DNA from: Acidobacteriota bacterium
GTDB lineage: Bacteria > Actinomycetota > Acidimicrobiia > Acidimicrobiales > Microtrichaceae
Assembly: GCA_003577145.1 (NCBI GenBank)
Contig: QEUP01000004.1
Coordinates: 62,001 to 126,000, forward strand
DNA length: 64,000 nt
Direction of reading: 5' to 3'
Every line of letters starts with the position of its first letter. Within the stretch, counting starts at the first letter, position 1. This document shows, piece by piece, positions 1-64,000 of this stretch. The position numbers were made by a program, and so were the translations under genes. Below the pieces are notes generated by a model. That model did not search any database. It was not told where the DNA came from and saw only the letters and a program-made list of their open reading frames with translations.

Positions 1-517
1 CGATTCCGAGCCCGAGCACCTCCTCGACGGTCGACTCGAGGAGCTCCGGCCCGCCCTCTTCGTAAGCCGCTTTCAACTGGCTGTAACCGACCCCCTCGAT
101 GTCGACGGCGGTGCTGATCGGGATGAAGAGGATCGAACCCCCGGTCTCGCCGGCACTGCGGGAGAACAGGTTGATGGCACTGACGGATTCGTTCTCGTCG
201 AGGAGTACGGCCAGATGCACCGGAGTCGCCTGGACCACCGCCTCGAACCCGGGGGCTTGGGGATCGGTCTCGACCTCCAGCAGCTCGCCCCCGCTGATGT
301 CGAGACTCGCCTGGTACCCGAGATAGCCGAGCATTCCCATGCCTGCCAGGAGGAGGAGGCTCACAACCAGCCCGACCCAGGTGATGGTGCGCCGTCGCTG
401 CCGCACTCGCCGACGCTCCGTACGAGCCCCGACACCGTCTTCAGCAGGAGGGTCGGCTTCCTCGAGCGGCGCGGGCTCGGAGCCCACGACGCTGTCAGTC
501 GGAGGCGCCGTGCTCAT
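1..517 (-). CDS. LCP (LytR-CpsA-Psr) family-like protein, N-terminal part
   Basis: This is the first 172 residues of a gene that runs off the left edge. A basic cytoplasmic stretch (about residues 25-45) precedes one membrane helix at about 48-70, and the rest should be extracellular. The visible part fits the start of an LCP domain: a run that ends in LFIPIS in place of the usual IPRD segment, then GVGYSQLKAAYEEGGPELL, where family members have a Lys-x-x-x-Ala-tyr segment before a TVE helix. LCP proteins transfer cell-wall polymers from lipid carriers to peptidoglycan. The ATG overlaps the end of nadD by 23 bp, so the two are probably co-transcribed; actinobacteria often have nadD followed by an LCP gene. 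The catalytic arginines lie outside the window, so activity cannot be judged. Confidence 0.65.
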   Translation of the reverse strand, partial: MSTAPPTDSVVGSEPAPLEEADPPAEDGVGARTERRRVRQRRRTITWVGLVVSLLLLAGMGMLGYLGYQASLDISGGELLEVETDPQAPGFEAVVQATPVHLAVLLDENESVSAINLFSRSAGETGGSILFIPISTAVDIEGVGYSQLKAAYEEGGPELLESTVEEVLGLGI

Positions 518-1106
518 CCCGAACACCATAGAGCTCGTGCCGGCGGATGACCGAAACAACGCTGCGCGGCACCAAGAAGTCGAGCGGCCTGCCCTCCCGC
601 GCCCTGCGACGAAGCTCGGTGCTCGACACCTCGAGCTGCGGTACTTCCAGGTGCAGCCCGTCCCAGCTCGGCGGCAGGACGCCGGATCGGGCACCGGGCC
701 GGTCCACGACGACGATCCGGGCCAGGGCCTTGACGGTGTCGGTTCTCTCCCACGTGTCCAACCCTGCGGCGCTGTCAGCGCCTAGTACGAGGAACAGCTC
801 GGCGTGAGGGTGAGCGGTCGCGAGCTCTTCGAGCGTGTCAGCGGTGTAGCTCGGCCCACCGCGCCGGATCTCGATGTCGCTCGCCTCGAGTCGGTCGACC
901 TCCTCGACGGCGGCTGCGACCATGGCGAGGCGATCGGCCGCCGCGGAGATGGTCCGGGTGCCCACCTTCTGCCAGGGCTCGTTGGCGACCACGAGGAGCA
1001 TGCGATCCAAACCCAGGTCGTGCACCGCGTTGACCGCTACCGCGAGGTGACCGTTGTGAGGCGGGTCGAAGGTGCCTCCGAAGACGCCTATCCGCTCCGC
1101 AGCCAC
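495..1106 (-). CDS. nadD: nicotinate-nucleotide adenylyltransferase
   Basis: NadD joins nicotinate mononucleotide to AMP from ATP in NAD synthesis, in the cytoplasm. The protein is about 203 residues, normal for the family. The nucleotidyltransferase signature GGTFDPPHNGH lies at about residues 9-19 and the second signature SSTELRRR near 160. The start chosen is the GTG at 1106 (VAAERIGVFGG), because this places the signature close to the N-terminus as in other NadD proteins; the open frame continues upstream to 1409 but that sequence looks non-coding. The Shine-Dalgarno is weak. It follows proA at a distance in the ancestral gene order but is separated from it here by about 13 kb. Confidence 0.95.
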   Translation of the reverse strand: MAAERIGVFGGTFDPPHNGHLAVAVNAVHDLGLDRMLLVVANEPWQKVGTRTISAAADRLAMVAAAVEEVDRLEASDIEIRRGGPSYTADTLEELATAHPHAELFLVLGADSAAGLDTWERTDTVKALARIVVVDRPGARSGVLPPSWDGLHLEVPQLEVSSTELRRRAREGRPLDFLVPRSVVSVIRRHELYGVRDEHGASD

Positions 1107-1408
1107 GGGATCACTGTATCGCTGCCGCTCCCTTCGGTGGCCGCGTCGAGGCAGGCCCCCGGACGCACTCGTTACCGCTCCAATACCTAAATCGGAGGCG
1201 AAATCCGCCGATATGGGGTATTCGAGGGTGGTCCGAGAACGCGAGCAACCTCTGTGCTGGTGACCGATGTCACCCGGGCTGCCGGAACAGCACTGAAGAC
1301 CAGGCAGTTGAAAGGATATCGGGGCCGATCCCGAGTCGGTCCCTCTGAGTAGCGGGAAATGCGGTGTTGGGAATACCACCGGCGTAATTCCCGTTGGAAG
1401 CGAGTGCA
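1107..1408. other. divergent intergenic region with a dyad element
   Basis: This stretch separates nadD (minus) from the sigma factor gene (plus) and must hold both promoters. A dyad ATCGGAGG-N6-CCGCCGAT at 1191-1212 matches in 7 of 8 arm positions and could be an operator. I see no RNA gene and no convincing open frame here. Confidence 0.35.
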
Positions 1409-2248
1409 ATGAGTGACTCCGTAGGTCTCTACCTCAACGAAATCGGCTTGGTACCCCTCCTCACCGCCGAGGAGGAGCGTCAGCTCGCCCAGATCATCGA
1501 GAAGGGAACCGCAGCTCTTGCCCGCATCGAGGCCGGCGACGACGACGCCCATCTCGATCGGGACGTTGCCGCGGCTGCCGCCGCCAAGGACCGGTTCATC
1601 CGGGCGAACCTCCGCCTCGTCGTGAGTGTCGCCCGCCGCTACCCGCTGCCTCCCGGCATGGAGCTCCTCGACCTCATCCAGGAAGGCAACCTCGGCCTCG
1701 AGCACGCCGTCGACAAGTTCGATTGGCGCAAGGGGTTCAAGTTCTCCACCTATGCGACCTTCTGGATCCGCCAGGCAATCGGCCGTGCACTCGACCAGAA
1801 GGCAAGCCTGGTGCGGCTCCCCGGCGATCGTAGCGCGAGCCTCCGCGCGGCTCTGCGCCAGGTGGCCGGCGACGGCGACGAGCTCGACGACGAGCACGCA
1901 CGCCTCCACCGGCTCACGACTCCCACCTCGCTCGACCGCACAATCGGCGACGACGACAGCAACGAGCTCGTCGACCTCCTGCCCGACTCCAATCCCGGTC
2001 CGGAAGCCGAGGTGATGGCCAGGGCGCAAGAGCGGATGATCACCGATCTCCTCGATGTCCTCGACGATCGCGCCAAGTTCGCCGTCGAGCAGCGCTTCGG
2101 CCTTTCCGACGGCCGCAAGCGCAGCTACCGCGAGGTCGGTGAGGACCTCGGGGTCACCGCCGAAGCAGCTCGCCGGCTGGTCAAGCGCGCGGTCAACACC
2201 GTGCGGGAGGAAGCCAACACGCTTCAACTCGCCATCGATGCTGCCTGA
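1409..2248 (+). CDS. RNA polymerase sigma-70 family factor
   Basis: A 279-residue sigma factor. Region 1.2 is at the N-terminus (SVGLYLNEIGLVPLL). The core binding and -10 recognition region 2 is intact, including NLRLVVSVARRY, DLIQEGNLGL and FKFSTYATFWIRQAI at about 70-135. Region 4, with a helix-turn-helix (YREVGEDLGVTAEAARRLVK), closes the protein. Region 3 is odd: after VRLP the usual conserved helices are replaced by an acidic, non-conserved segment. The lack of a long N-terminal region 1.1 and the short region 3 suggest a group 2 or alternative sigma factor, not the housekeeping one. The ATG at 1409 is preceded by GGAAG at good spacing, which favours it over the TTG at 1394. Confidence 0.9.
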   Translation: MSDSVGLYLNEIGLVPLLTAEEERQLAQIIEKGTAALARIEAGDDDAHLDRDVAAAAAAKDRFIRANLRLVVSVARRYPLPPGMELLDLIQEGNLGLEHAVDKFDWRKGFKFSTYATFWIRQAIGRALDQKASLVRLPGDRSASLRAALRQVAGDGDELDDEHARLHRLTTPTSLDRTIGDDDSNELVDLLPDSNPGPEAEVMARAQERMITDLLDVLDDRAKFAVEQRFGLSDGRKRSYREVGEDLGVTAEAARRLVKRAVNTVREEANTLQLAIDAA

Positions 2249-2314
2249 GGGCCGCCGGCCTCGTCTTCTCAACTGCGCTTTGCAGAACCACGGCCGAGGC
2301 GACACGCTCTTGTC

Positions 2315-3655
2315 GTGACTGAATGGACTCCGCGATCGTGGCGTGCCTTTCCCGCCAGGCAGCAGCCTGAGTGGCCCGACGAGGGCGCGCTGGAGACGGC
2401 CTTGAAGCTCCTCTCTGAGCTCCCTCCGCTCGTGTTCGCTGGTGAGGCGCGAGCTCTCACCAGCCAGATGGCCAGGGTCGCCGACGGGGAGGCGTTCCTC
2501 CTCCAGGCGGGCGACTGCGCCGAGTCCTTCGACGGGTTCTCGGCCAACTCGATACGCGACAAGCTGCAGGTCATGCTCCAGATGGCAGTGGTGCTCACCT
2601 ACTCCACCGGTGTGCCCACGGTGAAGGTGGGCCGTATCGCCGGCCAGTTCGCAAAGCCGCGGTCCTCGCCAACCGAGAACGTCGGCGGCCTCGAACTGCC
2701 CTCATTCCGCGGCCACATGGTGAACGACCCCGGCTTCTCGGCCGAGGCTCGCGCGGCGGATCCCAACCGCCTCGTCAGTGCCTACCATCAGTCCGCGGCC
2801 ACGTTGAACCTCCTCCGAGCCTTCACCAAGGGAGGCTTCGCCGACCTCAACCGGGTCCACCAGTGGAACATGGACTTCATCGCCACCAGCACCGAGGGCA
2901 AGCGCTACGAACTGCTGGCCGGCGAGATCGACCGGGCGCTGAGGTTCATGAGGGCCTGCGGGCTCGACACCGAGACCGAGCCGCAGCTGCACGAGGTCGA
3001 CTTCTTCACCAGCCACGAAGCCCTGATCCTCGGCTACGAGGAGGCTCTCACGCGCGAGGACTCCCTGACCGGCGATTGGTACGACTGCTCGGCCCACATG
3101 CTCTGGATGGGAGAACGGACCCGCCAGTCCGACGGCGCGCATCTGGAGTTCCTGAGAGGCGTGAGGAATCCCCTCGGATGCAAGCTCGGGCCGAGCGCCA
3201 CAGCCGACGAGGCCGTCGAGATCTGCGAGTTGTTGAACCCCGACCGCCTCCCCGGACGCCTGACTCTCATCTCCCGCATGGGGGCCGACGGCGTCGAAGA
3301 GCTCTTGCGTCCGCTCATCCGCGCCGTGCGCGATGCGGGTCACCGCGTCGCCTGGGCGTGCGACCCCATGCACGGCAACACCTTCACCAGTGAGAGCGGG
3401 CTCAAGACACGCCATTTCGACGCGATCATGCAAGAGCTGGCCGGCTACTTCGCGGCCCACCGTGCCGAGGGAACATGGCCCGGTGGCGTTCACGTGGAGC
3501 TGACCGGCGAGGACGTGACCGAATGCCTCGGCGGCGCCGAGGAGATCCTCGACGACCACCTCGACCACCGCTACGAGACGGCCTGTGATCCCCGCCTCAA
3601 CGGCCGGCAGTCCCTCGATCTCGCCTACCGGATAGCCGAGCTGCTCCGAGGGTGA
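2315..3655 (+). CDS. aroG: class II 3-deoxy-7-phosphoheptulonate (DAHP) synthase
   Basis: The enzyme condenses phosphoenolpyruvate with erythrose 4-phosphate, the first step of the shikimate pathway. At 446 residues it has the length and sequence of the plant/actinobacterial class II type. Visible class II features are the metal cysteine in LLQAGDCAESF (about 70), RIAGQFAKPRSSP, the His of CDPMHGNT, the Glu of HVELTGEDVTECLGG and the Asp of ETACDPRLNG. Translation starts at the GTG 2315. It lies 66 bp after the sigma factor gene on the same strand, so co-transcription is possible. No fused chorismate mutase is present. Confidence 0.95.
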   Translation: MTEWTPRSWRAFPARQQPEWPDEGALETALKLLSELPPLVFAGEARALTSQMARVADGEAFLLQAGDCAESFDGFSANSIRDKLQVMLQMAVVLTYSTGVPTVKVGRIAGQFAKPRSSPTENVGGLELPSFRGHMVNDPGFSAEARAADPNRLVSAYHQSAATLNLLRAFTKGGFADLNRVHQWNMDFIATSTEGKRYELLAGEIDRALRFMRACGLDTETEPQLHEVDFFTSHEALILGYEEALTREDSLTGDWYDCSAHMLWMGERTRQSDGAHLEFLRGVRNPLGCKLGPSATADEAVEICELLNPDRLPGRLTLISRMGADGVEELLRPLIRAVRDAGHRVAWACDPMHGNTFTSESGLKTRHFDAIMQELAGYFAAHRAEGTWPGGVHVELTGEDVTECLGGAEEILDDHLDHRYETACDPRLNGRQSLDLAYRIAELLRG

Positions 3656-3755
3656 GACGACCCCCCTGACACCTCACGGCGGCACTGCGCGCGTACCACC
3701 CGTCAGGGCATTCGCCTGCGGCGCTGGTGGCGTCGGTCACATCCGCTCCCGATAG

Positions 3756-3785
3756 TTGACCAACTCGGTCACCATTGGCTATAAA
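3756..3785 (+). promoter_or_regulatory. strong sigma-70 promoter for the sulfur genes
   Basis: TTGACC (3756-3761) and TATAAA (3780-3785) are separated by 18 bp, about 85 bp before the sulfite/nitrite reductase start. This is a near-consensus vegetative promoter, unusual in such high-GC DNA. Confidence 0.75.
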
Positions 3786-3790
3786 TCTCA

Positions 3791-3807
3791 TAATCCTGAT
3801 CGGATTA
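3791..3807. promoter_or_regulatory. palindromic operator overlapping the transcription start
   Basis: A perfect inverted repeat TAATCC-N5-GGATTA lies 6-22 bp downstream of the -10 box, where a repressor would block initiation or early elongation. It is AT-rich compared with its surroundings. The likely regulator is a sulfur-responsive dimeric repressor, which is inference; no such regulator is next to it. Confidence 0.6.
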
Positions 3808-3871
3808 GTCGGTTTTAGGTGGGGCCTGCCACCTTGCTGACTCTCGGCCACCCGGGCCTGAAGGGGACGGC

Positions 3872-5683
3872 ATGGAAATCAGCATCGACAGCACCGTTGT
3901 GGGGTCCGCCGGCGTCGACGACGTGGGGCTCGACCCCGGCATCGCATCCGACATCGCCAAGTTCGACGAGATGCTCCGGGGCTACCTCTCGGGGGAGATC
4001 GAAGAGGACGTGTTCCGGGTGTTCCGCCTCACCAACGGCGTGTACGGCCAGCGCCAAGGCGGTCACAGCCAGATGGTGCGGGTGAAGGTCCCCTACGGCC
4101 GGCTCACGCCCGAGCAACTCGACACCCTGGCGCTCGTGGCTGAGGAGTACTCGCGAGGCTTCGGGCACATCACCACCCGTCAGAACGTCCAGTTCCACTT
4201 CGTTCACCTCGAACGGGTGCCGGACATGCTCCGGGCACTTGGAGCAGTCGGTCTCACGACTCGAGAGGCCTGCGGTGACACCGTCCGCAACGTGCAGGGA
4301 TGCCATCTCGCCGGAGCCTGCCCCTACGAGGTGCTCGATATCTCCTACTGGGCCGAGGCCACCTTCAGGCACTTCGTCCGCAACCCGCTCTCCCAGCGCC
4401 TGCCCCGCAAGTTCAAGATCAACTTCTCGGGATGCTCGACCGACTGCGGCCAGGCGATGTTCAACGACGTCGGGGTGATCGCGACCACCCGCACCCGCGA
4501 CGACGGCAGCGTCGAACCCGGATTCCGGGTGTTCGTCGCCGGTGGCCTGGGCACCACCCCGCATCCTGCGCTCGCGCTGGAGGAGTTCACAGCCCGCGAG
4601 GATCTCCTGCCCACCATCGAGTCGATCCTGCGGGTGTTCGAACAGAACGGGTACCGCGACAACAAGCTCCGGGCCCGCATGAAGTGGCTCGTCGACGAGC
4701 TCGGCTTCGAGGAGCTGCAACGCAAGATATTCCAGATCCGCCAGTTCCTCTCGGCCTCGTCGAGCTGGCCGGGTGGCATCCCCTTCGAGGTCGAGAAGTA
4801 CGGCGACGATCCCGCGGGCCGCTCCAGCACCGTCGAGGCAACACCGGTCGGGCAGGGCGTAGCGGTGGCGATACGCGGCTCCGGCCCTTATTCACGCTGG
4901 GAGCAGGCCAACGTCGTCCGTGGAGCCGCCAAGGGGACCGTCTCTGCCTACGCTCACGCGAACCTCGGTGACATCACCTCGGACCAGTTCCGCGCCCTCG
5001 CCGCCATCCAACGCGAGCTCGGAGCCGAGGTGCGGGTGACCAACCGGCAGAACCTCGTGTTCCGTGACCTGACCGAAGACCAGCTCCCCGTCTTGCACAA
5101 CCGGCTGGCAGCCATCGGGATGGCCGAGCCCGGCGCCGAACTCGCCCGCGACGTCGTCGCTTGTCCCGGTACCGACACCTGCAACCTCGCCTACACCCAG
5201 TCCCGGGGTCTGGCCAAGGCCATCGGCGAGGCTCTCGAAGCAGCCGGGCTCGCCGACACGCCGGGGGTTCGCACCAACATCTCGGGCTGCACCAACTCCT
5301 GCGGCCAGCACCACACCGCCGACATCGGCTTCTTCGGAACCGAGCGAAGGGCGCACGGGCGTTCGGCTCCCGGCTATCAGATGCTGCTCGGCGGCTACGT
5401 CGGCCAGGAGAAGATCCACTTCGGAGAGAAGGCCCTGCGCCTGCCTGCCAAGACCGCACCCGAGGCCGCGGTCAGGGTGATCTCCCGATTCAGCAACGAG
5501 CGCGGGGCCGGTGAGGGCTTCCGGGCGTGGCTCGAAAGGGTCGGCGGGGCCCAGGCGGTCGCGGCCGAGCTCGAGGACCTGAACCGGTTCCCCGAGCCCG
5601 ACGAAGACGCGAGCTTCTACGTCGACTTCGACGAGGCCTCACCTTACGAGAAGTTCATCGGCGACTCCGAGTGCGCCACCTGA
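3872..5683 (+). CDS. ferredoxin-type sulfite/nitrite reductase (siroheme, 4Fe-4S)
   Basis: A 603-residue protein with the two-fold repeated architecture of assimilatory sulfite and nitrite reductases: two ferredoxin-like half domains (about 60-125 and 325-415), each followed by a siroheme/4Fe-4S domain. The cluster cysteines in the second half are C431-x5-C437 and C473-x3-C477. Unusually, the first half also has a complete set, C144-x5-C150 and C188-x3-C192. The six-electron reduction of sulfite to sulfide is the likely reaction, because cysH follows 20 bp downstream; nitrite reductase activity cannot be excluded from sequence. The ATG at 3872 follows a purine-rich GAAGGGGACGG. Expression is probably controlled by the promoter and operator just upstream. 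Confidence 0.9.
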   Translation: MEISIDSTVVGSAGVDDVGLDPGIASDIAKFDEMLRGYLSGEIEEDVFRVFRLTNGVYGQRQGGHSQMVRVKVPYGRLTPEQLDTLALVAEEYSRGFGHITTRQNVQFHFVHLERVPDMLRALGAVGLTTREACGDTVRNVQGCHLAGACPYEVLDISYWAEATFRHFVRNPLSQRLPRKFKINFSGCSTDCGQAMFNDVGVIATTRTRDDGSVEPGFRVFVAGGLGTTPHPALALEEFTAREDLLPTIESILRVFEQNGYRDNKLRARMKWLVDELGFEELQRKIFQIRQFLSASSSWPGGIPFEVEKYGDDPAGRSSTVEATPVGQGVAVAIRGSGPYSRWEQANVVRGAAKGTVSAYAHANLGDITSDQFRALAAIQRELGAEVRVTNRQNLVFRDLTEDQLPVLHNRLAAIGMAEPGAELARDVVACPGTDTCNLAYTQSRGLAKAIGEALEAAGLADTPGVRTNISGCTNSCGQHHTADIGFFGTERRAHGRSAPGYQMLLGGYVGQEKIHFGEKALRLPAKTAPEAAVRVISRFSNERGAGEGFRAWLERVGGAQAVAAELEDLNRFPEPDEDASFYVDFDEASPYEKFIGDSECAT

Positions 5684-5703
5684 GAACCGAAAGAGAACAT
5701 GCC

Positions 5704-6381
5704 ATGGCACCCAGGACGGCGGATGAGTTCACCGACGCAGAACTGGCAGAGCTGAGCAGCGAGTTCGAGGATCTCCCGCCCGGCAAGATCATCCAGTGGG
5801 CGGTCGACCAGTTCGCGCCCAACCTCTCGCTCTCGGCATCGATGACCGACGCGGTGCTCATCGACATGGCGGTCAAGGTCTTCCCCGCGATCGAGGTCGT
5901 CTTCATCGACACCGGCTACCACTTCCCGGAGACCCTCGAGACGGTGGAGCGGGTACGCCGCCACTACGGCCTGAACCTGCGGATGATGACGGTGGCGCCC
6001 CACGACGAGGAGCTGTGGGTCATCGACCCGGAGAACTGCTGTTCGGCAGTCAAGGTCGGGCAACTCGATCGAGCTCTCACCGGCAAGGAGGCCTGGATGA
6101 GCGGGTTGCGTCGCGCCGAGTCCGAGATCCGTGCTGAGGCGCCGATCATCGCCCGGGACCTGCGCGGCCTGGTGAAGCTCAACCCGCTGGCCAACTGGAG
6201 CGACCTCGACGTGAAGGGCTACATCACCGACCACGGTGTCCCCTACAACCCGCTGCTCGACCAGGGCTACCCCTCGATCGGCTGCATGCCCTGCACCAGA
6301 CCAATAGCTGAAGGAGAGGATCCCCGCTCGGGCCGCTGGGCGGGCCGGGACAAGAGCGAGTGCGGCCTGCACCTCATGTGA
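5704..6381 (+). CDS. cysH: adenylylsulfate (APS) reductase
   Basis: This 225-residue protein reduces activated sulfate to sulfite. Cysteines C112-C113, C194 and C197 form the CC...CxxC set that ligates a 4Fe-4S cluster, marking it as an APS-using enzyme and not the cluster-free PAPS type. The catalytic Cys is C220 in the C-terminal ECGLH motif. The PP-loop is seen near SLSASMTDAVL, and the VFIDTGYHFPET segment is typical. The ATG at 5704 is preceded by AAAGAG. It forms an operon with the reductase upstream, giving the last two steps from APS to sulfide. No ATP sulfurylase gene lies nearby, so that must be elsewhere. Confidence 0.95.
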   Translation: MAPRTADEFTDAELAELSSEFEDLPPGKIIQWAVDQFAPNLSLSASMTDAVLIDMAVKVFPAIEVVFIDTGYHFPETLETVERVRRHYGLNLRMMTVAPHDEELWVIDPENCCSAVKVGQLDRALTGKEAWMSGLRRAESEIRAEAPIIARDLRGLVKLNPLANWSDLDVKGYITDHGVPYNPLLDQGYPSIGCMPCTRPIAEGEDPRSGRWAGRDKSECGLHLM

Positions 6382-6423
6382 GCCGGCACCGGCCGCCCGG
6401 CACGTCTCGGGCTCCGCTCCCGA

Positions 6424-6993
6424 TCACGACGAGTACTGCGGTTCGGCCCCGGGCTCGACAGCTTCGAGACCCTCGACCTCGAAGCTCTCCGTGTTGTCAG
6501 ATGCCTCGGGATCGTAGGGGAACGACGCGGCGGTGAGGTAGCCGTATTCGCTGTCGAAGCTCAACTCGACACCCGGGATCTCCTCGGCGGTCACCGAGTT
6601 CGGGCTGATCCGCTCCTCGGCCTCATCGAAGAGGCTGTCCACCAGGAGGTCTTCGGGTGTACCCGGGCAGAGATCGGGCTCACCTTCGAGGACCTCGACG
6701 GTGACGACCTCCGCGGCGCGCACGTCGACGCCGGCCGTGCAACTGGCGCCGGAATGATCCGAAGCCGTGTAGGCATACGAGTAGTCGTCGATCTCCTGGC
6801 TCTCCCACAGCTCCCGGTTCTGTTGCAGAGCGGCTTGGAGATCGTCTCGCCCGGCATCGGAAACAGTGGTCGTGGCACTCGTCGTGCTGGAGGGCCCTTG
6901 TGGGTCATCTTGCGAGTCGTCGTCCGAACAGGCACTCGAAATGGCAACCATGACGAGCAGGCCGGCCGCGAGCGTGAGGGGCTTTCCTAGCAT
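6424..6993 (-). CDS. secreted lipoprotein, DUF6174-like
   Basis: A 189-residue predicted lipoprotein. Residues 1-21 form a signal peptide ending in AISSA with the lipidated Cys at 22, followed by an acidic Ser/Thr-rich linker to about residue 50. The mature domain begins with a Trp-x5-DDYSY pattern (ELWESQEIDDYSYAY), contains two cysteines (probable disulfide) and a VTVEVLEGE strand. This pattern is what I remember of DUF6174 proteins, which have no known function. It is convergent with cysH and divergent from the PaaX-like gene. Confidence 0.75.
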   Translation of the reverse strand: MLGKPLTLAAGLLVMVAISSACSDDDSQDDPQGPSSTTSATTTVSDAGRDDLQAALQQNRELWESQEIDDYSYAYTASDHSGASCTAGVDVRAAEVVTVEVLEGEPDLCPGTPEDLLVDSLFDEAEERISPNSVTAEEIPGVELSFDSEYGYLTAASFPYDPEASDNTESFEVEGLEAVEPGAEPQYSS

Positions 6994-7075
6994 GCGATCC
7001 CATCGGCACCGAGGCTCATGAGATGAGCCATACCCCTGTGGCCCCACCTTGACACCCTGGATGCGGTCGTCCAGC

Positions 7076-7999
7076 ATGACGGTCGTGGTCGATACGACCG
7101 GAGTGCTTCCGACCGTTCTGACCGGCCGTGGCTCGGACCAGGCCATCCCCACCCGCGTACTGGTGATGGGAATGGCCCACCGGGACGGAACCGTCCACGC
7201 CACCGAGGTGTACCCGGTGGCCGAGACCTGCGGCCTCACCGCCGAACAGGTCCGCTCCTGTCTGCGGCGCCTTGTCGGCGAAGGCTTGTTCATCCGCGGC
7301 GGCGAAGGTCGCGAAGCGGTCTTCACCGCCACCCCCGCGGGGATGGCGGCCCTTTCGTCGACCCTCGAAAGGCACCGCCTCGCCTACGCGCAGGATGCGG
7401 CCGGCCGGGGCTGGGACCGGAAGTGGCGGCTGGTCGCATTTGCCATACCCGAGACCCGGCGATCGGCGCGTGACAGCTTTCGCGATCGGCTCCTGGAACT
7501 GGGCGGAGCACCGGTCCAGAACGGCCTCTACATCTCACCGCACCGGTGGCACGACGAGGTGATCGAGATCGCTGCTCGCCTCGAGGTGGACGATCACGTT
7601 ACCGCCCTCACGACCGACGACCTCGAGATAGCGGGCAATCGCGATCCCCGCGTCCTGGCGCAGAACCTCTGGGCGCTCGAAGATGTCGCCCACCGCTACC
7701 AGCACTTCATCGACGTCTACAGGGACGTCCCCGATGAGCTCGACGCCATGCACCGTCGCGACGAGCGGCTCCCGGAACGGGACTTCCTGCCAGGAGCCCT
7801 CCACATGGCAGTCCAGTTCGGGGATTGCTTCATGCGCGACCCGCTCCTACCGCCGGAGTTGCTTCCCCGCCCGTGGCCCGGCCGAGCCGCTCGCGACCTC
7901 CTCGCCCGCAGCCGACGATTGGGTGTGCTCGCACGGCAGGACAAGTCCGGGCCTGCGCTGTTCAGCGTCTTCGACGACGTCCTCGAGCAGCTCGCCTGA
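7076..7999 (+). CDS. PaaX-family transcriptional regulator
   Basis: A protein of about 308 residues with the PaaX layout: an N-terminal winged helix (about 20-85, with AEQVRSCLRRLVGEGLF as the recognition part), a central domain with WRLVAFAIPETRR and a C-terminal helical domain ending FSVFDDVLEQLA. PaaX of Escherichia coli represses phenylacetate degradation and responds to phenylacetyl-CoA; the ligand here is unknown and no such catabolic genes are close by. The start is uncertain: ATG 7076, ATG 7061 and TTG 7049 are in frame and none has a good Shine-Dalgarno. Confidence 0.8.
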   Translation: MTVVVDTTGVLPTVLTGRGSDQAIPTRVLVMGMAHRDGTVHATEVYPVAETCGLTAEQVRSCLRRLVGEGLFIRGGEGREAVFTATPAGMAALSSTLERHRLAYAQDAAGRGWDRKWRLVAFAIPETRRSARDSFRDRLLELGGAPVQNGLYISPHRWHDEVIEIAARLEVDDHVTALTTDDLEIAGNRDPRVLAQNLWALEDVAHRYQHFIDVYRDVPDELDAMHRRDERLPERDFLPGALHMAVQFGDCFMRDPLLPPELLPRPWPGRAARDLLARSRRLGVLARQDKSGPALFSVFDDVLEQLA

Positions 8000-8024
8000 C
8001 AGCGGCCGGGAAGCCCACGGCGGC

Positions 8025-8069
8025 GGGGACTTTGGTCCCTGGGACCTCCGGAATCGCCGGTGGTCCCAG
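8025..8069 (+). promoter_or_regulatory. DosR-like box followed by a strong stem-loop
   Basis: GGGACTTTGGTCCC at 8026-8039 differs by one base from the core of the mycobacterial DosR box. It runs directly into a stem-loop at 8039-8069: CTGGGACC pairs with GGTCCCAG and, inside it, CCGG pairs with CCGG around a 5-nt loop. GGGAC/GTCCC segments occur repeatedly, so mutually exclusive hairpins are possible. It sits 25 bp after the PaaX-like stop, so it may simply be a U-less terminator. Confidence 0.45.
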
Positions 8070-8360
8070 CGATTCGTTGAACTGGGTCGCTCGACCGTTC
8101 GCGCTCCAGGAACACCCGAACCGGTCGATTCCTGTTACATGCTACGGACCGCGATAGACCAGGGAAGCTCCAGAAACCGTCCTTTCGATCGGGGTCCGGT
8201 GCTGTTGAGCATCGTCTCGCTGGCCCTTCCCACCGGCCCGGTGTTCCAGGTCGGGAGGGGCCCCGCAGGCGGTTTCGACACCAGGCTGGTGCGTCCGCTG
8301 TCCCCGCGATCCACCTGACGATCCCACTCCCACAGAACATCTCCCAGACACCGTCAGGTA
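8070..8360. other. intergenic stretch, possible small RNA
   Basis: About 290 bp with no supported gene between convergent protein genes. Because an excellent plus-strand terminator ends it, a short non-coding transcript or the long 3' untranslated region of the PaaX-like gene is plausible. I do not recognise an RNA family. Confidence 0.25.
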
Positions 8361-8398
8361 CTCGCCAGGCTCCGCCGGAGCCTGGCGAGGCTTCTTTT
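8361..8398 (+). terminator. intrinsic terminator
   Basis: A perfect 13-bp stem (8361-8373 with 8377-8389) and a 3-nt loop are followed by GCTTCTTTT. The T tract is on the plus strand, so it stops transcription coming from the PaaX side. On the minus strand the same hairpin follows the VWA gene stop but lacks a T tract. Confidence 0.9.
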
Positions 8399-8408
8399 GG
8401 GCCTGGGG

Positions 8409-9881
8409 CTAGGCGAGGTTCTCGACGAAGCTCTCGAGCTGACGCAGGTTGCGGCACTCGAACACGCCGTCGCAGTGGACTCCATACTCGCCGACGATGG
8501 AGTCACCGGTGTCCCAGTAGCTGCGAGGTTCGGGGTTGAGCCAGAACACGTGACGGGCCTTGTGCCGCATCTCCTTGACGATCCAGCTCTGCGAGGCGTG
8601 GTAGTTGTTGCGGGCATCGCCGAGTATCAGAATGGTCGTCTTGGCATTGACGTCCTTCTCGAAGCGCTGCCAGAACACCTCCAGAGCGTGTCCGTAGTCG
8701 GAGTGCCCGTCCACCCAGACGACGTCGGCCTCGGTGTTGACGCGATGGACCGCCTCGGCAATGTCCTCGGTCCCCTCGAAGAAAGGAGTCACCTCGTCGA
8801 GTCCGTCGATGAAGACGAAGGACCTCACCTTGGAGAACTGGCTGCTGATCGCATACACGAGGTGCAGGGTGAACCGGGCGAACGCCGCGACCGAACCCGA
8901 TATGTCGGCGACAACCATGATCTCGGGTTTGGACGGCCTCGGGTAGCGGAACTTGGGCTCGGCGGGAACCCCGCCGTAGCTCAACGAGTGGCGCATGGTG
9001 TTGCGGAAGTCGAGCGGGCCCTTCCGCCCGTGACGGCGTTTGCGGGCCAGGCGGACCGCCAGCTTGCGGGTCAGCGGGTAGATGGCGTGGCGCAGCATCT
9101 TCATCTCGTCACGGGATGCGTGCATGAAGTCGACATCCTCGGGCAGTGGCTTGCGCAGTGTCTTCGCCATCGCCTCCACCCCCCGGTCCGCCACGAGTCG
9201 CCTGCGGATCTCGGCTTCGATCTCTCGCTTCAGCTCGTCGATGCGTGACTGGAACTCGTCCTCCTCCAGACGAGCCTCCAGCGGCGTCAGCTCTTCGGGG
9301 GCGTCGCGGTGAGCTCGGGTCATGAGCCGGTCGAGTACCCCGTCGAGGTCCAGGTTCCGAAGTGTGCGGTACAGGTAGTACGTTCCCCCGACCGGACGTC
9401 CGGGCTCCATGCCCGCGTAGCGCTGAACCGCCTGACGGGCGACGGCTCTCATCATGGCCTCGTCACCCCGCATCAGAGCCTGGTAGAGCATCTCGGCGAG
9501 CTCCTCGGGCGTCATGGCCTCGCCGCCGCCCGCACCGCTCCGTTCGCCTTGGCCCGTCCCGGCGCCGAGCTCGGCCTCCCGATCCTCGCCGGACTCATCA
9601 CCTCCGGCCTCGCCGCTGATGTCGTACTCGCTTCCCCGCAACGAGAAGTAGACCTCGAACACGGTCTCGAAGGCCCGCCAGTGCGAGTGGTTCTTCACGA
9701 GAGTCGCGCCCAGCGCATACTTGAAGGCCTCGCGGTCCTCCAACGGGATGTGCTTGACCGCCTCCATGGCGTCGAGGTTCTCGGTGAGGCTCACCGGCAG
9801 CCCGGCGTCGCGTAGCTCCTGGATGAAGCCCGCCAGCAGGTCCAGCATCGGTGAGCCGGTGGCGGCCCGGATCTCACTCAT
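8409..9881 (-). CDS. VWA-domain protein, CoxE-like
   Basis: A 490-residue cytoplasmic protein. The N-terminal helical part (about 1-90) is followed by an acidic, Gly/Glu-rich linker (about 95-125), a charged helical region and a C-terminal von Willebrand A domain starting near residue 315 with the metal site VVADISGS (D-x-S-x-S). FVFIDGLDEVT and WVDGHSDYGHAL are later VWA strands. Proteins of this type act with a MoxR-type AAA+ partner in maturation of metalloenzymes such as CO dehydrogenase, or in stress responses. The partner gene is immediately upstream with an 8-bp overlap. No target metalloenzyme is seen nearby. Confidence 0.85.
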   Translation of the reverse strand: MSEIRAATGSPMLDLLAGFIQELRDAGLPVSLTENLDAMEAVKHIPLEDREAFKYALGATLVKNHSHWRAFETVFEVYFSLRGSEYDISGEAGGDESGEDREAELGAGTGQGERSGAGGGEAMTPEELAEMLYQALMRGDEAMMRAVARQAVQRYAGMEPGRPVGGTYYLYRTLRNLDLDGVLDRLMTRAHRDAPEELTPLEARLEEDEFQSRIDELKREIEAEIRRRLVADRGVEAMAKTLRKPLPEDVDFMHASRDEMKMLRHAIYPLTRKLAVRLARKRRHGRKGPLDFRNTMRHSLSYGGVPAEPKFRYPRPSKPEIMVVADISGSVAAFARFTLHLVYAISSQFSKVRSFVFIDGLDEVTPFFEGTEDIAEAVHRVNTEADVVWVDGHSDYGHALEVFWQRFEKDVNAKTTILILGDARNNYHASQSWIVKEMRHKARHVFWLNPEPRSYWDTGDSIVGEYGVHCDGVFECRNLRQLESFVENLA

Positions 9882-10782
9882 CGGTCGAGAAGGGACCGCC
9901 CCGCTTGAAGGCCTGGCCCTCGCTGCTGAACTCCTTGACCGCCTTGGCGATGTCGCTTTGGTACTTCAACAGGATGTTCACTGTCTGGCCGGCCATTTCG
10001 GCATCCACCTTCTCGACGCCGAGAAGAACCAGCGTCCGGGCCCAATCGAGGGTCTCGGACACGGATGGGGACTTCTTCAGCTCCAGCTGGCGGATCGACC
10101 GAACGATCCTGGCGACCTGATCGGCGAGGCTGTCGGAGATGTCGGGGACCTTGGCCAACACGATCGCCTTCTCGCGGTCGAGGTCCGGATAGTCGACATG
10201 CAGATACAGGCACCGGCGCTTGAGAGCCTCGGACAGCTCACGGGTGTTGTTGGAGGTCAAGAAGACGAGCGGGATCTGCTCGGCCCCGATCGTGCCCATC
10301 TCGGGAATGGAGACCTGGTAGTCCGAGAGGATCTCGAGAAGCAGCGCCTCGGTCTCCACTTCCACCCGGTCGACCTCGTCGACGAGCAGCACCACCGGAT
10401 CCTCGGCGCGAATCGCCTCCAGCAGGGGTCGGGTCAGGAGGAAATCGTCGGAGAATATGTTGTCCTCGATCTCGTCCCAGCCCTGGTCCTCGCCCCTCTC
10501 GGCCTGGATGCGGAGCAGCTGCTTCTTGTAGTTCCACTCGTAGAGCGCCTTGGATTCGTCGAGCCCTTCATAGCACTGGAGCCTTATGAGACGAGCGCCG
10601 CTCATCTCGGCGACCGACTTGGCCAGCTGGGTCTTCCCGGTCCCGGCCGGGCCTTCTACCAGCACCGGCTTCTGCAAGCGGTCGGCCAGGTAGACGACGC
10701 CGGCGATGCCCTCATCGGCCAGGTAGTCGACCTTGGCGAGGCCCTCCCGGACACCCTCTACGGAGTCGAAGCGGAAGTCCAT
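9874..10782 (-). CDS. MoxR-family AAA+ ATPase
   Basis: A 302-residue AAA+ protein of the MoxR/CoxD group. Walker A is GPAGTGKTQ near residue 40, Walker B VVLLVDEVDRVE near 130, and a sensor 1 FLTSNNTRE follows. These ATPases act as chaperones together with a VWA protein, here the downstream CoxE-like protein whose start overlaps this stop. The start ATG 10782 is chosen because the conserved region begins immediately after it; the open frame upstream shows no homology. The divergent cyclase gene starts about 140 bp away. Confidence 0.9.
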   Translation of the reverse strand: MDFRFDSVEGVREGLAKVDYLADEGIAGVVYLADRLQKPVLVEGPAGTGKTQLAKSVAEMSGARLIRLQCYEGLDESKALYEWNYKKQLLRIQAERGEDQGWDEIEDNIFSDDFLLTRPLLEAIRAEDPVVLLVDEVDRVEVETEALLLEILSDYQVSIPEMGTIGAEQIPLVFLTSNNTRELSEALKRRCLYLHVDYPDLDREKAIVLAKVPDISDSLADQVARIVRSIRQLELKKSPSVSETLDWARTLVLLGVEKVDAEMAGQTVNILLKYQSDIAKAVKEFSSEGQAFKRGGPFSTDE

Positions 10783-10925
10783 TAGTGCGAGCGTACCGTC
10801 ACCGCGCGCCGGCCGGTCAAAGCGATGACGACCGTCCAGCTCACGCCCAGGATCGGGCTCTCCCTGTACCATGCGATCGGCTCCCCATTGGTCCGGTGGG
10901 CACACGGAAGCAGCAGGAGAGACTC

Positions 10926-11792
10926 GTGCAAGGTCTCACGATCCACCTCGTCGTGTATGCAGTGGTCAACGGGCTCCTGCTGTTCATCTGGGTCCTGTTC
11001 TTCGGCTCCTACGACCAGCTCACCGACTACTTCCGCCATCCCACGGAGGCGCTCAACTCCTCGTTCTGGCCGATCTATCCGATCGTGTTCTGGGGTGCGG
11101 CGGTGCTCATCCACGCCGGGGCCGTCTGCGCCTCGATCCTCTTCGGGCGGAGGGCGCGACAGCGACGGCGGGCGATGGCACAGCAGGTCTTGGCCGCTGC
11201 CGGGACCGCCGCGGGGCGCAAGCACCGCCACGGTCCGCAAAAGCAGTGGGTCACGGCCATGTTCACCGACATATCGAGCAGCACACCTTTGGCGGAGAAC
11301 ATGGGAGACGATGCCTGGCACGACCTCCTCGCCCAGCACCGCGACATGGTCAGGCAGATGATCGGGGAGCACGAAGGCGCCGAGGTCGGCACCCAGGGCG
11401 ACGGCTTCCTGATCCGTTTCGACGAGCCCGAATCGGCTGTGCGCTGCGCCATGGCGATCCAGTCACGGCTGAGCGAGGAGAGAGCCGCCGGACGTGAGGT
11501 TCCGTCGGTGCGGGCGGGCATCCACGCCGGCGAGGTCGTGGAGACCGAGGAGGACATGGTCGGCCGGGTCGTCAACCTTGCCGCCCGCGTCACCGGCTCG
11601 GCCGCTCCCGGTCAGATCCTCGTGACCGAACCGGTCGCTGATCAGCTACCCGCCGACATCGTCGTACACGACTGCGGCCTGCAGGAGCTCAAGGGCATCA
11701 CGCGGCCGCGACACCTGCTGGCCGTCGACTGGCGGGACCACGGCCGGTCATCGCAGACCACTACCGACGAGATCGACCTGCGGGAGCAGTGA
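10926..11792 (+). CDS. class III adenylate/guanylate cyclase with two membrane helices
   Basis: A 288-residue protein. Two hydrophobic helices (about 5-25 and 47-72) form a short membrane anchor, followed by a basic linker and a class III catalytic domain from about 105. The first metal Asp is in MFTDISSST and the second in GTQGDGFLIRF; DMVGRVVNLAARV supplies the transition-state Asn and Arg. The lysine that usually reads adenine just before the GDG motif is replaced (VGTQGDG), so the base specificity is open. The GTG at 10926 has AGGAGA 5 bp upstream, which settles the start. Confidence 0.85.
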   Translation: MQGLTIHLVVYAVVNGLLLFIWVLFFGSYDQLTDYFRHPTEALNSSFWPIYPIVFWGAAVLIHAGAVCASILFGRRARQRRRAMAQQVLAAAGTAAGRKHRHGPQKQWVTAMFTDISSSTPLAENMGDDAWHDLLAQHRDMVRQMIGEHEGAEVGTQGDGFLIRFDEPESAVRCAMAIQSRLSEERAAGREVPSVRAGIHAGEVVETEEDMVGRVVNLAARVTGSAAPGQILVTEPVADQLPADIVVHDCGLQELKGITRPRHLLAVDWRDHGRSSQTTTDEIDLREQ

Positions 11793-11803
11793 CGAGCCGC
11801 TGG

Positions 11804-14395
11804 TCAGGGTCGACCCGCCCGGGACTGCTGGTCGAGCGCCTGCAGGTAGGCGAGCACCTCCGGGTACTGGGTGAACAGCTCCTCGGCCGTCAACGTGGTT
11901 CCCGGGACCTGTACCGCTGCGCTGCCCTCGCCCGGGTCCGCCGGCGCCCCGGGTGCAGGCCCATCGGGTGGAACAGCATCGTCCCCCGGTTGACCAGCGT
12001 CCTGCCCGGCGTCGTCGGGAGCGTCGCCGGTGGCTTCCTGGTCCTCCCCGACCGCCAGCGCCTCCCATGTCGAGAGCTCGTAGACGGCAATCCCGTCCTC
12101 GTCCATCACACCTTCGAGCGGAATGAGCTCCTCGAGCTCTCGAGCGGAGGGAACGACATCTTGCTCGATGACGATGTCGAACATGACGACGACCCCGCCT
12201 CTCTCGTCGAGGATCTCAGCCATCTCGTCTACCTGCTCCGTGAAATCGGCGTTCGGCCGCCCGCTTGACCCGTATTCGACGACCGGCACGAAGAGGGCCG
12301 ACCGTCCCGTCTCCTCGTAGATCGTCGCAGTGCTGTTGCTGAAGACGATCGCCTCGGCGGGCAGATCCACGACGAGGTCGAACGCGGCGTTCTCGAGATC
12401 CTGCTGCGGGGGAAAGCCGCTCGACCACAGCTCGCGGGTGACGCTCGTGTGGCCGTCGATCCACCTGAAGCCCAGACCCACGACCACCAATGATCCGATC
12501 GCGACTGCCAGGGCGACCGGAACCAGGTACGAGGTCAGCCGGCTCACGACCCCGTAGGTCACGCTCACCACAACCAGGATCACACAGGCCTGGAGGGGTG
12601 CCATCATGCGGCCATCGGCCGAGATGAGGTCATCGAAGAAGGCCGATGCGATCCAGATGACGACCAGATAGACCGGCACGAACACCAGCAGTGCAACGAA
12701 CAGCGGGCCCCGCGCACCCACGTCCACCGGCTTCCTGATAGCTCGACGGAGGCGCTGGAGCTGACCGAGATCAGCGACCTCGTCGAAGTCGTCTTCCCCG
12801 GCAAAGCGGTCGATTTCGGCGACGCGGACCTCACCACTCGGCATCTCGGCGAGGTCACTCTCGAAATGCCCCTCCTCGTCCACCGCCTCTGACGGTTTCA
12901 TCCTCTCCCCTGTTGCGGCTCCCGCCTCGAGATCGTCGCTGCCAGAGCCGGTGGTTTCGAGCGTCGGATCGGATGAGCCACCCCTTAGGTCGATGACGGT
13001 GCTCGCCACACCGTTCCCGCCGCTCGGACCCGGGCGACCATCAGCCGGTCTCCGGTTCGCCAACATGCGGCTGGCGCCCAGCCACCCCGCCAGGAGCAGC
13101 ACCCCTCCGGTGAGCATCAGAGCCGCGGTGTAACGCTCGGAGCGGTCGGCGCCACTGTCGATCACATAGGTCGAGAGCGTGTCGAAGGCCACCTCGCGCT
13201 CGGCGGCGTCCGGCGGGTGATACCGGATCGGTCGAGCGGCCTCGGCGTCGTTGACGAGGGTGTTCCATCCCAGCCAGCCAAGTGTCGGGGCCAACGCCAA
13301 CGCGACGAGGCCACCGGCGAGCAACAGCCGTCGCCACCACAGTTCCTTCCGGTAGGCGACGATGACCAGCGCGGCGGTCAACGCGACGGCAACCCCCGCG
13401 TAGCGGGTCAGGAACGCTCCGGCTGCCGCCACCGCTGTCAGCCAGTACCACAACGGGCTGGGTCGCTGCAGATAGCGGCCCAAGAGGAGCAACGCCCCGA
13501 GTGTGAAGAGCAGCGCCAGCGGCTCGCTCAAAGCACTGGAGTGCAGCACCAACCAGTTCTGGCTGTATCCGAGATAGGGCGCACCGGGACCGACGAAGAC
13601 AACTGCCACGCTGACCAGGGCCGGCACGGCCGCCCAGCGATTGACCCGCAGGGCGATGAGCGCGACCAGCGTCAGGTTGGCGCCCAGCAGCAGTGCTCCT
13701 AGCAGCTGCACGGCTGCTTCGGGTCCCAACCCCGACCACATGAAAGCACCCAGCGCCACCGGGTAGAGGGGTGGGGCAAGGGTCAATGGGAACGCACCCT
13801 CGAAGCGCACCGCCTCTGAGGGGCTGTATGTGTCGACCTGGGTCGTGAAGGGCACGGTGACGCCCTCACCCTCGGAGAAGTTCTCACCGGTGGCCATCAG
13901 GACGGTCGAGTCGGGGAAGACGAGGAGCGAGTCACGTGTCGCTCGCAGCACCGCCACCACACCGAGGAGGAAGACCAGCCCCAACATGATGGCCACGAAC
14001 CGGCGCTGGTTGCGGCGGACCCAACCGGCGAACTCCCGGTATGCCCCGGCGAGCCGGCCTTCACCCTCGTCGTCGAGCGTTCCGGCCTGCTCATCGACGG
14101 TGGCTGTCGACAACGGCTCGTCGCGACCCACCTCGTCGGCGCCCGCTACGCCTACCGACTCGCCGGGCGAGCCTTCCCGCTGATCCGGGTGATCCGGCTG
14201 GTCCGGCTGGTCCGGCTGGTCCGGCTGGTCGGGCTGGTCCGGCGGGGTTTCGTCGCCACCGGCACGAGCCTCATCGCGACCCTCGGTTTCGGCGTTCGTC
14301 ACTTCTGGCTCGGGCCCGTCGTCGGTGGCCGCGGAGCGATCACGTCTGCGGAGGCGGGTCCAGCGCCCGTACCACCTCGACCCTTCGCCAGTCAT
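11804..14395 (-). CDS. large multi-pass membrane protein, glycosyltransferase-C-like
   Basis: An 863-residue protein. A cytoplasmic N-terminus of about 125 residues is acidic, rich in Pro, Asp and Gln and contains a tandem PDQ repeat. About ten membrane helices follow from residue 133. The first extracellular loop has FPDSTVLMATGENF and a segment ending GAFPLTLAPPLYPVALG, the sort of loop seen in GT-C glycosyltransferases and oligosaccharyl transferases. A second charged cytoplasmic insert (about 450-550) and a C-terminal extracellular domain with a Glu/Asp-rich tail end the protein. The substrate is unknown. Its start lies 6 bp after the proA stop, so it is probably in the proA transcript. 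Confidence 0.7.
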   Translation of the reverse strand: MTGEGSRWYGRWTRLRRRDRSAATDDGPEPEVTNAETEGRDEARAGGDETPPDQPDQPDQPDQPDQPDHPDQREGSPGESVGVAGADEVGRDEPLSTATVDEQAGTLDDEGEGRLAGAYREFAGWVRRNQRRFVAIMLGLVFLLGVVAVLRATRDSLLVFPDSTVLMATGENFSEGEGVTVPFTTQVDTYSPSEAVRFEGAFPLTLAPPLYPVALGAFMWSGLGPEAAVQLLGALLLGANLTLVALIALRVNRWAAVPALVSVAVVFVGPGAPYLGYSQNWLVLHSSALSEPLALLFTLGALLLLGRYLQRPSPLWYWLTAVAAAGAFLTRYAGVAVALTAALVIVAYRKELWWRRLLLAGGLVALALAPTLGWLGWNTLVNDAEAARPIRYHPPDAAEREVAFDTLSTYVIDSGADRSERYTAALMLTGGVLLLAGWLGASRMLANRRPADGRPGPSGGNGVASTVIDLRGGSSDPTLETTGSGSDDLEAGAATGERMKPSEAVDEEGHFESDLAEMPSGEVRVAEIDRFAGEDDFDEVADLGQLQRLRRAIRKPVDVGARGPLFVALLVFVPVYLVVIWIASAFFDDLISADGRMMAPLQACVILVVVSVTYGVVSRLTSYLVPVALAVAIGSLVVVGLGFRWIDGHTSVTRELWSSGFPPQQDLENAAFDLVVDLPAEAIVFSNSTATIYEETGRSALFVPVVEYGSSGRPNADFTEQVDEMAEILDERGGVVVMFDIVIEQDVVPSARELEELIPLEGVMDEDGIAVYELSTWEALAVGEDQEATGDAPDDAGQDAGQPGDDAVPPDGPAPGAPADPGEGSAAVQVPGTTLTAEELFTQYPEVLAYLQALDQQSRAGRP
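14181..14243 (-). repeat. 9-bp tandem repeat coding for PDQ units
   Basis: Seven imperfect 9-bp units (consensus TGGTCCGGC on the plus strand) lie in frame in the membrane protein gene and encode repeating Pro-Asp-Gln. Units can be gained or lost without a frameshift. Confidence 0.85.
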
Positions 14396-14401
14396 GGCCG
14401 A

Positions 14402-15649
14402 TCAGGCGCGAACCTGACCCTCACCGACGACTATGTACTTGGCGGTCGTCAGCTGTGCCAGGCCCATGGGTCCTCGCGCGTGCAGCTTCTGGGTGCTGAT
14501 GCCGATCTCGGCGCCGAAGCCGAACTCCTCCCCGTCGACGAAACGCGTCGATGCGTTCACGAGTACCGCCGCAGCATCGACTTCGTCGGTGAATCGTGTA
14601 GCCGCATCGAGATCACGGGTGATGATCGCCTCACTGTGGCCGGTTGAATACTCGTTGACGTGCTCGATGGCCGCATCGAGCGACTGGACAACCCGGATCG
14701 ACATCTTCAGGTCGAGGAACTCGGCGCGGTAGTCCTCGTCGGTGGCGGCCCCCGCACGGGGAACCACCCGGCGGGTCTCCTCGTCGCCCACCAACTCGAC
14801 CTCGGGCATCGCCTGCGCCACCGCCGGGAGGAACCGGTCCGCGATCGCCTCATGGACCACCAGGGACTCGGCTGCGTTGCACACCGACGGTCGCTGAGTC
14901 TTGGCATTCACGACGATATCGAGCGCCATGTCCAGGTCGGCGGAGGCGTCGACGTAGACGTGGCAGTTGCCGTCACCGTCGATGACGTAGGGAACGGTTG
15001 CATTGTCGAGGATCGACCGGATGAGCGACGGGCCACCGCGGGGGATGAGGCAATCCACGAATTCTCGCTGCCGCATGAACTCGAGTGCGGCATCTCGTGA
15101 GGTGTCCTCGACGAGCACCACGGCATCCCCGGGAAGCCCGACCTTGTCGAACCCCTCACGCAGGGCCGACACGATGCCTCGGTTGGAGTCAATGGCGCCG
15201 GAGGAGCCCCTGAGGAACGCGGCGTTTCCGGACTTGACGCAAAGCGCCGCCGCGTCGGACGTCACATTGGGCCGGTTCTCGTAGATGATGGCGACGACGC
15301 CGAGTGGCACCCGGACTCGCCGGATGCGAAGCCCGTTCGGCCGAGTCCAGCCGTCGATTATCTCCCCGACCGGATCCGCCAGCGAGGCAACCTGTCGCAG
15401 ACCCCCGGCCATCCCTTCGACCTTCGCAGCGGTCAGGCGCAGTCGATCGATCACTGTGGCGCTCACCCCTCCGTCCCGGGCGCGAGCAAGGTCGGCGGAG
15501 TTGGCCTCGAGGATCTCCTCCGCACGAGACAGGAGCAGGTCCGCCGCGGCGTTCAAAGCGTCGTTCTTCAGGACCGTCGGGGTGGTGGCCAACAGCCGGG
15601 AGGCGGCCTTGGCGCGTCGACCTAGCTCGGGAACGGGGGTCGGATCCAC
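14402..15649 (-). CDS. proA: gamma-glutamyl phosphate reductase
   Basis: ProA reduces glutamyl 5-phosphate with NADPH to glutamate semialdehyde, the second step of proline synthesis. The 415-residue length is normal. The catalytic cysteine is in QRPSVCNAAESL and the family signature VPRAGAATDEDYRAEFLDL is present, as is the IYENRPNVTSDAAALC segment. It starts at the GTG 15649. In most actinobacteria proA follows proB directly; here proB ends at 23880, about 8 kb away on the same strand, with a block of plus-strand genes between. Confidence 0.97.
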   Translation of the reverse strand: MDPTPVPELGRRAKAASRLLATTPTVLKNDALNAAADLLLSRAEEILEANSADLARARDGGVSATVIDRLRLTAAKVEGMAGGLRQVASLADPVGEIIDGWTRPNGLRIRRVRVPLGVVAIIYENRPNVTSDAAALCVKSGNAAFLRGSSGAIDSNRGIVSALREGFDKVGLPGDAVVLVEDTSRDAALEFMRQREFVDCLIPRGGPSLIRSILDNATVPYVIDGDGNCHVYVDASADLDMALDIVVNAKTQRPSVCNAAESLVVHEAIADRFLPAVAQAMPEVELVGDEETRRVVPRAGAATDEDYRAEFLDLKMSIRVVQSLDAAIEHVNEYSTGHSEAIITRDLDAATRFTDEVDAAAVLVNASTRFVDGEEFGFGAEIGISTQKLHARGPMGLAQLTTAKYIVVGEGQVRA

Positions 15650-15749
15650 GACTCACAGGTTAACCCTGATCATCCACGGTGAGGACCCGAGCAACGTCAG
15701 GTGCCGCCAACAGCACCATCCGTCTCGGACATCTGGTAGAAGAACCTCT

Positions 15750-17252
15750 GTGTCGCCGGCAGTGGACACCGGTCTGGAGCATGCGGTCGCCGCTTTCGTC
15801 AACGAGGTGGCTGACGCCCTCGATGGTGCCGCGCTCACGCTCGATCACATCGAAAGGGAGAAGATCGGCGACCAGGTGATGGTCGAGGCCTTCGACCTCA
15901 GCGCGGCCTTCATCGACTCGGACGAGCTCCACACCGACAGCGAGCTGTGGGCCTTCATCAGGGCGTTCGCTCCGCACTTCTACGACGAGCTCGCACACGC
16001 CACGCCTGCCGACGTCAGGGCAGCAGGATGGATCAAGGATCGGCGTGGGCTTCTCACCGAGCCCAGTGAGTTGTTCGAGACGTTGTGCGAAGCTGATCAC
16101 CGGTGCCGGGCTGGCTACACACTCCGTTACTACCGCCGGGCGATGGACATAGCCCACACAGTGGGCTCACTCGACGACTACATCTCGCGGACCGAACTCC
16201 TGGCGATCGAGCGGTATCGGACGATGCTGCTCCGGCGCATAGACGAAGTGCACGACGACGACGACGACAGCACTCCACCGGTGACGGCCGGGCTTCCCGT
16301 GCCAGAGGCAGCGGCTGTCGGCCGCGGGGTGACCCGGACGCCGGCGACGCCGGCGACGGCGACCGGCGACCTCGGTCCGGCTCGGTCGGTGGATCAGCTC
16401 TTCGCCGAGTTGGATGCGTTGATCGGCCTGGACGGCGTCAAGCAGGAGGTCAAGCTCGTGGCCAACCTGCTCCGCGTCCAACAGCTCCGCAAGTCACGCG
16501 ACCTCCCGGTCCTCGATACAAGTCGTCACCTGGTGTTCACGGGGAATCCGGGCACCGGCAAGACGACCGTTGCACGCCTCCTGGCGCAGCTCTACCGCTC
16601 GCTCGGAGTCGTCGAACGGGGTCATCTCGTCGAAACCGACCGCACCGGCCTCGTCGCAGGATATGTCGGCCAGACCGCCAACCTGGTGCGCCGGCGATTC
16701 GACGAGGCCGAGGAGGGGGTCCTGTTCATCGACGAGGCCTACTCCCTCTCCCGGAGGAGCGAGAACGACTTCGGGCAGGAGGCCATCGACACGATCGTCA
16801 AGCTGATGGAGGACCGCCGCGATTCCGTCGTGCTCATCGCCGCCGGCTACCCCACCGAGATGCGCGACTTCCTCGACTCGAACCCCGGACTGCGGTCCCG
16901 CTTCCCGAAGACGATCCATTTCCCCGACTACTCGACGGCCGAGCTGATGGAGATATTCGGCACAATGGAGGAGAAGAGCCGCTACGTGGCAGACCAGGCG
17001 GCCCGCGAGAAGCTGCGGACGCTCCTCGATTCTCAGATACGAGATGTGGGCTTCGGCAACGGCAGGCTGATACGGAACCTCTTCGAGGCGGCGGTCGCCA
17101 ACCATGCCAGCCGGGTGGTGGACATCCCTGAACCGAGCGACGAGGTGCTCACGACCCTCACCATCGGTGACATCCCCGACGAGGTCGGTCACGCCTTCTT
17201 CGATGCAGGAGCCCCGGACGACGGACCCGGTCAGAACGGCCCGACCGGGTAA
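15750..17252 (+). CDS. AAA+ ATPase of the EccA/CbbX (SpoVK) type with a novel N-terminal domain
   Basis: A 500-residue protein. The C-terminal half (about 210-490) is a CbbX/EccA-type AAA+ module: the LIGLDGVKQEVK entry motif, Walker A TGNPGTGKTT near 268, the pore region AGYVGQTA, Walker B LFIDEAYSL near 326 and a GFGNGRLIRNLFE sensor 2. The N-terminal half is helical and acidic and recalls TerB-like domains (FIDSDELHTDSELWAFIRAF); this is a weak resemblance. An acidic DDDDD linker joins them. No ESX/type VII genes are near, so a type VII role is unlikely. GTG 15750 is chosen because coding character begins there; the open frame extends upstream over proA. The next gene starts 10 bp later. 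Confidence 0.85.
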   Translation: MSPAVDTGLEHAVAAFVNEVADALDGAALTLDHIEREKIGDQVMVEAFDLSAAFIDSDELHTDSELWAFIRAFAPHFYDELAHATPADVRAAGWIKDRRGLLTEPSELFETLCEADHRCRAGYTLRYYRRAMDIAHTVGSLDDYISRTELLAIERYRTMLLRRIDEVHDDDDDSTPPVTAGLPVPEAAAVGRGVTRTPATPATATGDLGPARSVDQLFAELDALIGLDGVKQEVKLVANLLRVQQLRKSRDLPVLDTSRHLVFTGNPGTGKTTVARLLAQLYRSLGVVERGHLVETDRTGLVAGYVGQTANLVRRRFDEAEEGVLFIDEAYSLSRRSENDFGQEAIDTIVKLMEDRRDSVVLIAAGYPTEMRDFLDSNPGLRSRFPKTIHFPDYSTAELMEIFGTMEEKSRYVADQAAREKLRTLLDSQIRDVGFGNGRLIRNLFEAAVANHASRVVDIPEPSDEVLTTLTIGDIPDEVGHAFFDAGAPDDGPGQNGPTG

Positions 17253-17262
17253 CGTCGGTCCC

Positions 17263-18327
17263 ATGAAGCGGTTGCTGGCGCTGGTCGTCGCCGTCGGCCT
17301 GGTGCTGGGAGCAATAGCCATCCGTGGCTGGGCCAGCGGCGATTCGGGGGACGAGGCCGGCACCGGCAACGAAGCGACACCCGACGGGGCCATCACCATC
17401 GTCTGTGATGCAGATCTCGAGGCGGTCTGCCACGAGCTCGAGCTCAGCGTCGACGACGTGACGGTACGCGTGGAGGAAGCGGCCGTAACCGCCGAGGCCT
17501 TGTCACAGGCGAACACCGGTGCGGCGGATGTCGATGGGTGGCTCGTCTCCCAGCCCTGGCCGGGGATGGTGGCTGAACGGAGGGATGCCGCCGGCCAGGT
17601 TCCCGTCCTCGGCTCACCGTCAGCTGCGCTGGCGGTTTCCCCCGGGGTGATGGTGATGGACCGGGAGCGGCAACGAGTGCTTGCGGCGAATTGCGGCGGG
17701 GAGATCACCTGGGAGTGTGTGGGGGAGGTGGCCGGCGACCCCTGGCCCGTCGTAGGTGGTGAGGAAGCGTGGGGAGAGATCAAGCCGGGCGAGCAACCTC
17801 CGGACACCTCCGCGGGCCTGTTGATCCTGGGTCAGGCCGCCTCGAGCTTCTTCGGGACAAGTGATTTCGCCAGCAACGACTTCAGCGCCGATCCCGCTTT
17901 CAGGCCCTGGTTCGAGAAGCTCGCGAGATCGGTGCCGGACTACACGCCGCCGGCCGGCACGCCACTGCAGCAGTTCCTGGTCATACCCGCCTCGTATGAC
18001 GTCGTGGGTGCACTCGAAGCACAAGCCGGGCCGGCCGTCGCCAGCTCACGCGACCGGGATCGACTCACCATCGCCTACCCTTCGCCCATGCTGAGCGCTG
18101 AGGTCGTCCTGGTTCCGACGAGCCCGGCGGTGTCGGGTGAGTCACTGGTCGAACGTCTCGGCGAGGAGCGTCTCGGCGAAGTGCTCGCGGGTCAAGGCTG
18201 GAGGGTCCAGGGCATCTCGCTCGCCGAGGGCCTGGACCCTGACATCGACGTCGGTGATTCGGCACCGCTGCCCGGCGCCGGTGTCTTAGATGCTCTGCGC
18301 TCTCTCTGGATCGAGGTTGTCCGATGA
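17263..18327 (+). CDS. secreted periplasmic-binding-protein-like protein
   Basis: A 354-residue protein with one N-terminal hydrophobic segment (about 4-22), either a signal peptide or an anchor, and an acidic linker. The remainder resembles type 2 solute-binding folds: ITIVCDADLEAVCHEL at the first strand, VDGWLVSQPWPGMV, and LQQFLVIPASYDVVGALEAQ late in the protein. There is no permease or ABC ATPase gene in the neighbourhood, so a sensing or structural role is as likely as transport. Its stop overlaps the next start (ATGA), so translation is coupled to the VWA lipoprotein. Confidence 0.65.
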   Translation: MKRLLALVVAVGLVLGAIAIRGWASGDSGDEAGTGNEATPDGAITIVCDADLEAVCHELELSVDDVTVRVEEAAVTAEALSQANTGAADVDGWLVSQPWPGMVAERRDAAGQVPVLGSPSAALAVSPGVMVMDRERQRVLAANCGGEITWECVGEVAGDPWPVVGGEEAWGEIKPGEQPPDTSAGLLILGQAASSFFGTSDFASNDFSADPAFRPWFEKLARSVPDYTPPAGTPLQQFLVIPASYDVVGALEAQAGPAVASSRDRDRLTIAYPSPMLSAEVVLVPTSPAVSGESLVERLGEERLGEVLAGQGWRVQGISLAEGLDPDIDVGDSAPLPGAGVLDALRSLWIEVVR

Positions 18328-20141
18328 AGCTTCGTCACCTGCTCAGCGTCCTACTCGCCGCCACACTCGTTACGACCTCGTGCAGCAGCGGTGGCGACGA
18401 CGAGGCGGCCGTCGACGATGTTCTGGGCGATCCCGGCGACTGCATCGTCGTCGAGATGTCGGTGTCGTCGGAGAAGATCGAGCTTCTCACGGACCTGGCG
18501 GCCACGTTCAACGAGAGCGAGAACGCGACCGTCGACGGCGAGTGCGTGTTCGTTCGGCCGCAGAGCAAAGCGTCGGGTGGAGCCATGGGTCTGCTGCTCG
18601 ACGGATGGGACGAGAACACCGAAGGCCCGCGCCCTGTCATCTGGTCACCTGCCGCCAGCGCCTGGGGGTCGATCCTCAACCAACGACTCGCCGACGACGG
18701 TCGAGAGCCGATGGTGCCCGACGAGAGCTCCCAGTTCATGCTGACGCCACTCGTGATCGCCATGCCCGAGCCCATGGCACAGGCGCTCGGTTACCCCGAC
18801 ACGCCGATCGGCTGGGCGGACATCTTCGCCCTGGCGACTGATCCCCAGGGCTGGGCCTCTGTCGGGCACCCCGAATGGGGCCCGTTTCGACTGGGCAAGA
18901 CCAACCCCAACTTCTCGACCTCGGGCCTCAACGCACTCATCGCCCAGACATATGCCGCCACCGGAAAGACCGACGGCCTCACGCTGGAGGACCTCTCGGA
19001 CCCGGAGGTCCAGGCGTTCGCCCAAGGCATCGAGTCCGCGGTCGTCCACTACGGCGACATAACCATGACCTTCCTCAACAACTGGTACCGCGCCGATCAA
19101 CGGGGAACTGCGTTGACCTACGCCTCGGCTGTCGCCGTCGAGGAGAAGTCCGTGATCGACTACAACCAGGGCAATCCCGATGGGGTCCTCGACCCCGGCG
19201 AGGAAGCGCGTCCGCCGGAGATCCCCCTCGTCGCGGTATACCCCAACGAAGGAACGCTCTACTCGGACAACCCGTTCTTCATCCTCGAAGCCGACTGGGT
19301 CGACCGGCAGCAGGCTGAGGGCGCGAGGTTGTTCGAGGAGTTCGTGCAGCAGCCCGAGAACCAGGAGCGGGTCCTGGAGTTCGGGTTCCGCCCCGGCAAC
19401 CCCGAAGTCACCATCGGTACCCCGGTCGACGAGAGCAACGGTGTCGACCCGAACCAGCCCCAGACCCTTCTGCAGGTTCCCGAGCCACCGGTACTCGTAC
19501 AGCTGCTCGAGAACTGGGACGAGCAGCGCAAGGAAGCCCGGGTCATGATCGTCCTCGACGTGTCGGGCTCGATGGGAGAAGATGCCCAGCCCGGCGGTGG
19601 CGAGACCAAGCTGGAGCTCGCCAAGCAGGCGGCCATCGACGCTCTCGACGAGTTCAAAGACGACGACATCGTCGGCCTGCGGGTCTTCACCGACCAGATG
19701 GGTTGGGAGGGCAACTTCTTGGATCTCGTCGAACCGGGCCGCATCGGGGATGTTCGGGAGCAGCTCAAGAACGAGATCCGCGGACTGCAGCCGCTGAACG
19801 GGACACCTCTGTACGAGGTCTCGGGTGAGTCGTTCAACCAGATGGTCGAGGACTACGACCCAGCGCGGATCAATGCGATCATCCTCTTGAGCGACGGCGT
19901 CAACGACGACGGCGATCGTTCCGACGACCCGCAGCAGTACCAGGACCTGTTGGCCCTCTTGGAGGACACGACCCAGGGGGAGAACTCGGTGCCGGTGCGC
20001 GTGTTCCCGATCGCCTACGGAGCCGACGCCGATCTGGCAGCCCTGCGGGGCATAGCCGAAGCCAGCAACGCGGCGTTGTACGACGCCTCCGATCCGCTCA
20101 CGATCAACAAGGTGTTCACGGCGGTCGTGAGCAACTTCTGA
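18324..20141 (+). CDS. lipoprotein fusing a solute-binding domain to a VWA domain
   Basis: A 605-residue exported lipoprotein with lipobox ending TTS-C20. Residues about 40-370 form a type 2 binding-protein-like domain (EKIELLTDLAATFNES, VIWSPAASAWGSIL, a segment with NPNFSTSGLNALIAQ), as in molybdate/sulfate/iron binders. Residues about 405-600 form a von Willebrand A domain with an intact metal site VLDVSGSMG, LNGTPLY and LLSDGVNDDGD. Together with the paralogous binding-like protein just upstream and the AAA+ gene before it, this suggests an envelope sensing or assembly system, not an ordinary importer. Translation is coupled to the upstream gene by a 4-bp overlap. Confidence 0.85.
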   Translation: MKLRHLLSVLLAATLVTTSCSSGGDDEAAVDDVLGDPGDCIVVEMSVSSEKIELLTDLAATFNESENATVDGECVFVRPQSKASGGAMGLLLDGWDENTEGPRPVIWSPAASAWGSILNQRLADDGREPMVPDESSQFMLTPLVIAMPEPMAQALGYPDTPIGWADIFALATDPQGWASVGHPEWGPFRLGKTNPNFSTSGLNALIAQTYAATGKTDGLTLEDLSDPEVQAFAQGIESAVVHYGDITMTFLNNWYRADQRGTALTYASAVAVEEKSVIDYNQGNPDGVLDPGEEARPPEIPLVAVYPNEGTLYSDNPFFILEADWVDRQQAEGARLFEEFVQQPENQERVLEFGFRPGNPEVTIGTPVDESNGVDPNQPQTLLQVPEPPVLVQLLENWDEQRKEARVMIVLDVSGSMGEDAQPGGGETKLELAKQAAIDALDEFKDDDIVGLRVFTDQMGWEGNFLDLVEPGRIGDVREQLKNEIRGLQPLNGTPLYEVSGESFNQMVEDYDPARINAIILLSDGVNDDGDRSDDPQQYQDLLALLEDTTQGENSVPVRVFPIAYGADADLAALRGIAEASNAALYDASDPLTINKVFTAVVSNF

Positions 20142-20205
20142 CCGGCCATGCCAACTTCGGATTCACTGCCGGGTGCCCCTCTGGTGCTCGGCTGCCCGGA
20201 GTAGC

Positions 20206-21102
20206 GTGACGGCGGTGGCACTTCGTCTTCGCGATCGCATCCTGACACCACCGGTGGCAAGGGCGATGATGTCGCCCTCGGCCATAGTGCTGACCGGAGT
20301 GGGGGCCGCAGTCGGAATCCTGGTCGGACTCGGACCCATCGGCGCCGTGGGCCTGGCAGCCGTTGCGTGGGCTGCGAGGGTCGGGGCGGCAGTCCCCCGT
20401 GGGCCTCGTGCCGAGCGCATCGATCCCTTTACGCTTCCCGAACCGTGGCGCTTCTACGTCAGGGATGCCCTCCAGGCGCAGTCACGCTACAACGAGGCCG
20501 TCCACTCGACTCCCGAGGGACCGCTTCACGACCGGCTGTTCGACATCGGCACGCGCGTGGACCAACTGACGGGCGAGGCCTGGAAGATCGCCCGCCGCGG
20601 CAACACCCTCGCCGAAGCCGCCAAGAGGATCGATGTGACGCAGGTGCAGAAGGAGCTCGACGAGATCGGCCCGCAGGCGAGCGAGGTGTGGGCCGCGGGC
20701 ACCTCGATCGCCGATACAGCCAAGGCACTCACCTCCCAGTTGCAGTCAGCCGAGCGGATGCACTCACTCGCAGCCCAGGCGGACGGCATGCTGAAGGTCC
20801 TCAACGCGCGGCTCGACGAGCTCGTCGCACGCACCATCGAGTTGTCGGTGCACGCTGACAGCGTCTCCGAGACCGGTGGCCTCGGTACCGAGGTCGACAA
20901 CCTGCTCGGCGAGCTCGAGGCGCTCCGTGGTGCCCTCGAGGAGACCACCACCGGTTCAGTCCCCCTGCCGGAGATGCCACCGGCGACGGCGCCTCACGCC
21001 GACTCCGCCCCTGAGCCCCAGGCCCGCCCCACCACCCTCCCGCCGTCCGAACCGGCACCCACCGACGACTCCCGCTCAGCCGGCGACACGGATGAGCGCT
21101 GA
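20206..21102 (+). CDS. coiled-coil membrane protein of unknown function
   Basis: About 298 residues. Two hydrophobic stretches between about 20 and 60 can form a helical hairpin, followed by LPEPWRFYVRDAL and a long helical region (about 85-245) with coiled-coil character, then a Pro/Ala-rich tail. The layout of a membrane hairpin plus helices recalls XpaC-like proteins of tellurite-type stress clusters, but I cannot claim homology. The GTG at 20206 has GGAG 4 bp upstream; GTG 20215 is an alternative. The last 11 bases overlap murJ. Confidence 0.6.
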   Translation: MTAVALRLRDRILTPPVARAMMSPSAIVLTGVGAAVGILVGLGPIGAVGLAAVAWAARVGAAVPRGPRAERIDPFTLPEPWRFYVRDALQAQSRYNEAVHSTPEGPLHDRLFDIGTRVDQLTGEAWKIARRGNTLAEAAKRIDVTQVQKELDEIGPQASEVWAAGTSIADTAKALTSQLQSAERMHSLAAQADGMLKVLNARLDELVARTIELSVHADSVSETGGLGTEVDNLLGELEALRGALEETTTGSVPLPEMPPATAPHADSAPEPQARPTTLPPSEPAPTDDSRSAGDTDER

Positions 21103-22861
21103 TCCCGACACCCCAGAGCCCGACGGCAAGGATGCCACCGAGGCACCGGCCCCGGCGCAGAGCACCGGCCGCTCGTCCATAGCGGTAGGCGCCGGCATCC
21201 TGCTTTCGCGCATCGCCGGTTTCCTTCGCGAAGCAGCGCTCGCCCGTTTCCTGGGCATAGGGTTCGCCGCCGACGCGGTCCGAGCAGCCATGCGGATACC
21301 CAACCTCCTCCAGAACCTGCTGGGCGAGGGGGTGCTCTCAGCGGCCTTCATACCCGTCTACAGCCGGATCGTCGAGAGCGAGGACGAGGAGCGAGCCGGA
21401 GAAGTCGCCGGGGCCATCGCCGGAATACTGATCGCCGTCACGACCGCGGTGACCGCAGTGGTGGTGGTGTTCGCCCGTCCGATCACCGCGGTGATGACGC
21501 CCGGCTTCGACGGCAGGACCTTCGACCTCACAGTCACGCTGGTGAGGATCATGACGCTGGGCCTCGGCTTCCTGGTCATGTCGGCTTGGTGCCTGGGGAT
21601 CCTCAACTCGCACCGCCGGTTCTTCCTGCCGTTCGTGGCACCGGTCCTGTGGAACGCAGCTCAGATCGTGGTGATCGTCTTCGTCGGGCTGCTCGGCTGG
21701 ACCGACTCCTCGATCGCAGTGGCCCTGGCATGGGCGCTCGTCGTCGGCGGGCTTCTCCAGCTCGTCGTGCAGCTTCCGGCGGTCCTGCGCCTCGTCCCGC
21801 ACCTCAGGCTGAGCCTGCGATCCAAGGAGCGTGACGTCCGAGACGTCCTCCGCCGTACCGGCCCTGCTCTCCTGGGCCGGGGGATCGTGCAGATCAGTGC
21901 CTTCGCCGACGTCGTGCTGGCGAGCATGCTGGTAACCGGCGCCGTGGCCGCCCTCGGCTACGCCCAAGTGCTCTATGTACTCCCGATCAGCCTCTTTGCC
22001 ATGTCCGTCGCGGCTGCCGAGCTACCCGAGCTGTCCCGCGAGAGCGAGGCAGTGAGGCAGATCCAGCTGCGACTGGTGATCGCGCTACGCCGGATCGTCT
22101 TCTATGTCTTCTTCGCCGCGGTCATGTACGTGACTGTCGGGGATCTGATCATCAGCGTCCTCTTCGAGGGGGGCGAGTTCACCCACGACGACACGCTGCT
22201 CGTCTGGTACATCCTCGTCGGGTACAGCGTGGCCATCGTCGCGAGCAGCGAGTCCCGCCTGCTGCAGAACACCCTGTATGCCCGGAACGACGTTGTCACG
22301 CCGGCCGAGATCGCTGCCGTCCGCCTCGTCGTGTCCGTCGGTCTGTCGATCCCTCTCATGTTCAGCCTCGACCGGCTGGTCATAGTCGACGGCCACATCA
22401 GCGGGTGGTCGGACCTCCCGGCCTTCTGGCCGCTTCCCGCCGACGTCCGCTCAGAAGCCGGCACCGTCCATCTCGGCGCGGTCGGAATCGCGCTGGCTTC
22501 GTCGTTTGCCTCGCTGGTGGAGGTCGCCCTGCTGAGGCGACGCTGCTCGACGGAGCTGGGGTGGAACCCACCGATCGGCCGGTCCGTGTCGCGCCTCGTG
22601 CCGGTGGCCCTGTTGACCGGGATGGAGTCCGTCGCCCTCGTTATCGGCCTCGAAGCGATCCCTGACATCCTCTCGCTGCCGTTCATCCTCGTGGCCGCCT
22701 TCGTCACCTGGATCGCTGCTTCCCACTGGCTGGGGTTGTTCGAAGCCGACGAGGCGATGATCCCGGTGCGCCGTGCAGTGGAACGGGTTCGCGAGGCTTA
22801 CCGGCCGTCGAGCCGCGGGTCGGGTGATCAGCACGACGCCGGTGGTGGACCGAGCCGCTAG
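21092..22861 (+). CDS. murJ: lipid II flippase MurJ/MviN family
   Basis: A 589-residue membrane protein. After a charged, Pro-rich N-terminus (about 30 residues), the MurJ core begins with AVGAGILLSRIAGFLREAAL and continues with RIPNLLQNLLGEG, the family signature of the first helices. About 14 membrane helices can be traced. MurJ flips lipid-linked peptidoglycan precursor to the outer face. In many actinobacteria murJ lies near the origin end with trxB; here it is inside the proA-proB insertion, so it may be a second copy or an MviN relative. Start ATG 21092 lies within the end of the preceding gene. Confidence 0.88.
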   Translation: MSADPDTPEPDGKDATEAPAPAQSTGRSSIAVGAGILLSRIAGFLREAALARFLGIGFAADAVRAAMRIPNLLQNLLGEGVLSAAFIPVYSRIVESEDEERAGEVAGAIAGILIAVTTAVTAVVVVFARPITAVMTPGFDGRTFDLTVTLVRIMTLGLGFLVMSAWCLGILNSHRRFFLPFVAPVLWNAAQIVVIVFVGLLGWTDSSIAVALAWALVVGGLLQLVVQLPAVLRLVPHLRLSLRSKERDVRDVLRRTGPALLGRGIVQISAFADVVLASMLVTGAVAALGYAQVLYVLPISLFAMSVAAAELPELSRESEAVRQIQLRLVIALRRIVFYVFFAAVMYVTVGDLIISVLFEGGEFTHDDTLLVWYILVGYSVAIVASSESRLLQNTLYARNDVVTPAEIAAVRLVVSVGLSIPLMFSLDRLVIVDGHISGWSDLPAFWPLPADVRSEAGTVHLGAVGIALASSFASLVEVALLRRRCSTELGWNPPIGRSVSRLVPVALLTGMESVALVIGLEAIPDILSLPFILVAAFVTWIAASHWLGLFEADEAMIPVRRAVERVREAYRPSSRGSGDQHDAGGGPSR

Positions 22862-23016
22862 GCGAGGATCCGTGTGACAGCACCCGTCGAGCCCAAGCAC
22901 AGCTTGGCGAGGCGAACCCTCGGCGCGATCAGCTCGACCCATCTGGACAGCCCCTCTGGTGAGCCATCATCGCTTCCGGGCGCTTCAACCGCCCGCCGAG
23001 GGATAGCATCAGGACC

Positions 23017-23871
23017 ATGATCAAGCTCGTCAAACGTTGGTGGAAGTACATGACTGCCAAGTTGAGCGGGAAGTTCAGCGAATCCGCTGACCCCAAGGTT
23101 CAACTGGAGCAGGCGATCATCGAGGCACAGGATCAGCATCGCCGCCTGAAGGAACAGGCGGCGAATGTGATCGCCAACCAGAAGCAGACCGAGATGCGGC
23201 TCAATCGGACCATGGAGGAATACGAGCGGGTGAGCGCCAACGCCCGCCAGGCTGTCCTCATGGCCGACGACGCCTCCAAGTCGGGTCAATCCACCAAGGT
23301 GACCGAGTACACCCAAGCCGCCGAGGCTTTCGCCAACCGCATGATCGCACTCGAACGTGAGGTGGAGGACCTCAAGTCCCTGCACCTCCAGTCGGCCCAG
23401 GCCGCCGACCAGGCCAAGCAGGCAGTCCAGCAGAACGCCATGGCACTGCAGAAGAAGCTCTCGGAACGCCAGAAGCTGCTGGGCCAGCTCGACCAGGCGA
23501 AGATGCAGGAGCAGATGAACGTCGCCATGGCATCCCTCAGCGAGACCGTCGGCGAGGACGTGCCGTCCTTCGACGAGGTGCGCGAGAAGATCGAAGCCCG
23601 CTACGCGAAGGCCAAGGGCATGTCAGAGCTGACGGAGTCCACGGTCGAGACCAAGATGCTCGAGGTGGAGAAGGCAGCCATGAGCACCGAGGCTCAGGCA
23701 CGCCTGTCAGAGATCCGCACACAGCTCGGCATTGCGGCTCCGGTCGAGGAAGCGGCCGGTTCAGAAGCCCTCGATTCAGGAGCATCCGGTCAGGGCGAGA
23801 GCGGGGCCCCCGCTCCGCCGGCGGAGGCCGAGACAAGCCCACCCCAGCCACAGGCCCAGACGGAACCCTGA
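23017..23871 (+). CDS. PspA/IM30 family protein
   Basis: A 284-residue, almost wholly helical protein. The N-terminal amphipathic segment IKLVKRWWKYMTAKL can bind membranes, followed by long coiled coil (about 25-215) typical of PspA/Vipp1/IM30 (ESADPKVQLEQAIIEAQ matches the family's start). The last 50 residues are a Pro/Ala/Glu-rich tail. PspA proteins polymerise on damaged membranes and protect them. It is convergent with proB with only 8 bp between stops. Being downstream of murJ and the AAA+/VWA run it may belong to the same envelope unit, though 155 bp separate it from murJ. Confidence 0.88.
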   Translation: MIKLVKRWWKYMTAKLSGKFSESADPKVQLEQAIIEAQDQHRRLKEQAANVIANQKQTEMRLNRTMEEYERVSANARQAVLMADDASKSGQSTKVTEYTQAAEAFANRMIALEREVEDLKSLHLQSAQAADQAKQAVQQNAMALQKKLSERQKLLGQLDQAKMQEQMNVAMASLSETVGEDVPSFDEVREKIEARYAKAKGMSELTESTVETKMLEVEKAAMSTEAQARLSEIRTQLGIAAPVEEAAGSEALDSGASGQGESGAPAPPAEAETSPPQPQAQTEP

Positions 23872-23879
23872 TCGCGTCG

Positions 23880-24977
23880 TTACGACAGCACTACGAGGTC
23901 GTCACGATGGATGACCTCGGCGGACACATCGTCGCCCAACTCGTCGCTGCGGCGCCCAGCCATCCTCACCAGACCGCCGGAATCGACCCGGGCCAGCCCT
24001 TTGGCAAAGACCTCACCAGTGGGATCGACGACCTCAACCGCGTCATCAGCCTCGAACTCCCCCTCGACTCCGACGACACCCGCCGCGAGAAGGGAGCGAC
24101 CCTGCTCCACCAGCGCCCGCCGTGCCCCTCGATCGACGATGATGGATCCCTTCGAGCCGATGGCGAAGGCGATCCACAGCTTGCGGGCCGGAAGGCGACG
24201 ATCACGGGGGTGAACCACCGTCCCCACACCCGGCTGACCAGCCACGGCATCCCTCAGCACATGCTCGCGGTCGGCCGCGGCGATGACGGTACGCACTCCC
24301 GACCAGGCAGCGATCCGTGCGGCCGCCACCTTGGTGGCCATCCCGCCGCTTCCGCGCGGCGTCCGTGAGCCACCGGCCAGCTCGTCGAGCTCCTTGTCGA
24401 GCTCGACGATCTCCTCGATCAGCGAGGCCGACTCATCTATACCGGGGTCGGCGGTGTGCAGACCAGCGGTGTCGGTCAACAGCACCAGGATGTCTGCGCC
24501 GACGAGGTGCGCGACCAGTGCGGCTATCCGGTCGTTGTCCCCGAAGCGGATCTCGTCGTCGGCGATGGCGTCGTTCTCGTTGACGATCGGCAGCACTCCG
24601 AGATCGAGCAACCGGGAGAGCGTGCTGCGGGCATGCAGGTACTGTTGCCTGACCATGAAGTCGAGGGGGGCGAGAAGGACCTGGCCACCAACCAAGCCGT
24701 GCTCCCGCTCCAGAACGTCGTTGTAGACCCGCATCAACCGCGTCTGGCCCACCGCCGAGACCGCCTGGAGGGTGCGGGAGTCGGCAGGTCGGTTGGTCGC
24801 GCTCAGGCCCAACTCGGGAAGTCCTGCCGCGATCGCGCCCGAGGTCACCAGCACGACCTGGCTACCGGCCTCACGCAGGCCGGCCAGCTCGCGGCACAGC
24901 TTGGCGATGGCGGTCTGGTCGATCACGCCGTGCTCGTCGGTGATCGAGGACGTTCCGACCTTGGCCACCACGATCAC
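23880..24977 (-). CDS. proB: glutamate 5-kinase
   Basis: ProB phosphorylates glutamate, the first and feedback-regulated step of proline synthesis. The 365-residue protein has the amino acid kinase domain (VVAKVGTSSIT at the start, VTSGAIAAGLPELGL, NENDAIADDEIRFGDND, GSGGMATKVAAARIA) and a C-terminal PUA domain (about 270-360). It starts at GTG 24977, which overlaps the obg stop by 4 bp, so it is translationally coupled to obg. ProA is 8 kb downstream. Confidence 0.97.
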   Translation of the reverse strand: MIVVAKVGTSSITDEHGVIDQTAIAKLCRELAGLREAGSQVVLVTSGAIAAGLPELGLSATNRPADSRTLQAVSAVGQTRLMRVYNDVLEREHGLVGGQVLLAPLDFMVRQQYLHARSTLSRLLDLGVLPIVNENDAIADDEIRFGDNDRIAALVAHLVGADILVLLTDTAGLHTADPGIDESASLIEEIVELDKELDELAGGSRTPRGSGGMATKVAAARIAAWSGVRTVIAAADREHVLRDAVAGQPGVGTVVHPRDRRLPARKLWIAFAIGSKGSIIVDRGARRALVEQGRSLLAAGVVGVEGEFEADDAVEVVDPTGEVFAKGLARVDSGGLVRMAGRRSDELGDDVSAEVIHRDDLVVLS

Positions 24978-26260
24978 GACATCACCTCACCGTTGCGGTC
25001 ATCACCGTCGTCGGCCACCTCGGGTTGATACTCGAAATCGAGCCCGCCTATGTGGACGGTGTCGCCGGCCTCTGCACCTGCCCTCGCCAGCGCCCGGTAG
25101 ACACCGAGGCGGCGCAGCCCCGTCTGCGCAAAGTCGAGAGCTTCGGGATTGGTGAGATCCGAGAGAGCGACGGCTCGTCGTGCGGACCTGCCGAGCACTT
25201 CGAAGCTCCCGTCATCCCTACGCGCGACCGTGACGCCTCCCGGCAGCGGACGGTGCACTACGAATGTCTCCGCCGGCACCTCGCTCTCCCGGGCGGACTC
25301 GACGAGGTCAGCCAACCTCCCCACGAAGCTCGACAGCCCCTCCCCGGTCACCGATGAGATCCGAGGCCGGTCGAACTCGGGGGTGGTTCCGGACGCAACG
25401 AGGTCGCAACGCGAACCGACCACGAGGCGCGGCCGTTCGAGCAACCGTGGCTGGTAACGCTGCAGCTCCCGGAGCAGGACGGTCTCCTGCTCGGACGGTG
25501 TGGTCCCATCAGGCATGGCCAGATCGAGCAGCAGGACCAGGACACGTGCCCTTTCGACGTGCCGCAGGAAACGGTCACCGAGCCCCTTGCCGTCGCTGGC
25601 ACCTTCGATGAGTCCGGGGACGTCTGCGAGGACCAGTTCACGCCCGTCATCGGTTCGCACCACTCCCAGATGGGGTTGAAGGGTCGTGAAGGGGTAGTCC
25701 GCGATCTTGGGCTTGGCCGCGGACACGCGGGAAATCAGCGTGCTCTTGCCGACGTTCGGGAACCCGACCAGAGCCGCATCGGCCACCAGCTTCAACTCGA
25801 GCCGCAGCCACGCCTCCTCGGGCTGCTCTCCTTGCTCGGCGAACGATGGCGCCCGCCGGCGGTTGCTGAGAAACCTGGCGTTGCCACGCCCACCCCTGCC
25901 CCCGGGGGCGGCGAGCCACCTGTCACCAGCGTGGGTGAGGTCGGCGACCACCGTGCCGTCACGATCGAGCACCACAGTGCCCTCGGGTACCGCCACGAAG
26001 AGGTCCTCACCCCGGGTGCCGTGGCGCCTCTTGCCCTGACCGTGGGTGCCGTCGGCAGCCCGGCGATGTGGGTGGTCCCTGAACGACAGGAGCGAAGCGG
26101 TGTTGCTGTCGGCCACCAGCCACACATCCCCACCACTGCCGCCGTCGCCCCCGTCGGGTCCGCCACGCGACACATGGGCCTCGCGCCGGAACGACACGCA
26201 GCCGGCGCCCCCGGCGCCCCCGCGTACACAGATGGCAGCCTCATCGACGAACTCGGACAC
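24974..26260 (-). CDS. obg: Obg/CgtA GTPase
   Basis: A 428-residue essential GTPase acting in large ribosomal subunit assembly and growth control. The glycine-rich Obg fold is at the N-terminus (GGAGGAGCVSFRREAHV, GGDGGSGGDVW), the G domain has G1 GFPNVGKST, G3 DVPGL and G4-like GSRCDL, and the C-terminal OCT domain (about 345-425) ends in GGLDFEYQPE. GTG 26260 is chosen because the Obg fold begins there; the open frame to 26320 is not family-like. In the usual order rpmA precedes obg directly; here 5.2 kb of other genes separate them. Confidence 0.96.
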   Translation of the reverse strand: MSEFVDEAAICVRGGAGGAGCVSFRREAHVSRGGPDGGDGGSGGDVWLVADSNTASLLSFRDHPHRRAADGTHGQGKRRHGTRGEDLFVAVPEGTVVLDRDGTVVADLTHAGDRWLAAPGGRGGRGNARFLSNRRRAPSFAEQGEQPEEAWLRLELKLVADAALVGFPNVGKSTLISRVSAAKPKIADYPFTTLQPHLGVVRTDDGRELVLADVPGLIEGASDGKGLGDRFLRHVERARVLVLLLDLAMPDGTTPSEQETVLLRELQRYQPRLLERPRLVVGSRCDLVASGTTPEFDRPRISSVTGEGLSSFVGRLADLVESARESEVPAETFVVHRPLPGGVTVARRDDGSFEVLGRSARRAVALSDLTNPEALDFAQTGLRRLGVYRALARAGAEAGDTVHIGGLDFEYQPEVADDGDDRNGEVMS

Positions 26261-26351
26261 ACCCTGCAGGCTAGTGGTGCTGAACGAGATGATCGTGGGG
26301 CGGCGCAGGCAAGGGGGCACTCCATTTCCCCCACCCGCGGCTGTCGCCGCC

Positions 26352-27956
26352 TCAGTTCACGAGGCGGACCGGGTCGCCGACGATCCGCACGGACCAAGTT
26401 GTCCTGTCGGTCACGTCAGCGTTGAAGTCGTAATAGATCTTCCACCAGTGGTCGTCCGGGTACAGGGTCTCGTAGTCCTCCGGTAGGTCGACCGCTATCT
26501 CGACGTAGCGCTCGTTGAAGCGGCAACGGCTCTGACGCCCGGGGCCGAGTTGGGGCCAGCCCACGCAGCCGCTGACGTTGAGTTGGGTCGTCGGGCCACC
26601 GCTGTAGTCCCCATCCCGCGTCTGGTAGGTGAAGGGCACTGAGTTGCCGTTCGGGTCGCGGACCTCGACGTAGTTGCCGCCTTCACCCGGGTCGAAGAGG
26701 GTGATGATCATCTGCTTGCCGGCGTGCTCAGGCTCGATCTCGGCCAGGTAGAACTCGGCTTCGGGGGCATTCGCCTGGGCGTAGATCGACATCCAGTTCT
26801 TGCCGAACACGGCCGGGCACTGGGGATCGTTGCGGGTGTCACAGACCGTACCGCTGGTGCCCTTGGTGGCGAAGATCGAGTAGTTGTTGACGCTGAAGGC
26901 GTCCTCCTCCATGGCCTGGTTGTGGACCTGGAGTATCCAGCGGCCGGCTGGGGCGTTTGCGGGGATGGTGCAGAAACGGGTCCAGCGGTTGCTGCCGAAG
27001 AAGCTGAAGTCGAAATCGCTCTCCCCGTACGGGAAGGTCCGTGGATTGGCACCGTCACTCGTGCAGCCGCCGTAGATGGGGTTGTCGCTGTCGTCGAAGG
27101 GCGTGTTGTCGGGCTCGCGGAGCGTGAAGGTGGTGGTAAGCGGCTGGTTCCCGCCCAGGTCCGGGCTGGCGGTCGCGCTGTCGTGTTTCGCGGCGTCGTA
27201 GATGGAGATGATCGTGTCCTGGCCTCGGGCCTCGGGTAGCTCGACGATGTACTCGTACTGGGGCATGGTCAGGTAGTCATCGTTCACCTCGAAGTAGCTG
27301 TCACCGGTGAAGGGGTCGCTGTTCGGCCCGGGTCCCAGCGGTGACGGGCAGATCATCGTGTTGGGCCAGTTCCCGGAAAAGCGGGTGGCGAAGGGGTCCC
27401 CCTGCTCCTTGGGGGCGCAGAAGCCGTTGAGGGCCATCCAGAAGCCCTCCGGCCCGTTGGGTGGGCCGACCATGCCCGCGGTGCCGATGTAGTTCTTGGG
27501 GCTGCCGAGGGGTACGGGAAGGACGTACTCGGCGACCGCTGCCCTCTCTATCAACACGTTGTCGAGGAACAGCGACGAGAAGTAGAGGTCTGCTGCGTCA
27601 TCGCTGATCGTCACCCGCAGTTGCTGGGTCCCGACCGATTCCACGACGATGGATATCTCCGGATCGTTGGAGTCGAATCCGTTCTCCCTGGCGGTGTCGA
27701 GCGCAACGTCAGTCGCCTTCGGCAGGTCGGGAAGCCACACCACTCCGGCCAGCGAAGCGGCATCAGCCGCCCGCTGCATGCGGATCCCCTCGGCGTACCA
27801 CGAGCCCACGTCGGTGGCGAAGCCGACCACCGCGAGCAGCGGGATCATGAGCAGGGCCGACAGTGCCAGCACGTACCCTGTCTCAGCCGGTCGCCGTGAG
27901 TGCGCGGACCGGTTGTGTGCAGACTGTGCCGTCCTGGACTGCTGCGATCTCATCAT
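26352..27956 (-). CDS. TadG-like pseudopilin/surface protein
   Basis: A 534-residue protein. A basic, Ser-rich N-terminus leads to one membrane helix (about 27-48, YVLALSALLMIPLLAVVGFATDV in parts) with the TadG feature DVGSWYAEGIRMQRAADAASLAG, as in Tad secretion-associated proteins. The long extracellular part holds two beta-rich modules that resemble each other (RWILQVHNQAMEEDAFSVNN near 345; later AGKQMIITLFDPGEGGNY), with six or more cysteines. The ATG overlaps the stop of the preceding TadE-like gene. No TadA/B/C motor genes are within the window. Confidence 0.8.
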   Translation of the reverse strand: MMRSQQSRTAQSAHNRSAHSRRPAETGYVLALSALLMIPLLAVVGFATDVGSWYAEGIRMQRAADAASLAGVVWLPDLPKATDVALDTARENGFDSNDPEISIVVESVGTQQLRVTISDDAADLYFSSLFLDNVLIERAAVAEYVLPVPLGSPKNYIGTAGMVGPPNGPEGFWMALNGFCAPKEQGDPFATRFSGNWPNTMICPSPLGPGPNSDPFTGDSYFEVNDDYLTMPQYEYIVELPEARGQDTIISIYDAAKHDSATASPDLGGNQPLTTTFTLREPDNTPFDDSDNPIYGGCTSDGANPRTFPYGESDFDFSFFGSNRWTRFCTIPANAPAGRWILQVHNQAMEEDAFSVNNYSIFATKGTSGTVCDTRNDPQCPAVFGKNWMSIYAQANAPEAEFYLAEIEPEHAGKQMIITLFDPGEGGNYVEVRDPNGNSVPFTYQTRDGDYSGGPTTQLNVSGCVGWPQLGPGRQSRCRFNERYVEIAVDLPEDYETLYPDDHWWKIYYDFNADVTDRTTWSVRIVGDPVRLVN

Positions 27957-28612
27957 CCGTTCCCCACGATTGATTCCTCCGGTTCGAGTCGCATCACCGT
28001 GTGGTCAGTGATGGTGAACGTCGCGCCGAAGAGCCCGGTCACCAGATCGTGGTCGTAGGAGATGTAGACACCCAGGTAGTCCGGCCCACCGGGAGCGCCC
28101 TGGCTGTTCTCCCGTTCGGTAGCCGAGCACCAGAAGGCATCCTTGTCACCCACGCAGTTGGGATCGTCGAAGCTGGACTGGGACCCGACCGGATCGTTGA
28201 CCACGTTCATCAGGTCGTTCTTGTCATAGGTGTTGCAGTTGTCGGCGTTGCTACCGCCGGCACTGAGTGCGCTGCTCGTGATGCATCCGGGTGGTACTTC
28301 GCCGTCGGCGTCGTCAGCCCGGTAGACCACCACCATGTTGACCTTGTCCAGGTCGAGGTCCGACATGGCCGACCCGAGCCCGGAGAGGATGGCGTGGTCT
28401 GCCAGGTTGTGCGTCGCTGCGTTGGAGCCGATGCGTGCCCCGGAGCGACCGGCATTCCCGACGGAGAGATCGCTGCGGTAAGCGACACCGAACTCGAATA
28501 TGCCCATCGCCAGCATGACGATCAGCGGAGCCACGATGGCCAGTTCGACCATGACCGCACCTCGTTCGCTGCGAAGGCGGAGCAGGCGCAGACGCGTGCG
28601 AAGCATCGTCAC
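27953..28612 (-). CDS. TadE-like minor pseudopilin
   Basis: A 219-residue protein. A basic leader ends at G18 and is followed by AVMVE with Glu at position +5 of the mature protein and a hydrophobic helix, the pattern cleaved by a prepilin peptidase. The C-terminal part has four to six cysteines and ends TITDHTVMRLEPEES. It is a paralogue of the next gene upstream (shared GPPDY/GPDYLGVYIS and TGLFG segments) and overlaps it and the TadG-like gene by 4 bp each. Confidence 0.85.
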   Translation of the reverse strand: MTMLRTRLRLLRLRSERGAVMVELAIVAPLIVMLAMGIFEFGVAYRSDLSVGNAGRSGARIGSNAATHNLADHAILSGLGSAMSDLDLDKVNMVVVYRADDADGEVPPGCITSSALSAGGSNADNCNTYDKNDLMNVVNDPVGSQSSFDDPNCVGDKDAFWCSATERENSQGAPGGPDYLGVYISYDHDLVTGLFGATFTITDHTVMRLEPEESIVGNG

Positions 28613-29211
28613 TGCTCCTTCGGTTCGAGACGGATCACGACCTCGTCGGTGAAGGTCTTCGTCGAGCCGAACAGGCCGGTGATGAACTCGTAGTCGACCG
28701 AGATGTAGATGCCTATGTAGTCCGGTGGGCCGGACACGGCAAGAGAGACATTGCGGGTGTCAGGGCACCAGAACCGGTCGGGATCGGCCACCTCGCACCC
28801 GAAGTCATCCTCGTCCAGCTCGAGGTCCAGCGGAGTGTAGCGGTTGCAGACCCCGCTCACCGACGCCGTCTTGCAGGCGACCCGAGCCACGTCCTCGATG
28901 CTCCCGTTCACCGAGCCGGCATCGAAGACGACGATCTCGTTGATCGACTCAGCGGGGATCGCCGCCGAAGCTGACTTGACCTCCTTGAGGATGTTGAAGT
29001 CGGCGTTCAGGTCGTTCCCCACGGCGCTGGCTATGCGGGCAGCGTTACGGGTCGTGTTGGCAACAGTCAGGTAGTTGCGGAAGGCGAGTCCGAACTCGAG
29101 CGCGGCGAACAACAGGAGGAAGAACAGCGGCGTCATGATGGCTGCTTCCACCATCGCGGCGCCGCGTTGGTGATTCGCCCGCCTCCGGCGGACCCTCTGC
29201 ACAAGTGTCAT
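28609..29211 (-). CDS. TadE-like minor pseudopilin, first gene of the operon
   Basis: A 200-residue protein with a basic leader up to G17, then AAMVE with Glu at +5 and a hydrophobic helix. The exposed domain contains paired cysteines and ends DEVVIRLEPKEQ. A GGGGGA element just before ATG 29211 is a good ribosome binding site. It opens a three-gene operon with 4-bp overlaps, preceded by a structured leader at 29238-29293. Confidence 0.85.
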   Translation of the reverse strand: MTLVQRVRRRRANHQRGAAMVEAAIMTPLFFLLLFAALEFGLAFRNYLTVANTTRNAARIASAVGNDLNADFNILKEVKSASAAIPAESINEIVVFDAGSVNGSIEDVARVACKTASVSGVCNRYTPLDLELDEDDFGCEVADPDRFWCPDTRNVSLAVSGPPDYIGIYISVDYEFITGLFGSTKTFTDEVVIRLEPKEQ

Positions 29212-29237
29212 TGTCCCCCGGCCGAACTCTGACTAGT

Positions 29238-29293
29238 CCTTCAGGCCTACGTCTCCATCTAGACATCGGCAGGTGGTGCCTGAGGCCTGAAGG
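29238..29293 (-). promoter_or_regulatory. predicted three-way-junction RNA leader of the TadE operon
   Basis: Read on the minus strand, an 11-bp perfect closing stem (29283-29293 with 29238-29248) encloses two small hairpins: GGCA-N5-TGCC and GTCT-N6-AGAC. The element ends 27 bp before the ATG of the first pseudopilin. It matches no riboswitch I know. On the plus strand the segment AGGCC-TGAA-GGCCTTTCTT could instead act as a small terminator. Confidence 0.45.
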
Positions 29294-29307
29294 CCTTTCT
29301 TGCGCCC

Positions 29308-29361
29308 CGTTGCCCGGTGTCGCCTCGCTCACGCTCACCGACACCCCGCTGCGCGGATCCG
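29308..29361. repeat. 54-bp direct repeat, copy 1
   Basis: Identical over 54 bp to 29395-29448, with a period of 87 bp. It ends in CGCGGATCCG. The 33-bp spacer contains a piece (CCGGCTTGGC) that recurs at 30270 and 30336. Confidence 0.95.
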
Positions 29362-29394
29362 GGTTACGCCCTACCCGCTGCTCCGGCTTGGCGT

Positions 29395-29448
29395 CGTTGC
29401 CCGGTGTCGCCTCGCTCACGCTCACCGACACCCCGCTGCGCGGATCCG
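29395..29448. repeat. 54-bp direct repeat, copy 2
   Basis: Second exact copy; its end lies 7 bp before the dehydrogenase stop codon, so it forms the 3' flank of that gene. Confidence 0.95.
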
Positions 29449-29454
29449 CGGCGT

Positions 29455-30207
29455 TCAGCTCATGGTCAGCCCACCGCTGACCGAGAGGGTCTGTCCGGTG
29501 ATGTACCCGCTGTCCTCGGCGGTGAAGAAGGCTGCCGCGTGGGCGACCTCCTCGGGCCGGGCGAGGCGTCGCATGGGGATCGCCCGCTCGAGCGCCTCCA
29601 CGAAACCCTCCCCTCTGCTGAGGCGGTCCGTCATCTGGTGGATCAGGGGGGTGTCGGTAGGACCGGGACACACCGTGTTGGCGGTCACACCGTCACGGGC
29701 CACCTCTCGGGCCAAGCTCTTGGTGAAGGCGATGACGCCACCCTTGGCCCCGGAGTACACGGACTCCAGCGACGAGCCGACACGGCCGGCATCGGATCCG
29801 ATGTTCACAACTCTTCCCCACTTCGTGCTGATCATCCCGGGTACGACTGCGCTACAGGTGTGAAGCACGCCCTTGAAGTTGATGTCGATGACCCGATCCC
29901 AGAAGTACTCGTCGGTGTCGACGAACGGCACGAAGTCGTCCCAGCCGGCGCAGTTGACGAGGATCTCGACCTGGCCGAGCTGCTCGCCGATCGAACCGAC
30001 CGCCGCGCGCACCGATGCCGCCGAGGTGACATCGCAGCCGACACCGACCGCGGAGCTGCCTGCCTCGGACAGCCCCGTCGCCGTGTCGCGTGCCGCGTCG
30101 GCATTCAAGTCAGCGACCCCGACCTTTCTTCCCTGTTCAGCGAGGGCCACGCAGATCGCCCGGCCGATCGCGCCGCCTCCTCCCGTTACCAACGCCACTC
30201 GTTCCAT
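29455..30207 (-). CDS. SDR dehydrogenase, BadH-like
   Basis: A 250-residue short-chain dehydrogenase with the NAD(P) motif TGGGGAIG (about 9-16), VNCAG at about 85 and the catalytic YSGAK. Over its whole length it closely follows the pattern I know from BadH, the 2-hydroxycyclohexanecarboxyl-CoA dehydrogenase (VNCAGWD, VNIGSDAGRVGSS, ITGQTLSVSGGLTM). BadH works in anaerobic-type benzoate or cyclohexane carboxylate degradation; no other gene of that path is here, so another hydroxyacyl-CoA may be the substrate. ATG 30207 is preferred to GTG 30210. Intergenic repeats flank it on both sides, which suggests a separately acquired cassette. Confidence 0.85.
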   Translation of the reverse strand: MERVALVTGGGGAIGRAICVALAEQGRKVGVADLNADAARDTATGLSEAGSSAVGVGCDVTSAASVRAAVGSIGEQLGQVEILVNCAGWDDFVPFVDTDEYFWDRVIDINFKGVLHTCSAVVPGMISTKWGRVVNIGSDAGRVGSSLESVYSGAKGGVIAFTKSLAREVARDGVTANTVCPGPTDTPLIHQMTDRLSRGEGFVEALERAIPMRRLARPEEVAHAAAFFTAEDSGYITGQTLSVSGGLTMS

Positions 30208-30243
30208 CACATGGCGCTACCACAGGTAGCGCGGGCTTCGCCA

Positions 30244-30345
30244 TCCGGTTCTCGTTTCCCGCTGCTGTGCCGGCTTGGCATTGCTACCGCAACGCCCCGC
30301 TTCGCGGATCCGGGTTCTCGCTTCCCGCTGCTGTGCCGGCTTGGC
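30244..30345. repeat. two further copies of the intergenic repeat family
   Basis: Copy A (30244-30279) and copy B (30309-30345) are near-identical, differing by one inserted G and one substitution; 24 bp ending in CCGGCTTGGC are exact. The left flank of B (CGCGGATCCGGG) matches the end of the 54-bp repeats on the other side of the dehydrogenase. Confidence 0.85.
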
Positions 30346-30383
30346 GCCTCTGCAGCCCTTGACTGTCACATGGCGAACCTACG

Positions 30384-31493
30384 ATGGGTGCGATGACAGA
30401 GATCCTTCCTGCCGGGCTATACGAGCCTGAAAGGCCACCCAGCGTTCGGGTCGCTCACCACGCCCTTCCAGTGGCCCTGCCCGAGGTCGGGGGGCTCGAT
30501 CGCGTCGCTCGTGAGGAGCACGAGGACGCCGCCCTCGCCGAGCACGCCACCCGCAGCCGGGGTGCCGGCAACCGGGCCCGCCCAGAACAACCCGACGCCT
30601 ACCGCACCTGCTTCGAGCGCGACCTCGATCGCATCCACCACTCCCGCGCATTCCGCCGCCTGGCAGGCAAGTGCCAGGTCTACATCGCCCCCTCCGACGA
30701 CCACCTCCGCACCCGCCTCACCCATGCCATCGAGGTGTCCCAGGTAGCGGTGAGCGTGGCTCGAGCCGTCGGGCTCAACTGCGCCCTGACCGCAGCCGCT
30801 GCCAACGGCCACGATTGCGGGCATGGTCCAGCCGGGCACGCCTCCGAGGGGGCGCTGTCGCCCTACTTGCCCGGTGGCTACCACCACGCCCCCTACGGAG
30901 CCGACATCGTGTTGGCGCCGCTGAACCTCTGCGTCGAGACCCTCGACGCCATCCGGAACCACTCGTGGAACCGGCCTGCGCCGCTGACACCCGAAGGGGA
31001 GGTGGTGGCATGGGCCGACCGCATCGCCTACTGCTGTCACGACTACGAGGACGCCGTCGATGCCGGGGTGATTGCTCCCACCGACCTTCCCCCCGAGGTC
31101 GCCGAGGTCGTCGGTCGTAGCCGGCCACGTCAGCTCCACTCGTTCGTGACCGCGATGATCGAGACGATCACCAGCACCGGCACTGTGGCGTTGCGCGAAC
31201 CTGAGGCCGGTGCACTCGACGCATTCCGGGACTTCAACTACGAGCGCATCTACCTGCGGCCCGTCTCACTCGACCAGGCCGGCAGGGTGACCAAGCTCAT
31301 CCGCGACTTGGTCGACTACTTCATCGAGAACCCCGATCACCTGCCCGACGACTGGCGCTCACCGACGCCTGGCACCGAGGCGGCCACCCGCGAGGCCGTA
31401 CGTTTCGTGTCCGGCATGACCGACCGCTTCGCACTCAGGCTGGCAGTCGAGCGCCTCGGTTGGGACGAGTCAGCCCTTCCCCGGGGGGTATGA
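30384..31493 (+). CDS. dGTPase-like HD-domain triphosphohydrolase
   Basis: A 369-residue protein of the deoxyguanosinetriphosphate triphosphohydrolase-like family. The HD metal site is spread over RTRLTHAIEVSQ (His) and NGHDCGHGPAGH (His-Asp and following His), with a late Asp in AWADRIAYCCHDYED. RDLDRIHHSRAFRRLAGKCQV is the conserved entry segment. It probably hydrolyses dNTPs to nucleosides and triphosphate, controlling dNTP pools or phage growth. ATG 30393 is an alternative start. It is convergent with rpmA (21 bp apart) and lies inside the obg-rpmA insertion. Confidence 0.9.
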   Translation: MGAMTEILPAGLYEPERPPSVRVAHHALPVALPEVGGLDRVAREEHEDAALAEHATRSRGAGNRARPEQPDAYRTCFERDLDRIHHSRAFRRLAGKCQVYIAPSDDHLRTRLTHAIEVSQVAVSVARAVGLNCALTAAAANGHDCGHGPAGHASEGALSPYLPGGYHHAPYGADIVLAPLNLCVETLDAIRNHSWNRPAPLTPEGEVVAWADRIAYCCHDYEDAVDAGVIAPTDLPPEVAEVVGRSRPRQLHSFVTAMIETITSTGTVALREPEAGALDAFRDFNYERIYLRPVSLDQAGRVTKLIRDLVDYFIENPDHLPDDWRSPTPGTEAATREAVRFVSGMTDRFALRLAVERLGWDESALPRGV

Positions 31494-31514
31494 CCGACGA
31501 CGAGATCGCTGATG

Positions 31515-31766
31515 TCAATCGGCGTCGACTCGGACCAGCTTGCGCCCGCGACGGGAGCCGTAGCGCACAGTCCCGTCAGCGGTGGCGAACAGAGTGTCGT
31601 CGCCACCAATCGACACGTTGTCACCGGGGTGGATGCGGGTGCCTCGCTGGCGCACGAGGATCGATCCGGCGCTGACCCGGCCTCCGTCGAACACCTTCAC
31701 ACCGAGGCGCTTGCTCTCGGAGTCCCGGCCGTTGCGGGTCGAGCCCCCGCCTTTGGTCTTGGACAT
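31515..31766 (-). CDS. rpmA: 50S ribosomal protein L27
   Basis: An 83-residue L27, a component of the peptidyl transferase region. It begins [20 protein letters not shown] and has [15 protein letters not shown], both family-typical. The start ATG 31766 lies 5 bp after the rplU stop, so the two are co-transcribed. Unlike Firmicutes L27 there is no long cleaved leader. Confidence 0.97.
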
Positions 31767-31771
31767 GAAGC

Positions 31772-32083
31772 TCAGCTCCCTCTGGTGATGGCGGTGACCT
31801 CTATCGTCGCGTAACGCTGGCGGTGGCCCCACCGACGACGATTGTTCGACTTGTTCTTGTAGGTGAACCCGGTGACCTTCGGTCCCTTCACCTCTTCCAC
31901 GATACGCGCCGATACCGAAGCTCCCGAGAGCTGGTCGGGCGTTGCCAGAACCTCGTCACCATCGACGACCAGAACGGGCGTCAGCTCGACATCGGTGTCG
32001 TACTCCCCCAGCCGCTCGACCTGGAGCCTCTGACCCTCCTCGACGCGATACTGCTTCCCGCCGGTCTTGATGACTGCGTACAT
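31772..32083 (-). CDS. rplU: 50S ribosomal protein L21
   Basis: A 103-residue L21, starting [18 protein letters not shown] and containing the [18 protein letters not shown]-binding segment. It precedes rpmA in the usual pair. Confidence 0.97.
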
Positions 32084-32115
32084 AGGGGCTCAACGCTAGC
32101 GCGAGATGCCGACTG

Positions 32116-32139
32116 GCCGGTAGTCACCTGCATACCGGC
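32116..32139 (-). promoter_or_regulatory. hairpin in the rplU leader
   Basis: GCCGGTA and TACCGGC (7 bp, 10-nt loop) lie between the RNase E/G stop and rplU, about 33 nt before the rplU start. No T tract follows. It could be an L21 autoregulatory leader or an RNase processing site. Confidence 0.4.
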
Positions 32140-32144
32140 AGCCC

Positions 32145-34040
32145 TCACCCCAGCAGTTCCTCGTGGATGGTGACGCCGCGGCCGTCGCAGGCCTCGCAGG
32201 GTTCGGAGAGCGACTCGAGCAGCCCCTCGCCGATGCGTTTCCGGGTCATCTCGACCAGGCCCAGCTCGGAGATGTTGAACACCTGAGCCCTGGTCTTGTC
32301 GCGCCCCAGAGCGTCGCGAAACACGCGAATGACCTCGTCGCGGTTCTCCTTGATCTCCATGTCGACGAAGTCGATGACGATGATACCGCCGATGTCCCTG
32401 AGCCTCAGCTGCCTGGCTATCTCGACTGCAGCTTCGAGGTTGTTCCTGAAGACCGTCTCCTCGAGACTCGACGACCCTACGTTCTTGCCCGTGTTCACAT
32501 CGATGACGGTCAGCGCCTCGGTGTGTTCCACCACGAGCGAGCCGCCCGAAGGCAACCAGACCTTGCGATCCAAGGCCTTCTGGAGCTGCTGATGAACGTG
32601 GTAGCGCTCGAAGAGAGGTAGCTCCTCCTTCTCGCGGTCGTAGAACTGGATCCGGTCGGCCAAGGCAGGGGAGATCCCGGCTACGTAGTCACGAACATCG
32701 TCGTACAGTCCGGTCTCGTCGATGATGACGCCGCGGTAATCCTTGTTGAACTCCTCGCGGATGACCCGCACGGCCATGTCGGGCTCGCGATAGAGCAGGC
32801 CCGGGCGTCTCTGGCTTCCGGCCAGCGCCTCGATCTGCTCCCACTGCTTGAGCAGCCTCACCACGTCGCGGGTGATCTCCTCCTCGGTCACGTTCTCCGC
32901 CGCGGTGCGTACGATGATGCCGTGCTCGGCCGGTTTGCACTTGTCGAGGACGGACCGGAGCCGTCGCCGCTCCTCGTCGGGAAGGCGCTTCGAGATGCCA
33001 TAGGTGCGGCTGTGCGGCACGAGCACGACGAACCGGCCGGGTAGCGAGACCTCCTGAGTCAGTCTGGCACCCTTGTGGGCAATCGGGTTCTTCGTGACCT
33101 GGCACATGATCATCTGCCGTGGCTTCAGTACCTCCTCGATGCGGGGCTCGCTCCCCTCGTCGATGTCCTCGCGGTCGTACTGCACGTCGCCCTGGTAGAG
33201 AACCGCGTTCTTGGGCGTGGCTATGTCCACGAAGGCTGCTTCCATGCCGGGCAGGACGTTCTGAACCCTGCCCAGATAGATGTTGCCGTAGATCTGGCTG
33301 ATGTCGTCGGCCGGGCGTGACACGTAGTGCTCGACCAGCGCCCGTCCCTCGAGCACTGCGATCTGTGTCGCCTCGGGCCTGACATGGACGCACATCAGGT
33401 ATCTGCCCACCGCCTTGCCCTTCCGCTGGCGGCCGCGGCGGCGCCTGAGGGTCTTCTCATCGAGCTCGAGCGGCTCCTCGTCGGCCAGCACCGCCTCGAC
33501 GGGCCTGGCTTCACCGCCACCCCCCGCGCCCTTGCGGCGGCGGCGGCGCTTGACCGGCGGCTGGGGCGAGGAGGGAGCCGGCATGGTGTCGCCTATCTTC
33601 GGCTTGCGCCGGACCAGTGCGGCCTCGGCTGCCTCCCGGCTCTTGGGGCGACCTTCAATGGATCGCTCCGGCAACTCGGGGTTGCGGTCCTTGCCCGCTT
33701 CGGTGGCGGGTGTGCCGGGCCCACGACGACCGGCGTCCTGGCCGGCACTCCCGCCGGAGTCGTCGTTCTGCCCGGCGTCGTCGGCTCGCGGGACGGAGCC
33801 CGGCGGCCCCTGCCGGCTGCGACCGCCTCGGCTGCCGCGTCGGCGCCGGTTCCCGTCTCCGCCACCCGGCTGAGCCCGTGCACTCGACCCTGAGGGCCGC
33901 CTGCCCGACTCGGAGGACCCGTCCTCAGGCCCTCGGCGCTCTTTCTCCGCCGGTCCGGGTGTGTTGGATCGGCCTTTCTCGGGTTTGTTCGCGGGTGCCT
34001 GCGAGCTGACTCGGCCACCCTTGTCCTCGGCCTTTGCCAT
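32145..34040 (-). CDS. rne: ribonuclease E/G
   Basis: A 631-residue endoribonuclease for mRNA decay and rRNA maturation. Residues 1-200 are disordered, rich in Gly, Arg, Pro and Ser with KRRRRRKG stretches, as in actinobacterial RNase E. The S1 domain is at about 240-330 (IYLGRVQNVLPGMEAAFVDI), followed by the catalytic DNase-I-like region with the metal aspartates in TVIDVNTG and IVIDFVDM. The zinc-link CEACDGRG is near the C-terminus, so the long C-terminal scaffold of E. coli RNase E is absent. It lies between the DUF2344 gene and rplU. Confidence 0.95.
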   Translation of the reverse strand: MAKAEDKGGRVSSQAPANKPEKGRSNTPGPAEKERRGPEDGSSESGRRPSGSSARAQPGGGDGNRRRRGSRGGRSRQGPPGSVPRADDAGQNDDSGGSAGQDAGRRGPGTPATEAGKDRNPELPERSIEGRPKSREAAEAALVRRKPKIGDTMPAPSSPQPPVKRRRRRKGAGGGGEARPVEAVLADEEPLELDEKTLRRRRGRQRKGKAVGRYLMCVHVRPEATQIAVLEGRALVEHYVSRPADDISQIYGNIYLGRVQNVLPGMEAAFVDIATPKNAVLYQGDVQYDREDIDEGSEPRIEEVLKPRQMIMCQVTKNPIAHKGARLTQEVSLPGRFVVLVPHSRTYGISKRLPDEERRRLRSVLDKCKPAEHGIIVRTAAENVTEEEITRDVVRLLKQWEQIEALAGSQRRPGLLYREPDMAVRVIREEFNKDYRGVIIDETGLYDDVRDYVAGISPALADRIQFYDREKEELPLFERYHVHQQLQKALDRKVWLPSGGSLVVEHTEALTVIDVNTGKNVGSSSLEETVFRNNLEAAVEIARQLRLRDIGGIIVIDFVDMEIKENRDEVIRVFRDALGRDKTRAQVFNISELGLVEMTRKRIGEGLLESLSEPCEACDGRGVTIHEELLG

Positions 34041-34055
34041 TGAGGATTTCCCTTC

Positions 34056-34757
34056 TCATGATGCACGCACCTCGGCGTGCTTCGACGTTGCGCCGGGCGC
34101 AAGCGGGTCCTGCCGGGCGCCGTCGATGATCGTCCATTGACCTTCTCGCCGCGTTCGCGCCGCACGTAGCATCGGAGTGAACACTCCGAGCAGCTCCGTG
34201 GGCCGCAAGCTGCGAGGTTGCGTACCGAGCTCCGCCAACAGCCCCGTACCTTCATCCGCGACCTCACCAACCTCCAGATCGATGATCTGGGGCCGGATGT
34301 CGTCACACACCCGCTTTCCCTTCCGTTCCCGCGTCACCACCAGCTCAGCGGCGGTTAGAACCTGCTCGACTGCGGCACCGAGCACAGCCGGTGTGATGGA
34401 CTCCACCAAGATGCTCCAGCTGCAGCTCTGGACCACTTGCTGGAGCGACTCGACCCCGCGAGGAATCTCGACTGCCGCCTCGACGTCGAGCCCCTGCGGC
34501 AAGGCCTCGCTCAGCCTTGCCGGCAGCCGGTCCACCTCCACCTCCCGCGCGAACTCGATGTCGACGTACTCGGCAAGAGACTCACTACCGGTTGGCAGCG
34601 CCAGCCCGAAGCTGAGCTTGGGTCGTCGCGTGAATCCCTCGGTGTGAGCCACCGGGATGCCCGCCCTTCGGACCGCGTGCTCCCACAGGCGAGCCACGTC
34701 ACGGTGGCTGGTGAAACGGATCTTGCCGAGCTTTGTGAAACGGAGCCGGACGCGCAT
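34056..34757 (-). CDS. TIGR03936/DUF2344 family protein
   Basis: A 233-residue protein beginning MRVRLRFTKLGKIRFTSHRDVARLWEHAVRR in short overlapping pieces typical of DUF2344 (here LGKIRFTSHRD is the clearest). It almost always sits next to or is fused with a radical SAM protein of the TIGR03960 type, as here, where the start overlaps the radical SAM stop. The function is unknown; a role in tRNA or ribosome modification has been suspected from context. Start ATG 34757, with GTG 34760 also possible. Confidence 0.88.
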   Translation of the reverse strand: MRVRLRFTKLGKIRFTSHRDVARLWEHAVRRAGIPVAHTEGFTRRPKLSFGLALPTGSESLAEYVDIEFAREVEVDRLPARLSEALPQGLDVEAAVEIPRGVESLQQVVQSCSWSILVESITPAVLGAAVEQVLTAAELVVTRERKGKRVCDDIRPQIIDLEVGEVADEGTGLLAELGTQPRSLRPTELLGVFTPMLRAARTRREGQWTIIDGARQDPLAPGATSKHAEVRAS

Positions 34758-36712
34758 CACCGGATCCTCGCAGGGGCTTCGTAGCCCGAGGAGATGCTGA
34801 CCGGAACGCCCGCGTCGGGTGAGAGCACTTGCCCGGTACCCTGGCTGCCTCCGGCCGGCGGAGTCGCTGACGCCACGATGTGCTCGAGGCCGTAACCGGT
34901 GCATGCGCCACAGTCATAGCAGGGGGTCCAGCGGCAATCCTCCAGACCCACCGACTGCAGAGCGTCCTGCCATTCCTGCCACAGGAAGTCCTTGTGCAGA
35001 CCGGCCGACAGATGGTCCCAGGGCAACCGCTCGGTCTCCTCCCGGTGCCTGTGGACGTACCAGTCGATCGACAAGCCGTGCTCGGCCATGGCATCGCGCC
35101 ACAGACCTTCGGCGAAGTGCTCGGACCACTCCTGGAAGGTCCCGCCCCGGCGCCAGACTGATTCGATCACCGCGCCGAGCCGGCGGTCTCCGCGACTGCA
35201 CAGCCCTTCGATGAGGCTGGCGCGAGGATCATGCCACTTGAGCTGCACACCGCGTCGACCACGGCTGGCGTCACGCAGGATCGAGATCTTGCGTCGGAGC
35301 TCGTCGACGGTGTTCTGACCGAACCACTGAAAGGGCGTGAACGGCTTGGGGATGAACCCGCCGACGGAGACGGTGACCGACGGATTGGGGTGGTACTGAC
35401 GGCCAATGGCAACGCAGTTGGCAGCCAGGTCCGCGATTCCCCGCGTGTCGACGTCGGTCTCGGTCGGAAGTCCCGTGAGGAAGTACAGCTTCATGCGCCG
35501 CCAGCCCTGCGAATAGGCAGCCTCCACGGCCCCGTAGAGATCCTCCTCTTGAATGAGCTTGTTGATCACCTGCCTCAGGCGCCATGTGGCGGCCTCGGGA
35601 GCGAAGGTCAAGCCGGTCCGCCTTGCCCGCTGGATCTCGGCGGCGATCCCGACGGTGAACGCGTCGACTCTGAGGCTGGGAAGAGAGACCGAAACGTCAC
35701 CGCATGTCGTGGGGTCGCTCATCGCCTCCGACACGACGCGGTGGATCCCGCTGTAGTCAGCGGTGGACAGGGAAGTCAGCGCGACCTCGTGATGGCCCGA
35801 GCGGCTCAGTCCATCTCGGACCATGGATCGCACCGACTCGGCTGGGCGTTCACGAACCGGACGCGTGACCATCCCCGCCTGACAGAATCGGCAGCCGCGG
35901 GTGCAGCCACGGAAGACCTCGACGTTGAGCCTGTCGTGGACCACCTCGGTCACCGGCACGAGGTGACGCTTCGGATAGGGCCAATCCGCCAGGTTGGCGA
36001 CGGTCCGCTTGTCCACGACCTCTGGCACATCGTCGTACCGCGGCCGGACCGACTCCACGAAGCCGCCGTCGTAGCTGACCTCGTAGAGCGAAGGAACGTA
36101 CACGCCCGCAACCAGGCTGAGCCGGCGCAGGACGTCGATCCGGCTCTCGCGCCCGGAGGCCTTCCAGCCCTGCACCACCGAGGTGATCTCGCTGACCACC
36201 TGCTCGCCGTCACCCAGCACGAAGAAATCGACGAAATCGGCCAGCGGCTCGGGGTTGAAGGCGCAATGACCACCGGCACAGACCAGGGCTTGTTCGGAGG
36301 TGCGCTCCTCGGACCTGACCGGTAGGCCCGCCAGGTCGATGCAGTTCAAGACGTTCGTGTAGACCAACTCAGCCGAGAGGTTGAAGGCCAGGAGGTCGAA
36401 TAGTGGGGCCGGTCGGTGGGTCTCGACCGAGAAGAGCGGAAGGCCTTCGGCCCTCAGGCGCGCTTCGAGGTCGACCCACGGCGCGTAAGCCCGTTCGGCG
36501 ACAGCATCGACGCTTTCGTTGAGTATCTCGTAGAGGATCTGGAGGCCCTGGTTGGGAAGGCCGATCTCGTACACATCCGGATAGATGAGCAGCCATGAGA
36601 CCGAACCCTGGTGGTATTCGGGCACAACGGCGCCGTCTTCACAGCCGATGTACCGGGCAGGCTTCTGGACCTCGCCGAGCAGGGGCTCCAGCTGGGGCCA
36701 GATCGAACTCAT
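34757..36712 (-). CDS. radical SAM protein, TIGR03960 family
   Basis: A 651-residue protein. An N-terminal B12-binding-like Rossmann region (about 40-170, YPDVYEIGLPNQGLQILYEILNE in parts) precedes a radical SAM core with the cluster motif RGCTRGCRFCQAG (C-x3-C-x2-C). The C-terminus has a second cysteine motif, CYDCGACTGYG, which may bind another cluster. The family is widespread in actinobacteria next to DUF2344 and RNase E/G, and its substrate is unknown. ATG 36712 is preceded by GGCGGA and chosen over the upstream extension, which is not family-like. Confidence 0.92.
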   Translation of the reverse strand: MSSIWPQLEPLLGEVQKPARYIGCEDGAVVPEYHQGSVSWLLIYPDVYEIGLPNQGLQILYEILNESVDAVAERAYAPWVDLEARLRAEGLPLFSVETHRPAPLFDLLAFNLSAELVYTNVLNCIDLAGLPVRSEERTSEQALVCAGGHCAFNPEPLADFVDFFVLGDGEQVVSEITSVVQGWKASGRESRIDVLRRLSLVAGVYVPSLYEVSYDGGFVESVRPRYDDVPEVVDKRTVANLADWPYPKRHLVPVTEVVHDRLNVEVFRGCTRGCRFCQAGMVTRPVRERPAESVRSMVRDGLSRSGHHEVALTSLSTADYSGIHRVVSEAMSDPTTCGDVSVSLPSLRVDAFTVGIAAEIQRARRTGLTFAPEAATWRLRQVINKLIQEEDLYGAVEAAYSQGWRRMKLYFLTGLPTETDVDTRGIADLAANCVAIGRQYHPNPSVTVSVGGFIPKPFTPFQWFGQNTVDELRRKISILRDASRGRRGVQLKWHDPRASLIEGLCSRGDRRLGAVIESVWRRGGTFQEWSEHFAEGLWRDAMAEHGLSIDWYVHRHREETERLPWDHLSAGLHKDFLWQEWQDALQSVGLEDCRWTPCYDCGACTGYGLEHIVASATPPAGGSQGTGQVLSPDAGVPVSISSGYEAPARIR

Positions 36713-36810
36713 TCCGCCTTCGATGCTACCGGACGAAGCGCCGAGTACAAGCACCGGCACCCGGGCGGCCACAGGCCCCCATCAATGGGCCGGGGGCCGG
36801 CCGGGCACCA

Positions 36811-37950
36811 TCAGGAGAACCGCCGCATGTGCACGTTGAGCACGAGACCCATGGCGGCGCAGTTGGCCAGCAATGCCGAGCCGCCGTAGGAGATGAACGG
36901 CAGGGGGATGCCGGTGACCGGCATGATCCCCATGCTCATACCGATGCTCTGGAACATCTGGAAGACGAACATGCTGAGGACGCCGACGCAGATGAGCACG
37001 CCCACCCGGTCCCGAGCCAGCTGGGCTGCCCGCCAGGTCCTCCAGATCACCACTGCGAACAGCAGGATGAGGGTGGCACCCCCCACGAATCCCAACTCCT
37101 CACCCACCACGGTGAAGATGAAGTCGGTCTGCTGCTCGGGCACGAACCCGCCTCGCGTCTGAGGACCCTCACCGAACCCGTGACCGCCCACCCCACCGGT
37201 CGAGATCGCTATCTGGGACTGCTCGATGTTGTACACCTGCCCCGACTCGGCCTCCTCCGGGTTGATGAACGAGGTGAGCCGGGCGACCTGATAGTCCTCC
37301 AAGACGTCGGAGTGCAGGAGCACTGCGACCCCTGTGACGCCGATGAGTATGAGTATCACCAGATGGCGCAGGCGCACCCCGCCGATGAGGAGCATCCCCA
37401 GCCCTATCACCGAGAACACCAGGACCGTGCCGATGTCGGGTTGGAGCATGATCAGCCCCATCGGAACACCCAGGATGAGCAGCGCGGCCGCCAGCTGCCG
37501 GAGGTCCAGGGGCTGCTCCGCGTGGCTCAGATAGGTCGCCAGGGCGATGATGACGATCACTTTGGCTAACTCAGACGGCTGCAGCTGGATCGAGCCGATC
37601 TGGAACCAGCCCTGCGTGCCGTTCACCTCGGTACCGAGTGGGGTCAGAACCGCCAGCAACAGGATCGTGATTCCCCCGTACACCATCGGTATCCAGTCAC
37701 GGAGCTTGCGGTAGTCGATGACTGCGCAGACGACCATGACGACTGCACCCAGCACCAGGAAGAGCGCGTGCCGTCTGATGAAGAACGTCGGATCGTCGTT
37801 GTGCCTGGTGGCGCTGTAGATCATGAGGGATCCGAACCCGACCAGCGCGGCGACCGCAGCCAGCAGCACCGCATCGATGTGACGCCACGCGGCGGCGTGG
37901 TCCCAGCGGACACTGCCCTTCGGCCGGGTCGGGGGGGGCAGGATCGACAT
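36811..37950 (-). CDS. rodA: rod shape-determining peptidoglycan polymerase RodA
   Basis: A 379-residue SEDS glycosyltransferase with about ten membrane helices, polymerising glycan strands during elongation. Signature segments are WFQIGSIQLQPSELAK (with the catalytic-type Asp in LQPDIGTVLV), GGHGFGEGPQ, and the terminal PLPFISYGGSALLANC. The start ATG overlaps the stop of the PBP gene by one base. Confidence 0.96.
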   Translation of the reverse strand: MSILPPPTRPKGSVRWDHAAAWRHIDAVLLAAVAALVGFGSLMIYSATRHNDDPTFFIRRHALFLVLGAVVMVVCAVIDYRKLRDWIPMVYGGITILLLAVLTPLGTEVNGTQGWFQIGSIQLQPSELAKVIVIIALATYLSHAEQPLDLRQLAAALLILGVPMGLIMLQPDIGTVLVFSVIGLGMLLIGGVRLRHLVILILIGVTGVAVLLHSDVLEDYQVARLTSFINPEEAESGQVYNIEQSQIAISTGGVGGHGFGEGPQTRGGFVPEQQTDFIFTVVGEELGFVGGATLILLFAVVIWRTWRAAQLARDRVGVLICVGVLSMFVFQMFQSIGMSMGIMPVTGIPLPFISYGGSALLANCAAMGLVLNVHMRRFS

Positions 37951-40052
37951 CAGTCAGTGCCTCCGTAGTCGTTCCCGTAGACCGGACCCGAGATGGTGTC
38001 ACTGCTGCCGTAAGGGCTCTCGCTGTCGGAATCCTCCTCGGTGAGGGTCGCCTGGCTCTCCAGCGTGCGAGCGGCGGGTACCTGCCCGTTGGAGATCGCT
38101 TCGAAGATGCGCATCACCACGGGTGCCGAAACCTCGGCCCCGAAGCCCGACTCGGGGATGATGGAGGCAATCACGTACTGCGGCTCGGCCAGTGGCAGCG
38201 AGGGACCGAAGCCCACGAACACCGAGGTGTCGGCTTTTCCGGCTACCTCGGCAGTGCCGGTCTTGCCGGCGACCGGCCACGCCGGGGGGAAGTCCTGCGC
38301 GGCGGCATAGGCCGTCCCCAGCGAACTGGTGGTCACCCCCTGCAGGCCCGCGAGGATCTCGTCGTACACGTCGTCGCTGATCGGCACCTCGGCGACCTCG
38401 ACGGGTGCGGCCTCGCTCACGACCTCGTAGTTCTCCGGGTCTGCCGGATCGCCCGCAAGGGTCAGGGGCTGGGTGATCTTGGACAGGACCCTGGGCTGGT
38501 AGCGGGTTCCACCGTTGGCGAAGGTCGCATAGGCATTGGCCAGTTGAAGAGGCGTCACCAAGACGTCGCCCTGGCCTATGGCGGTGATGATGTTGTCGCC
38601 TGAATACCACTCGTCTGTGGGGAACGCGTCGGGGTTCTCCTGGTGGGCCTGCTCCCGCCGCTCGGGCGTGGGAATACGACCGGCCGCCTCCCCGGGGATG
38701 TCGATCCCCGTTGGTTGTCCCAGCCCGAAGAGCTCGGCGGAGTCCTGGATCGGGGTCTCACCGTACAGGTCTGTTTGCCGCCAGAAGTTGTCGCCGATCC
38801 AATAGTAGAAGGAGTCCGAGGACACGGTGAGCGACTGCTCGGTGTCGACGGTACCCGCCGGCGCCTCGTTGGCGTTGGTGAACTTGCACTGCTCGCCGCT
38901 ACAGCCGGGCACCTCGTAGTACCCGATGTCGTTGTACGGGGTCTCGGTGGTTATGAACCCGGACTCCAGCGCCGCGTGGGCGGTGAACAACTTGAAGGTG
39001 GAGCCGGGCGCCCACATCCCTTGGATGGCCCAGTTCACGAAGGGCTGCCCCGCCGCCTCGTCGTTCAGCTGCTCCCACAGATCCGACGAGATCCCACTCA
39101 CCAGGCTGGCGGGGTCGTAGTCGGGAGAGGACGCCATGGCCATGACGTCGCCGTTGCGGGGGTCGATGATGACAACCGACCCCTGCGGTACCGGAAAGGT
39201 TCCTCCCACCGCTTGGATGGCTTCGCGACGCTCCTCCATCATCTCGTCGAGTGCCCTCTCGGCGAAGTACTGGATGTCGATGTCGATGGTGAGCCATACA
39301 TCGGCCCCCGGGGCCGGCTCGACCCGCTCCTCCATCACCTCCCCGAGGTACTCCTCGGTCGCGCTCACCTCGATGGTGCGCGAGCCGGGCACTCCCCGGA
39401 GCTCGTCCTCGTAGGTGGCCTCCACTCCGGCCTTGCCGATCTCGTCCCCGAGTAGATAGGGCTTGTCCCCGTCCTGTCGAGCGCGAAGCTCGTCCTCGTT
39501 GACCTCACCGACATAGCCGAGGAGGTGAGCGGCGACATCCCCGTAGGGGTAGTTGCGCACTGTCCTACGCTCGACCACAACCGACGGATACTCGTCGGCT
39601 CGCTCGGCAAGGAACAGCTCGACCTCCTCATCGACGTCCTCCGCCACGGGCACGAGCTCGAGTGGGCCGTGCTGGTCGTCCACGAGGGCCTGCTCGATCT
39701 CTTCCTCCTTGACCGGTTCACCCAACTCGGTGAGGTCCGAGGCGAGGTTCTCGTAGAGCTCGTTCCTCGTTGACTCATCGAGCTCTTCGTGGGCGCTCTT
39801 GTCGATGCCGACCACGATCGAGGAGCGATTCTCGACGATCACCTTGCCGTTGCGATCGAGGATGCGGCCACGAGGTCCCTCCTCGTGGATGACCCGGAGA
39901 CGGTTCTCCTCTGAAGCGACCTCGTACTCCTGGGTATCCAGGATCTGCAGGAACCAGAGCCTCGCCAGCAATGCCGCAACGAGCGACACGCACACCACCG
40001 CGAGCACGCTGAGACGGAGATGTGTGGAGTCCGCTTCCATCCCGAGCCTCAC
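37950..40052 (-). CDS. mrdA: class B penicillin-binding protein 2
   Basis: A 700-residue transpeptidase that partners RodA. One membrane helix at about 14-33 is followed by the dimerisation domain (starting GPRGRILDRNGKVI) and the transpeptidase domain with the active serine in WAPGSTFKLF, SSDSF for the SxN motif (Asp replaces Asn) and KTGTAEV. A Ser/Asp-rich tail ends the protein. GTG 40052 overlaps the mreD stop by 4 bp; ATG 40040 is also possible. Confidence 0.95.
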   Translation of the reverse strand: MRLGMEADSTHLRLSVLAVVCVSLVAALLARLWFLQILDTQEYEVASEENRLRVIHEEGPRGRILDRNGKVIVENRSSIVVGIDKSAHEELDESTRNELYENLASDLTELGEPVKEEEIEQALVDDQHGPLELVPVAEDVDEEVELFLAERADEYPSVVVERRTVRNYPYGDVAAHLLGYVGEVNEDELRARQDGDKPYLLGDEIGKAGVEATYEDELRGVPGSRTIEVSATEEYLGEVMEERVEPAPGADVWLTIDIDIQYFAERALDEMMEERREAIQAVGGTFPVPQGSVVIIDPRNGDVMAMASSPDYDPASLVSGISSDLWEQLNDEAAGQPFVNWAIQGMWAPGSTFKLFTAHAALESGFITTETPYNDIGYYEVPGCSGEQCKFTNANEAPAGTVDTEQSLTVSSDSFYYWIGDNFWRQTDLYGETPIQDSAELFGLGQPTGIDIPGEAAGRIPTPERREQAHQENPDAFPTDEWYSGDNIITAIGQGDVLVTPLQLANAYATFANGGTRYQPRVLSKITQPLTLAGDPADPENYEVVSEAAPVEVAEVPISDDVYDEILAGLQGVTTSSLGTAYAAAQDFPPAWPVAGKTGTAEVAGKADTSVFVGFGPSLPLAEPQYVIASIIPESGFGAEVSAPVVMRIFEAISNGQVPAARTLESQATLTEEDSDSESPYGSSDTISGPVYGNDYGGTD

Positions 40053-40561
40053 ACCGCGCGCAATCTCGGGTCGGTGTGCTCGGCCCAGGTCACGCAGCGA
40101 ATCGCCAGCGGGCTGAGTATCCCGTTGAACAAGGCGACCACCCCGACGATTACGCCGAAGTTCGACACTCCGAGGGTGTTCCTACCGAGCACCTCACCTA
40201 TCAGCGCGTAGAGCACGACACCAACAGCGCTCGCCGCGGCGGTGACCAGCATCGGGATCCACCAGGCCGAGCGGATGATCGTGGTCTGTATCTTCCCCAC
40301 GACGAAGCCCACTATGCAGAACGTCAGTGCGGACATCCCCAGCGGCGACACCGCTGCGGGTAGCACCAGGTCTATGCACAGGCCCGCTGCGAAACCGACG
40401 AGCGCACCCCGCTCGGGCCCGCCCGCCAGGCCCGCAGCGATCGCAAGCAGCAACATGACGTTCGCTGACACACCGTGGAGGCGCAGCTCGGAGAAGAACG
40501 CGACCTGGAGTACCAGGCCGGTGAAGAGAACCAGGCCGTAGCGCGCCCACGGTGGCAGCAT
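40049..40561 (-). CDS. mreD: rod shape-determining protein MreD
   Basis: A 170-residue membrane protein with about five to six helices and the MreD layout, including a GFAAGLCIDLVLPAAVSPLG loop in parts (LCIDLVLPAAVSPLG). MreD joins MreC to the cytoplasmic elongasome. The start ATG overlaps the mreC stop by one base. Confidence 0.9.
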   Translation of the reverse strand: MLPPWARYGLVLFTGLVLQVAFFSELRLHGVSANVMLLLAIAAGLAGGPERGALVGFAAGLCIDLVLPAAVSPLGMSALTFCIVGFVVGKIQTTIIRSAWWIPMLVTAAASAVGVVLYALIGEVLGRNTLGVSNFGVIVGVVALFNGILSPLAIRCVTWAEHTDPRLRAV

Positions 40562-41409
40562 CAGTCCTGCTCCTCAGGGGTCCACAGCACCACATGGACG
40601 AAGTCGAGGCGGTTGAAGGCAACCGAGTAATCGACATCTACGACCTGGATCCGCTCGGCGTCGCTGCTGGCGGCCGACGCCACCTTCCCCACTGGCAGAC
40701 CCGGGGGATAGAGACCGCGATCGAGGCCGCTGGTCACCACCGGTTCGCCTTCGGCGATGCTCGTGTCGAGCTCGATTCCGGTGTCGATGACGAAAGGGCC
40801 GTCCCTACCGGTTCCGTGTCCCACCCCCAGGTCCTGGGACGCTCCCAGGCGGACGCCGACATTGGAGGATGGGTCGGTGATCAGCTGAACCACCGATCGC
40901 GTTCGCGACACATCGACGACACGACCCAGCAGTCCGGCACCGGTCACGACCGGCATCCCCTCTTCGATCCCGTCCGATGAGCCCTTGTCGATGTGAATCG
41001 AGTACTCGTCGAAGTTGGCCAACGATCCTGACACGACGCGAGCAACGGCGGTCTCGTACTCGGCTGTGAACTCGATATCGAGTTGGTCGGTCAGCAGCTC
41101 CAACTGCTCCTGAGCGCTCTCCTCTTCGAGAGCCTCGCCCTTCAACTCGTCGAGCTCGTCGCGCAGCTGCTCGTTCTCGGCGACGACATCGTCGTACTCG
41201 AAGATGCCGTTCCAGGTGTTGGACACGGGCTCGAACACCGAGCCGAGCGCAGACTGGACCGGATCGATGACCGTCATCGCCGCGTCGCGGGCTCCGTCGA
41301 GAACCGCGACACCGCGGAAATCGAGGGTGACGACCGTGATCGACACCAGCACCAGGACTATCAACGTGTACCGGGATCTACCAGTTCGGCCGGGAGATGC
41401 CATCTGCAT
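40561..41409 (-). CDS. mreC: rod shape-determining protein MreC
   Basis: A 282-residue protein: one membrane helix (about 14-32), a coiled coil (about 75-110, ENEQLRDELDELKGEALEEE), and the beta-barrel periplasmic domain (YSIHIDKGSSDGIEEGMPVV, GLLGRVVDVS, VTSGLDRGLYPPGLPVG). It scaffolds PBP2 outside the membrane. The start may be ATG 41409 or 41403; it lies 13 bp after mreB. Confidence 0.94.
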   Translation of the reverse strand: MQMASPGRTGRSRYTLIVLVLVSITVVTLDFRGVAVLDGARDAAMTVIDPVQSALGSVFEPVSNTWNGIFEYDDVVAENEQLRDELDELKGEALEEESAQEQLELLTDQLDIEFTAEYETAVARVVSGSLANFDEYSIHIDKGSSDGIEEGMPVVTGAGLLGRVVDVSRTRSVVQLITDPSSNVGVRLGASQDLGVGHGTGRDGPFVIDTGIELDTSIAEGEPVVTSGLDRGLYPPGLPVGKVASAASSDAERIQVVDVDYSVAFNRLDFVHVVLWTPEEQD

Positions 41410-41422
41410 CTATTGCCTGGGG

Positions 41423-42469
41423 TCAGTCGTGGCTGGAGGAGAAGAGGATCCCCTTCAGCGCCTCGAACTCCTCGAGTGACTGCCCCGAGCCTAGAGCCAC
41501 GGCGTCGAGAGGGTCTGGCGCGATGTGTATCGGCATCCCTGTCTCGTGGTGTAGCCGGTGGTCGATTCCGTTCAGCAACGCCCCGCCGCCGGCCAGGACG
41601 ATCCCGTGCTCCATGATGTCGGCTGCAAGCTCAGGCGGTGTCGTGTCCAGCGTGACCTTCACCGCATCGACAATCGCCGCAACCGGCTCCTCCAGAGCCT
41701 CCCTGATCTCGGTCGTCGAGGTGATGATCGTCTTGGGGAGACCGGTTACGAGATCCCTACCGCGGATCTCGGCCTGCACCTCTTCTTGAAGTGGCCAGGC
41801 GGAACCCAGGACCATCTTGACCTCCTCGGCGGTTCGCTCGCCGAGCGCGAGGCTGTACTCCTTCTTCACGAACTGGATGATCGCCTCGTCGAGTTCGTCA
41901 CCCCCGGTTCGAACCCCCTGGCTGGCGACGACCCCCCCGAGGGAGATCACGGCAACCTCGGTCGTGCCCCCACCCATGTCGACGATCATGTTGCCCGCGG
42001 GTTCCTGCACCGGCAGGCCCGCCCCTATGGCCGCGGCCATCGGTTCCTCGATGATGTAGGCGGGCTTGCGGGCACCGGCGAACTCGGCTGCCTCCTGCAC
42101 CGCCCTCTGCTCCACTCCGGTGACGCCCCCCGGTACGCAGATGACCATTCGCGGTTTGGCGAAGCGCCGATGATGGATCTTCTGGATGAAGTAGCGCAGC
42201 ATCTTCTCGCATACTTCGAAGTCACTGATGACGCCGTCACGCAGGGGCCGGATCGCCTGGATGTGACTCGGGGTCCGCCCGATCATCCGCTTGGCCTCGG
42301 CACCTACGGCCAGCGGGCGCCCGTCGTTGGCGTTGACCGCCACGACCGACGGCTCGCGCAGGACGATGCCTTCGCCGCGCACATAGACAACCGTGTTGGC
42401 GGTGCCGAGGTCGATGGCCATGTCCCTGCCCAGGAAGGAGGAGACGGTTGTGAGACTGCGGTACGCCAT
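41423..42469 (-). CDS. mreB: actin-like rod shape protein MreB
   Basis: A 348-residue MreB with the actin-type nucleotide motifs: phosphate 1 IDLGTANTVVYV, phosphate 2 VDMGGGTTEVAVISLGG and the adenosine motif VLAGGGALLNG. It forms membrane-bound filaments that guide cell elongation. It heads the mreBCD-mrdA-rodA operon; a candidate promoter lies at 42613-42640. Confidence 0.97.
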   Translation of the reverse strand: MAYRSLTTVSSFLGRDMAIDLGTANTVVYVRGEGIVLREPSVVAVNANDGRPLAVGAEAKRMIGRTPSHIQAIRPLRDGVISDFEVCEKMLRYFIQKIHHRRFAKPRMVICVPGGVTGVEQRAVQEAAEFAGARKPAYIIEEPMAAAIGAGLPVQEPAGNMIVDMGGGTTEVAVISLGGVVASQGVRTGGDELDEAIIQFVKKEYSLALGERTAEEVKMVLGSAWPLQEEVQAEIRGRDLVTGLPKTIITSTTEIREALEEPVAAIVDAVKVTLDTTPPELAADIMEHGIVLAGGGALLNGIDHRLHHETGMPIHIAPDPLDAVALGSGQSLEEFEALKGILFSSSHD

Positions 42470-42612
42470 CGCTCTCGTGTACCTCGACCGTCGCGTGCGG
42501 GTGGGCTGTCCGGGGAACAGTTGCCGTCGGCTGAGCGGACCTGCGTGCCCTCCCCGCCTGGACAGCCGGCTTGCCCCGTCGACCTGCTCCTGTCGCCCGT
42601 GATCAGCCCGTC

Positions 42613-42640
42613 ATAGTAGACCGTCGTAACCGTATCGCAA
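42613..42640 (-). promoter_or_regulatory. candidate mreB promoter
   Basis: On the minus strand TTGCGA and TACTAT are separated by 16 bp, about 145 bp before mreB. The 298-bp gap between ndk and mreB (42470-42767) holds no supported gene. Confidence 0.4.
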
Positions 42641-42767
42641 CAGTCGAGCAAGGCTATTCGGGTGCTTGCTGCGAGGCTACGAGGCTGCAATCGCACTACA
42701 CGTGCCTGCTCAACCACAATTGGCGGCGGAGCGGGGGCCCTGCCCGCAACGTTCGCGCAGAGCGACC

Positions 42768-43181
42768 TCAGCTCGCGAGATCCGGGAAGAAGATCCTGAT
42801 CTCGCGAGAAGCCGACTCGGCGGAGTCGGAGCCGTGAACCAGGTTCTCGGTCATCTCGACACCCAGGTCGCCGCGGATCGTACCCGGCGCTGCGTCAGCC
42901 GGGTCGGTTGTACCCATCAAGGTGCGCACCACCCTGAAGGTCTCTCGCGGCCCTTCCACCACCAAGACCAGCGAGGGTCCCCGCGTTATGAAAGCCAGCA
43001 GGTCCTCGTAGAACGGCTTATCGAGGTGCTCCTCGTAATGCCGCTCGGCCGTCGCCCGGTCGATCGTCCGCAACTCGGCGGCGACGATGGTGAGGCCCTT
43101 GCGCTCGATACGGCTGACGATCTCGCCGGTGAGGTGTCTCTCGACCGAGTCCGGCTTGCAGATGACAAGTGTCCGATCCAT
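42768..43181 (-). CDS. ndk: nucleoside diphosphate kinase
   Basis: A 137-residue enzyme that balances NTP pools using a phosphohistidine. The start [17 protein letters not shown], the segment [18 protein letters not shown] and the active-site ENLVHGSDS (His) are all present. ATG 43181 gives the normal length; the frame upstream is not family-like. Confidence 0.97.
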
Positions 43182-43250
43182 CGGCGCAGAGAGTACGCCC
43201 AGGTTCATCAGGCGGAGAAAACGGCAGCAACGCGCGTCGCGGCCAGCCCC

Positions 43251-43820
43251 TCACGGGTTATACGGGGGCTTGGGGACGACGAGTTCTGCCGCGACCCCGT
43301 CCCAGGACGGCACGGCTTCGACGTCGACGACCCGCACCGTGTAGGGCTCGTTGTACCAGTAGGGGTTGGCGGCCAGGACACAGGTGCCGTCGCTCGCGGT
43401 GGTGCACGTGCGGTAGAACCAACTGCCCCACGGGTGGTACACGCGCGCGGTGACGATGGCGTCTTCGATGTTGTTGCCGAGGTTGTCCTGGACATGGGCA
43501 CGCACGCGCAGCGCCCAGCGGTTGTGGTTGCTCTCCAGCGGATCGTAGGACTCGTCGGTCAGCGAGACGTTGGTGTCCTCGGGGATCGCCGCGGTTGTGG
43601 TGGTGGAGGATCCGCCGCCCCCGCCGCCCTCGCCACCCCCGGTCACGACGTCCTGGTCGGGCTGACCGATCTTGGAGCTGGTGTCCTCGAAGTACGAGTC
43701 GGCGTTGTCGTTGAGCGTCGTCAACCCGGCGAGGCCGACGACGACGAAAGCCGCCAGGATGATGGCGTATTCGGGCAGCGTGGCGCCACGGTCGCCCCGG
43801 CGCCTCCTTGTCGCTCTCAT
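43251..43820 (-). CDS. Flp-type pilin with an added beta-rich domain
   Basis: A 189-residue protein. The leader ends at G12 and the mature protein starts ATLPEY with Glu +5 and Tyr +6, the Flp/Fap signature, followed by a 20-residue hydrophobic helix. Normal Flp pilins stop at about 50-60 residues; this one continues with a Gly/Ser/Thr-rich linker (about 62-75) and a 100-residue domain (WALRVRAHVQDNLGNNIEDA, ARVYHPWGSWFYRTCTT) that reads like an immunoglobulin-like fold with two cysteines. GGGGGA precedes ATG 43820. It sits between ndk and folC, apart from the TadE cluster. Confidence 0.8.
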   Translation of the reverse strand: MRATRRRRGDRGATLPEYAIILAAFVVVGLAGLTTLNDNADSYFEDTSSKIGQPDQDVVTGGGEGGGGGGSSTTTTAAIPEDTNVSLTDESYDPLESNHNRWALRVRAHVQDNLGNNIEDAIVTARVYHPWGSWFYRTCTTASDGTCVLAANPYWYNEPYTVRVVDVEAVPSWDGVAAELVVPKPPYNP

Positions 43821-43982
43821 TCCCCCGGCCTCCTGGTGGTCCATGGGACGCGTCCGCAGATGCAGGCGGGTCGCGGACTTGGCGAGCCACCGGCAGCTGA
43901 CACGGCTCCTCATGGTTCATCGGCAGAATCGGCCGCGAACTTGTGCGGCTGGTCGGGCCCCCGGACAGGCCGACGACGTTGC

Positions 43983-45314
43983 TCACCCGCACGCCCCCCG
44001 CCCGCCATCCTCGGATTGGCTGACGTAGCAGGCCCGTACCGGCCCGACCACGTAGAACGATCCGAGCACGAGAACCACATCCTCCTCGGCTGCGACCGCC
44101 AGTGCCCGTTCTGTGGCCTCAGTGGGGTCGGCGACGACCTCGACCGCGATGCCGGCCTGCTCGGCCGCGCGGGCAACCCTCTCCGGGATCATGGCTCGCG
44201 CGCTGGGCGGCCGGCACACGACCAACAGGTCAGCAGCCGCGGGCATCAGGGCGTCGACCATGGCCCGCGGATCGCGTCCTTCGAGTAGACCCATGACGAC
44301 GATTCGGGATCCAGCCGGAGCGAACTCGGTCCTCAGCGTCTCGGCTGCGCTTCGGACTCCTTCGGGGTTGTGAGCGGCGTCGACTATCAGCAAGGGGTTC
44401 CTCATGAGGACCTCGAAGCGACCCGGCAACTCAACCGCACCGAAACCCTCGCGAACGACCTCGTCGTCGAGTCGACGATCGAAGAAAGCCTCCACTGCCA
44501 TCACCGAGACCGCCGCATTCGTCACCTGGTGAGCCCCATGGAAAGGGAGGAAGACCTCGCCATGGCTGCCATGTGGCGTGTCGAGAGTCACCTGGTGACC
44601 ACCTAGAGCCACGATGTCCAGGCTGCAGCCGAAGTCCCGACCCAGGATGTACAGCTCCTCACCGCCTGCCTCGGCGAACACGTGGTGCAGGTCGGGGTCC
44701 ATCTCGCCCAGCACCACAGCGCTGCGGGGTTTGATGATGCCGGACTTCTCGTGGGCTATGGAGTGCTCCCAGCCAGCGGCGAAGTCCGTGTGGTCCGAAC
44801 CGATGCTGGTTACGACCGCGACCTGGGCCTCGATGACGTTGGTCGCGTCGTATGTACCGAGCAACCCAACCTCCACGACAGCAACGTCGACTGCTACCTC
44901 GGCAAACCAGTCGAACGCCGCTGCTGTGAGCAACTCGAAATAGGTCGGTCGCTGTTCCAGCAGTTGCTCGTAGGTCGACAAGCGCGTGATCTCGCCGGCC
45001 AACTCGTCATCGTGGATCGCCTCGAGGTTGCGGCAGATGCGCTCGTTGACCTGGTGGAGATGGGGGCTCGCATAGGTGCCCACGTCCAGTCCACTGGCGG
45101 CGAGGAGCGCCGTCGCCATCCGGGACACCGAACCCTTGCCGTTCGTGCCCGTGACGTGGATGGTGGGGTAGGTGAGCTGTGGGTCGCCCAGCAGGTCGAC
45201 CAGGGATCGCATGGCGTCGAGCGAAAGGCCTTCCACCTGGCCGGCTGCTACCGATGCCGACCTCTCGTGGTCGATGTGACCGCCCAGGAAGCCGAGCGCC
45301 TCGGCGTAATCCAT
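43983..45314 (-). CDS. folC: folylpolyglutamate/dihydrofolate synthase
   Basis: A 443-residue Mur-ligase family enzyme adding glutamate to folates. The ATP loop [10 protein letters not shown], the segment [13 protein letters not shown], the HEKSGIIKP motif (family HEKAGI) and DAAHNPEG are present. In related genomes valS lies between clpX and folC; here the clpX stop is only 40 bp from this start, so valS is elsewhere. Confidence 0.96.
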
Positions 45315-45354
45315 ACCGGAAACCCACCGTCAGGGTGTTCGGCCGGACGGCCTT

Positions 45355-46632
45355 TCACGATGCCGCGCGACGGGGCCGGTCCTGTCGGCTCTCGATCTCG
45401 GCGCGGGGAACGAGCGTGGGATTCACCTTGTCGAGGACCACGGCCTCGTCGATCACGCACCTGCCCACGTCCTCGCGGCTCGGCAGGTCGTACATGACAC
45501 CCAGCAGGACCTCCTCCATGATCGCCCGCAGGCCTCTCGCGCCGGTACCCCGGCTGAGAGCCTGCTCGGCGACCGCTGTCAGCGCGTCCTCGGCGAACTC
45601 GAGCTCGACGTCTTCGAGGTCGAAGAACTTCTCGTACTGCTTCACGAGTGCGTTCTTTGGCTCGACGAGGATTCGGACGAGTGCGTCGCCGTCGAGGTTG
45701 GATACCGCCCCGACCACCGGCAGGCGGCCGATGAACTCCGGGATCAGGCCGTACTTCTGGAGATCCTCAGGACGGATCTCACCGAACAGCTCACCGAGAT
45801 CCTTCTCGCCGGCCTTCCGCACGTCGGCGCCGAAGCCGACGCCTTTGCGGCCCGTGCGGCTCTCGATGATCTTCTCGAGACCGGCAAAGGCACCACCGCA
45901 GATGAACAGGATGTTCGTCGTGTCGATCTGGATGAACTCCTGGTGCGGATGCTTACGCCCCCCCTGCGGGGGCACCGACGCCGTCGTCCCTTCGAGGATC
46001 TTGAGCAAGGCCTGCTGGACGCCTTCACCCGAGACGTCACGCGTGATCGAAGGGTTCTCGGACTTGCGGGCGATCTTGTCGATCTCGTCGATGTAGATGA
46101 TGCCCGTCTCGGCCTTCTTCACGTCGTAGTCGGCGGACTGGATCAGCTTGAGGAGGATGTTCTCGACGTCCTCGCCCACGTATCCGGCCTCGGTGAGGGC
46201 AGTGGCGTCGGCGATGGCGAAGGGCACGTTGAGCATGCGCGCCAGCGTCTGAGCGAGAAGGGTCTTGCCACATCCGGTCGGACCGATGAGGAGGATGTTG
46301 GACTTCTGGAGCTCCACCTCGTCCCCGGTGGCCGCGCCGTACTGGACCCGCTTGTAGTGGTTGTAGACGGCGACGGAGAGGATCTTCTTGGCGTGTTCCT
46401 GACCGATGATGTAGTCGTTCAAGAACTCGTAGATCTCGCGGGGCTTGGGTAGCTCATCGAAGCTGAGCTCGGAGCTCTCGGCGAGCTCCTCCTCGATGAT
46501 CTCGTTGCAGAGATCGATGCACTCGTCGCAGATGTAGACGCCGGGACCCGCTATGAGCTTCTTGACCTGCTTCTGCGACTTCCCGCAGAAGGAACACTTC
46601 AGAAGCTCGCCTCCGTCACCGAACTTCGCCAC
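45355..46632 (-). CDS. clpX: ClpX ATP-dependent unfoldase
   Basis: A 425-residue AAA+ unfoldase that feeds ClpP. The N-terminal zinc domain has CSFCGKS and CDECIDLC, Walker A is [12 protein letters not shown], Walker [12 protein letters not shown], with the pore loop GYVGED and the RGTGARGLR sensor region. The IGF-type loop that docks on ClpP is near [11 protein letters not shown]. It starts at GTG 46632, 107 bp after clpP. Confidence 0.98.
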
Positions 46633-46739
46633 GTCTGGCCTCCCGGGATCCCTCAGATGATGAGCGCCGCTGCATGTATCGCCGACCGTTGACCGGTGTG
46701 TGTGACCCAGAGTAGGGGATCCAACAGATTCTGCCTCGC

Positions 46740-47384
46740 CTATGAGCCGACAGCGGTGATGGGCCCAGCGGAGTCGGCTAGCTCGCGGGATTCGATCACC
46801 TCGTCGATGATCCCGTACTCCTTGGCGTCCTCGGCCGTCATCACATAGTCACGATCGGTGTCGAGATGGACCTTCTCCACGTCCTGGCCCGTGTGCAGAG
46901 CGAGGATCTCCTCCAGCGACTTCTTCAGCCTCATGATCTCCTGGGCGGCCAGTTCGACATCGGAGGCCTGGCCCGAGGACTGCGCATAGGGCTGGTGAAT
47001 GAGGATGCGCGCATGGGGCAGCGCCAAGCGCTTTCCCCGCGTGCCGGCTGCCAGCAGCACAGCCGCCGCCGACGCCGCCTGGCCGAAGCAGATGGTGGTG
47101 ACCTCGGGCTTGATGTACTGCATGGTGTCGTAGATGGCGAACAGCGCGTTGATGTCTCCGCCGGGGCTGTTGATGTAGACGTTGATGTCCTTGTCCGGAT
47201 CCTCGGACTCGAGGAACAGCATCTGGGCGCAGATCAGGTTCGCGACTGTGTCGTCGATCGGGGTTCCGAGGAAGATGATGTTCTCCCTCAGGAGCCGGGA
47301 GAACAGATCTGAATACCGCTCACCGCGGCTGGTCTGCTCGATGACGTTGGGGACCATGTAGTTCCGGGGCGCAACATCGTTCAC
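46740..47384 (-). CDS. clpP: ClpP proteolytic subunit
   Basis: A 214-residue serine peptidase. The catalytic Ser is in [15 protein letters not shown], His in [14 protein letters not shown] and Asp in [18 protein letters not shown]. Many actinobacteria have two tandem clpP genes, and only one is seen here. GTG 47384 overlaps the tig stop by 4 bp. Confidence 0.97.
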
Positions 47385-48826
47385 GCTTGATCGTCCTGTT
47401 CGTGGTTCTCGTCGGTGTCCTGCTCATCGCTGTCGAGCCGCTCGGCCGAACCGGGTTCGGCGGTCTCATCGGCCGTCTCGTCCCCCGTGGCAAGCGCCTC
47501 GTGCTCGTGTCCTTCGACAACGAGATCGGCGTAGTCGACGACGTTACCCTCCTCGTCTACTATCCGGACACGCTCGAGGAGCCAGTCGAGGGCCTTTCTC
47601 TTGCTGATGTCCGAGCGTATCGCCTGTAGCTGTTGCGCGTGCTCGAACTCCTCGCGAAGTTCGGTGACGTCGCGTCCCAAGTGGCTGGCGGCGTGCCCGA
47701 CCTCCTCGTCGATGTCCGCTTCGAGGACCTCGAGGGCCTCGACCCGGGCCACGGACCTCAGAGCCAGATCCACCTTGGCCGCCAGCACACCCGCATCACG
47801 CAGTTCGTCCTTGAACTGCTCGGGGGAGTTGCCGGTGGCAGCGAGGTACTGCTCCAGCCCTATGCCCTGGGCGCCCAGTCGGTGCGACATCTCGTGCAGG
47901 CGGTTCTGCATCTCACTCTGGATCAACGCCTCCGGGACGTCGTTGTCGCCGACCAGCGCCGCAAGGGCCTCCCCCATCTTCTCTCGTACGGCCATCTGGC
48001 CGGCGCCGCGGCGAATCCTGCCCAGCCGCGCCCGCAGGTCGGCCTTCAGCTCCTCGACGGTTTCGAACTCGGAGGCCTCAGCCGCCCACTCGTCGTCGAG
48101 CTCGGGAAGGACCTTCTCCTTCACCTCCTTGACGAGGATGCGGAAGTCGATGGGCTCCTCGTCCTCGTCGGGGTGCTCGGCCTGGAAGACCAGGATGTCG
48201 CCGACCTTGGAACCGCTGAGCTGGTGGTCGATCTCGGGAAGGATCGAACCGGCGCCTACCTCGTACATGTAGTCGTCGGCGGTCAGCCCATCGAGGGGCT
48301 CTCCGTCCTGGGTTCCCTGGATGTCGATGGTGACGTGATCCCCGGCCAGCGCAGGCCGGTCGGCAACCTCGAGCTCGGCGTATTGGGAGCGCAGCCTCTC
48401 GATCTGCTCGTCCACGGCGGCCTCGTCGGGCTCGGGTGAGGGGATGACGACCTCGATGGAGTCGTAGCCGGGCACGTCGATCTCGGGCCTGACCTCCACG
48501 ACCGCATCGAATGCCACCGGGCCGGACTCCTCGCCTGCCGTTATGTCGATCTCGGGGGCCGCGATGGCGTCGACATCGTGATCACGCAACGCCTTGACGT
48601 AGTAGTCCGGTACGGCGTCACGGAGGGCTTCGCTGCGGGCCAGGCCGGGATCGAGCCTTGCCTCCAGGACCTTGCGGGGGGCCTTGCCCTGGCGGAAGCC
48701 GGGGACGCGGACCTCCTTGGCGATGGCCTTCCAAGCACGGTCGACGGCCTCCTCGACCTCCTCCTCACCGACTTCGACGGAGAGCTTCACCTTGTTCTCG
48801 TCCACTGGCTCGAGTGTTGATCTCAC
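47381..48826 (-). CDS. tig: trigger factor
   Basis: A 481-residue ribosome-associated chaperone and prolyl isomerase. The ribosome-docking signature [11 protein letters not shown] is at about 43-53, the PPIase domain at about 155-240 ([14 protein letters not shown]), and the helical chaperone domain follows, ending in an acidic tail rich in Asp and Glu. Start GTG 48826 gives the usual N-terminus ([18 protein letters not shown]). It heads the tig-clpP-clpX block. Confidence 0.96.
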
Positions 48827-49276
48827 AAGGGCAGGATTGTACGCGGGTAGAGGGCGGTCTCCCCATCTGGATTCTCCCGGCGCAGCACCGCCCGGGTTGG
48901 TGGGAGCGCCCGGGTTGGTGGGAGCGCCCGACCTGACCGAGCGCCGGGCACTTGCCAGACTGGCGGTAACCCTGATCATCTCGCGCCTACGCACGAACCG
49001 GCCGCAGCCTGAGGTGGGCCTCCTCATCGTTGGATGACACAAGTTGAGCGACACAGGAGAGACCAACGAGTCGGAGCACCTCGGAGGTGAGGGCTCCCGA
49101 GCGCTACGTTGTAGCGGAAGGCTTGTGTTGCCGGCGTCCGGGGGGACTCGGGCCCTCACCGTGGATGATCAGGGCTCAGTGTCGAAACGGGTTCGGCCCT
49201 CACGCCTGGGCGCCGGTCCGCAAGTGATGCGCGAGTTGATGGACGCGGTGGGAACGCAACACGGACCGGCGACGAC
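48827..49276. other. divergent intergenic region with an 18-bp tandem repeat
   Basis: The region carries the tig promoter (minus) and that of the acyltransferase (plus). At 48891-48930 an 18-bp unit (CCCGGGTTGGTGGGAGCG) occurs twice plus 4 bp. I see no supported gene; the open frame that continues tig upstream has no homology. Confidence 0.5.
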
Positions 49277-51895
49277 GTGACCAAGCCAGGACGGATCCCC
49301 TACTTCCCTGCTCTCGACTCGATGCGTGGTCTGGGGGTCCTCTGGGTGATGGCCTACCACGCAGACCAGCCCGGCTTCAGTGGCGCCTTCCTGGCGCTGT
49401 CGATGTTCTTCACGCTCTCGGGCTTCTTGATCACCTCGTTGCTCCTCGCCGAACGCCGCGATTCGGGCACCAACAGCTTGAAGGGCTTCTGGTCGCGTCG
49501 GATGCGCCGGCTGATGCCGGCAGCGTTCCTGGGCATCGCCTTCATCCTGCTCTATGCCGTGTTGGCTCCAGCGACCGACGGGCAGTTGCGGACGCTGCGG
49601 GGAGATGGCCTCGCCACGCTCTTCTACGTGGCCAACTGGCGATTCATATTCAGCGGCCAGTCCTATGCCGACCTCTTCGCGGAGCCGTCGCCCTTCCAGC
49701 ACTTCTGGAGCCTCGCGGTGGAGGAGCAGTTCTACATGCTGTTCCCCCTACTCGTCGTCGGGGTGCTGGTGCTGTTCCGCAGCCGCCGCCAGGTCCTCGC
49801 CGGGATCCTCGCCCTGATGGCGGCCGCTTCGGCCGTGTGGATGGTCGTGCTCTACGACGGAGGTGCGTCCTTCGACCGCGTTTACATGGGCACCGACACG
49901 CGGGCAGCCGAGTTGCTGATGGGCTGCCTCCTCGGGTTGCTCGTCGCAGGTCGGGGTGTGGTGAAAGGCCGCTGGACGAAGCCGCTGGTGAATGCGGCCG
50001 GCGTAGCCGCACTGGCCACCATGATCGTGCTGTGGCACAAGGCGGGCATCAAGGACCCCTTCTTCTACCAGGGCGGCCTGTTCCTCTACGCACTGCTGAT
50101 GGTCATCCTCGTCGTCGCCGCAACCCAGCCCACCGGAGCAGTACCAGCCGTCCTGGCGGGTCGCTACCGCTGGGCCGAGCGCTTCGACACCGATCCCTCC
50201 AGCTTCCCGGCTCCGGTGAGACCGGTGCTGTGGCTGCTGGTCCGGGCCGGCCGAACCCTGGTGTGGATCGGGCTCCTGTCCTACGGGCTGTACATCTTCC
50301 ACTGGCCCATGAACATGTGGCTGAGCGAGGCCCACCTCGGCTTCGGCGGCCTGCCGCTTCTCCTCGTGAGGTTCAGCGCGACCTTCGCGCTCGCCACCGT
50401 CTCGTTCTACTTGATCGAGCGACCCATCCGTACGAGGCGACGCCTGCTCGGGCCGATCCGCTTCGCGGCTGTACCTGCCGCCTCCGCCCTCCTGGTGGTG
50501 GCCATTCTGGCGGCGACCATGAACCCGCCCGCTCCCGACCTGGTCTTCGCCGAGGCCGACGAGGAGCCGCCCGACTCAGAGGAAGTGATCGACGCAGGCG
50601 ATGCCGGCATCATCGGCGATCCGGCTGCCTCGACGAGCATCGCCCTCCGCGAACCATCCGTCGATGACCCCGTGGAGGTGCTCGTCGTCGGAGCAGTCGA
50701 CGACACCGATCTGACACGTGGGCTCGGCGATTACGCCGAGCGGACGGGGCTCGTGCGCGTGGAGACGCTGAGCCTGCCACCGTGCGACGCCACGATCGAC
50801 CCGGAGACACGCACTTGCGGCTCGTGGACCGACCTCGCCTCCGATATCTCGGGTCGCGGGCCCGACCTGGTTCTCGTGAGCTCGCTGTTGTCGGTCGACG
50901 ACGTCTTGCCGGCCGACGGTGACGGCTCGGCGGCGATCAGCGCAGCGGTGGAGGTGATCTCCGGTCAGGCTCCGCTCATCTGGGTGCCCTCGGATCCAGC
51001 TGAGGTCTCGACACAACCCCCGGTGGCAGCGACTGCAGAAGCCGTTCTCCGTGAGGCGGCGTCGGAGGGCCGCCTGACCGGCATCCCGGTTCCGTACGAC
51101 GCGCTCGCCGCCGACACCGAGAGCTACGGCAACCGTCCGACGGCGCTGGGCAACTGGGTCGGAGGTCGCCTCCTCACCATCGGAGTGGGCCGGCGACAGC
51201 CCGCCGAGGCTCGCAAGGTCATGATGGTCGGGGACTCGATCACCTACAGCCTGGCACCCGGTGTGGCCGACTGGGGTCGGCGATCCGGCGAGGCGCAGGT
51301 CTGGAACTACGCCGAGCTGGGCTGTGGACTGGGCCGGGGCGGCGAGGTGATCTTCGCCGACGGTGCCCAGCCGTCGAGGGAGGAGTGCGGCAAGTGGGCC
51401 GAGCTGTGGCCGCCGGCGCTGGCCGATTTCGAGCCCGACGTCGTGTACATAGAGACCGGCCCATGGGATCTCGTCGAGCGCAAGCTGGATGGGTGGGACG
51501 ACTTCTACGGCCCGGGAGACGAGGTCTTCGACGAGTGGCTGCTCGGCGAGTACCAGACCGCCATCGACATCCTGGCCCGGAGCGACGCGGAGATCGTGTG
51601 GGGTCAAGCTCCCTGTGCCGATCCGGAGACCTACAACGGCTTGCTCACGGGAACGGTCGCGCTCGAGGAGGCGACGATCGACTACCACAACGAGGTGCTC
51701 CTCCCCGAGCTGGTCGCGGCGAATCCGGGGCTGCGCCTCCTCGACGTGGACGACCACGTCTGTCCCGATGGTGAATACCAGGCCCAACTTGGGCCGTTCA
51801 CGAACGCCCGCCCCGATGGGCTCCACTACTCGATCGAGGCCGGCACCTGGGTCGCAGCCTGGATCGGCCCCCAGCTCATGGAACCCGCCGGCTGA
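49277..51895 (+). CDS. OafA-type acyltransferase with C-terminal SGNH domain
   Basis: An 872-residue membrane enzyme. The acyltransferase-3 domain (about 8-400, ten or so helices) begins IPYFPALDSMRGLGVLWVM, includes MFFTLSGFLITSLL, the RRMRRLMPA segment and SLAVEEQFYMLFP. After an acidic linker a degenerate SGNH-like stretch and a true SGNH hydrolase domain follow: block I VMMVGDSITYSL near 651 and block V DGLHYS near 846. Such proteins transfer acyl groups to cell-wall or exported polysaccharides. The GTG 49277 has only a weak Shine-Dalgarno. It is convergent with the next membrane protein gene. Confidence 0.9.
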   Translation: MTKPGRIPYFPALDSMRGLGVLWVMAYHADQPGFSGAFLALSMFFTLSGFLITSLLLAERRDSGTNSLKGFWSRRMRRLMPAAFLGIAFILLYAVLAPATDGQLRTLRGDGLATLFYVANWRFIFSGQSYADLFAEPSPFQHFWSLAVEEQFYMLFPLLVVGVLVLFRSRRQVLAGILALMAAASAVWMVVLYDGGASFDRVYMGTDTRAAELLMGCLLGLLVAGRGVVKGRWTKPLVNAAGVAALATMIVLWHKAGIKDPFFYQGGLFLYALLMVILVVAATQPTGAVPAVLAGRYRWAERFDTDPSSFPAPVRPVLWLLVRAGRTLVWIGLLSYGLYIFHWPMNMWLSEAHLGFGGLPLLLVRFSATFALATVSFYLIERPIRTRRRLLGPIRFAAVPAASALLVVAILAATMNPPAPDLVFAEADEEPPDSEEVIDAGDAGIIGDPAASTSIALREPSVDDPVEVLVVGAVDDTDLTRGLGDYAERTGLVRVETLSLPPCDATIDPETRTCGSWTDLASDISGRGPDLVLVSSLLSVDDVLPADGDGSAAISAAVEVISGQAPLIWVPSDPAEVSTQPPVAATAEAVLREAASEGRLTGIPVPYDALAADTESYGNRPTALGNWVGGRLLTIGVGRRQPAEARKVMMVGDSITYSLAPGVADWGRRSGEAQVWNYAELGCGLGRGGEVIFADGAQPSREECGKWAELWPPALADFEPDVVYIETGPWDLVERKLDGWDDFYGPGDEVFDEWLLGEYQTAIDILARSDAEIVWGQAPCADPETYNGLLTGTVALEEATIDYHNEVLLPELVAANPGLRLLDVDDHVCPDGEYQAQLGPFTNARPDGLHYSIEAGTWVAAWIGPQLMEPAG

Positions 51896-51927
51896 GCCGC
51901 GGGCATCACGCACACCACCGGGCCGGT

Positions 51928-53931
51928 TCACAGATCCTGCAGGTCGATGACGACGACGCCGGCGTCGTCGGCCAGGACCTCACCCTGGACGAGGAGATCG
52001 ACGCCGGCTGCCACATGATCGCAACCGGCTGCGGCTGCCAGGGCGCCGGTGTCTACGATCACGAACCTGACACCGAGATCCTCGCGCAGGCGACGCAGTC
52101 CGTCATCGTCCAACACCGGCGGCTCTTCGATGCTGTAGCCGGTGTCGCGGCCCCCGATCGAGGACGGATCACACGACAGCGCGGCCAGTTCCTGCGAGTC
52201 GACCCACACATCGAGCTCGCTGTACCAGGGCATGGCCGCGGTACTGACCGAGCAGCCGAGGGACGGTTGCCGGTGCCTGATCTGCAGCGCTATCACCCGC
52301 GGGTCGTCGACCCTGCACCCCCACGGCACGACCATCACCGCCTCGCCCTCGGCCCCCCGCTCAGCGACCACGTCGAGCGCCTCCTGGACCTCTGTGGTCA
52401 CGGCCAGGTCGCTCTCCGGGGCCGGGATGAACAGACCGGGCAGCGCCAGCGCGACGGCGGCTGATATGACCACCTGCGCCTCTCTCCTCGAGTCGTGACG
52501 ATGCAGCAGGGAGGTGACTCCGATCACCAGCATCGCCGTCAGCACCGCCGCCAGCGCGAACCCTGCACGGTCCGGCGCCCGGAAGTTGCTCATGCCAGGG
52601 ATGACCGACAGGAGCCGGAAGGGCATCCACAGTACGGGCTCGCCATCCTGGCTGACGACGGTGTGGCCCGCGACCCGCAGCGTAGGGCCGAGGCTCAGGA
52701 CCCAAAGGACCATGGCCGTGAGCCCGAGCGCACCTGACCCGCGGGCCCTCTCGGTGGCCGCCAAGCCCAGTCCCGCGATGAGCAGGAACCCGACGAAGGG
52801 GGTCCCGAGTTCGGGGAAGGCCACGACCCCCAGGTCCGGTGTCGGTAGCGGGATGTCGATGAGCACCTCGTCGGGGGGAACGATGGCGCTCAGCCCGTCA
52901 CCGGCGAACAGCAAGGCGTCGCTGACCCGGTCGTTCTCAGCACCGGCGGCGGCCTCGGCGGCGTCGAAGCGCAGCCGAGCGATGCCGCAGGGCAGCAGCA
53001 GCAAGGCAGCGAACCCCACGGCACCCAGTCCGCGCCAGAGCGTGCCACGCCTCCGGGCCACCGACCGCGGCCACAGCGCCAGCACCAACGCACCCGCCAG
53101 CGCACCGAAAACCGCGTGGTAGACCGAGCAGAGGAACGCCAGCACCAGCAGCAGCCCGAAGACCCACCACCGCAGCTCCCTATCGCCTCTGGCGACCCGG
53201 ATCGACTCGGCGACGATCAGTGGCACGGCGAAGGCCCAGAGGAAGGTGACGTGGGCGTTGACCGCGGACGCCACGACGGGGGCTGACACGAAGGCCACAC
53301 CGCTCAGCAAGGCGATTCCCCGTCGTCTCGTGAGCACGCGTCCCAGGGCGTAGCCGGCAGCCACATCGGCTACCAGACCAACGAAGACGGTGAGGTTGTA
53401 GGAGGAGAAGGGTCCTGCCACCAGGTTGAACAGGCCGTTCACGTAGGCGGGCAGGTAGCCGTCGAGGAGGAGGGTGTCGACACCGACGGGGTGCACGGCA
53501 TCGGAGATGGTGAGCGGGATGACCGACCCGTCGGCAATGAGCTCGCCGAAGCGCCAGCCCAACCAGGCGCTGTAGGGGGCGTCGAAGGTGCCGACCCACC
53601 GGTCGAAGGGATGGAGCACCGTCGGCCACATGAGCAGCAGCGGAACACCTAGGTGCGTCACCACCTCGACAGCGCGCCAGCGCCATCGCACGATCGAGGA
53701 GCCGGCGCCCTCCGCCGTCCGGGGCGCCACCGAGGACTCGTGCGGTGTCTCCTGGGCGGCTCGGTAGCCGGCCCGGAGGCTGCTCAGCCGTCTCCATGCC
53801 GAGCACCCGAGGGCAACGGCAGCGGCCCACACCAGTGCCGCTGCCACTCCTGGCGCGTCGTCGAGGCCCGGCACCAGCAGCAGGACTCGCACGGCCAGGC
53901 CCATGACCACCAGGATCCCCGTGGCCGCCAA
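51928..53931 (-). CDS. multi-pass membrane protein of unknown function (YfhO/GT-C-like)
   Basis: About 667 residues with twelve or more helices. The first extracellular loop (HPFDRWVGTFDAPYSAWLGW, then VHPVGVDTLLLDGYLPAY) and the later FPELGTPFVGF and NFRAPDRAGFALA segments recall YfhO and other GT-C membrane glycosyltransferases. A C-terminal extracellular domain follows (about 520-667). The start is uncertain: TTG 53931 is the first usual start codon, yet the frame stays open upstream with a plausible extra half helix and no ATG or GTG, so the true N-terminus may be longer. Confidence 0.6.
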   Translation of the reverse strand: MAATGILVVMGLAVRVLLLVPGLDDAPGVAAALVWAAAVALGCSAWRRLSSLRAGYRAAQETPHESSVAPRTAEGAGSSIVRWRWRAVEVVTHLGVPLLLMWPTVLHPFDRWVGTFDAPYSAWLGWRFGELIADGSVIPLTISDAVHPVGVDTLLLDGYLPAYVNGLFNLVAGPFSSYNLTVFVGLVADVAAGYALGRVLTRRRGIALLSGVAFVSAPVVASAVNAHVTFLWAFAVPLIVAESIRVARGDRELRWWVFGLLLVLAFLCSVYHAVFGALAGALVLALWPRSVARRRGTLWRGLGAVGFAALLLLPCGIARLRFDAAEAAAGAENDRVSDALLFAGDGLSAIVPPDEVLIDIPLPTPDLGVVAFPELGTPFVGFLLIAGLGLAATERARGSGALGLTAMVLWVLSLGPTLRVAGHTVVSQDGEPVLWMPFRLLSVIPGMSNFRAPDRAGFALAAVLTAMLVIGVTSLLHRHDSRREAQVVISAAVALALPGLFIPAPESDLAVTTEVQEALDVVAERGAEGEAVMVVPWGCRVDDPRVIALQIRHRQPSLGCSVSTAAMPWYSELDVWVDSQELAALSCDPSSIGGRDTGYSIEEPPVLDDDGLRRLREDLGVRFVIVDTGALAAAAGCDHVAAGVDLLVQGEVLADDAGVVVIDLQDL

Positions 53932-54110
53932 TGCCAGTATCAGGCCCGCGACGAGGCCCCCCAGCAGCCGTGCGAGAGCAGCCGCGGAACCAGCGGCGGA
54001 GGACCGGCGCGCCTTTGTCGACTCGATCGGCGTGAGGCTAGCCCTGATGGGCTGGAACCGGATGCTCAGCCGGGCACTGCCGCCCCGAGCCGAGGAATGA
54101 CAACGGGATC

Positions 54111-55565
54111 TCAGCCGTCGACGTCGAGGAGGTGATCGGGGAGATCGTCGGGGAAGTCGTCGGGCGCCACCGTGTCGGCGATCCCGGAGGCGGGTAGGAG
54201 GCTGGTCGTCGCCGAGTCGTCAGCGCCGTCGAAGTCGGCTTCCGAGTCGGGAGGTGGCGATCCGATCGTGTCGCCTCCGGGTGAGACATCGATCTCCTCG
54301 CTACGCCCCACGGTGTTGGGGTCGGCTGCATCCACATCCGGATCGATATCGCCCGAATCAGGAAAGCCGTGCCCTGATCCGAAGCCGTCCGTCGACCCGG
54401 AGGTCCCGGGGTTCCCGGGGTTCCCGAGCATCGACTCCTGCTCTGAGTGAGCGTCGGGCACAGCAGCACCGACTGGCGACTCGGCCCCATCCTCGGGCTC
54501 GGGGTCGACGTCGCCGCTCCCGGCTGCGTGCCTGGTCGCCTCGAAGGCTGCGCGCAGCTCGTCGATCTCCCCAGCCACGAAGTCGGGGCCGTGCAGCACA
54601 GGCGCGGGTGCTTCAGAAGGGTCGCCGGGATGCTCGAGCGCGTCGGTCTTCTCGATGATCTTCCCGGTTGTCAGATCCTTGGTGAAAGTGGACCCGTCCG
54701 GCTTCTGGGTGGTCTGCGTGTTGTTCTCGGTGTTCTCCACCACGACGGTGCCGTCCTGGTGCTTGGTGACCTTCACCACCCCGTCCTTGCTCTGGTGCGT
54801 TTCGGGACCATGGGTGCCGTCATCCTCGCTCGCCAGAAGCATCTCGGCGCGCGGAGAACCTGGCCCACCGGTCTCGTAGAACTTGGCGACCTTGCCCAGG
54901 GCGGAGTCCTTGTACTCCTCGTTGAGCGCCCTGCCGCCGGCGCCGCTGTCCAGGCCCTCCGAATCGTATTTGACAGCTATCGGGGCGGACCCCGCTCCCT
55001 CCCGTCCCGCCCCGGCCGCAATACCGCCCTTGCCCGCACTCCCGGCACCCTGATGGTCGTGTGCTGCGGTGGGCGTCAGGCCCTGCGTGTAGTGGTCGTA
55101 GGCATCCTCGCGCCCCGACAACGATGAGATCGACTCCTCGAACGATTGGTCGAGGTCCTCTTGAGTGATGCCCCCCTGCTGCTGATCGTGGGTCTGGCCC
55201 AACCCCCCAGTGAAGCGGTCCCGCGTCCCCTCTTTGACGCTGTCTTGTTGCTGGTCCGATGATTGGCCCGACTCCCGGATGTCGAGTGCCGGCTTCGAGG
55301 TGTACGAATCCACTGCCTGCTGCTCGTTGCTCGCGGGGCCCTCGTCGTCGTCGGCACCATCCGAGCCCACGACCTCCTTGCCGATTGCATCCGTGCGCGG
55401 GTCCTTGCTCGCCGACGCGAACGCGGATTTCCCGAGCGCGGGCTTCGTGGCTGTGGCCTGCGTCGAGGCCGTGCTGGAGGCCGACGGGTCGGGGGACTCG
55501 GGCTTGGAGGCGTCGGGCTTGGGGGCCACAGGCTTGAGCCCTACGGGGGGTTTGCGCGTTGCCAT
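54111..55565 (-). CDS. acidic, disordered protein of unknown function
   Basis: A 484-residue protein with no recognised domain. It begins MATRKPPVGLKPVAPKP, a Lys/Pro-rich start, and continues with Gln/Asp/Ser-rich sequence (SDQQQDSVKEGTRDRF; THDQQQGGITQEDL is a second DQQQ unit). A short ordered-looking part near 270-320 is beta-like (DGVVKVTKHQDGTVVVENT, then DGSTFTKDLTTGKIIEKTD), and the rest is rich in Gly, Pro and Asp, ending DDFPDDLPDHLLDVDG. No signal peptide or membrane helix. GAGGAG precedes ATG 55565. It is divergent from the LuxR gene. Confidence 0.75.
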   Translation of the reverse strand: MATRKPPVGLKPVAPKPDASKPESPDPSASSTASTQATATKPALGKSAFASASKDPRTDAIGKEVVGSDGADDDEGPASNEQQAVDSYTSKPALDIRESGQSSDQQQDSVKEGTRDRFTGGLGQTHDQQQGGITQEDLDQSFEESISSLSGREDAYDHYTQGLTPTAAHDHQGAGSAGKGGIAAGAGREGAGSAPIAVKYDSEGLDSGAGGRALNEEYKDSALGKVAKFYETGGPGSPRAEMLLASEDDGTHGPETHQSKDGVVKVTKHQDGTVVVENTENNTQTTQKPDGSTFTKDLTTGKIIEKTDALEHPGDPSEAPAPVLHGPDFVAGEIDELRAAFEATRHAAGSGDVDPEPEDGAESPVGAAVPDAHSEQESMLGNPGNPGTSGSTDGFGSGHGFPDSGDIDPDVDAADPNTVGRSEEIDVSPGGDTIGSPPPDSEADFDGADDSATTSLLPASGIADTVAPDDFPDDLPDHLLDVDG

Positions 55566-55673
55566 GTCACCGCTCCTCGGTCGAATGCAGGCCATCCTGG
55601 TTCAGGCCGGCAAGATCCAGGGCCGCCTCCGACGGCGGCCTTCGGGCACCATAAGCCCGGTCGGAGCGTGCGT

Positions 55674-55713
55674 CATCGGTGAGATCACCTAGGAAGCGGT
55701 GCGGTCACCGATG
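55674..55713. promoter_or_regulatory. nested dyad operator before the LuxR-family gene
   Basis: CATCGGTGA (55674-55682) and TCACCGATG (55705-55713) form a perfect 9-bp inverted repeat with a 22-bp spacer, and smaller dyads (GGTGA-GA-TCACC; CACC-N8-GGTG) lie inside. It ends 23 bp before the luxR GTG. An unrelated GGCCGCC-N6-GGCGGCC hairpin lies at about 55620-55640. Confidence 0.5.
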
Positions 55714-55736
55714 AGCGACAGGGCTAGCATTCCGGC

Positions 55737-58613
55737 GTGCCCGGTGAGGTGCTGATAGGCCGAGCAGAAGAGCTCGATCTGATTCGCCGGCTCGTGGAAG
55801 GCGCCCTGACCGGGCCGGGACAGATCCTCGTGATCGAAGGCGAGCCGGGAATCGGCAAGTCTGCTGTTCTGGACGCGTGCGCAGACCGCGCCCGCTCCGC
55901 GGGAGTGCTGGTGCTCACGGGACGCTGTGACGTACTCGGGAGGATGCGCCCCCTCGGTCCCCTGCTCGACGCCGTGTCCCGCCACGATCCGGGGCTCGCC
56001 GAGCAGATACGGTTGCGCCTGGAGCCCTCGGCGAACGCGTCAGGCGGGCGGTCGTCGCCCCTCGAGACAGGCCCTGAGATCCGCTCACTGGCCGTGAACG
56101 AGTTCGACCGGTGCATTCACCAGCTATGCGCCGAGCAGCCGGTAGCTCTGGTGCTAGACGATCTGCATTGGGCCGACGGCGCAACGCTCGTCGCGCTCGC
56201 CGGTCTCCTTCGCCACAGCGTCGACCTGCCTCTGCTGCTGGCAGTTGCGCTCCGCCCCTCTCCCCGCAGCAGCGAGCTGAAGGCCTTCCTGAGCCAGGCG
56301 GCCGACGCGCGAGATCTCGGACCCACGGCATCCACGGTGGACCTCGCACCATTCGATCGCGACGAGGTCGCCGGTCTCGCCGAGACGATCTCGGGAGCGC
56401 CTCCCGGTCCGAACCTGCTCTGCCTGTTGGATCGTTGCGGCGGGATCCCGCTGCTCGTCCACGAGCTGGTGGCATCGCTGGCCGAGGACGACCAGCTCAC
56501 CGAGGTCGAAGGAGGCGTCCTGGAGCCCACTCCTGCCGCCGTGGCGGGGAGCTATCCGGAGTCGTTCACCCAGACGGTCCTCGATCGCATGGCGGGCCTC
56601 GAAGGTGAGAAACGCGCCCTCGCCGCGGTCGCCGCCCTGTTGGGAAGCCGCTTCACCATAGGGGACATCTCCGCGGCGATCGGACGACCTGCCGCTGAGC
56701 TCCTACCCGTCATGGAAGAGCTGATGGCCGCACGCCTGGTGGTCGACGAAGGGACCAGCCTGGCCTTCCGCCACGACCTGGTCCGAGACACGGTGGCCGG
56801 TTCCCTCCCGCCGTCTTTGCGAGCCGAGCTCCACTACGAGATCGCCGGGGGGCTGAGCGCAGCCGGAGCATCGGTCGTGCGGGTTGCCGAACATGTGGCG
56901 CTCGGCGCACCGGCCGGGTCGACCGAAGCAGTCGCCGTGCTACGCGAAGCGGCGGATGAGATCGTCAGGCAGGACCCCTCCGGAGCGGTCCGCCTGTTGC
57001 GAAGGGCTCTCGATGTATGCGCGCCGACCGACCCCCAACGCGACCAGGCGCTCGCGCAGCTCGTCGACGCGCTGGTATGGGGCGGCCTCACAGGCGAAGC
57101 AGAAGCGACCGCCACCGACATGCTGACCCGGCCGCTTGCACCGGAGGTCGAGGAGCGCCTCCGCTCGGCGCTGGCGAGGTCGCTGCTGCTGCTGGGCCGT
57201 CCCGCCGATGCGGTACCGCACGCGTCACGGCTCATCGAGCTCAACGAAGAGCTCGGCCGCTCCACCGCGTGGGCGACGGGTGAATCCGCGGTCTGCCGGG
57301 CATTCGCTCTGGACCTCGACGGGGCTTTGACGGAGGCTGCCGAGGCGGCCCGAAGCGCCCGTGCCGAGGGTGACCTCATGGCAGAGATCCTGGCACTGTG
57401 CGTGGAGACCTTCGGCCGCAACGCGCTGGGCGAGACCGGTGAGGCGGTGCGCCTGGGAACGAGAGCGGCCGCGCTCGCGGACCAGACGCCGGGACAGGTT
57501 GGGCACCGGATGCATCCCCACCTGTTCCGTGCCATCGCGCTGCTGACCGCAGGGGACAAGAAGGCCGCGGCCGCCGCGATCACCCAAGGCCGACTGCTGG
57601 GCGAAGCGCTCGGCGCGATGTGGGCACTTCCCGTGTACCACCTCATCACTGCGCTGTCGCACTGGGACACGGGTGCCTGGGACGACCTGTTGGCCGAGGT
57701 CGAAGCCGGCCAAGCCTACGGCGACGATCAGGCGAGCTCGATCGGTCGGGTCTGGGCGCTCGCCGTTGCCGCACGCGTCCACCTTCACCGGGGCGATCTC
57801 GACGAAGCGCAGGCGGCGCTGGAGCAAGGAGAGGAGGTCCTGTCGACCGGCGGGCCGCAGATCGGTGCCGACTGGCTGGTGCAGACCCGGGCCCTGTTGC
57901 TCGAAGCGCAGGGAAGCAGTGACGAGGCGCTGGAGTTGTTGCAGGTCGGGTGGGAGGCGGCGTCGGGTCTCCAGGCGGTGGCCTCGCTGGTCCTGTTCGC
58001 ACCCGACCTCGCCAGGCTCGCGGTCGCCGGTGGGAACCGCGAGCTCGCCACCCGGGTAGGAGCCGAGCTGCATCGAATGGCGCAGCTGAACCCTGACGAC
58101 AAGCTCATAGCGGCTCGCACCAGTTGGGTCGAGGGCCTCCTCGCCGACGACCCTGCGCCGCTGCTGCTGGCCGCCGACCTGCTCGGGCAACTCGACCACC
58201 CCTTCGAAGCGGCACAGGCACAGCTCCAGGCAGCCGGCATGCTGGCCGTCTCAGGTCATCGTCAGGCTGCCGGCACCCCTCTGCGAGACGCACTGGGCTG
58301 CCTGGAGGCGCTCCAGGCACAGCCCGGTGCCGATCAGGCGCGTGAGCAGTTGCAGGCCATCGAAGGAGCTTCACAGCCCAGGACACGCAAGCGTCGCGCC
58401 GTGAGTGGCTGGGACTCGCTCACCCCGACCGAGTACGAGGTAGTCGAAGAGGTGTGTGAGGGCCGCTCCAATCCCGAGGTGGCCGATCGGCTCGGTATCA
58501 GCCGCCGTACCGTCGAGGCCCATCTTCGCAGCATCTACACCAAGCTCGGCGTATCGAGTCGGCTCAACCTGGCGGTAGCCTGGTTCGACCGCAGCGGGAC
58601 AGCCGGTCGCTGA
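55737..58613 (+). CDS. large LuxR-family AAA+ transcriptional regulator (LAL type)
   Basis: A 958-residue regulator. The N-terminal AAA+/NTPase region has Walker A GEPGIGKSAVL near 36-44 and Walker B LVLDDLHWAD near 138; a long helical TPR-like region follows (about 300-860). The C-terminal LuxR helix-turn-helix is at about 895-950 (LTPTEYEVVEEVCEGRSN, ADRLGISRRTVEAHLRS). LAL regulators switch on transcription after ligand and ATP binding. It starts at GTG 55737 just after a dyad operator, so it may regulate itself and the divergent 484-residue protein gene. Confidence 0.92.
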   Translation: MPGEVLIGRAEELDLIRRLVEGALTGPGQILVIEGEPGIGKSAVLDACADRARSAGVLVLTGRCDVLGRMRPLGPLLDAVSRHDPGLAEQIRLRLEPSANASGGRSSPLETGPEIRSLAVNEFDRCIHQLCAEQPVALVLDDLHWADGATLVALAGLLRHSVDLPLLLAVALRPSPRSSELKAFLSQAADARDLGPTASTVDLAPFDRDEVAGLAETISGAPPGPNLLCLLDRCGGIPLLVHELVASLAEDDQLTEVEGGVLEPTPAAVAGSYPESFTQTVLDRMAGLEGEKRALAAVAALLGSRFTIGDISAAIGRPAAELLPVMEELMAARLVVDEGTSLAFRHDLVRDTVAGSLPPSLRAELHYEIAGGLSAAGASVVRVAEHVALGAPAGSTEAVAVLREAADEIVRQDPSGAVRLLRRALDVCAPTDPQRDQALAQLVDALVWGGLTGEAEATATDMLTRPLAPEVEERLRSALARSLLLLGRPADAVPHASRLIELNEELGRSTAWATGESAVCRAFALDLDGALTEAAEAARSARAEGDLMAEILALCVETFGRNALGETGEAVRLGTRAAALADQTPGQVGHRMHPHLFRAIALLTAGDKKAAAAAITQGRLLGEALGAMWALPVYHLITALSHWDTGAWDDLLAEVEAGQAYGDDQASSIGRVWALAVAARVHLHRGDLDEAQAALEQGEEVLSTGGPQIGADWLVQTRALLLEAQGSSDEALELLQVGWEAASGLQAVASLVLFAPDLARLAVAGGNRELATRVGAELHRMAQLNPDDKLIAARTSWVEGLLADDPAPLLLAADLLGQLDHPFEAAQAQLQAAGMLAVSGHRQAAGTPLRDALGCLEALQAQPGADQAREQLQAIEGASQPRTRKRRAVSGWDSLTPTEYEVVEEVCEGRSNPEVADRLGISRRTVEAHLRSIYTKLGVSSRLNLAVAWFDRSGTAGR

Positions 58614-58715
58614 GGACGCCGCTCGGCTGTGCATCGCCATGGCGGCAGAAGCCACCGGTTGATGCCTCGCGATCGCCTGATGTCGGTAGTGTTGGCGGCG
58701 GTGAACAGCGCAGGC

Positions 58716-59648
58716 ATGTGCGAGCCGAACTCGGCTCCGCGGTGGTCGAGGCGGGTGTTGCTCGCAGCCATCCCAGCCTTCGTGGCGGCGGCTTGCTCCA
58801 GGCCCCAGGAGGCTGTTGAACCCACATCGGGTTCGACAACCACCTCCAGCTCGGCGCTGACCGGGCCGACCGCGGCATCGGAGACGACGACAACGACGCG
58901 CCCGCCCGAGGTGCCGATGGTCCACACGACCGAGGCCGCACTCGACAAAGCCGAGCTGGCCGCTCGCTATGCGCGAATCGAACCCAGCAACTGGGGTACG
59001 GACCTGCCGGGCCTCGTCAAGACCGTCGACGCGCCCGCTCAGGCCCTGGCTCTCACCTTCGACGCCTGCGGCGGGCCCGGCGGCAACGGCGTCGATCAGG
59101 ATCTCATCGACCTGCTCACCCGCGAGAACGTGGCATGCACCCTGTTCTTGAATCAGCGCTGGATCGACGCCAACCCCGCGATTGTGGACCGCATGGTCGC
59201 CAACCCGCTGTTCGAGATCGCCAACCACGGCACCCGACATGTGCCGTTGTCAGTCGACGGCCGATCCGCCTACGGGATCGCCGGCACCGGCTCCCCGGCA
59301 GAGGTGATCGACGAGGTCTTCGTCAACCACGAGCGGCTCGTGCGGATCACCGGTCTCGCTCCTCGCTGGTTCCGTCCCGGCACCGCCCACTACGACGACG
59401 TGGCCCTGCGCATCGTGACCGAACTCGATGAACGCCCAACCGGCTTCGCTGTCAACGGTGACGCCGGGGCAACTGCCGCTACGTCGGCCATCACCGACGC
59501 GCTTCTCGACGCACCGGCAGGAGCGATCGTACTGCTGCACATGAACCAGCCCTCGGGTTCGACCGCGGAGGGCCTGGCCGCCGCGCTGGCGACGCTGCGA
59601 GAGCGGGGTACCCGCTTCGTGACCCTCTCGGGCGACGGCACCGATTGA
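58716..59648 (+). CDS. exported polysaccharide deacetylase family lipoprotein
   Basis: About 310 residues. The N-terminus holds a twin-arginine signal (SRRVLLAAIP) ending in a lipobox AAA-C27, so Tat export and lipidation are likely; a Ser/Thr-rich linker follows to about 70. The NodB-type domain shows motif 1 LTFDACGG (first metal Asp), motif 2 NHGTRH (metal His pair) and motif 3 RWFRPGTAHYDD. The late LLHMNQPSG is the motif 5 region. It probably removes acetyl groups from cell-wall or capsular sugars. ATG 58716 is preferred because it gives a correctly spaced signal peptide; 58680 and 58629 are in frame. Confidence 0.85.
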   Translation: MCEPNSAPRWSRRVLLAAIPAFVAAACSRPQEAVEPTSGSTTTSSSALTGPTAASETTTTTRPPEVPMVHTTEAALDKAELAARYARIEPSNWGTDLPGLVKTVDAPAQALALTFDACGGPGGNGVDQDLIDLLTRENVACTLFLNQRWIDANPAIVDRMVANPLFEIANHGTRHVPLSVDGRSAYGIAGTGSPAEVIDEVFVNHERLVRITGLAPRWFRPGTAHYDDVALRIVTELDERPTGFAVNGDAGATAATSAITDALLDAPAGAIVLLHMNQPSGSTAEGLAAALATLRERGTRFVTLSGDGTD

Positions 59649-60328
59649 GCAACCGGGCGGGCGGCGCGCACCGGAGCCGGTCGGTGACGACGAGGGCGAC
59701 CCGCTCATGGTCCGGGTGACCCGACGAGAAGGAACCGGGTCTGGTCCAGGCCGAGTTGCCCAACACCTCTCACGCTGTGGCCTGACTCCTCCTCGGACAC
59801 GAGCAACTCGCCGTTGAGCGCCGCATGTTCAGCGGCCCTCGGTGAGTATGGAACGGCCGGCTCGTTCCGCATCTCACTTGGTTGTAGCCCCGACCCGGTC
59901 ACCGTTGCACCGGTCGGGCTCGCTCACCCGGTGTGGGCACACGTCAGCCGCCGGCCCGACTCGACCGCGAGGGCCACTTCGGTGCCGCCGCGAACTCGTC
60001 GGAGCCGCCGATGGTCGATGCCGAGGCCTTGGTCATGATCGTCTCTGCGTCCTGGCAGAGCAGGAACCCATCGTCGACAGCTTCATCCGTGGCGGCCGGC
60101 AGCTGCGGTCGCCTCTGCGCGCGTCGATGAGCGCGAAGTCGAGATCCGCCTGGGCGCGTGAGGCTGAGGACCACCGTTCACGTTCCACGGAGGGCGGACA
60201 ACCTCGGCTGAGTTGGCGGGTCGCGCTGACCCGGGCGAATGCGATTCCTTGCGGCAGCTCGCGCCCGCGCTGTGACCGCTGGTACCTCCGAATACCAATG
60301 ATTCTCGTTCCGTGAGGTCACGCTGGGG
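59649..60328. other. 680-bp stretch without a supported gene
   Basis: Open frames here are short, overlap on both strands and have arginine/serine-rich compositions expected of non-coding high-GC DNA. I recognise no protein or RNA. It may be decayed accessory DNA at the left end of the integrase region. Confidence 0.5.
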
Positions 60329-60858
60329 TCACGCCGCCCACCCAGCTTCGATCAGCTGAGAAGGTCGCCGATTCGAGCCCGCGCGAACTTGTCGTGACCT
60401 TACGGTGGGGTCAGGGATCTCGGCGGCGTGTCTTTGGAGCTCGTTGGCGATCCGGTCGATGTCGACGAGCGCGCCTTCTGCGACGGACATCACCAGCCAG
60501 TACGCCTGAGCCTCGTCGACAACGAGATCCCACCCGTTCATCAAATAGAAGGTCCGGGTAGCGATCCATGCAGTTCGCTTGTTCCCGTCGACGGAGGCGT
60601 GATTGCACGCAATCGACTGGAGCAGAGCGGCAGCCTTGTCGTGGATCGAGAGGTAGGCGTCCTCCCCGAAGGAAGGTGTCAGCTGCCACACCCAATGGTT
60701 GAGCGCTTGTCGTGGATCGAGAGGTAGGCGTCCTCCCCGAAGGCCGTTGCCCGGGGTCGGCCCACAGCCGATGCCAGCAGCGCGTAGTCGGCCAGCCCGC
60801 CGCTGCCGACCTCCCGTTCGTGGATCTCCTGGACCTCGGCCTCCGTGAGGTACCTCAT
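60329..60858 (-). pseudogene. doc: Fic/Doc-family toxin gene broken by an internal duplication
   Basis: The ATG at 60858 opens a Doc-like protein (MRYLTEAEVQEIHEREVG, then RATAFGEDAYLSIHDK), but after 51 residues the frame enters a 33-bp filler and stops. A second copy of FGEDAYLSIHDK then resumes in another frame and continues through the Fic motif NHASVDGNKRTAW to 60329. The cause is a 38-bp direct repeat with a 71-bp period, not a multiple of three. Removing one period would restore one frame of about 150 residues. The Fic motif has HAS for the usual HPF/HAF. The C-terminal 25 residues look like read-through. An antitoxin gene lies 47 bp upstream. Confidence 0.85.
60635..60743. repeat. 38-bp direct repeat inside doc
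   Basis: Copies at 60635-60672 and 60706-60743 are identical, separated by 33 bp of unrelated sequence (period 71 bp). Confidence 0.95.
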
Positions 60859-60905
60859 CTCACCATCTCAGTGTCGAGGTCGTGCTCTGCCGGGCCGGTA
60901 TCTGT

Positions 60906-61148
60906 CTAGGACGCGGCGAGCTTGTCGAGAAGTCCACGGTTCTCCGTCCGCACCTTCTCGACGGCGTCGCTGAACAGCTGAAGGTCACCGCTGTCTTCCA
61001 GGAACTCTCCGACAGCTCGGCAGATGATGGAGTTCATCGACTGCCCGGACACATAGGCGAGCGCCTTGATGGCGTCGTATTGGGCTGTCGGTAGCCGCAG
61101 CGGGATCTGGCGGGTCTCCGGGATCTCTTCCTCGTCTTTCCTGGGCAT
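60906..61148 (-). CDS. ribbon-helix-helix-like antitoxin
   Basis: An 80-residue protein. RQIPLRLPTAQYDAIKAL and SGQSMNSIICRAVGEFLED form a ribbon-helix-helix-type DNA-binding domain, followed by an acidic helix that could bind and neutralise the Doc toxin encoded just downstream. ATG 61148 is chosen because the homology starts there. With doc it forms a standard antitoxin-first module; since doc is broken the antitoxin may now be an orphan. Confidence 0.75.
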   Translation of the reverse strand: MPRKDEEEIPETRQIPLRLPTAQYDAIKALAYVSGQSMNSIICRAVGEFLEDSGDLQLFSDAVEKVRTENRGLLDKLAAS

Positions 61149-61488
61149 CGCCAGCTCCTGTGAACGCTCGTCAGTTGACGATATCACGATCTCACGAGAT
61201 GACAATACCGTCCCGCTCCCACGACTGCTCGACATCGGACAGGTGGCCGAGCACCTGGGCGTGGAGGTGCGTCACATCCGCCGCCTCGTCGCCGAGCGAA
61301 GGATCCCGTACTTGAAGTGGGGCAGGCTGCTGCGTTTCGACCCCGCGGGGCTCGCGGAGTGGCTCGACCACAAGCGGGTGGCACCACGCGTTCCTGTCAC
61401 CGCTGCTCACTACGATCTCTTCACCGGTCAACGTGACTCCGTTGAGCGCGCCGGCCGTGGCTCGCGCCGAACAGGCGCCTCGTCCTGA
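61066..61488 (+). CDS. excisionase/MerR-like DNA-binding protein
   Basis: The conserved part begins near 61225 with LLDIGQVAEHLGVEVRHIRRLV, followed by RIPYLKWGRLLRFDPAGLAEWL, a helix-turn-helix typical of excisionase-family proteins that direct an integrase. It lies 22 bp upstream of the tyrosine recombinase. The start is unclear: the only ordinary start codons are at 61066-61069, which would overlap the antitoxin on the other strand and add about 50 unlikely residues; a rare start nearer 61200 is possible. Confidence 0.7.
   Translation: MMASYWAVGSRSGIWRVSGISSSSFLGIASSCERSSVDDITISRDDNTVPLPRLLDIGQVAEHLGVEVRHIRRLVAERRIPYLKWGRLLRFDPAGLAEWLDHKRVAPRVPVTAAHYDLFTGQRDSVERAGRGSRRTGASS
61178..61205 (-). 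promoter_or_regulatory. antitoxin promoter with palindromic operator
   Basis: On the minus strand TTGTCA and TATCGT are 16 bp apart, about 30 bp before the antitoxin start. The palindrome ATCTC-AC-GAGAT at 61189-61200 lies between them, as expected for antitoxin autorepression. Confidence 0.45.
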
Positions 61489-61509
61489 CGTTCGTCACGG
61501 GGAGACGCC

Positions 61510-62616
61510 ATGGCCCGGCGCCGCACCTTCGGGTCGATCCGCAAGCTGCCTTCCGGTCAGTACCAGGCCCGCTACACCGACGAGACTGGCCGGCGCTTCA
61601 CGGCTCCGGGAACCTTCCCGACCAAGTCCGACGCTTCTCACTGGCTCGCCGACGTCGAGACCTCCATGGCTGGCGGCACCTGGGTCGACCCTGAGGCCGG
61701 TCGCATCCCCTGCTCCGAGTACTCACGATCCTGGCTCGAGCACAGGCCCGGTCTTCGGCCCCGCACCGTTGACCTCTACGAAGGCCAGCTCGAGCGCCAC
61801 ATCCTCCCCGAGCTCGGACAGCGGACGCTGCGCGAGATCACACCCGCTGCGGTCCGGGCCTGGTACGGCGATCTGGTCCGAAATACCCCCGACGGATCCC
61901 TGATCGCGGCGAAGTGCTACCGACTCCTGCGCGCCATTCTCGAGACGGCTCGCGTAGACGGACTCATCGGGCGCAATCCGTGCCTCATCGAGGGTGCAGG
62001 AGCCGAGCGCAGTCCCGAGCGGCCGGTCGCCACCCTTGCCCAGGTCTGGGCCCTGGCCGATGCGGTGCCGCACCGGTACCGGGCGCTCGTGCTCACCGCC
62101 GCCTTCGCCGGCCTCCGCTTCGGCGAGCTGGCTGCCCTCACGCGATCGAGCGTCGACCTCGACGCCGGGCTCATCACCATCGCGGAATCCCTCGTGCAGC
62201 ACGACGACGGCACGTTGCGGATCGGTCCACCGAAGTCCGAAGCCGGGCGACGGATGTTCACGATCCCCTGGGCTCTCGTGCCCGAACTGCAGAAGCACCT
62301 CGATACCTACGTCGGGCCAGAGGCCGATGCGCGGCTCTTCATCGGCCCCAAGGGTGGGCTGCTGCGCCGCTCGAACTGGCACACGCTCTGGGACCGGGCC
62401 CGCAAAGAGGTCGGCCCGCCCGGCTTCCATCTCCACGACCTCCGCCACACCTGCAACACGCTCACCGCGGCAACAGGAGCCAGCACCAGTGAGCTGATGC
62501 ACCGCATGGGCCATGCTTCCCCACGAGCAGCCCTGCGCTACCAGCACGCCACCCGCGAGCGCGACGTCGCCATCGCCCAGGCCCTCGACGAGATCATCGA
62601 GAAGGGAACGCCGTGA
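61510..62616 (+). CDS. tyrosine recombinase/phage-type integrase
   Basis: A 368-residue integrase. An N-terminal arm-binding part (about 1-60, [18 protein letters not shown]) and a SAM-like core-binding domain (about 65-160) precede the catalytic domain with all expected residues: Arg in [12 protein letters not shown], Lys in [15 protein letters not shown], the later His in [11 protein letters not shown] and the nucleophile Tyr in RYQHAT. GGGGAG lies 5 bp before ATG 61510. It probably mobilised the segment between about 59.6 kb and the tRNA-Gly at 63.5 kb. Confidence 0.95.
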
Positions 62617-62990
62617 GGAAGCGCATGCGCCGCGGCAAACCTGCTCCGGACGACAGGACCGTCATCATTCGCGGTGACCGTCTCGATCCTGAGGCGCTGG
62701 CTCGGAGCGCTCGGGACAACCTCCGGTTCTACGGGTTCCCAGGAGTCTCCGTCTTCGCCGAGACGGAAGACACGTTGTGGTTCGAGCACGCGGTCAGGTT
62801 CCACCGCTCGGAATGGGTCGTCCTCTTCGTAGCCGGTGACCCCTATGTGTCAGGACTCGAACTCTGGGATACCGGCCAGGCACCTCACTACGACATCGTC
62901 CACGACGACCTCGATGAGCTCGTCCGTCGTATCCTGGGAACACCCCACCGCGTCTATCCGAACCCGTACTACGACAGGGAAGACCAATGA
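62613..62990 (+). CDS. small protein of unknown function, coupled to the integrase
   Basis: A 125-residue protein starting at GTG 62613 within the integrase stop (4-bp overlap). It has a basic start, then [51 protein letters not shown], and ends [14 protein letters not shown] recall similar uncharacterised proteins from many actinobacteria, often paired with a small protein like the next one. No catalytic motif is evident. Confidence 0.75.
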
Positions 62991-63241
62991 AGGCACCCAG
63001 GCTCGACCTCTGGGCAGACCTCAACACCGAGGACGACAACCGTCTCTGCTGGTCGGCACTGCGCCACGCCACCAAACCCGAGGCGGTAGTGCCAGGCGCC
63101 GTCCTCATAGCCGGTACCGAGACCCTGTGGGCGGTCGTCCGCATCGAATCAATCGACGACGACGGGATGGTCCACTTCTCTGTCGTAGATCCCCAAGACC
63201 CCGTCTCCAAGGCGGTCCTCGCCGACGCGTCGCCGGGCTGA
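62987..63241 (+). CDS. small protein of unknown function, partner of the preceding gene
   Basis: An 84-residue protein, ATG 62987 overlapping the previous stop by 4 bp. [17 protein letters not shown] and [18 protein letters not shown] suggest a small beta-rich domain. The repeated pairing of such genes in actinobacteria (from memory) suggests that the two products act together, possibly as a toxin-antitoxin-like module. Confidence 0.7.
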
Positions 63242-63473
63242 CGGCAGTCCGCTCTGCTGGGCGGCTGGGTGAGCAGGGGCGTCTGTGCGCTCGACAGAAG
63301 GGAGGTCCGCACTCCTTGTCGTGACCGGGAGCAAGACGACAGCTGCCAAGCCGGTGGACACAGCACGAGACGTCGCATCCGTTTGGGCACGTGGCGGGCA
63401 CGCCGAGGGCTTCGTGCAGTCGGGTGCAACGCTGGTTGAGGTATTCACAGGTCCGTGACCTGGGCATTCGCCT

Positions 63474-63547
63474 TGGAGCGGGTGAAGGGGATCGAACCCT
63501 CATAACCAGCTTGGAAGGCTGGGGCTCTGCCATTGAGCTACACCCGC
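63474..63547 (-). tRNA. tRNA-Gly (anticodon TCC)
   Basis: The acceptor stem pairs GCGGGTG with CACCCGC, the D arm is GCTCAATGGCAGAGC, the anticodon loop CTTCCAA reads TCC within the CCAGC/GCTGG stem, and the T arm contains GGTTCGATCC. The 3' CCA is encoded. The 3' end faces the integrase segment, the usual geometry for integration into a tRNA. Confidence 0.95.
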
Positions 63548-63582
63548 GCGCGCCGACCCAAGGCGATCGGCGCTCTCGCATC

Positions 63583-63627
63583 GTACCGGCTCGGACCAAA
63601 TCGCCTGAAGCCATCCGACCCCTGCCG
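63583..63627. repeat. 45-bp direct repeat, copy 1
   Basis: Identical to 63658-63702 (period 75 bp). It starts GTACCGGCTCGGACC and lies just upstream of the tRNA-Gly gene and before the next plus-strand gene. Confidence 0.95.
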
Positions 63628-63657
63628 TGCGGTAATAGGTGACGGGGCGCACCTGTG

Positions 63658-63702
63658 GTACCGGCTCGGACCAAATCGCCTGAAGCCATCCGACCCCTGC
63701 CG
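63658..63702. repeat. 45-bp direct repeat, copy 2
   Basis: Second exact copy, 30 bp after the first. Function unknown; it could be an intergenic repeat or a double protein-binding site. Confidence 0.95.
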
Positions 63703-63763
63703 CCGTCCGCAGAGGTCGATGAGGTGCCGGGGTAGTATCCGCCCTTTGCAACAGGTCCTGCAC

Positions 63764-64000
63764 GTGGCACTCAAGACCCCTCCCAGCGAGCGCACCATCA
63801 CGACCCGGCAACCCGTCGCTGTTGGCGCGGTTGTCGCCCACTTCGCTTCGCTGGTCGTCGGCTTCGCCGCGTTGGTCTACCTGGGCCGTCACCAGTGGTT
63901 CTTCGCCGACGAGTGGGCCGCCCTTCTGAAGAGGGGACTGGGTCTCTCCGGTGAGGACGGCCTGCTCCAGCCCCACAACGAGCACTGGATAGCGGGTCCG
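63764..64000 (+). CDS. membrane protein, N-terminal part
   Basis: The first 79 residues of a gene cut by the right edge. One membrane helix (about 22-42, VVAHFASLVVGFAALVYL) is followed by FADEWAALLKRGLG and PHNEHW, which resemble the first extracellular loop of large GT-C-like membrane proteins. GTG 63764 is likely; TTG 63746 is in frame. Confidence 0.65.
   Translation, partial: MALKTPPSERTITTRQPVAVGAVVAHFASLVVGFAALVYLGRHQWFFADEWAALLKRGLGLSGEDGLLQPHNEHWIAGP

What the first reader, a model, noticed from the sequence alone, without database searches (positions are those of the whole stretch)
15750..23871. Possible undescribed envelope system: AAA+, twin binding-protein/VWA proteins, coiled-coil membrane protein, MurJ and PspA
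Six plus-strand genes sit between proA and proB, which are normally neighbours. Four are tightly packed or overlapping: an EccA/CbbX-like AAA+ protein with an acidic, perhaps TerB-like N-terminal domain, a secreted binding-like protein, and a lipoprotein that fuses a solute-binding domain to a VWA domain, then a coiled-coil membrane protein overlapping murJ. No transporter membrane subunit is present. AAA+ plus VWA pairing is known from MoxR/chelatase systems in the cytoplasm; here the VWA is outside the membrane and fused to a sensor-like domain, which suggests ligand sensing coupled to envelope protection (PspA) or wall synthesis (MurJ).
Basis: partly seen in the sequence, partly recalled or inferred. 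Interest (0 to 1): 0.65.

Follow-up and report, generated by a model that had tools for sequence, protein, structure and literature searches.

The report
Envelope-sensing operon with AAA+ chaperone
A six-gene bacterial operon, conserved in Acidimicrobiia and some relatives, joins two sensor-like proteins outside the cell membrane to a membrane-repair protein, a cell-wall lipid flippase and an ATP-driven chaperone inside it; I found no description of this arrangement and its job is untested.

Summary
Between proA and proB lie AAA+ / P2 / P3 / P4 / murJ / pspA on the plus strand. P3 is a lipoprotein fusing an SBP_bac_11 domain to a VWA domain with intact MIDAS; P2 is a membrane-anchored solute-binding-protein fold homologous to P3's SBP part; P4 has an N-terminal membrane hairpin and a helical tail; pspA is the only PspA found in the genome. 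They behave as one operon: in 80 named loci, where flank allows, P2 adjoins P3 in 74 of 75, P4 in 70 of 70, AAA in 49 of 64, pspA in 38 of 48, murJ in 30 of 53. Away from both pro genes AAA and pspA stay (6 of 9 each) but murJ does not (0 of 9). The AAA+ shows the features of the SpoVK/CbbX/EccA chaperone clade; its N-domain carries a TerB-like doubled D-x6-E signature, yet profile tests do not prove TerB homology. XpaC kinship of P4 is not supported; a PspM-like role is possible. The fusion itself already has an NCBI name. Best reading: a phage-shock-type envelope stress module with an external SBP/VWA sensor and an AAA+ chaperone. Gene set and domains are shown; signalling is inferred.

The parts
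15750..17252 (+). AAA+ ATPase of the SpoVK/CbbX/EccA clade; residues 1-175 an all-helical N-domain with TerB-like doubled D-x6-E signature (D58/E65, D142/E149), about 210-482 AAA+ with lid
   Evidence: Pfam/NCBIfam; AlphaFold model mean pLDDT 88.6; nearest solved fold CbbX 3syl_B, Z 27.1, rmsd 4.0 over 269 residues; signature; K271, D328, E329, G366, Y367 in 24 of 24 rows
17263..18327 (+). P2: N-terminal hydrophobic anchor (about residues 1-26) plus SBP-like domain, homologous to P3's SBP domain, weakly conserved
   Evidence: hhalign A1 vs A2 prob 98.2, E 5.4e-14; AlphaFold mean pLDDT 90.5; sulfate- and ferric-binding proteins among the top rows, Z 17-23; hydrophobic windows
18324..20141 (+). 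P3: lipoprotein, SBP_bac_11 domain (47-356) fused to VWA domain (407-597) with MIDAS-type D412, S414, S416, T494, D524
   Evidence: invariant columns; matched in 34 of 61 genomes of the relatives set, own genome included
20206..21102 (+). P4: N-terminal membrane hairpin followed by a long helical or coiled-coil tail, predicted cytoplasmic by charge (my reading); PspM-like in layout
   Evidence: follows P3 in 70 of 70 named loci with enough flank; start codon; PspM comparison
21092..22861 (+). murJ, lipid II flippase; overlaps P4
   Evidence: TIGR01695 over cut-off; best of three MurJ-model matches in the genome; P4-murJ overlap in 13 of 19 stretches, window included
23017..23871 (+). pspA, only PspA_IM30 match in the genome
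14402..15649 (-). proA, left border (not part of the system)
23880..24977 (-). proB, right border (not part of the system)
9874..10905 (-). MoxR-type AAA+ (possible associate, divergent from the operon)
   Evidence: AAA / AAA_5 / AAA_3 over cut-off
8409..9881 (-). CoxE-type VWA protein, overlapping the MoxR gene
   Evidence: PF05762 E 7.9e-46; linked upstream at most loci that hold proA

Best explanation
The six genes are one operon for a phage-shock-type envelope stress and quality-control module with its own external sensor. P3 (lipoprotein) and P2 (membrane-anchored, SBP-like) sit on the outer face; P3 binds a small ligand in its SBP cleft and uses the metal-dependent VWA face to dock a partner, most simply P2. 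Their state is passed through P2's single membrane helix and P4's membrane hairpin to P4's cytoplasmic tail, which acts as a PspM-like membrane receptor for PspA. The AAA+ protein is a dedicated chaperone of the SpoVK/CbbX/EccA type; its perhaps metal-responsive N-domain recruits it to P4 or PspA, and at pro loci possibly to MurJ, and ATP hydrolysis remodels PspA assemblies or keeps the lipid II flippase working under stress. Shown: gene order, domain assignments, P2-P3 homology, conservation of the gene set, intact motifs. Inferred: co-transcription, ligand sensing, P3-P2 docking, membrane relay, AAA+ clients.
For: Short overlaps of neighbouring genes: AAA-P2 4 bp in 10 of 18, P2-P3 4 bp in 14 of 20, P4-murJ overlap in 13 of 19 (12 of 4 bp) (window included, starts chosen by script). 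80 named loci, where flank allows: P2 74 of 75, P4 70 of 70, AAA 49 of 64, pspA 38 of 48, murJ 30 of 53. Cluster with AAA and pspA away from both pro genes in 6 of 9 loci with enough flank, also in contigs titled Nitriliruptorales (L082 without AAA in the stretch, L088). P4 stays beside murJ (L230) or pspA (L231) where P3 and a full AAA+ were not found. Beyond the order, the P4 profile finds a P4 homologue after P3 in L153-L155, L192 and L193, with pspA next in L193, and gives 19.1 bits for the gene after P3 in Miltoncostaea. P2 SBP fold. AAA+ clade features as stated in PMC10659427. PMC11237479 reports PspA next to AAA+ ATPases and, in some operons, a solute/peptidoglycan-binding protein (passages).
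Against: No direct functional data. P2-P3-P4 occur without AAA/pspA in L084, L137, L139, L144, and AAA-P4-murJ-pspA without P2/P3 in L068, L070, L072, L074 (the genome of L074 has P2-P3-P4 on another contig), so the two halves are separable. murJ is found in 15 of 20 loci with both pro genes and 0 of 9 with neither, so its link may be positional. PspM similarity of P4 is weak (hhalign prob 4, best-domain bits 5.2-11.2; one reversed control 10.9). TerB link unproven. The gene after P3 in Streptomyces NBC_00564 scores only 0.2 bits and that in L198 7.5 bits with the P4 profile. In most of the distant P3 loci (L194-L217) no P4-like partner was seen. Loci are related, so counts are not independent.
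Confidence: 0.45

Rival explanations
1. Two modules that share an address: an AAA-P4-murJ-pspA envelope cluster at the pro locus, into which a P2-P3 binding/VWA pair was inserted without mechanistic coupling to the AAA+ protein.
For: AAA-P4-murJ-pspA without P2/P3 in L068, L070, L072, L074; in G008 P2-P3-P4 lie on another contig with their own P4 copy (L061); P2-P3-P4 alone in L084, L137, L139, L144; murJ 0 of 9 away from both pro genes.
Against: AAA-P2 4-bp overlap in 10 of 18 stretches; AAA, P2, P3, P4 and pspA together away from both pro genes in L088, L092, L103, L109, L130, L136; 15 of 16 genomes with strong P3 hold the full-length AAA+.
Confidence: 0.25
2. A metal/oxyanion stress system of the Ter/Tel kind: the TerB-like N-domain senses a metal and P2/P3 bind an oxyanion or metal outside.
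For: Doubled D-x6-E in AAA+ N-domains (D 76 of 76, E 73 of 76; D 65 of 76, E 71 of 76) as in TerB rows; P2 model closest to sulfate-binding proteins, ferric-binding proteins further down the list; EF-hand-like loop in P3.
Against: Pfam TerB hit in only 3 of 76 members, best E 0.022; hhalign prob 8.8, while unrelated P4 reached 3.0 against TerB; no match of P4 to XpaC; no PF05099 match in the window's genome.
Confidence: 0.12
3. P2 and P3 are binding proteins of an ABC importer whose permease is encoded elsewhere.
For: SBP folds in both.
Against: No permease or ABC ATPase among the six genes; fusion to VWA; steady company of P4 instead; P2 has a membrane anchor and only 10 invariant columns.
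Confidence: 0.08
4. An EccA-like secretion accessory: the AAA+ protein handles exported clients.
For: EccA model aligns over the AAA+ domain (E 3.5e-65).
Against: Score far below the EccA cut-off (220.6 vs 466.65) and lower than SpoVK (276.9); no type VII secretion gene among the six; the rest of the genome was not searched for one.
Confidence: 0.04

Closest known systems
PSP systems with PspA and partners (survey PMC11237479; passages read)
   Same: PspA_IM30 protein; membrane partner with two TM helices beside it in mycobacteria; associations of PspA with AAA+ ATPases and in some operons a solute/peptidoglycan-binding protein are reported there
   Different: No PspB, PspC or ClgR gene among the six; here the AAA+ is of the SpoVK/CbbX/EccA clade and the external part is an SBP-VWA lipoprotein plus an SBP-like protein; 'vwa', 'acidimicrobi' and 'cbbx' occur 0 times in that paper's main text (supplements not seen)
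SpoVK-CbbX-EccA clade of AAA+ chaperones (PMC10659427; passages read)
   Same: GY sensor-1, Asn before the Arg finger, variable N-domain, no peptidase domain; SpoVK acts on cell-wall synthesis (MurG)
   Different: Below the SpoVK, CbbX and EccA equivalog cut-offs; its own helical N-domain; operon with SBP/VWA, MurJ and PspA
'Substrate-binding and VWA domain-containing protein' (NCBI product name, Streptomyces sp. NBC_00564)
   Same: Same fusion, 41.7% identity over 94% of P3, followed by an ORF with hydrophobic N-terminus and a tail that looks helical by eye
   Different: No AAA+, PspA or MurJ annotated within 7 kb
MoxR-VWA (RavA-ViaA) pairs (PMC9489729; abstract and outline read)
   Same: AAA+ together with a VWA protein acting at the inner membrane
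   Different: P3's VWA is extracytoplasmic and not of the CoxE family; a genuine MoxR-CoxE pair is separately present at 8409-10905
TerB
   Same: Doubled D-x6-E signature with similar spacing
   Different: No significant profile match
PspM of mycobacteria/corynebacteria
   Same: Two TM helices then a helical region, gene next to pspA
   Different: P4 stands upstream of pspA, PspM downstream; weak sequence similarity; PspM is reported as restricted to mycobacteria and corynebacteria

Membership tests
SpoVK/CbbX/EccA AAA+ clade | GY signature in sensor-1 | tested here: met
   G366 and Y367 in 24 of 24 rows; criterion from PMC10659427
SpoVK/CbbX/EccA AAA+ clade | Asn four residues before the first Arg finger | tested here: met
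   N378 24 of 24; R382 18 of 24, R384 24 of 24; the window has N378 and R382; taking R382 as the first finger is my reading
SpoVK/CbbX/EccA AAA+ clade | second Arg finger (sensor-2) | tested here: met
   R439 and R442 24 of 24; which of them is sensor-2 is my reading
SpoVK, CbbX or EccA proper | NCBIfam equivalog cut-off | tested here: not met
   276.9 vs 422.95, 222 vs 459.25, 220.6 vs 466.65 bits
TerB (PF05099) | two D-x6-E motifs about 80 residues apart | tested here: met
   spacing 84 against 79 residues; that these residues define TerB is read off eight sequences
TerB (PF05099) | profile match at gathering score or convincing profile-profile match | tested here: not met
   window N-domain 0 hits; 3 of 76 members, best E 0.022; hhalign prob 8.8
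TerB fold | structural match to TerB (2jxu) | tested here: inconclusive
   only the full-length model was searched and AAA+ domains filled the lists
PSP system | PspA_IM30 protein | tested here: met
   E 4.4e-32
PSP system | PspM-type membrane partner | tested here: inconclusive
   layout and neighbourhood alike; 5.2-11.2 bits; hhalign prob 4
XpaC/Halogen_Hydrol (PF10112) | profile match | tested here: not met
   no PF10112 hit for P4 at E<=1 and none among the 25 of 50 families shown for 25 sequences; one XpaC sequence: 3.5 bits, hhalign prob 0.2
MoxR-CoxE pair | VWA of CoxE family (PF05762) in P3 | tested here: not met
   P3 E 0.19, 11.6 bits vs cut-off 26.4
ABC importer | permease and ABC ATPase encoded with the SBP | tested here: not met
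   none among the six genes of 15750-23871
Solute-binding protein fold (P2) | two-lobed SBP fold | tested here: met
   Z 16.7-22.9 for the 50 PDB entries shown
VWA with MIDAS (P3) | DxSGS...T...D | tested here: met
   D412, S414, G415, S416, T494, D524 invariant in 21 rows; DxSGS in 87 of 88 strong homologues

The most novel reading that the evidence does not exclude
An undescribed trans-envelope machine in which an external SBP-VWA lipoprotein and its SBP-like membrane partner report envelope or wall-precursor status through a PspM-like hairpin protein to a TerB-like-headed AAA+ chaperone that controls PspA assembly and, where murJ is part of the operon, the lipid II flippase, so that membrane repair and cell-wall supply are set by one ATP-driven switch.
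Probability: 0.27. Interest if true: 0.8.

Novelty: new variant of a known kind. Interest (0 to 1): 0.55.

Why it matters
[quoted passage not shown] Here a lineage with one PspA per genome, in the five genomes of the order that I checked, couples it in one operon to a chaperone-clade AAA+, a membrane hairpin protein and an external binding/VWA pair. If the coupling is real it gives a testable route from an extracellular ligand to membrane repair, and at the pro locus to lipid II export.

Tried and rejected
TerB as a proven assignment: profiles from 24 and 76 members, against Pfam and against eight TerB sequences, gave no significant match. Controls: the reversed TerB set scored lower (prob 0.2 against 4.4), the unrelated P4 alignment reached prob 3.0, and the column-shuffled controls printed no result lines, so they count as not run. 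In one search DUF5984 was hit by more members (4) than TerB (3). PDB sequence searches with the N-domain found nothing significant. The two PDB fold searches with the full AAA+ model listed AAA+ domains only, so the N-domain fold stays untested.

XpaC for P4: rejected for now (only one XpaC sequence was at hand).

PspM for P4: 5.2-11.2 bits in six sequences; 0 to 2 of 400 shuffles reached the real score, but of the reversed sequences one scored 10.9 (its real score 11.2), one equalled its real score (5.2) and one came near (5.8 against 7.1), and the window's own PspA scored 9.9. Suggestive only. L248 gave no candidate; L246 gave only a 91-residue ORF, which was left in the hhalign set and dropped from the shuffle test.

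proB-proA as normal neighbours: of 10 relatives chosen because P3 and a full AAA+ were not found in them, 2 show proB next to proA (L235, L237), 4 show P4, murJ or pspA on the 5' side of proA (L230-L233), 4 show nothing recognised in the 1.5 kb flanks.

Corrected on review: one search split loci into 'both pro genes' and the rest, so loci with one pro gene were counted as away from the locus, and it missed some P2 and P4 copies; one search recounts with three classes and with tblastn added, and its figures are used throughout. The extended P4 profile contained the Streptomyces and Miltoncostaea proteins, so its 102 bits for the Streptomyces one show nothing; with the original profile the scores are 0.2 and 19.1 bits. 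The novel-case probability was lowered from 0.30 to 0.27 because murJ is absent from all 9 loci without either pro gene.

PADLOC: for the AAA+ only below-expectation AAA-type families, for PspA weak coiled-coil families, nothing for P2-P4 (murJ not scanned). Rfam: one tRNA in the window. Promoter and terminator scans gave nothing beyond chance. Literature: 'substrate-binding and VWA' in 0 papers; the search listings showed no title or abstract describing this operon, and PMC7159879 holds none of the five terms asked. Subscription papers are mostly not held, and a 2012 analysis of Ter systems that I recall could not be read.


Full report
WHAT IS THERE. Six plus-strand genes lie between proA(-) and proB(-). 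AAA+ 15750-17252: AAA and AAA_lid_6 domains, with an N-domain of about 175 residues that no Pfam model matches in the window's own copy. P2 17263-18327: hydrophobic anchor at about residues 1-26, no Pfam family. P3 18324-20141: SBP_bac_11 at 47-356 and VWA at 407-597, with an invariant Cys20 at a lipobox-like position. P4 about 20206-21102: two adjacent hydrophobic stretches, then a long tail that looks helical. murJ 21092-22861 and pspA 23017-23871. No permease is among them.

P2 AND P3 ARE RELATED. Profile comparison of 21 P3 and 20 P2 sequences gives 98.2% probability, E 5.4e-14, over P3's SBP part. The P2 model (mean pLDDT 90.5) matches sulfate-binding proteins best (5um2, Z 22.9, rmsd 3.9 over 270 residues), then sugar-phosphate-, thiamin-, ferric- and polyamine-binding proteins. 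P3 is strongly conserved (mean column identity 65%) and P2 is not (38%, 10 invariant columns); so P3 probably holds the ligand site and P2 may be a degenerate partner (inference).

ONE OPERON, CONSERVED. Of 20 stretches fetched around P3 in relatives, 11 show proA-AAA-P2-P3-P4-pspA-proB complete, 9 of them with murJ; the rest are cut by stretch or contig ends or lack a member. Neighbouring genes overlap by 4 bp at AAA-P2 in 10 of 18 and at P2-P3 in 14 of 20; P4 and murJ overlap in 13 of 19, 12 of them by 4 bp (window included, starts picked by script). In 80 named contigs (the best 80 of 212 confirmed relatives), where the flank allows, P2 adjoins P3 in 74 of 75, P4 in 70 of 70, AAA in 49 of 64, pspA in 38 of 48 and murJ in 30 of 53 (a first count by profiles alone gave 71 of 75, 68 of 70, 48 of 63, 38 of 48 and 30 of 53). 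Thirty-four loci have long flanks on both sides: with both pro genes (20) AAA is in 18, pspA in 19, murJ in 15; with one (5) AAA 2, pspA 2, murJ 3; with neither (9) AAA 6, pspA 6, murJ 0. So P2-P3-P4 is the core, AAA and PspA are regular partners that travel with it, and murJ belongs to the pro locus. Set against one system: L084, L137, L139 and L144 hold P2-P3-P4 alone (L139 with short flanks), and L068, L070, L072 and L074 hold AAA-P4-murJ-pspA without P2-P3.

CO-OCCURRENCE. A profile of P3 finds 42 of 346 genomes of the phylum at E<=1e-10, 16 of them with at least 750 bits. A profile of the AAA+ finds the full length (match starting at profile position 17 or before, at least 560 bits) in 23 of 346. 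Both cuts were set after seeing the lists. Fifteen of the 16 are among the 23; the exception, G395, keeps P2-P3-P4 without AAA in the stretch read (L192). Fisher p is 1e-19, without correction for kinship. Eight genomes have the AAA+ without a strong P3. In G239 the two lie on different contigs.

WIDER FAMILY. The SBP-VWA fusion is not confined to this operon. NCBI names a Streptomyces plasmid copy 'substrate-binding and VWA domain-containing protein' (41.7% identity). The original P4 profile finds a P4 homologue after P3 in L153-L155 and L192 (E 4e-11 to 3e-4) and in L193 (E 1e-20), where PspA is next. In Miltoncostaea oceani the gene after the fusion scores 19.1 bits with that profile and has a hydrophobic N-terminus; in L198 it scores 7.5 bits, with PspA following; in Streptomyces NBC_00564 only 0.2 bits, so there the likeness rests on a hydrophobic N-terminus and on the look of the tail. 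In the gammaproteobacterium Candidatus Thiodictyon syntrophicum the fusion is followed by a second SBP_bac_11 protein and a small protein without similarity to P4 (0.2 bits). In most of the distant copies L194-L217 no such partner was seen.

THE AAA+ PROTEIN. NCBIfam ranks SpoVK (276.9 bits), CbbX (222) and EccA (220.6) first, all below their cut-offs. The model matches CbbX best (Z 27.1, rmsd 4.0, 269 aligned). The clade features given in PMC10659427 (passages) are present: GY and the Asn in 24 of 24 rows, Arg at +4 in 18 of 24, and an invariant Arg two residues later. That paper describes members as dedicated chaperones with variable N-domains, and SpoVK as activator of MurG. This is the strongest hint that the AAA+ here serves an envelope client; the client is not known.

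THE N-DOMAIN AND TERB. Eight TerB rows share invariant D and E seven apart, twice, 79 residues between the D's. The AAA+ N-domains show D 76 of 76 and E 73 of 76, then D 65 of 76 and E 71 of 76, spacing 84. Yet TerB is hit by only 3 of 76 members (best E 0.022; DUF5984 is hit by 4), hhalign gives 8.8%, and with the smaller alignment 4.4% against 3.0% for the unrelated P4. I call it TerB-like in signature, not a TerB member.

P4. XpaC kinship is not supported. It resembles PspM, the two-helix membrane protein of the mycobacterial psp operon, in layout; sequence evidence is weak and partly matched by reversed controls. In two relatives where P3 and a full AAA+ were not found it still stands beside murJ or pspA (L230, L231).

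PSPA AND MURJ. One PspA_IM30 match per genome in the 13 genomes searched, including five of the order, in which it is the one at this locus. Of three MurJ-model matches in the window's genome the one at this locus is best (293 bits; the next has 240, the third 26).

A SECOND AAA+/VWA PAIR. At 8409-10905(-) lie a CoxE-type VWA protein and a MoxR-type AAA+. Among named loci with 4 kb or more upstream of AAA (or of P3 where AAA is missing), at least one of the two is found upstream in 32 of 35 that hold proA and 2 of 20 that do not; over all fetched loci, some of which repeat the same contigs, 37 of 41 and 6 of 57. In the rows they are on the opposite strand. In L068, L072, L074, L115, L126 and L132 the MoxR and AAA+ matches are 108-210 bp apart, so a shared promoter region is possible there.

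MECHANISM. Most likely a PSP-type envelope module with an external sensor and an ATP-driven chaperone, as stated in Best explanation. Shown: gene order, domains, conservation, catalytic and MIDAS motifs. Inferred: co-transcription, ligand binding, docking, relay, AAA+ client.

NOVELTY. Parts are known; I found no description of this combination in the searches listed under Tried and rejected, in a library that lacks most subscription papers. PMC11237479 already reports PspA-AAA+ and PspA-solute-binding contexts, so I rate it a new variant of a known kind.

Noticed in passing
window 8409-10905 (-): MoxR AAA+ and CoxE-VWA pair; in relatives linked divergently to the operon at the pro locus, with the MoxR and AAA+ matches 108-210 bp apart in six loci.
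   Followed up: partly
window 19158-19202 (P3 residues 279-293): D-Y-N-x-G-N-P-D-G-x-x-D-P-G-E loop resembling an EF-hand calcium loop with an insertion; a strict pattern is in 73 of 88 strong P3 homologues, a looser EF-loop pattern in 0 of 30 weak ones.
   Followed up: partly
L240 5935-9966 (Candidatus Thiodictyon syntrophicum plasmid): SBP-VWA fusion followed by a second SBP and a small protein in a gammaproteobacterium, a P3-P2-like tandem in another phylum.
   Followed up: partly
L053, L054, L057, L065 between P3 and P4: About 1.7-5 kb of extra sequence between P3 and P4, in L057 with a small secreted protein that looks cupredoxin-like by eye.
   Followed up: no
window 21092-22861 versus relatives: murJ at the same position is only 25-29% identical to the window's in most stretches but 43% in L055 and 49% in L070, which suggests replacement or paralogue exchange at one address.
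   Followed up: no
window 10785-11792 (+): 2TM plus adenylate/guanylate cyclase catalytic domain protein next to the MoxR gene.
   Followed up: no
window 26352-27956 (-): TadE/G-like pilus-assembly protein beyond obgE; in L053 and L074 a similar-looking ORF lies there too, by eye.
   Followed up: no
L061 and L074 (same genome, G008): P2-P3-P4 on one contig and AAA-P4-murJ-pspA on another, with two P4 copies; a natural split of the system.
   Followed up: partly
window 63477-63547 (-): tRNA gene.
   Followed up: no
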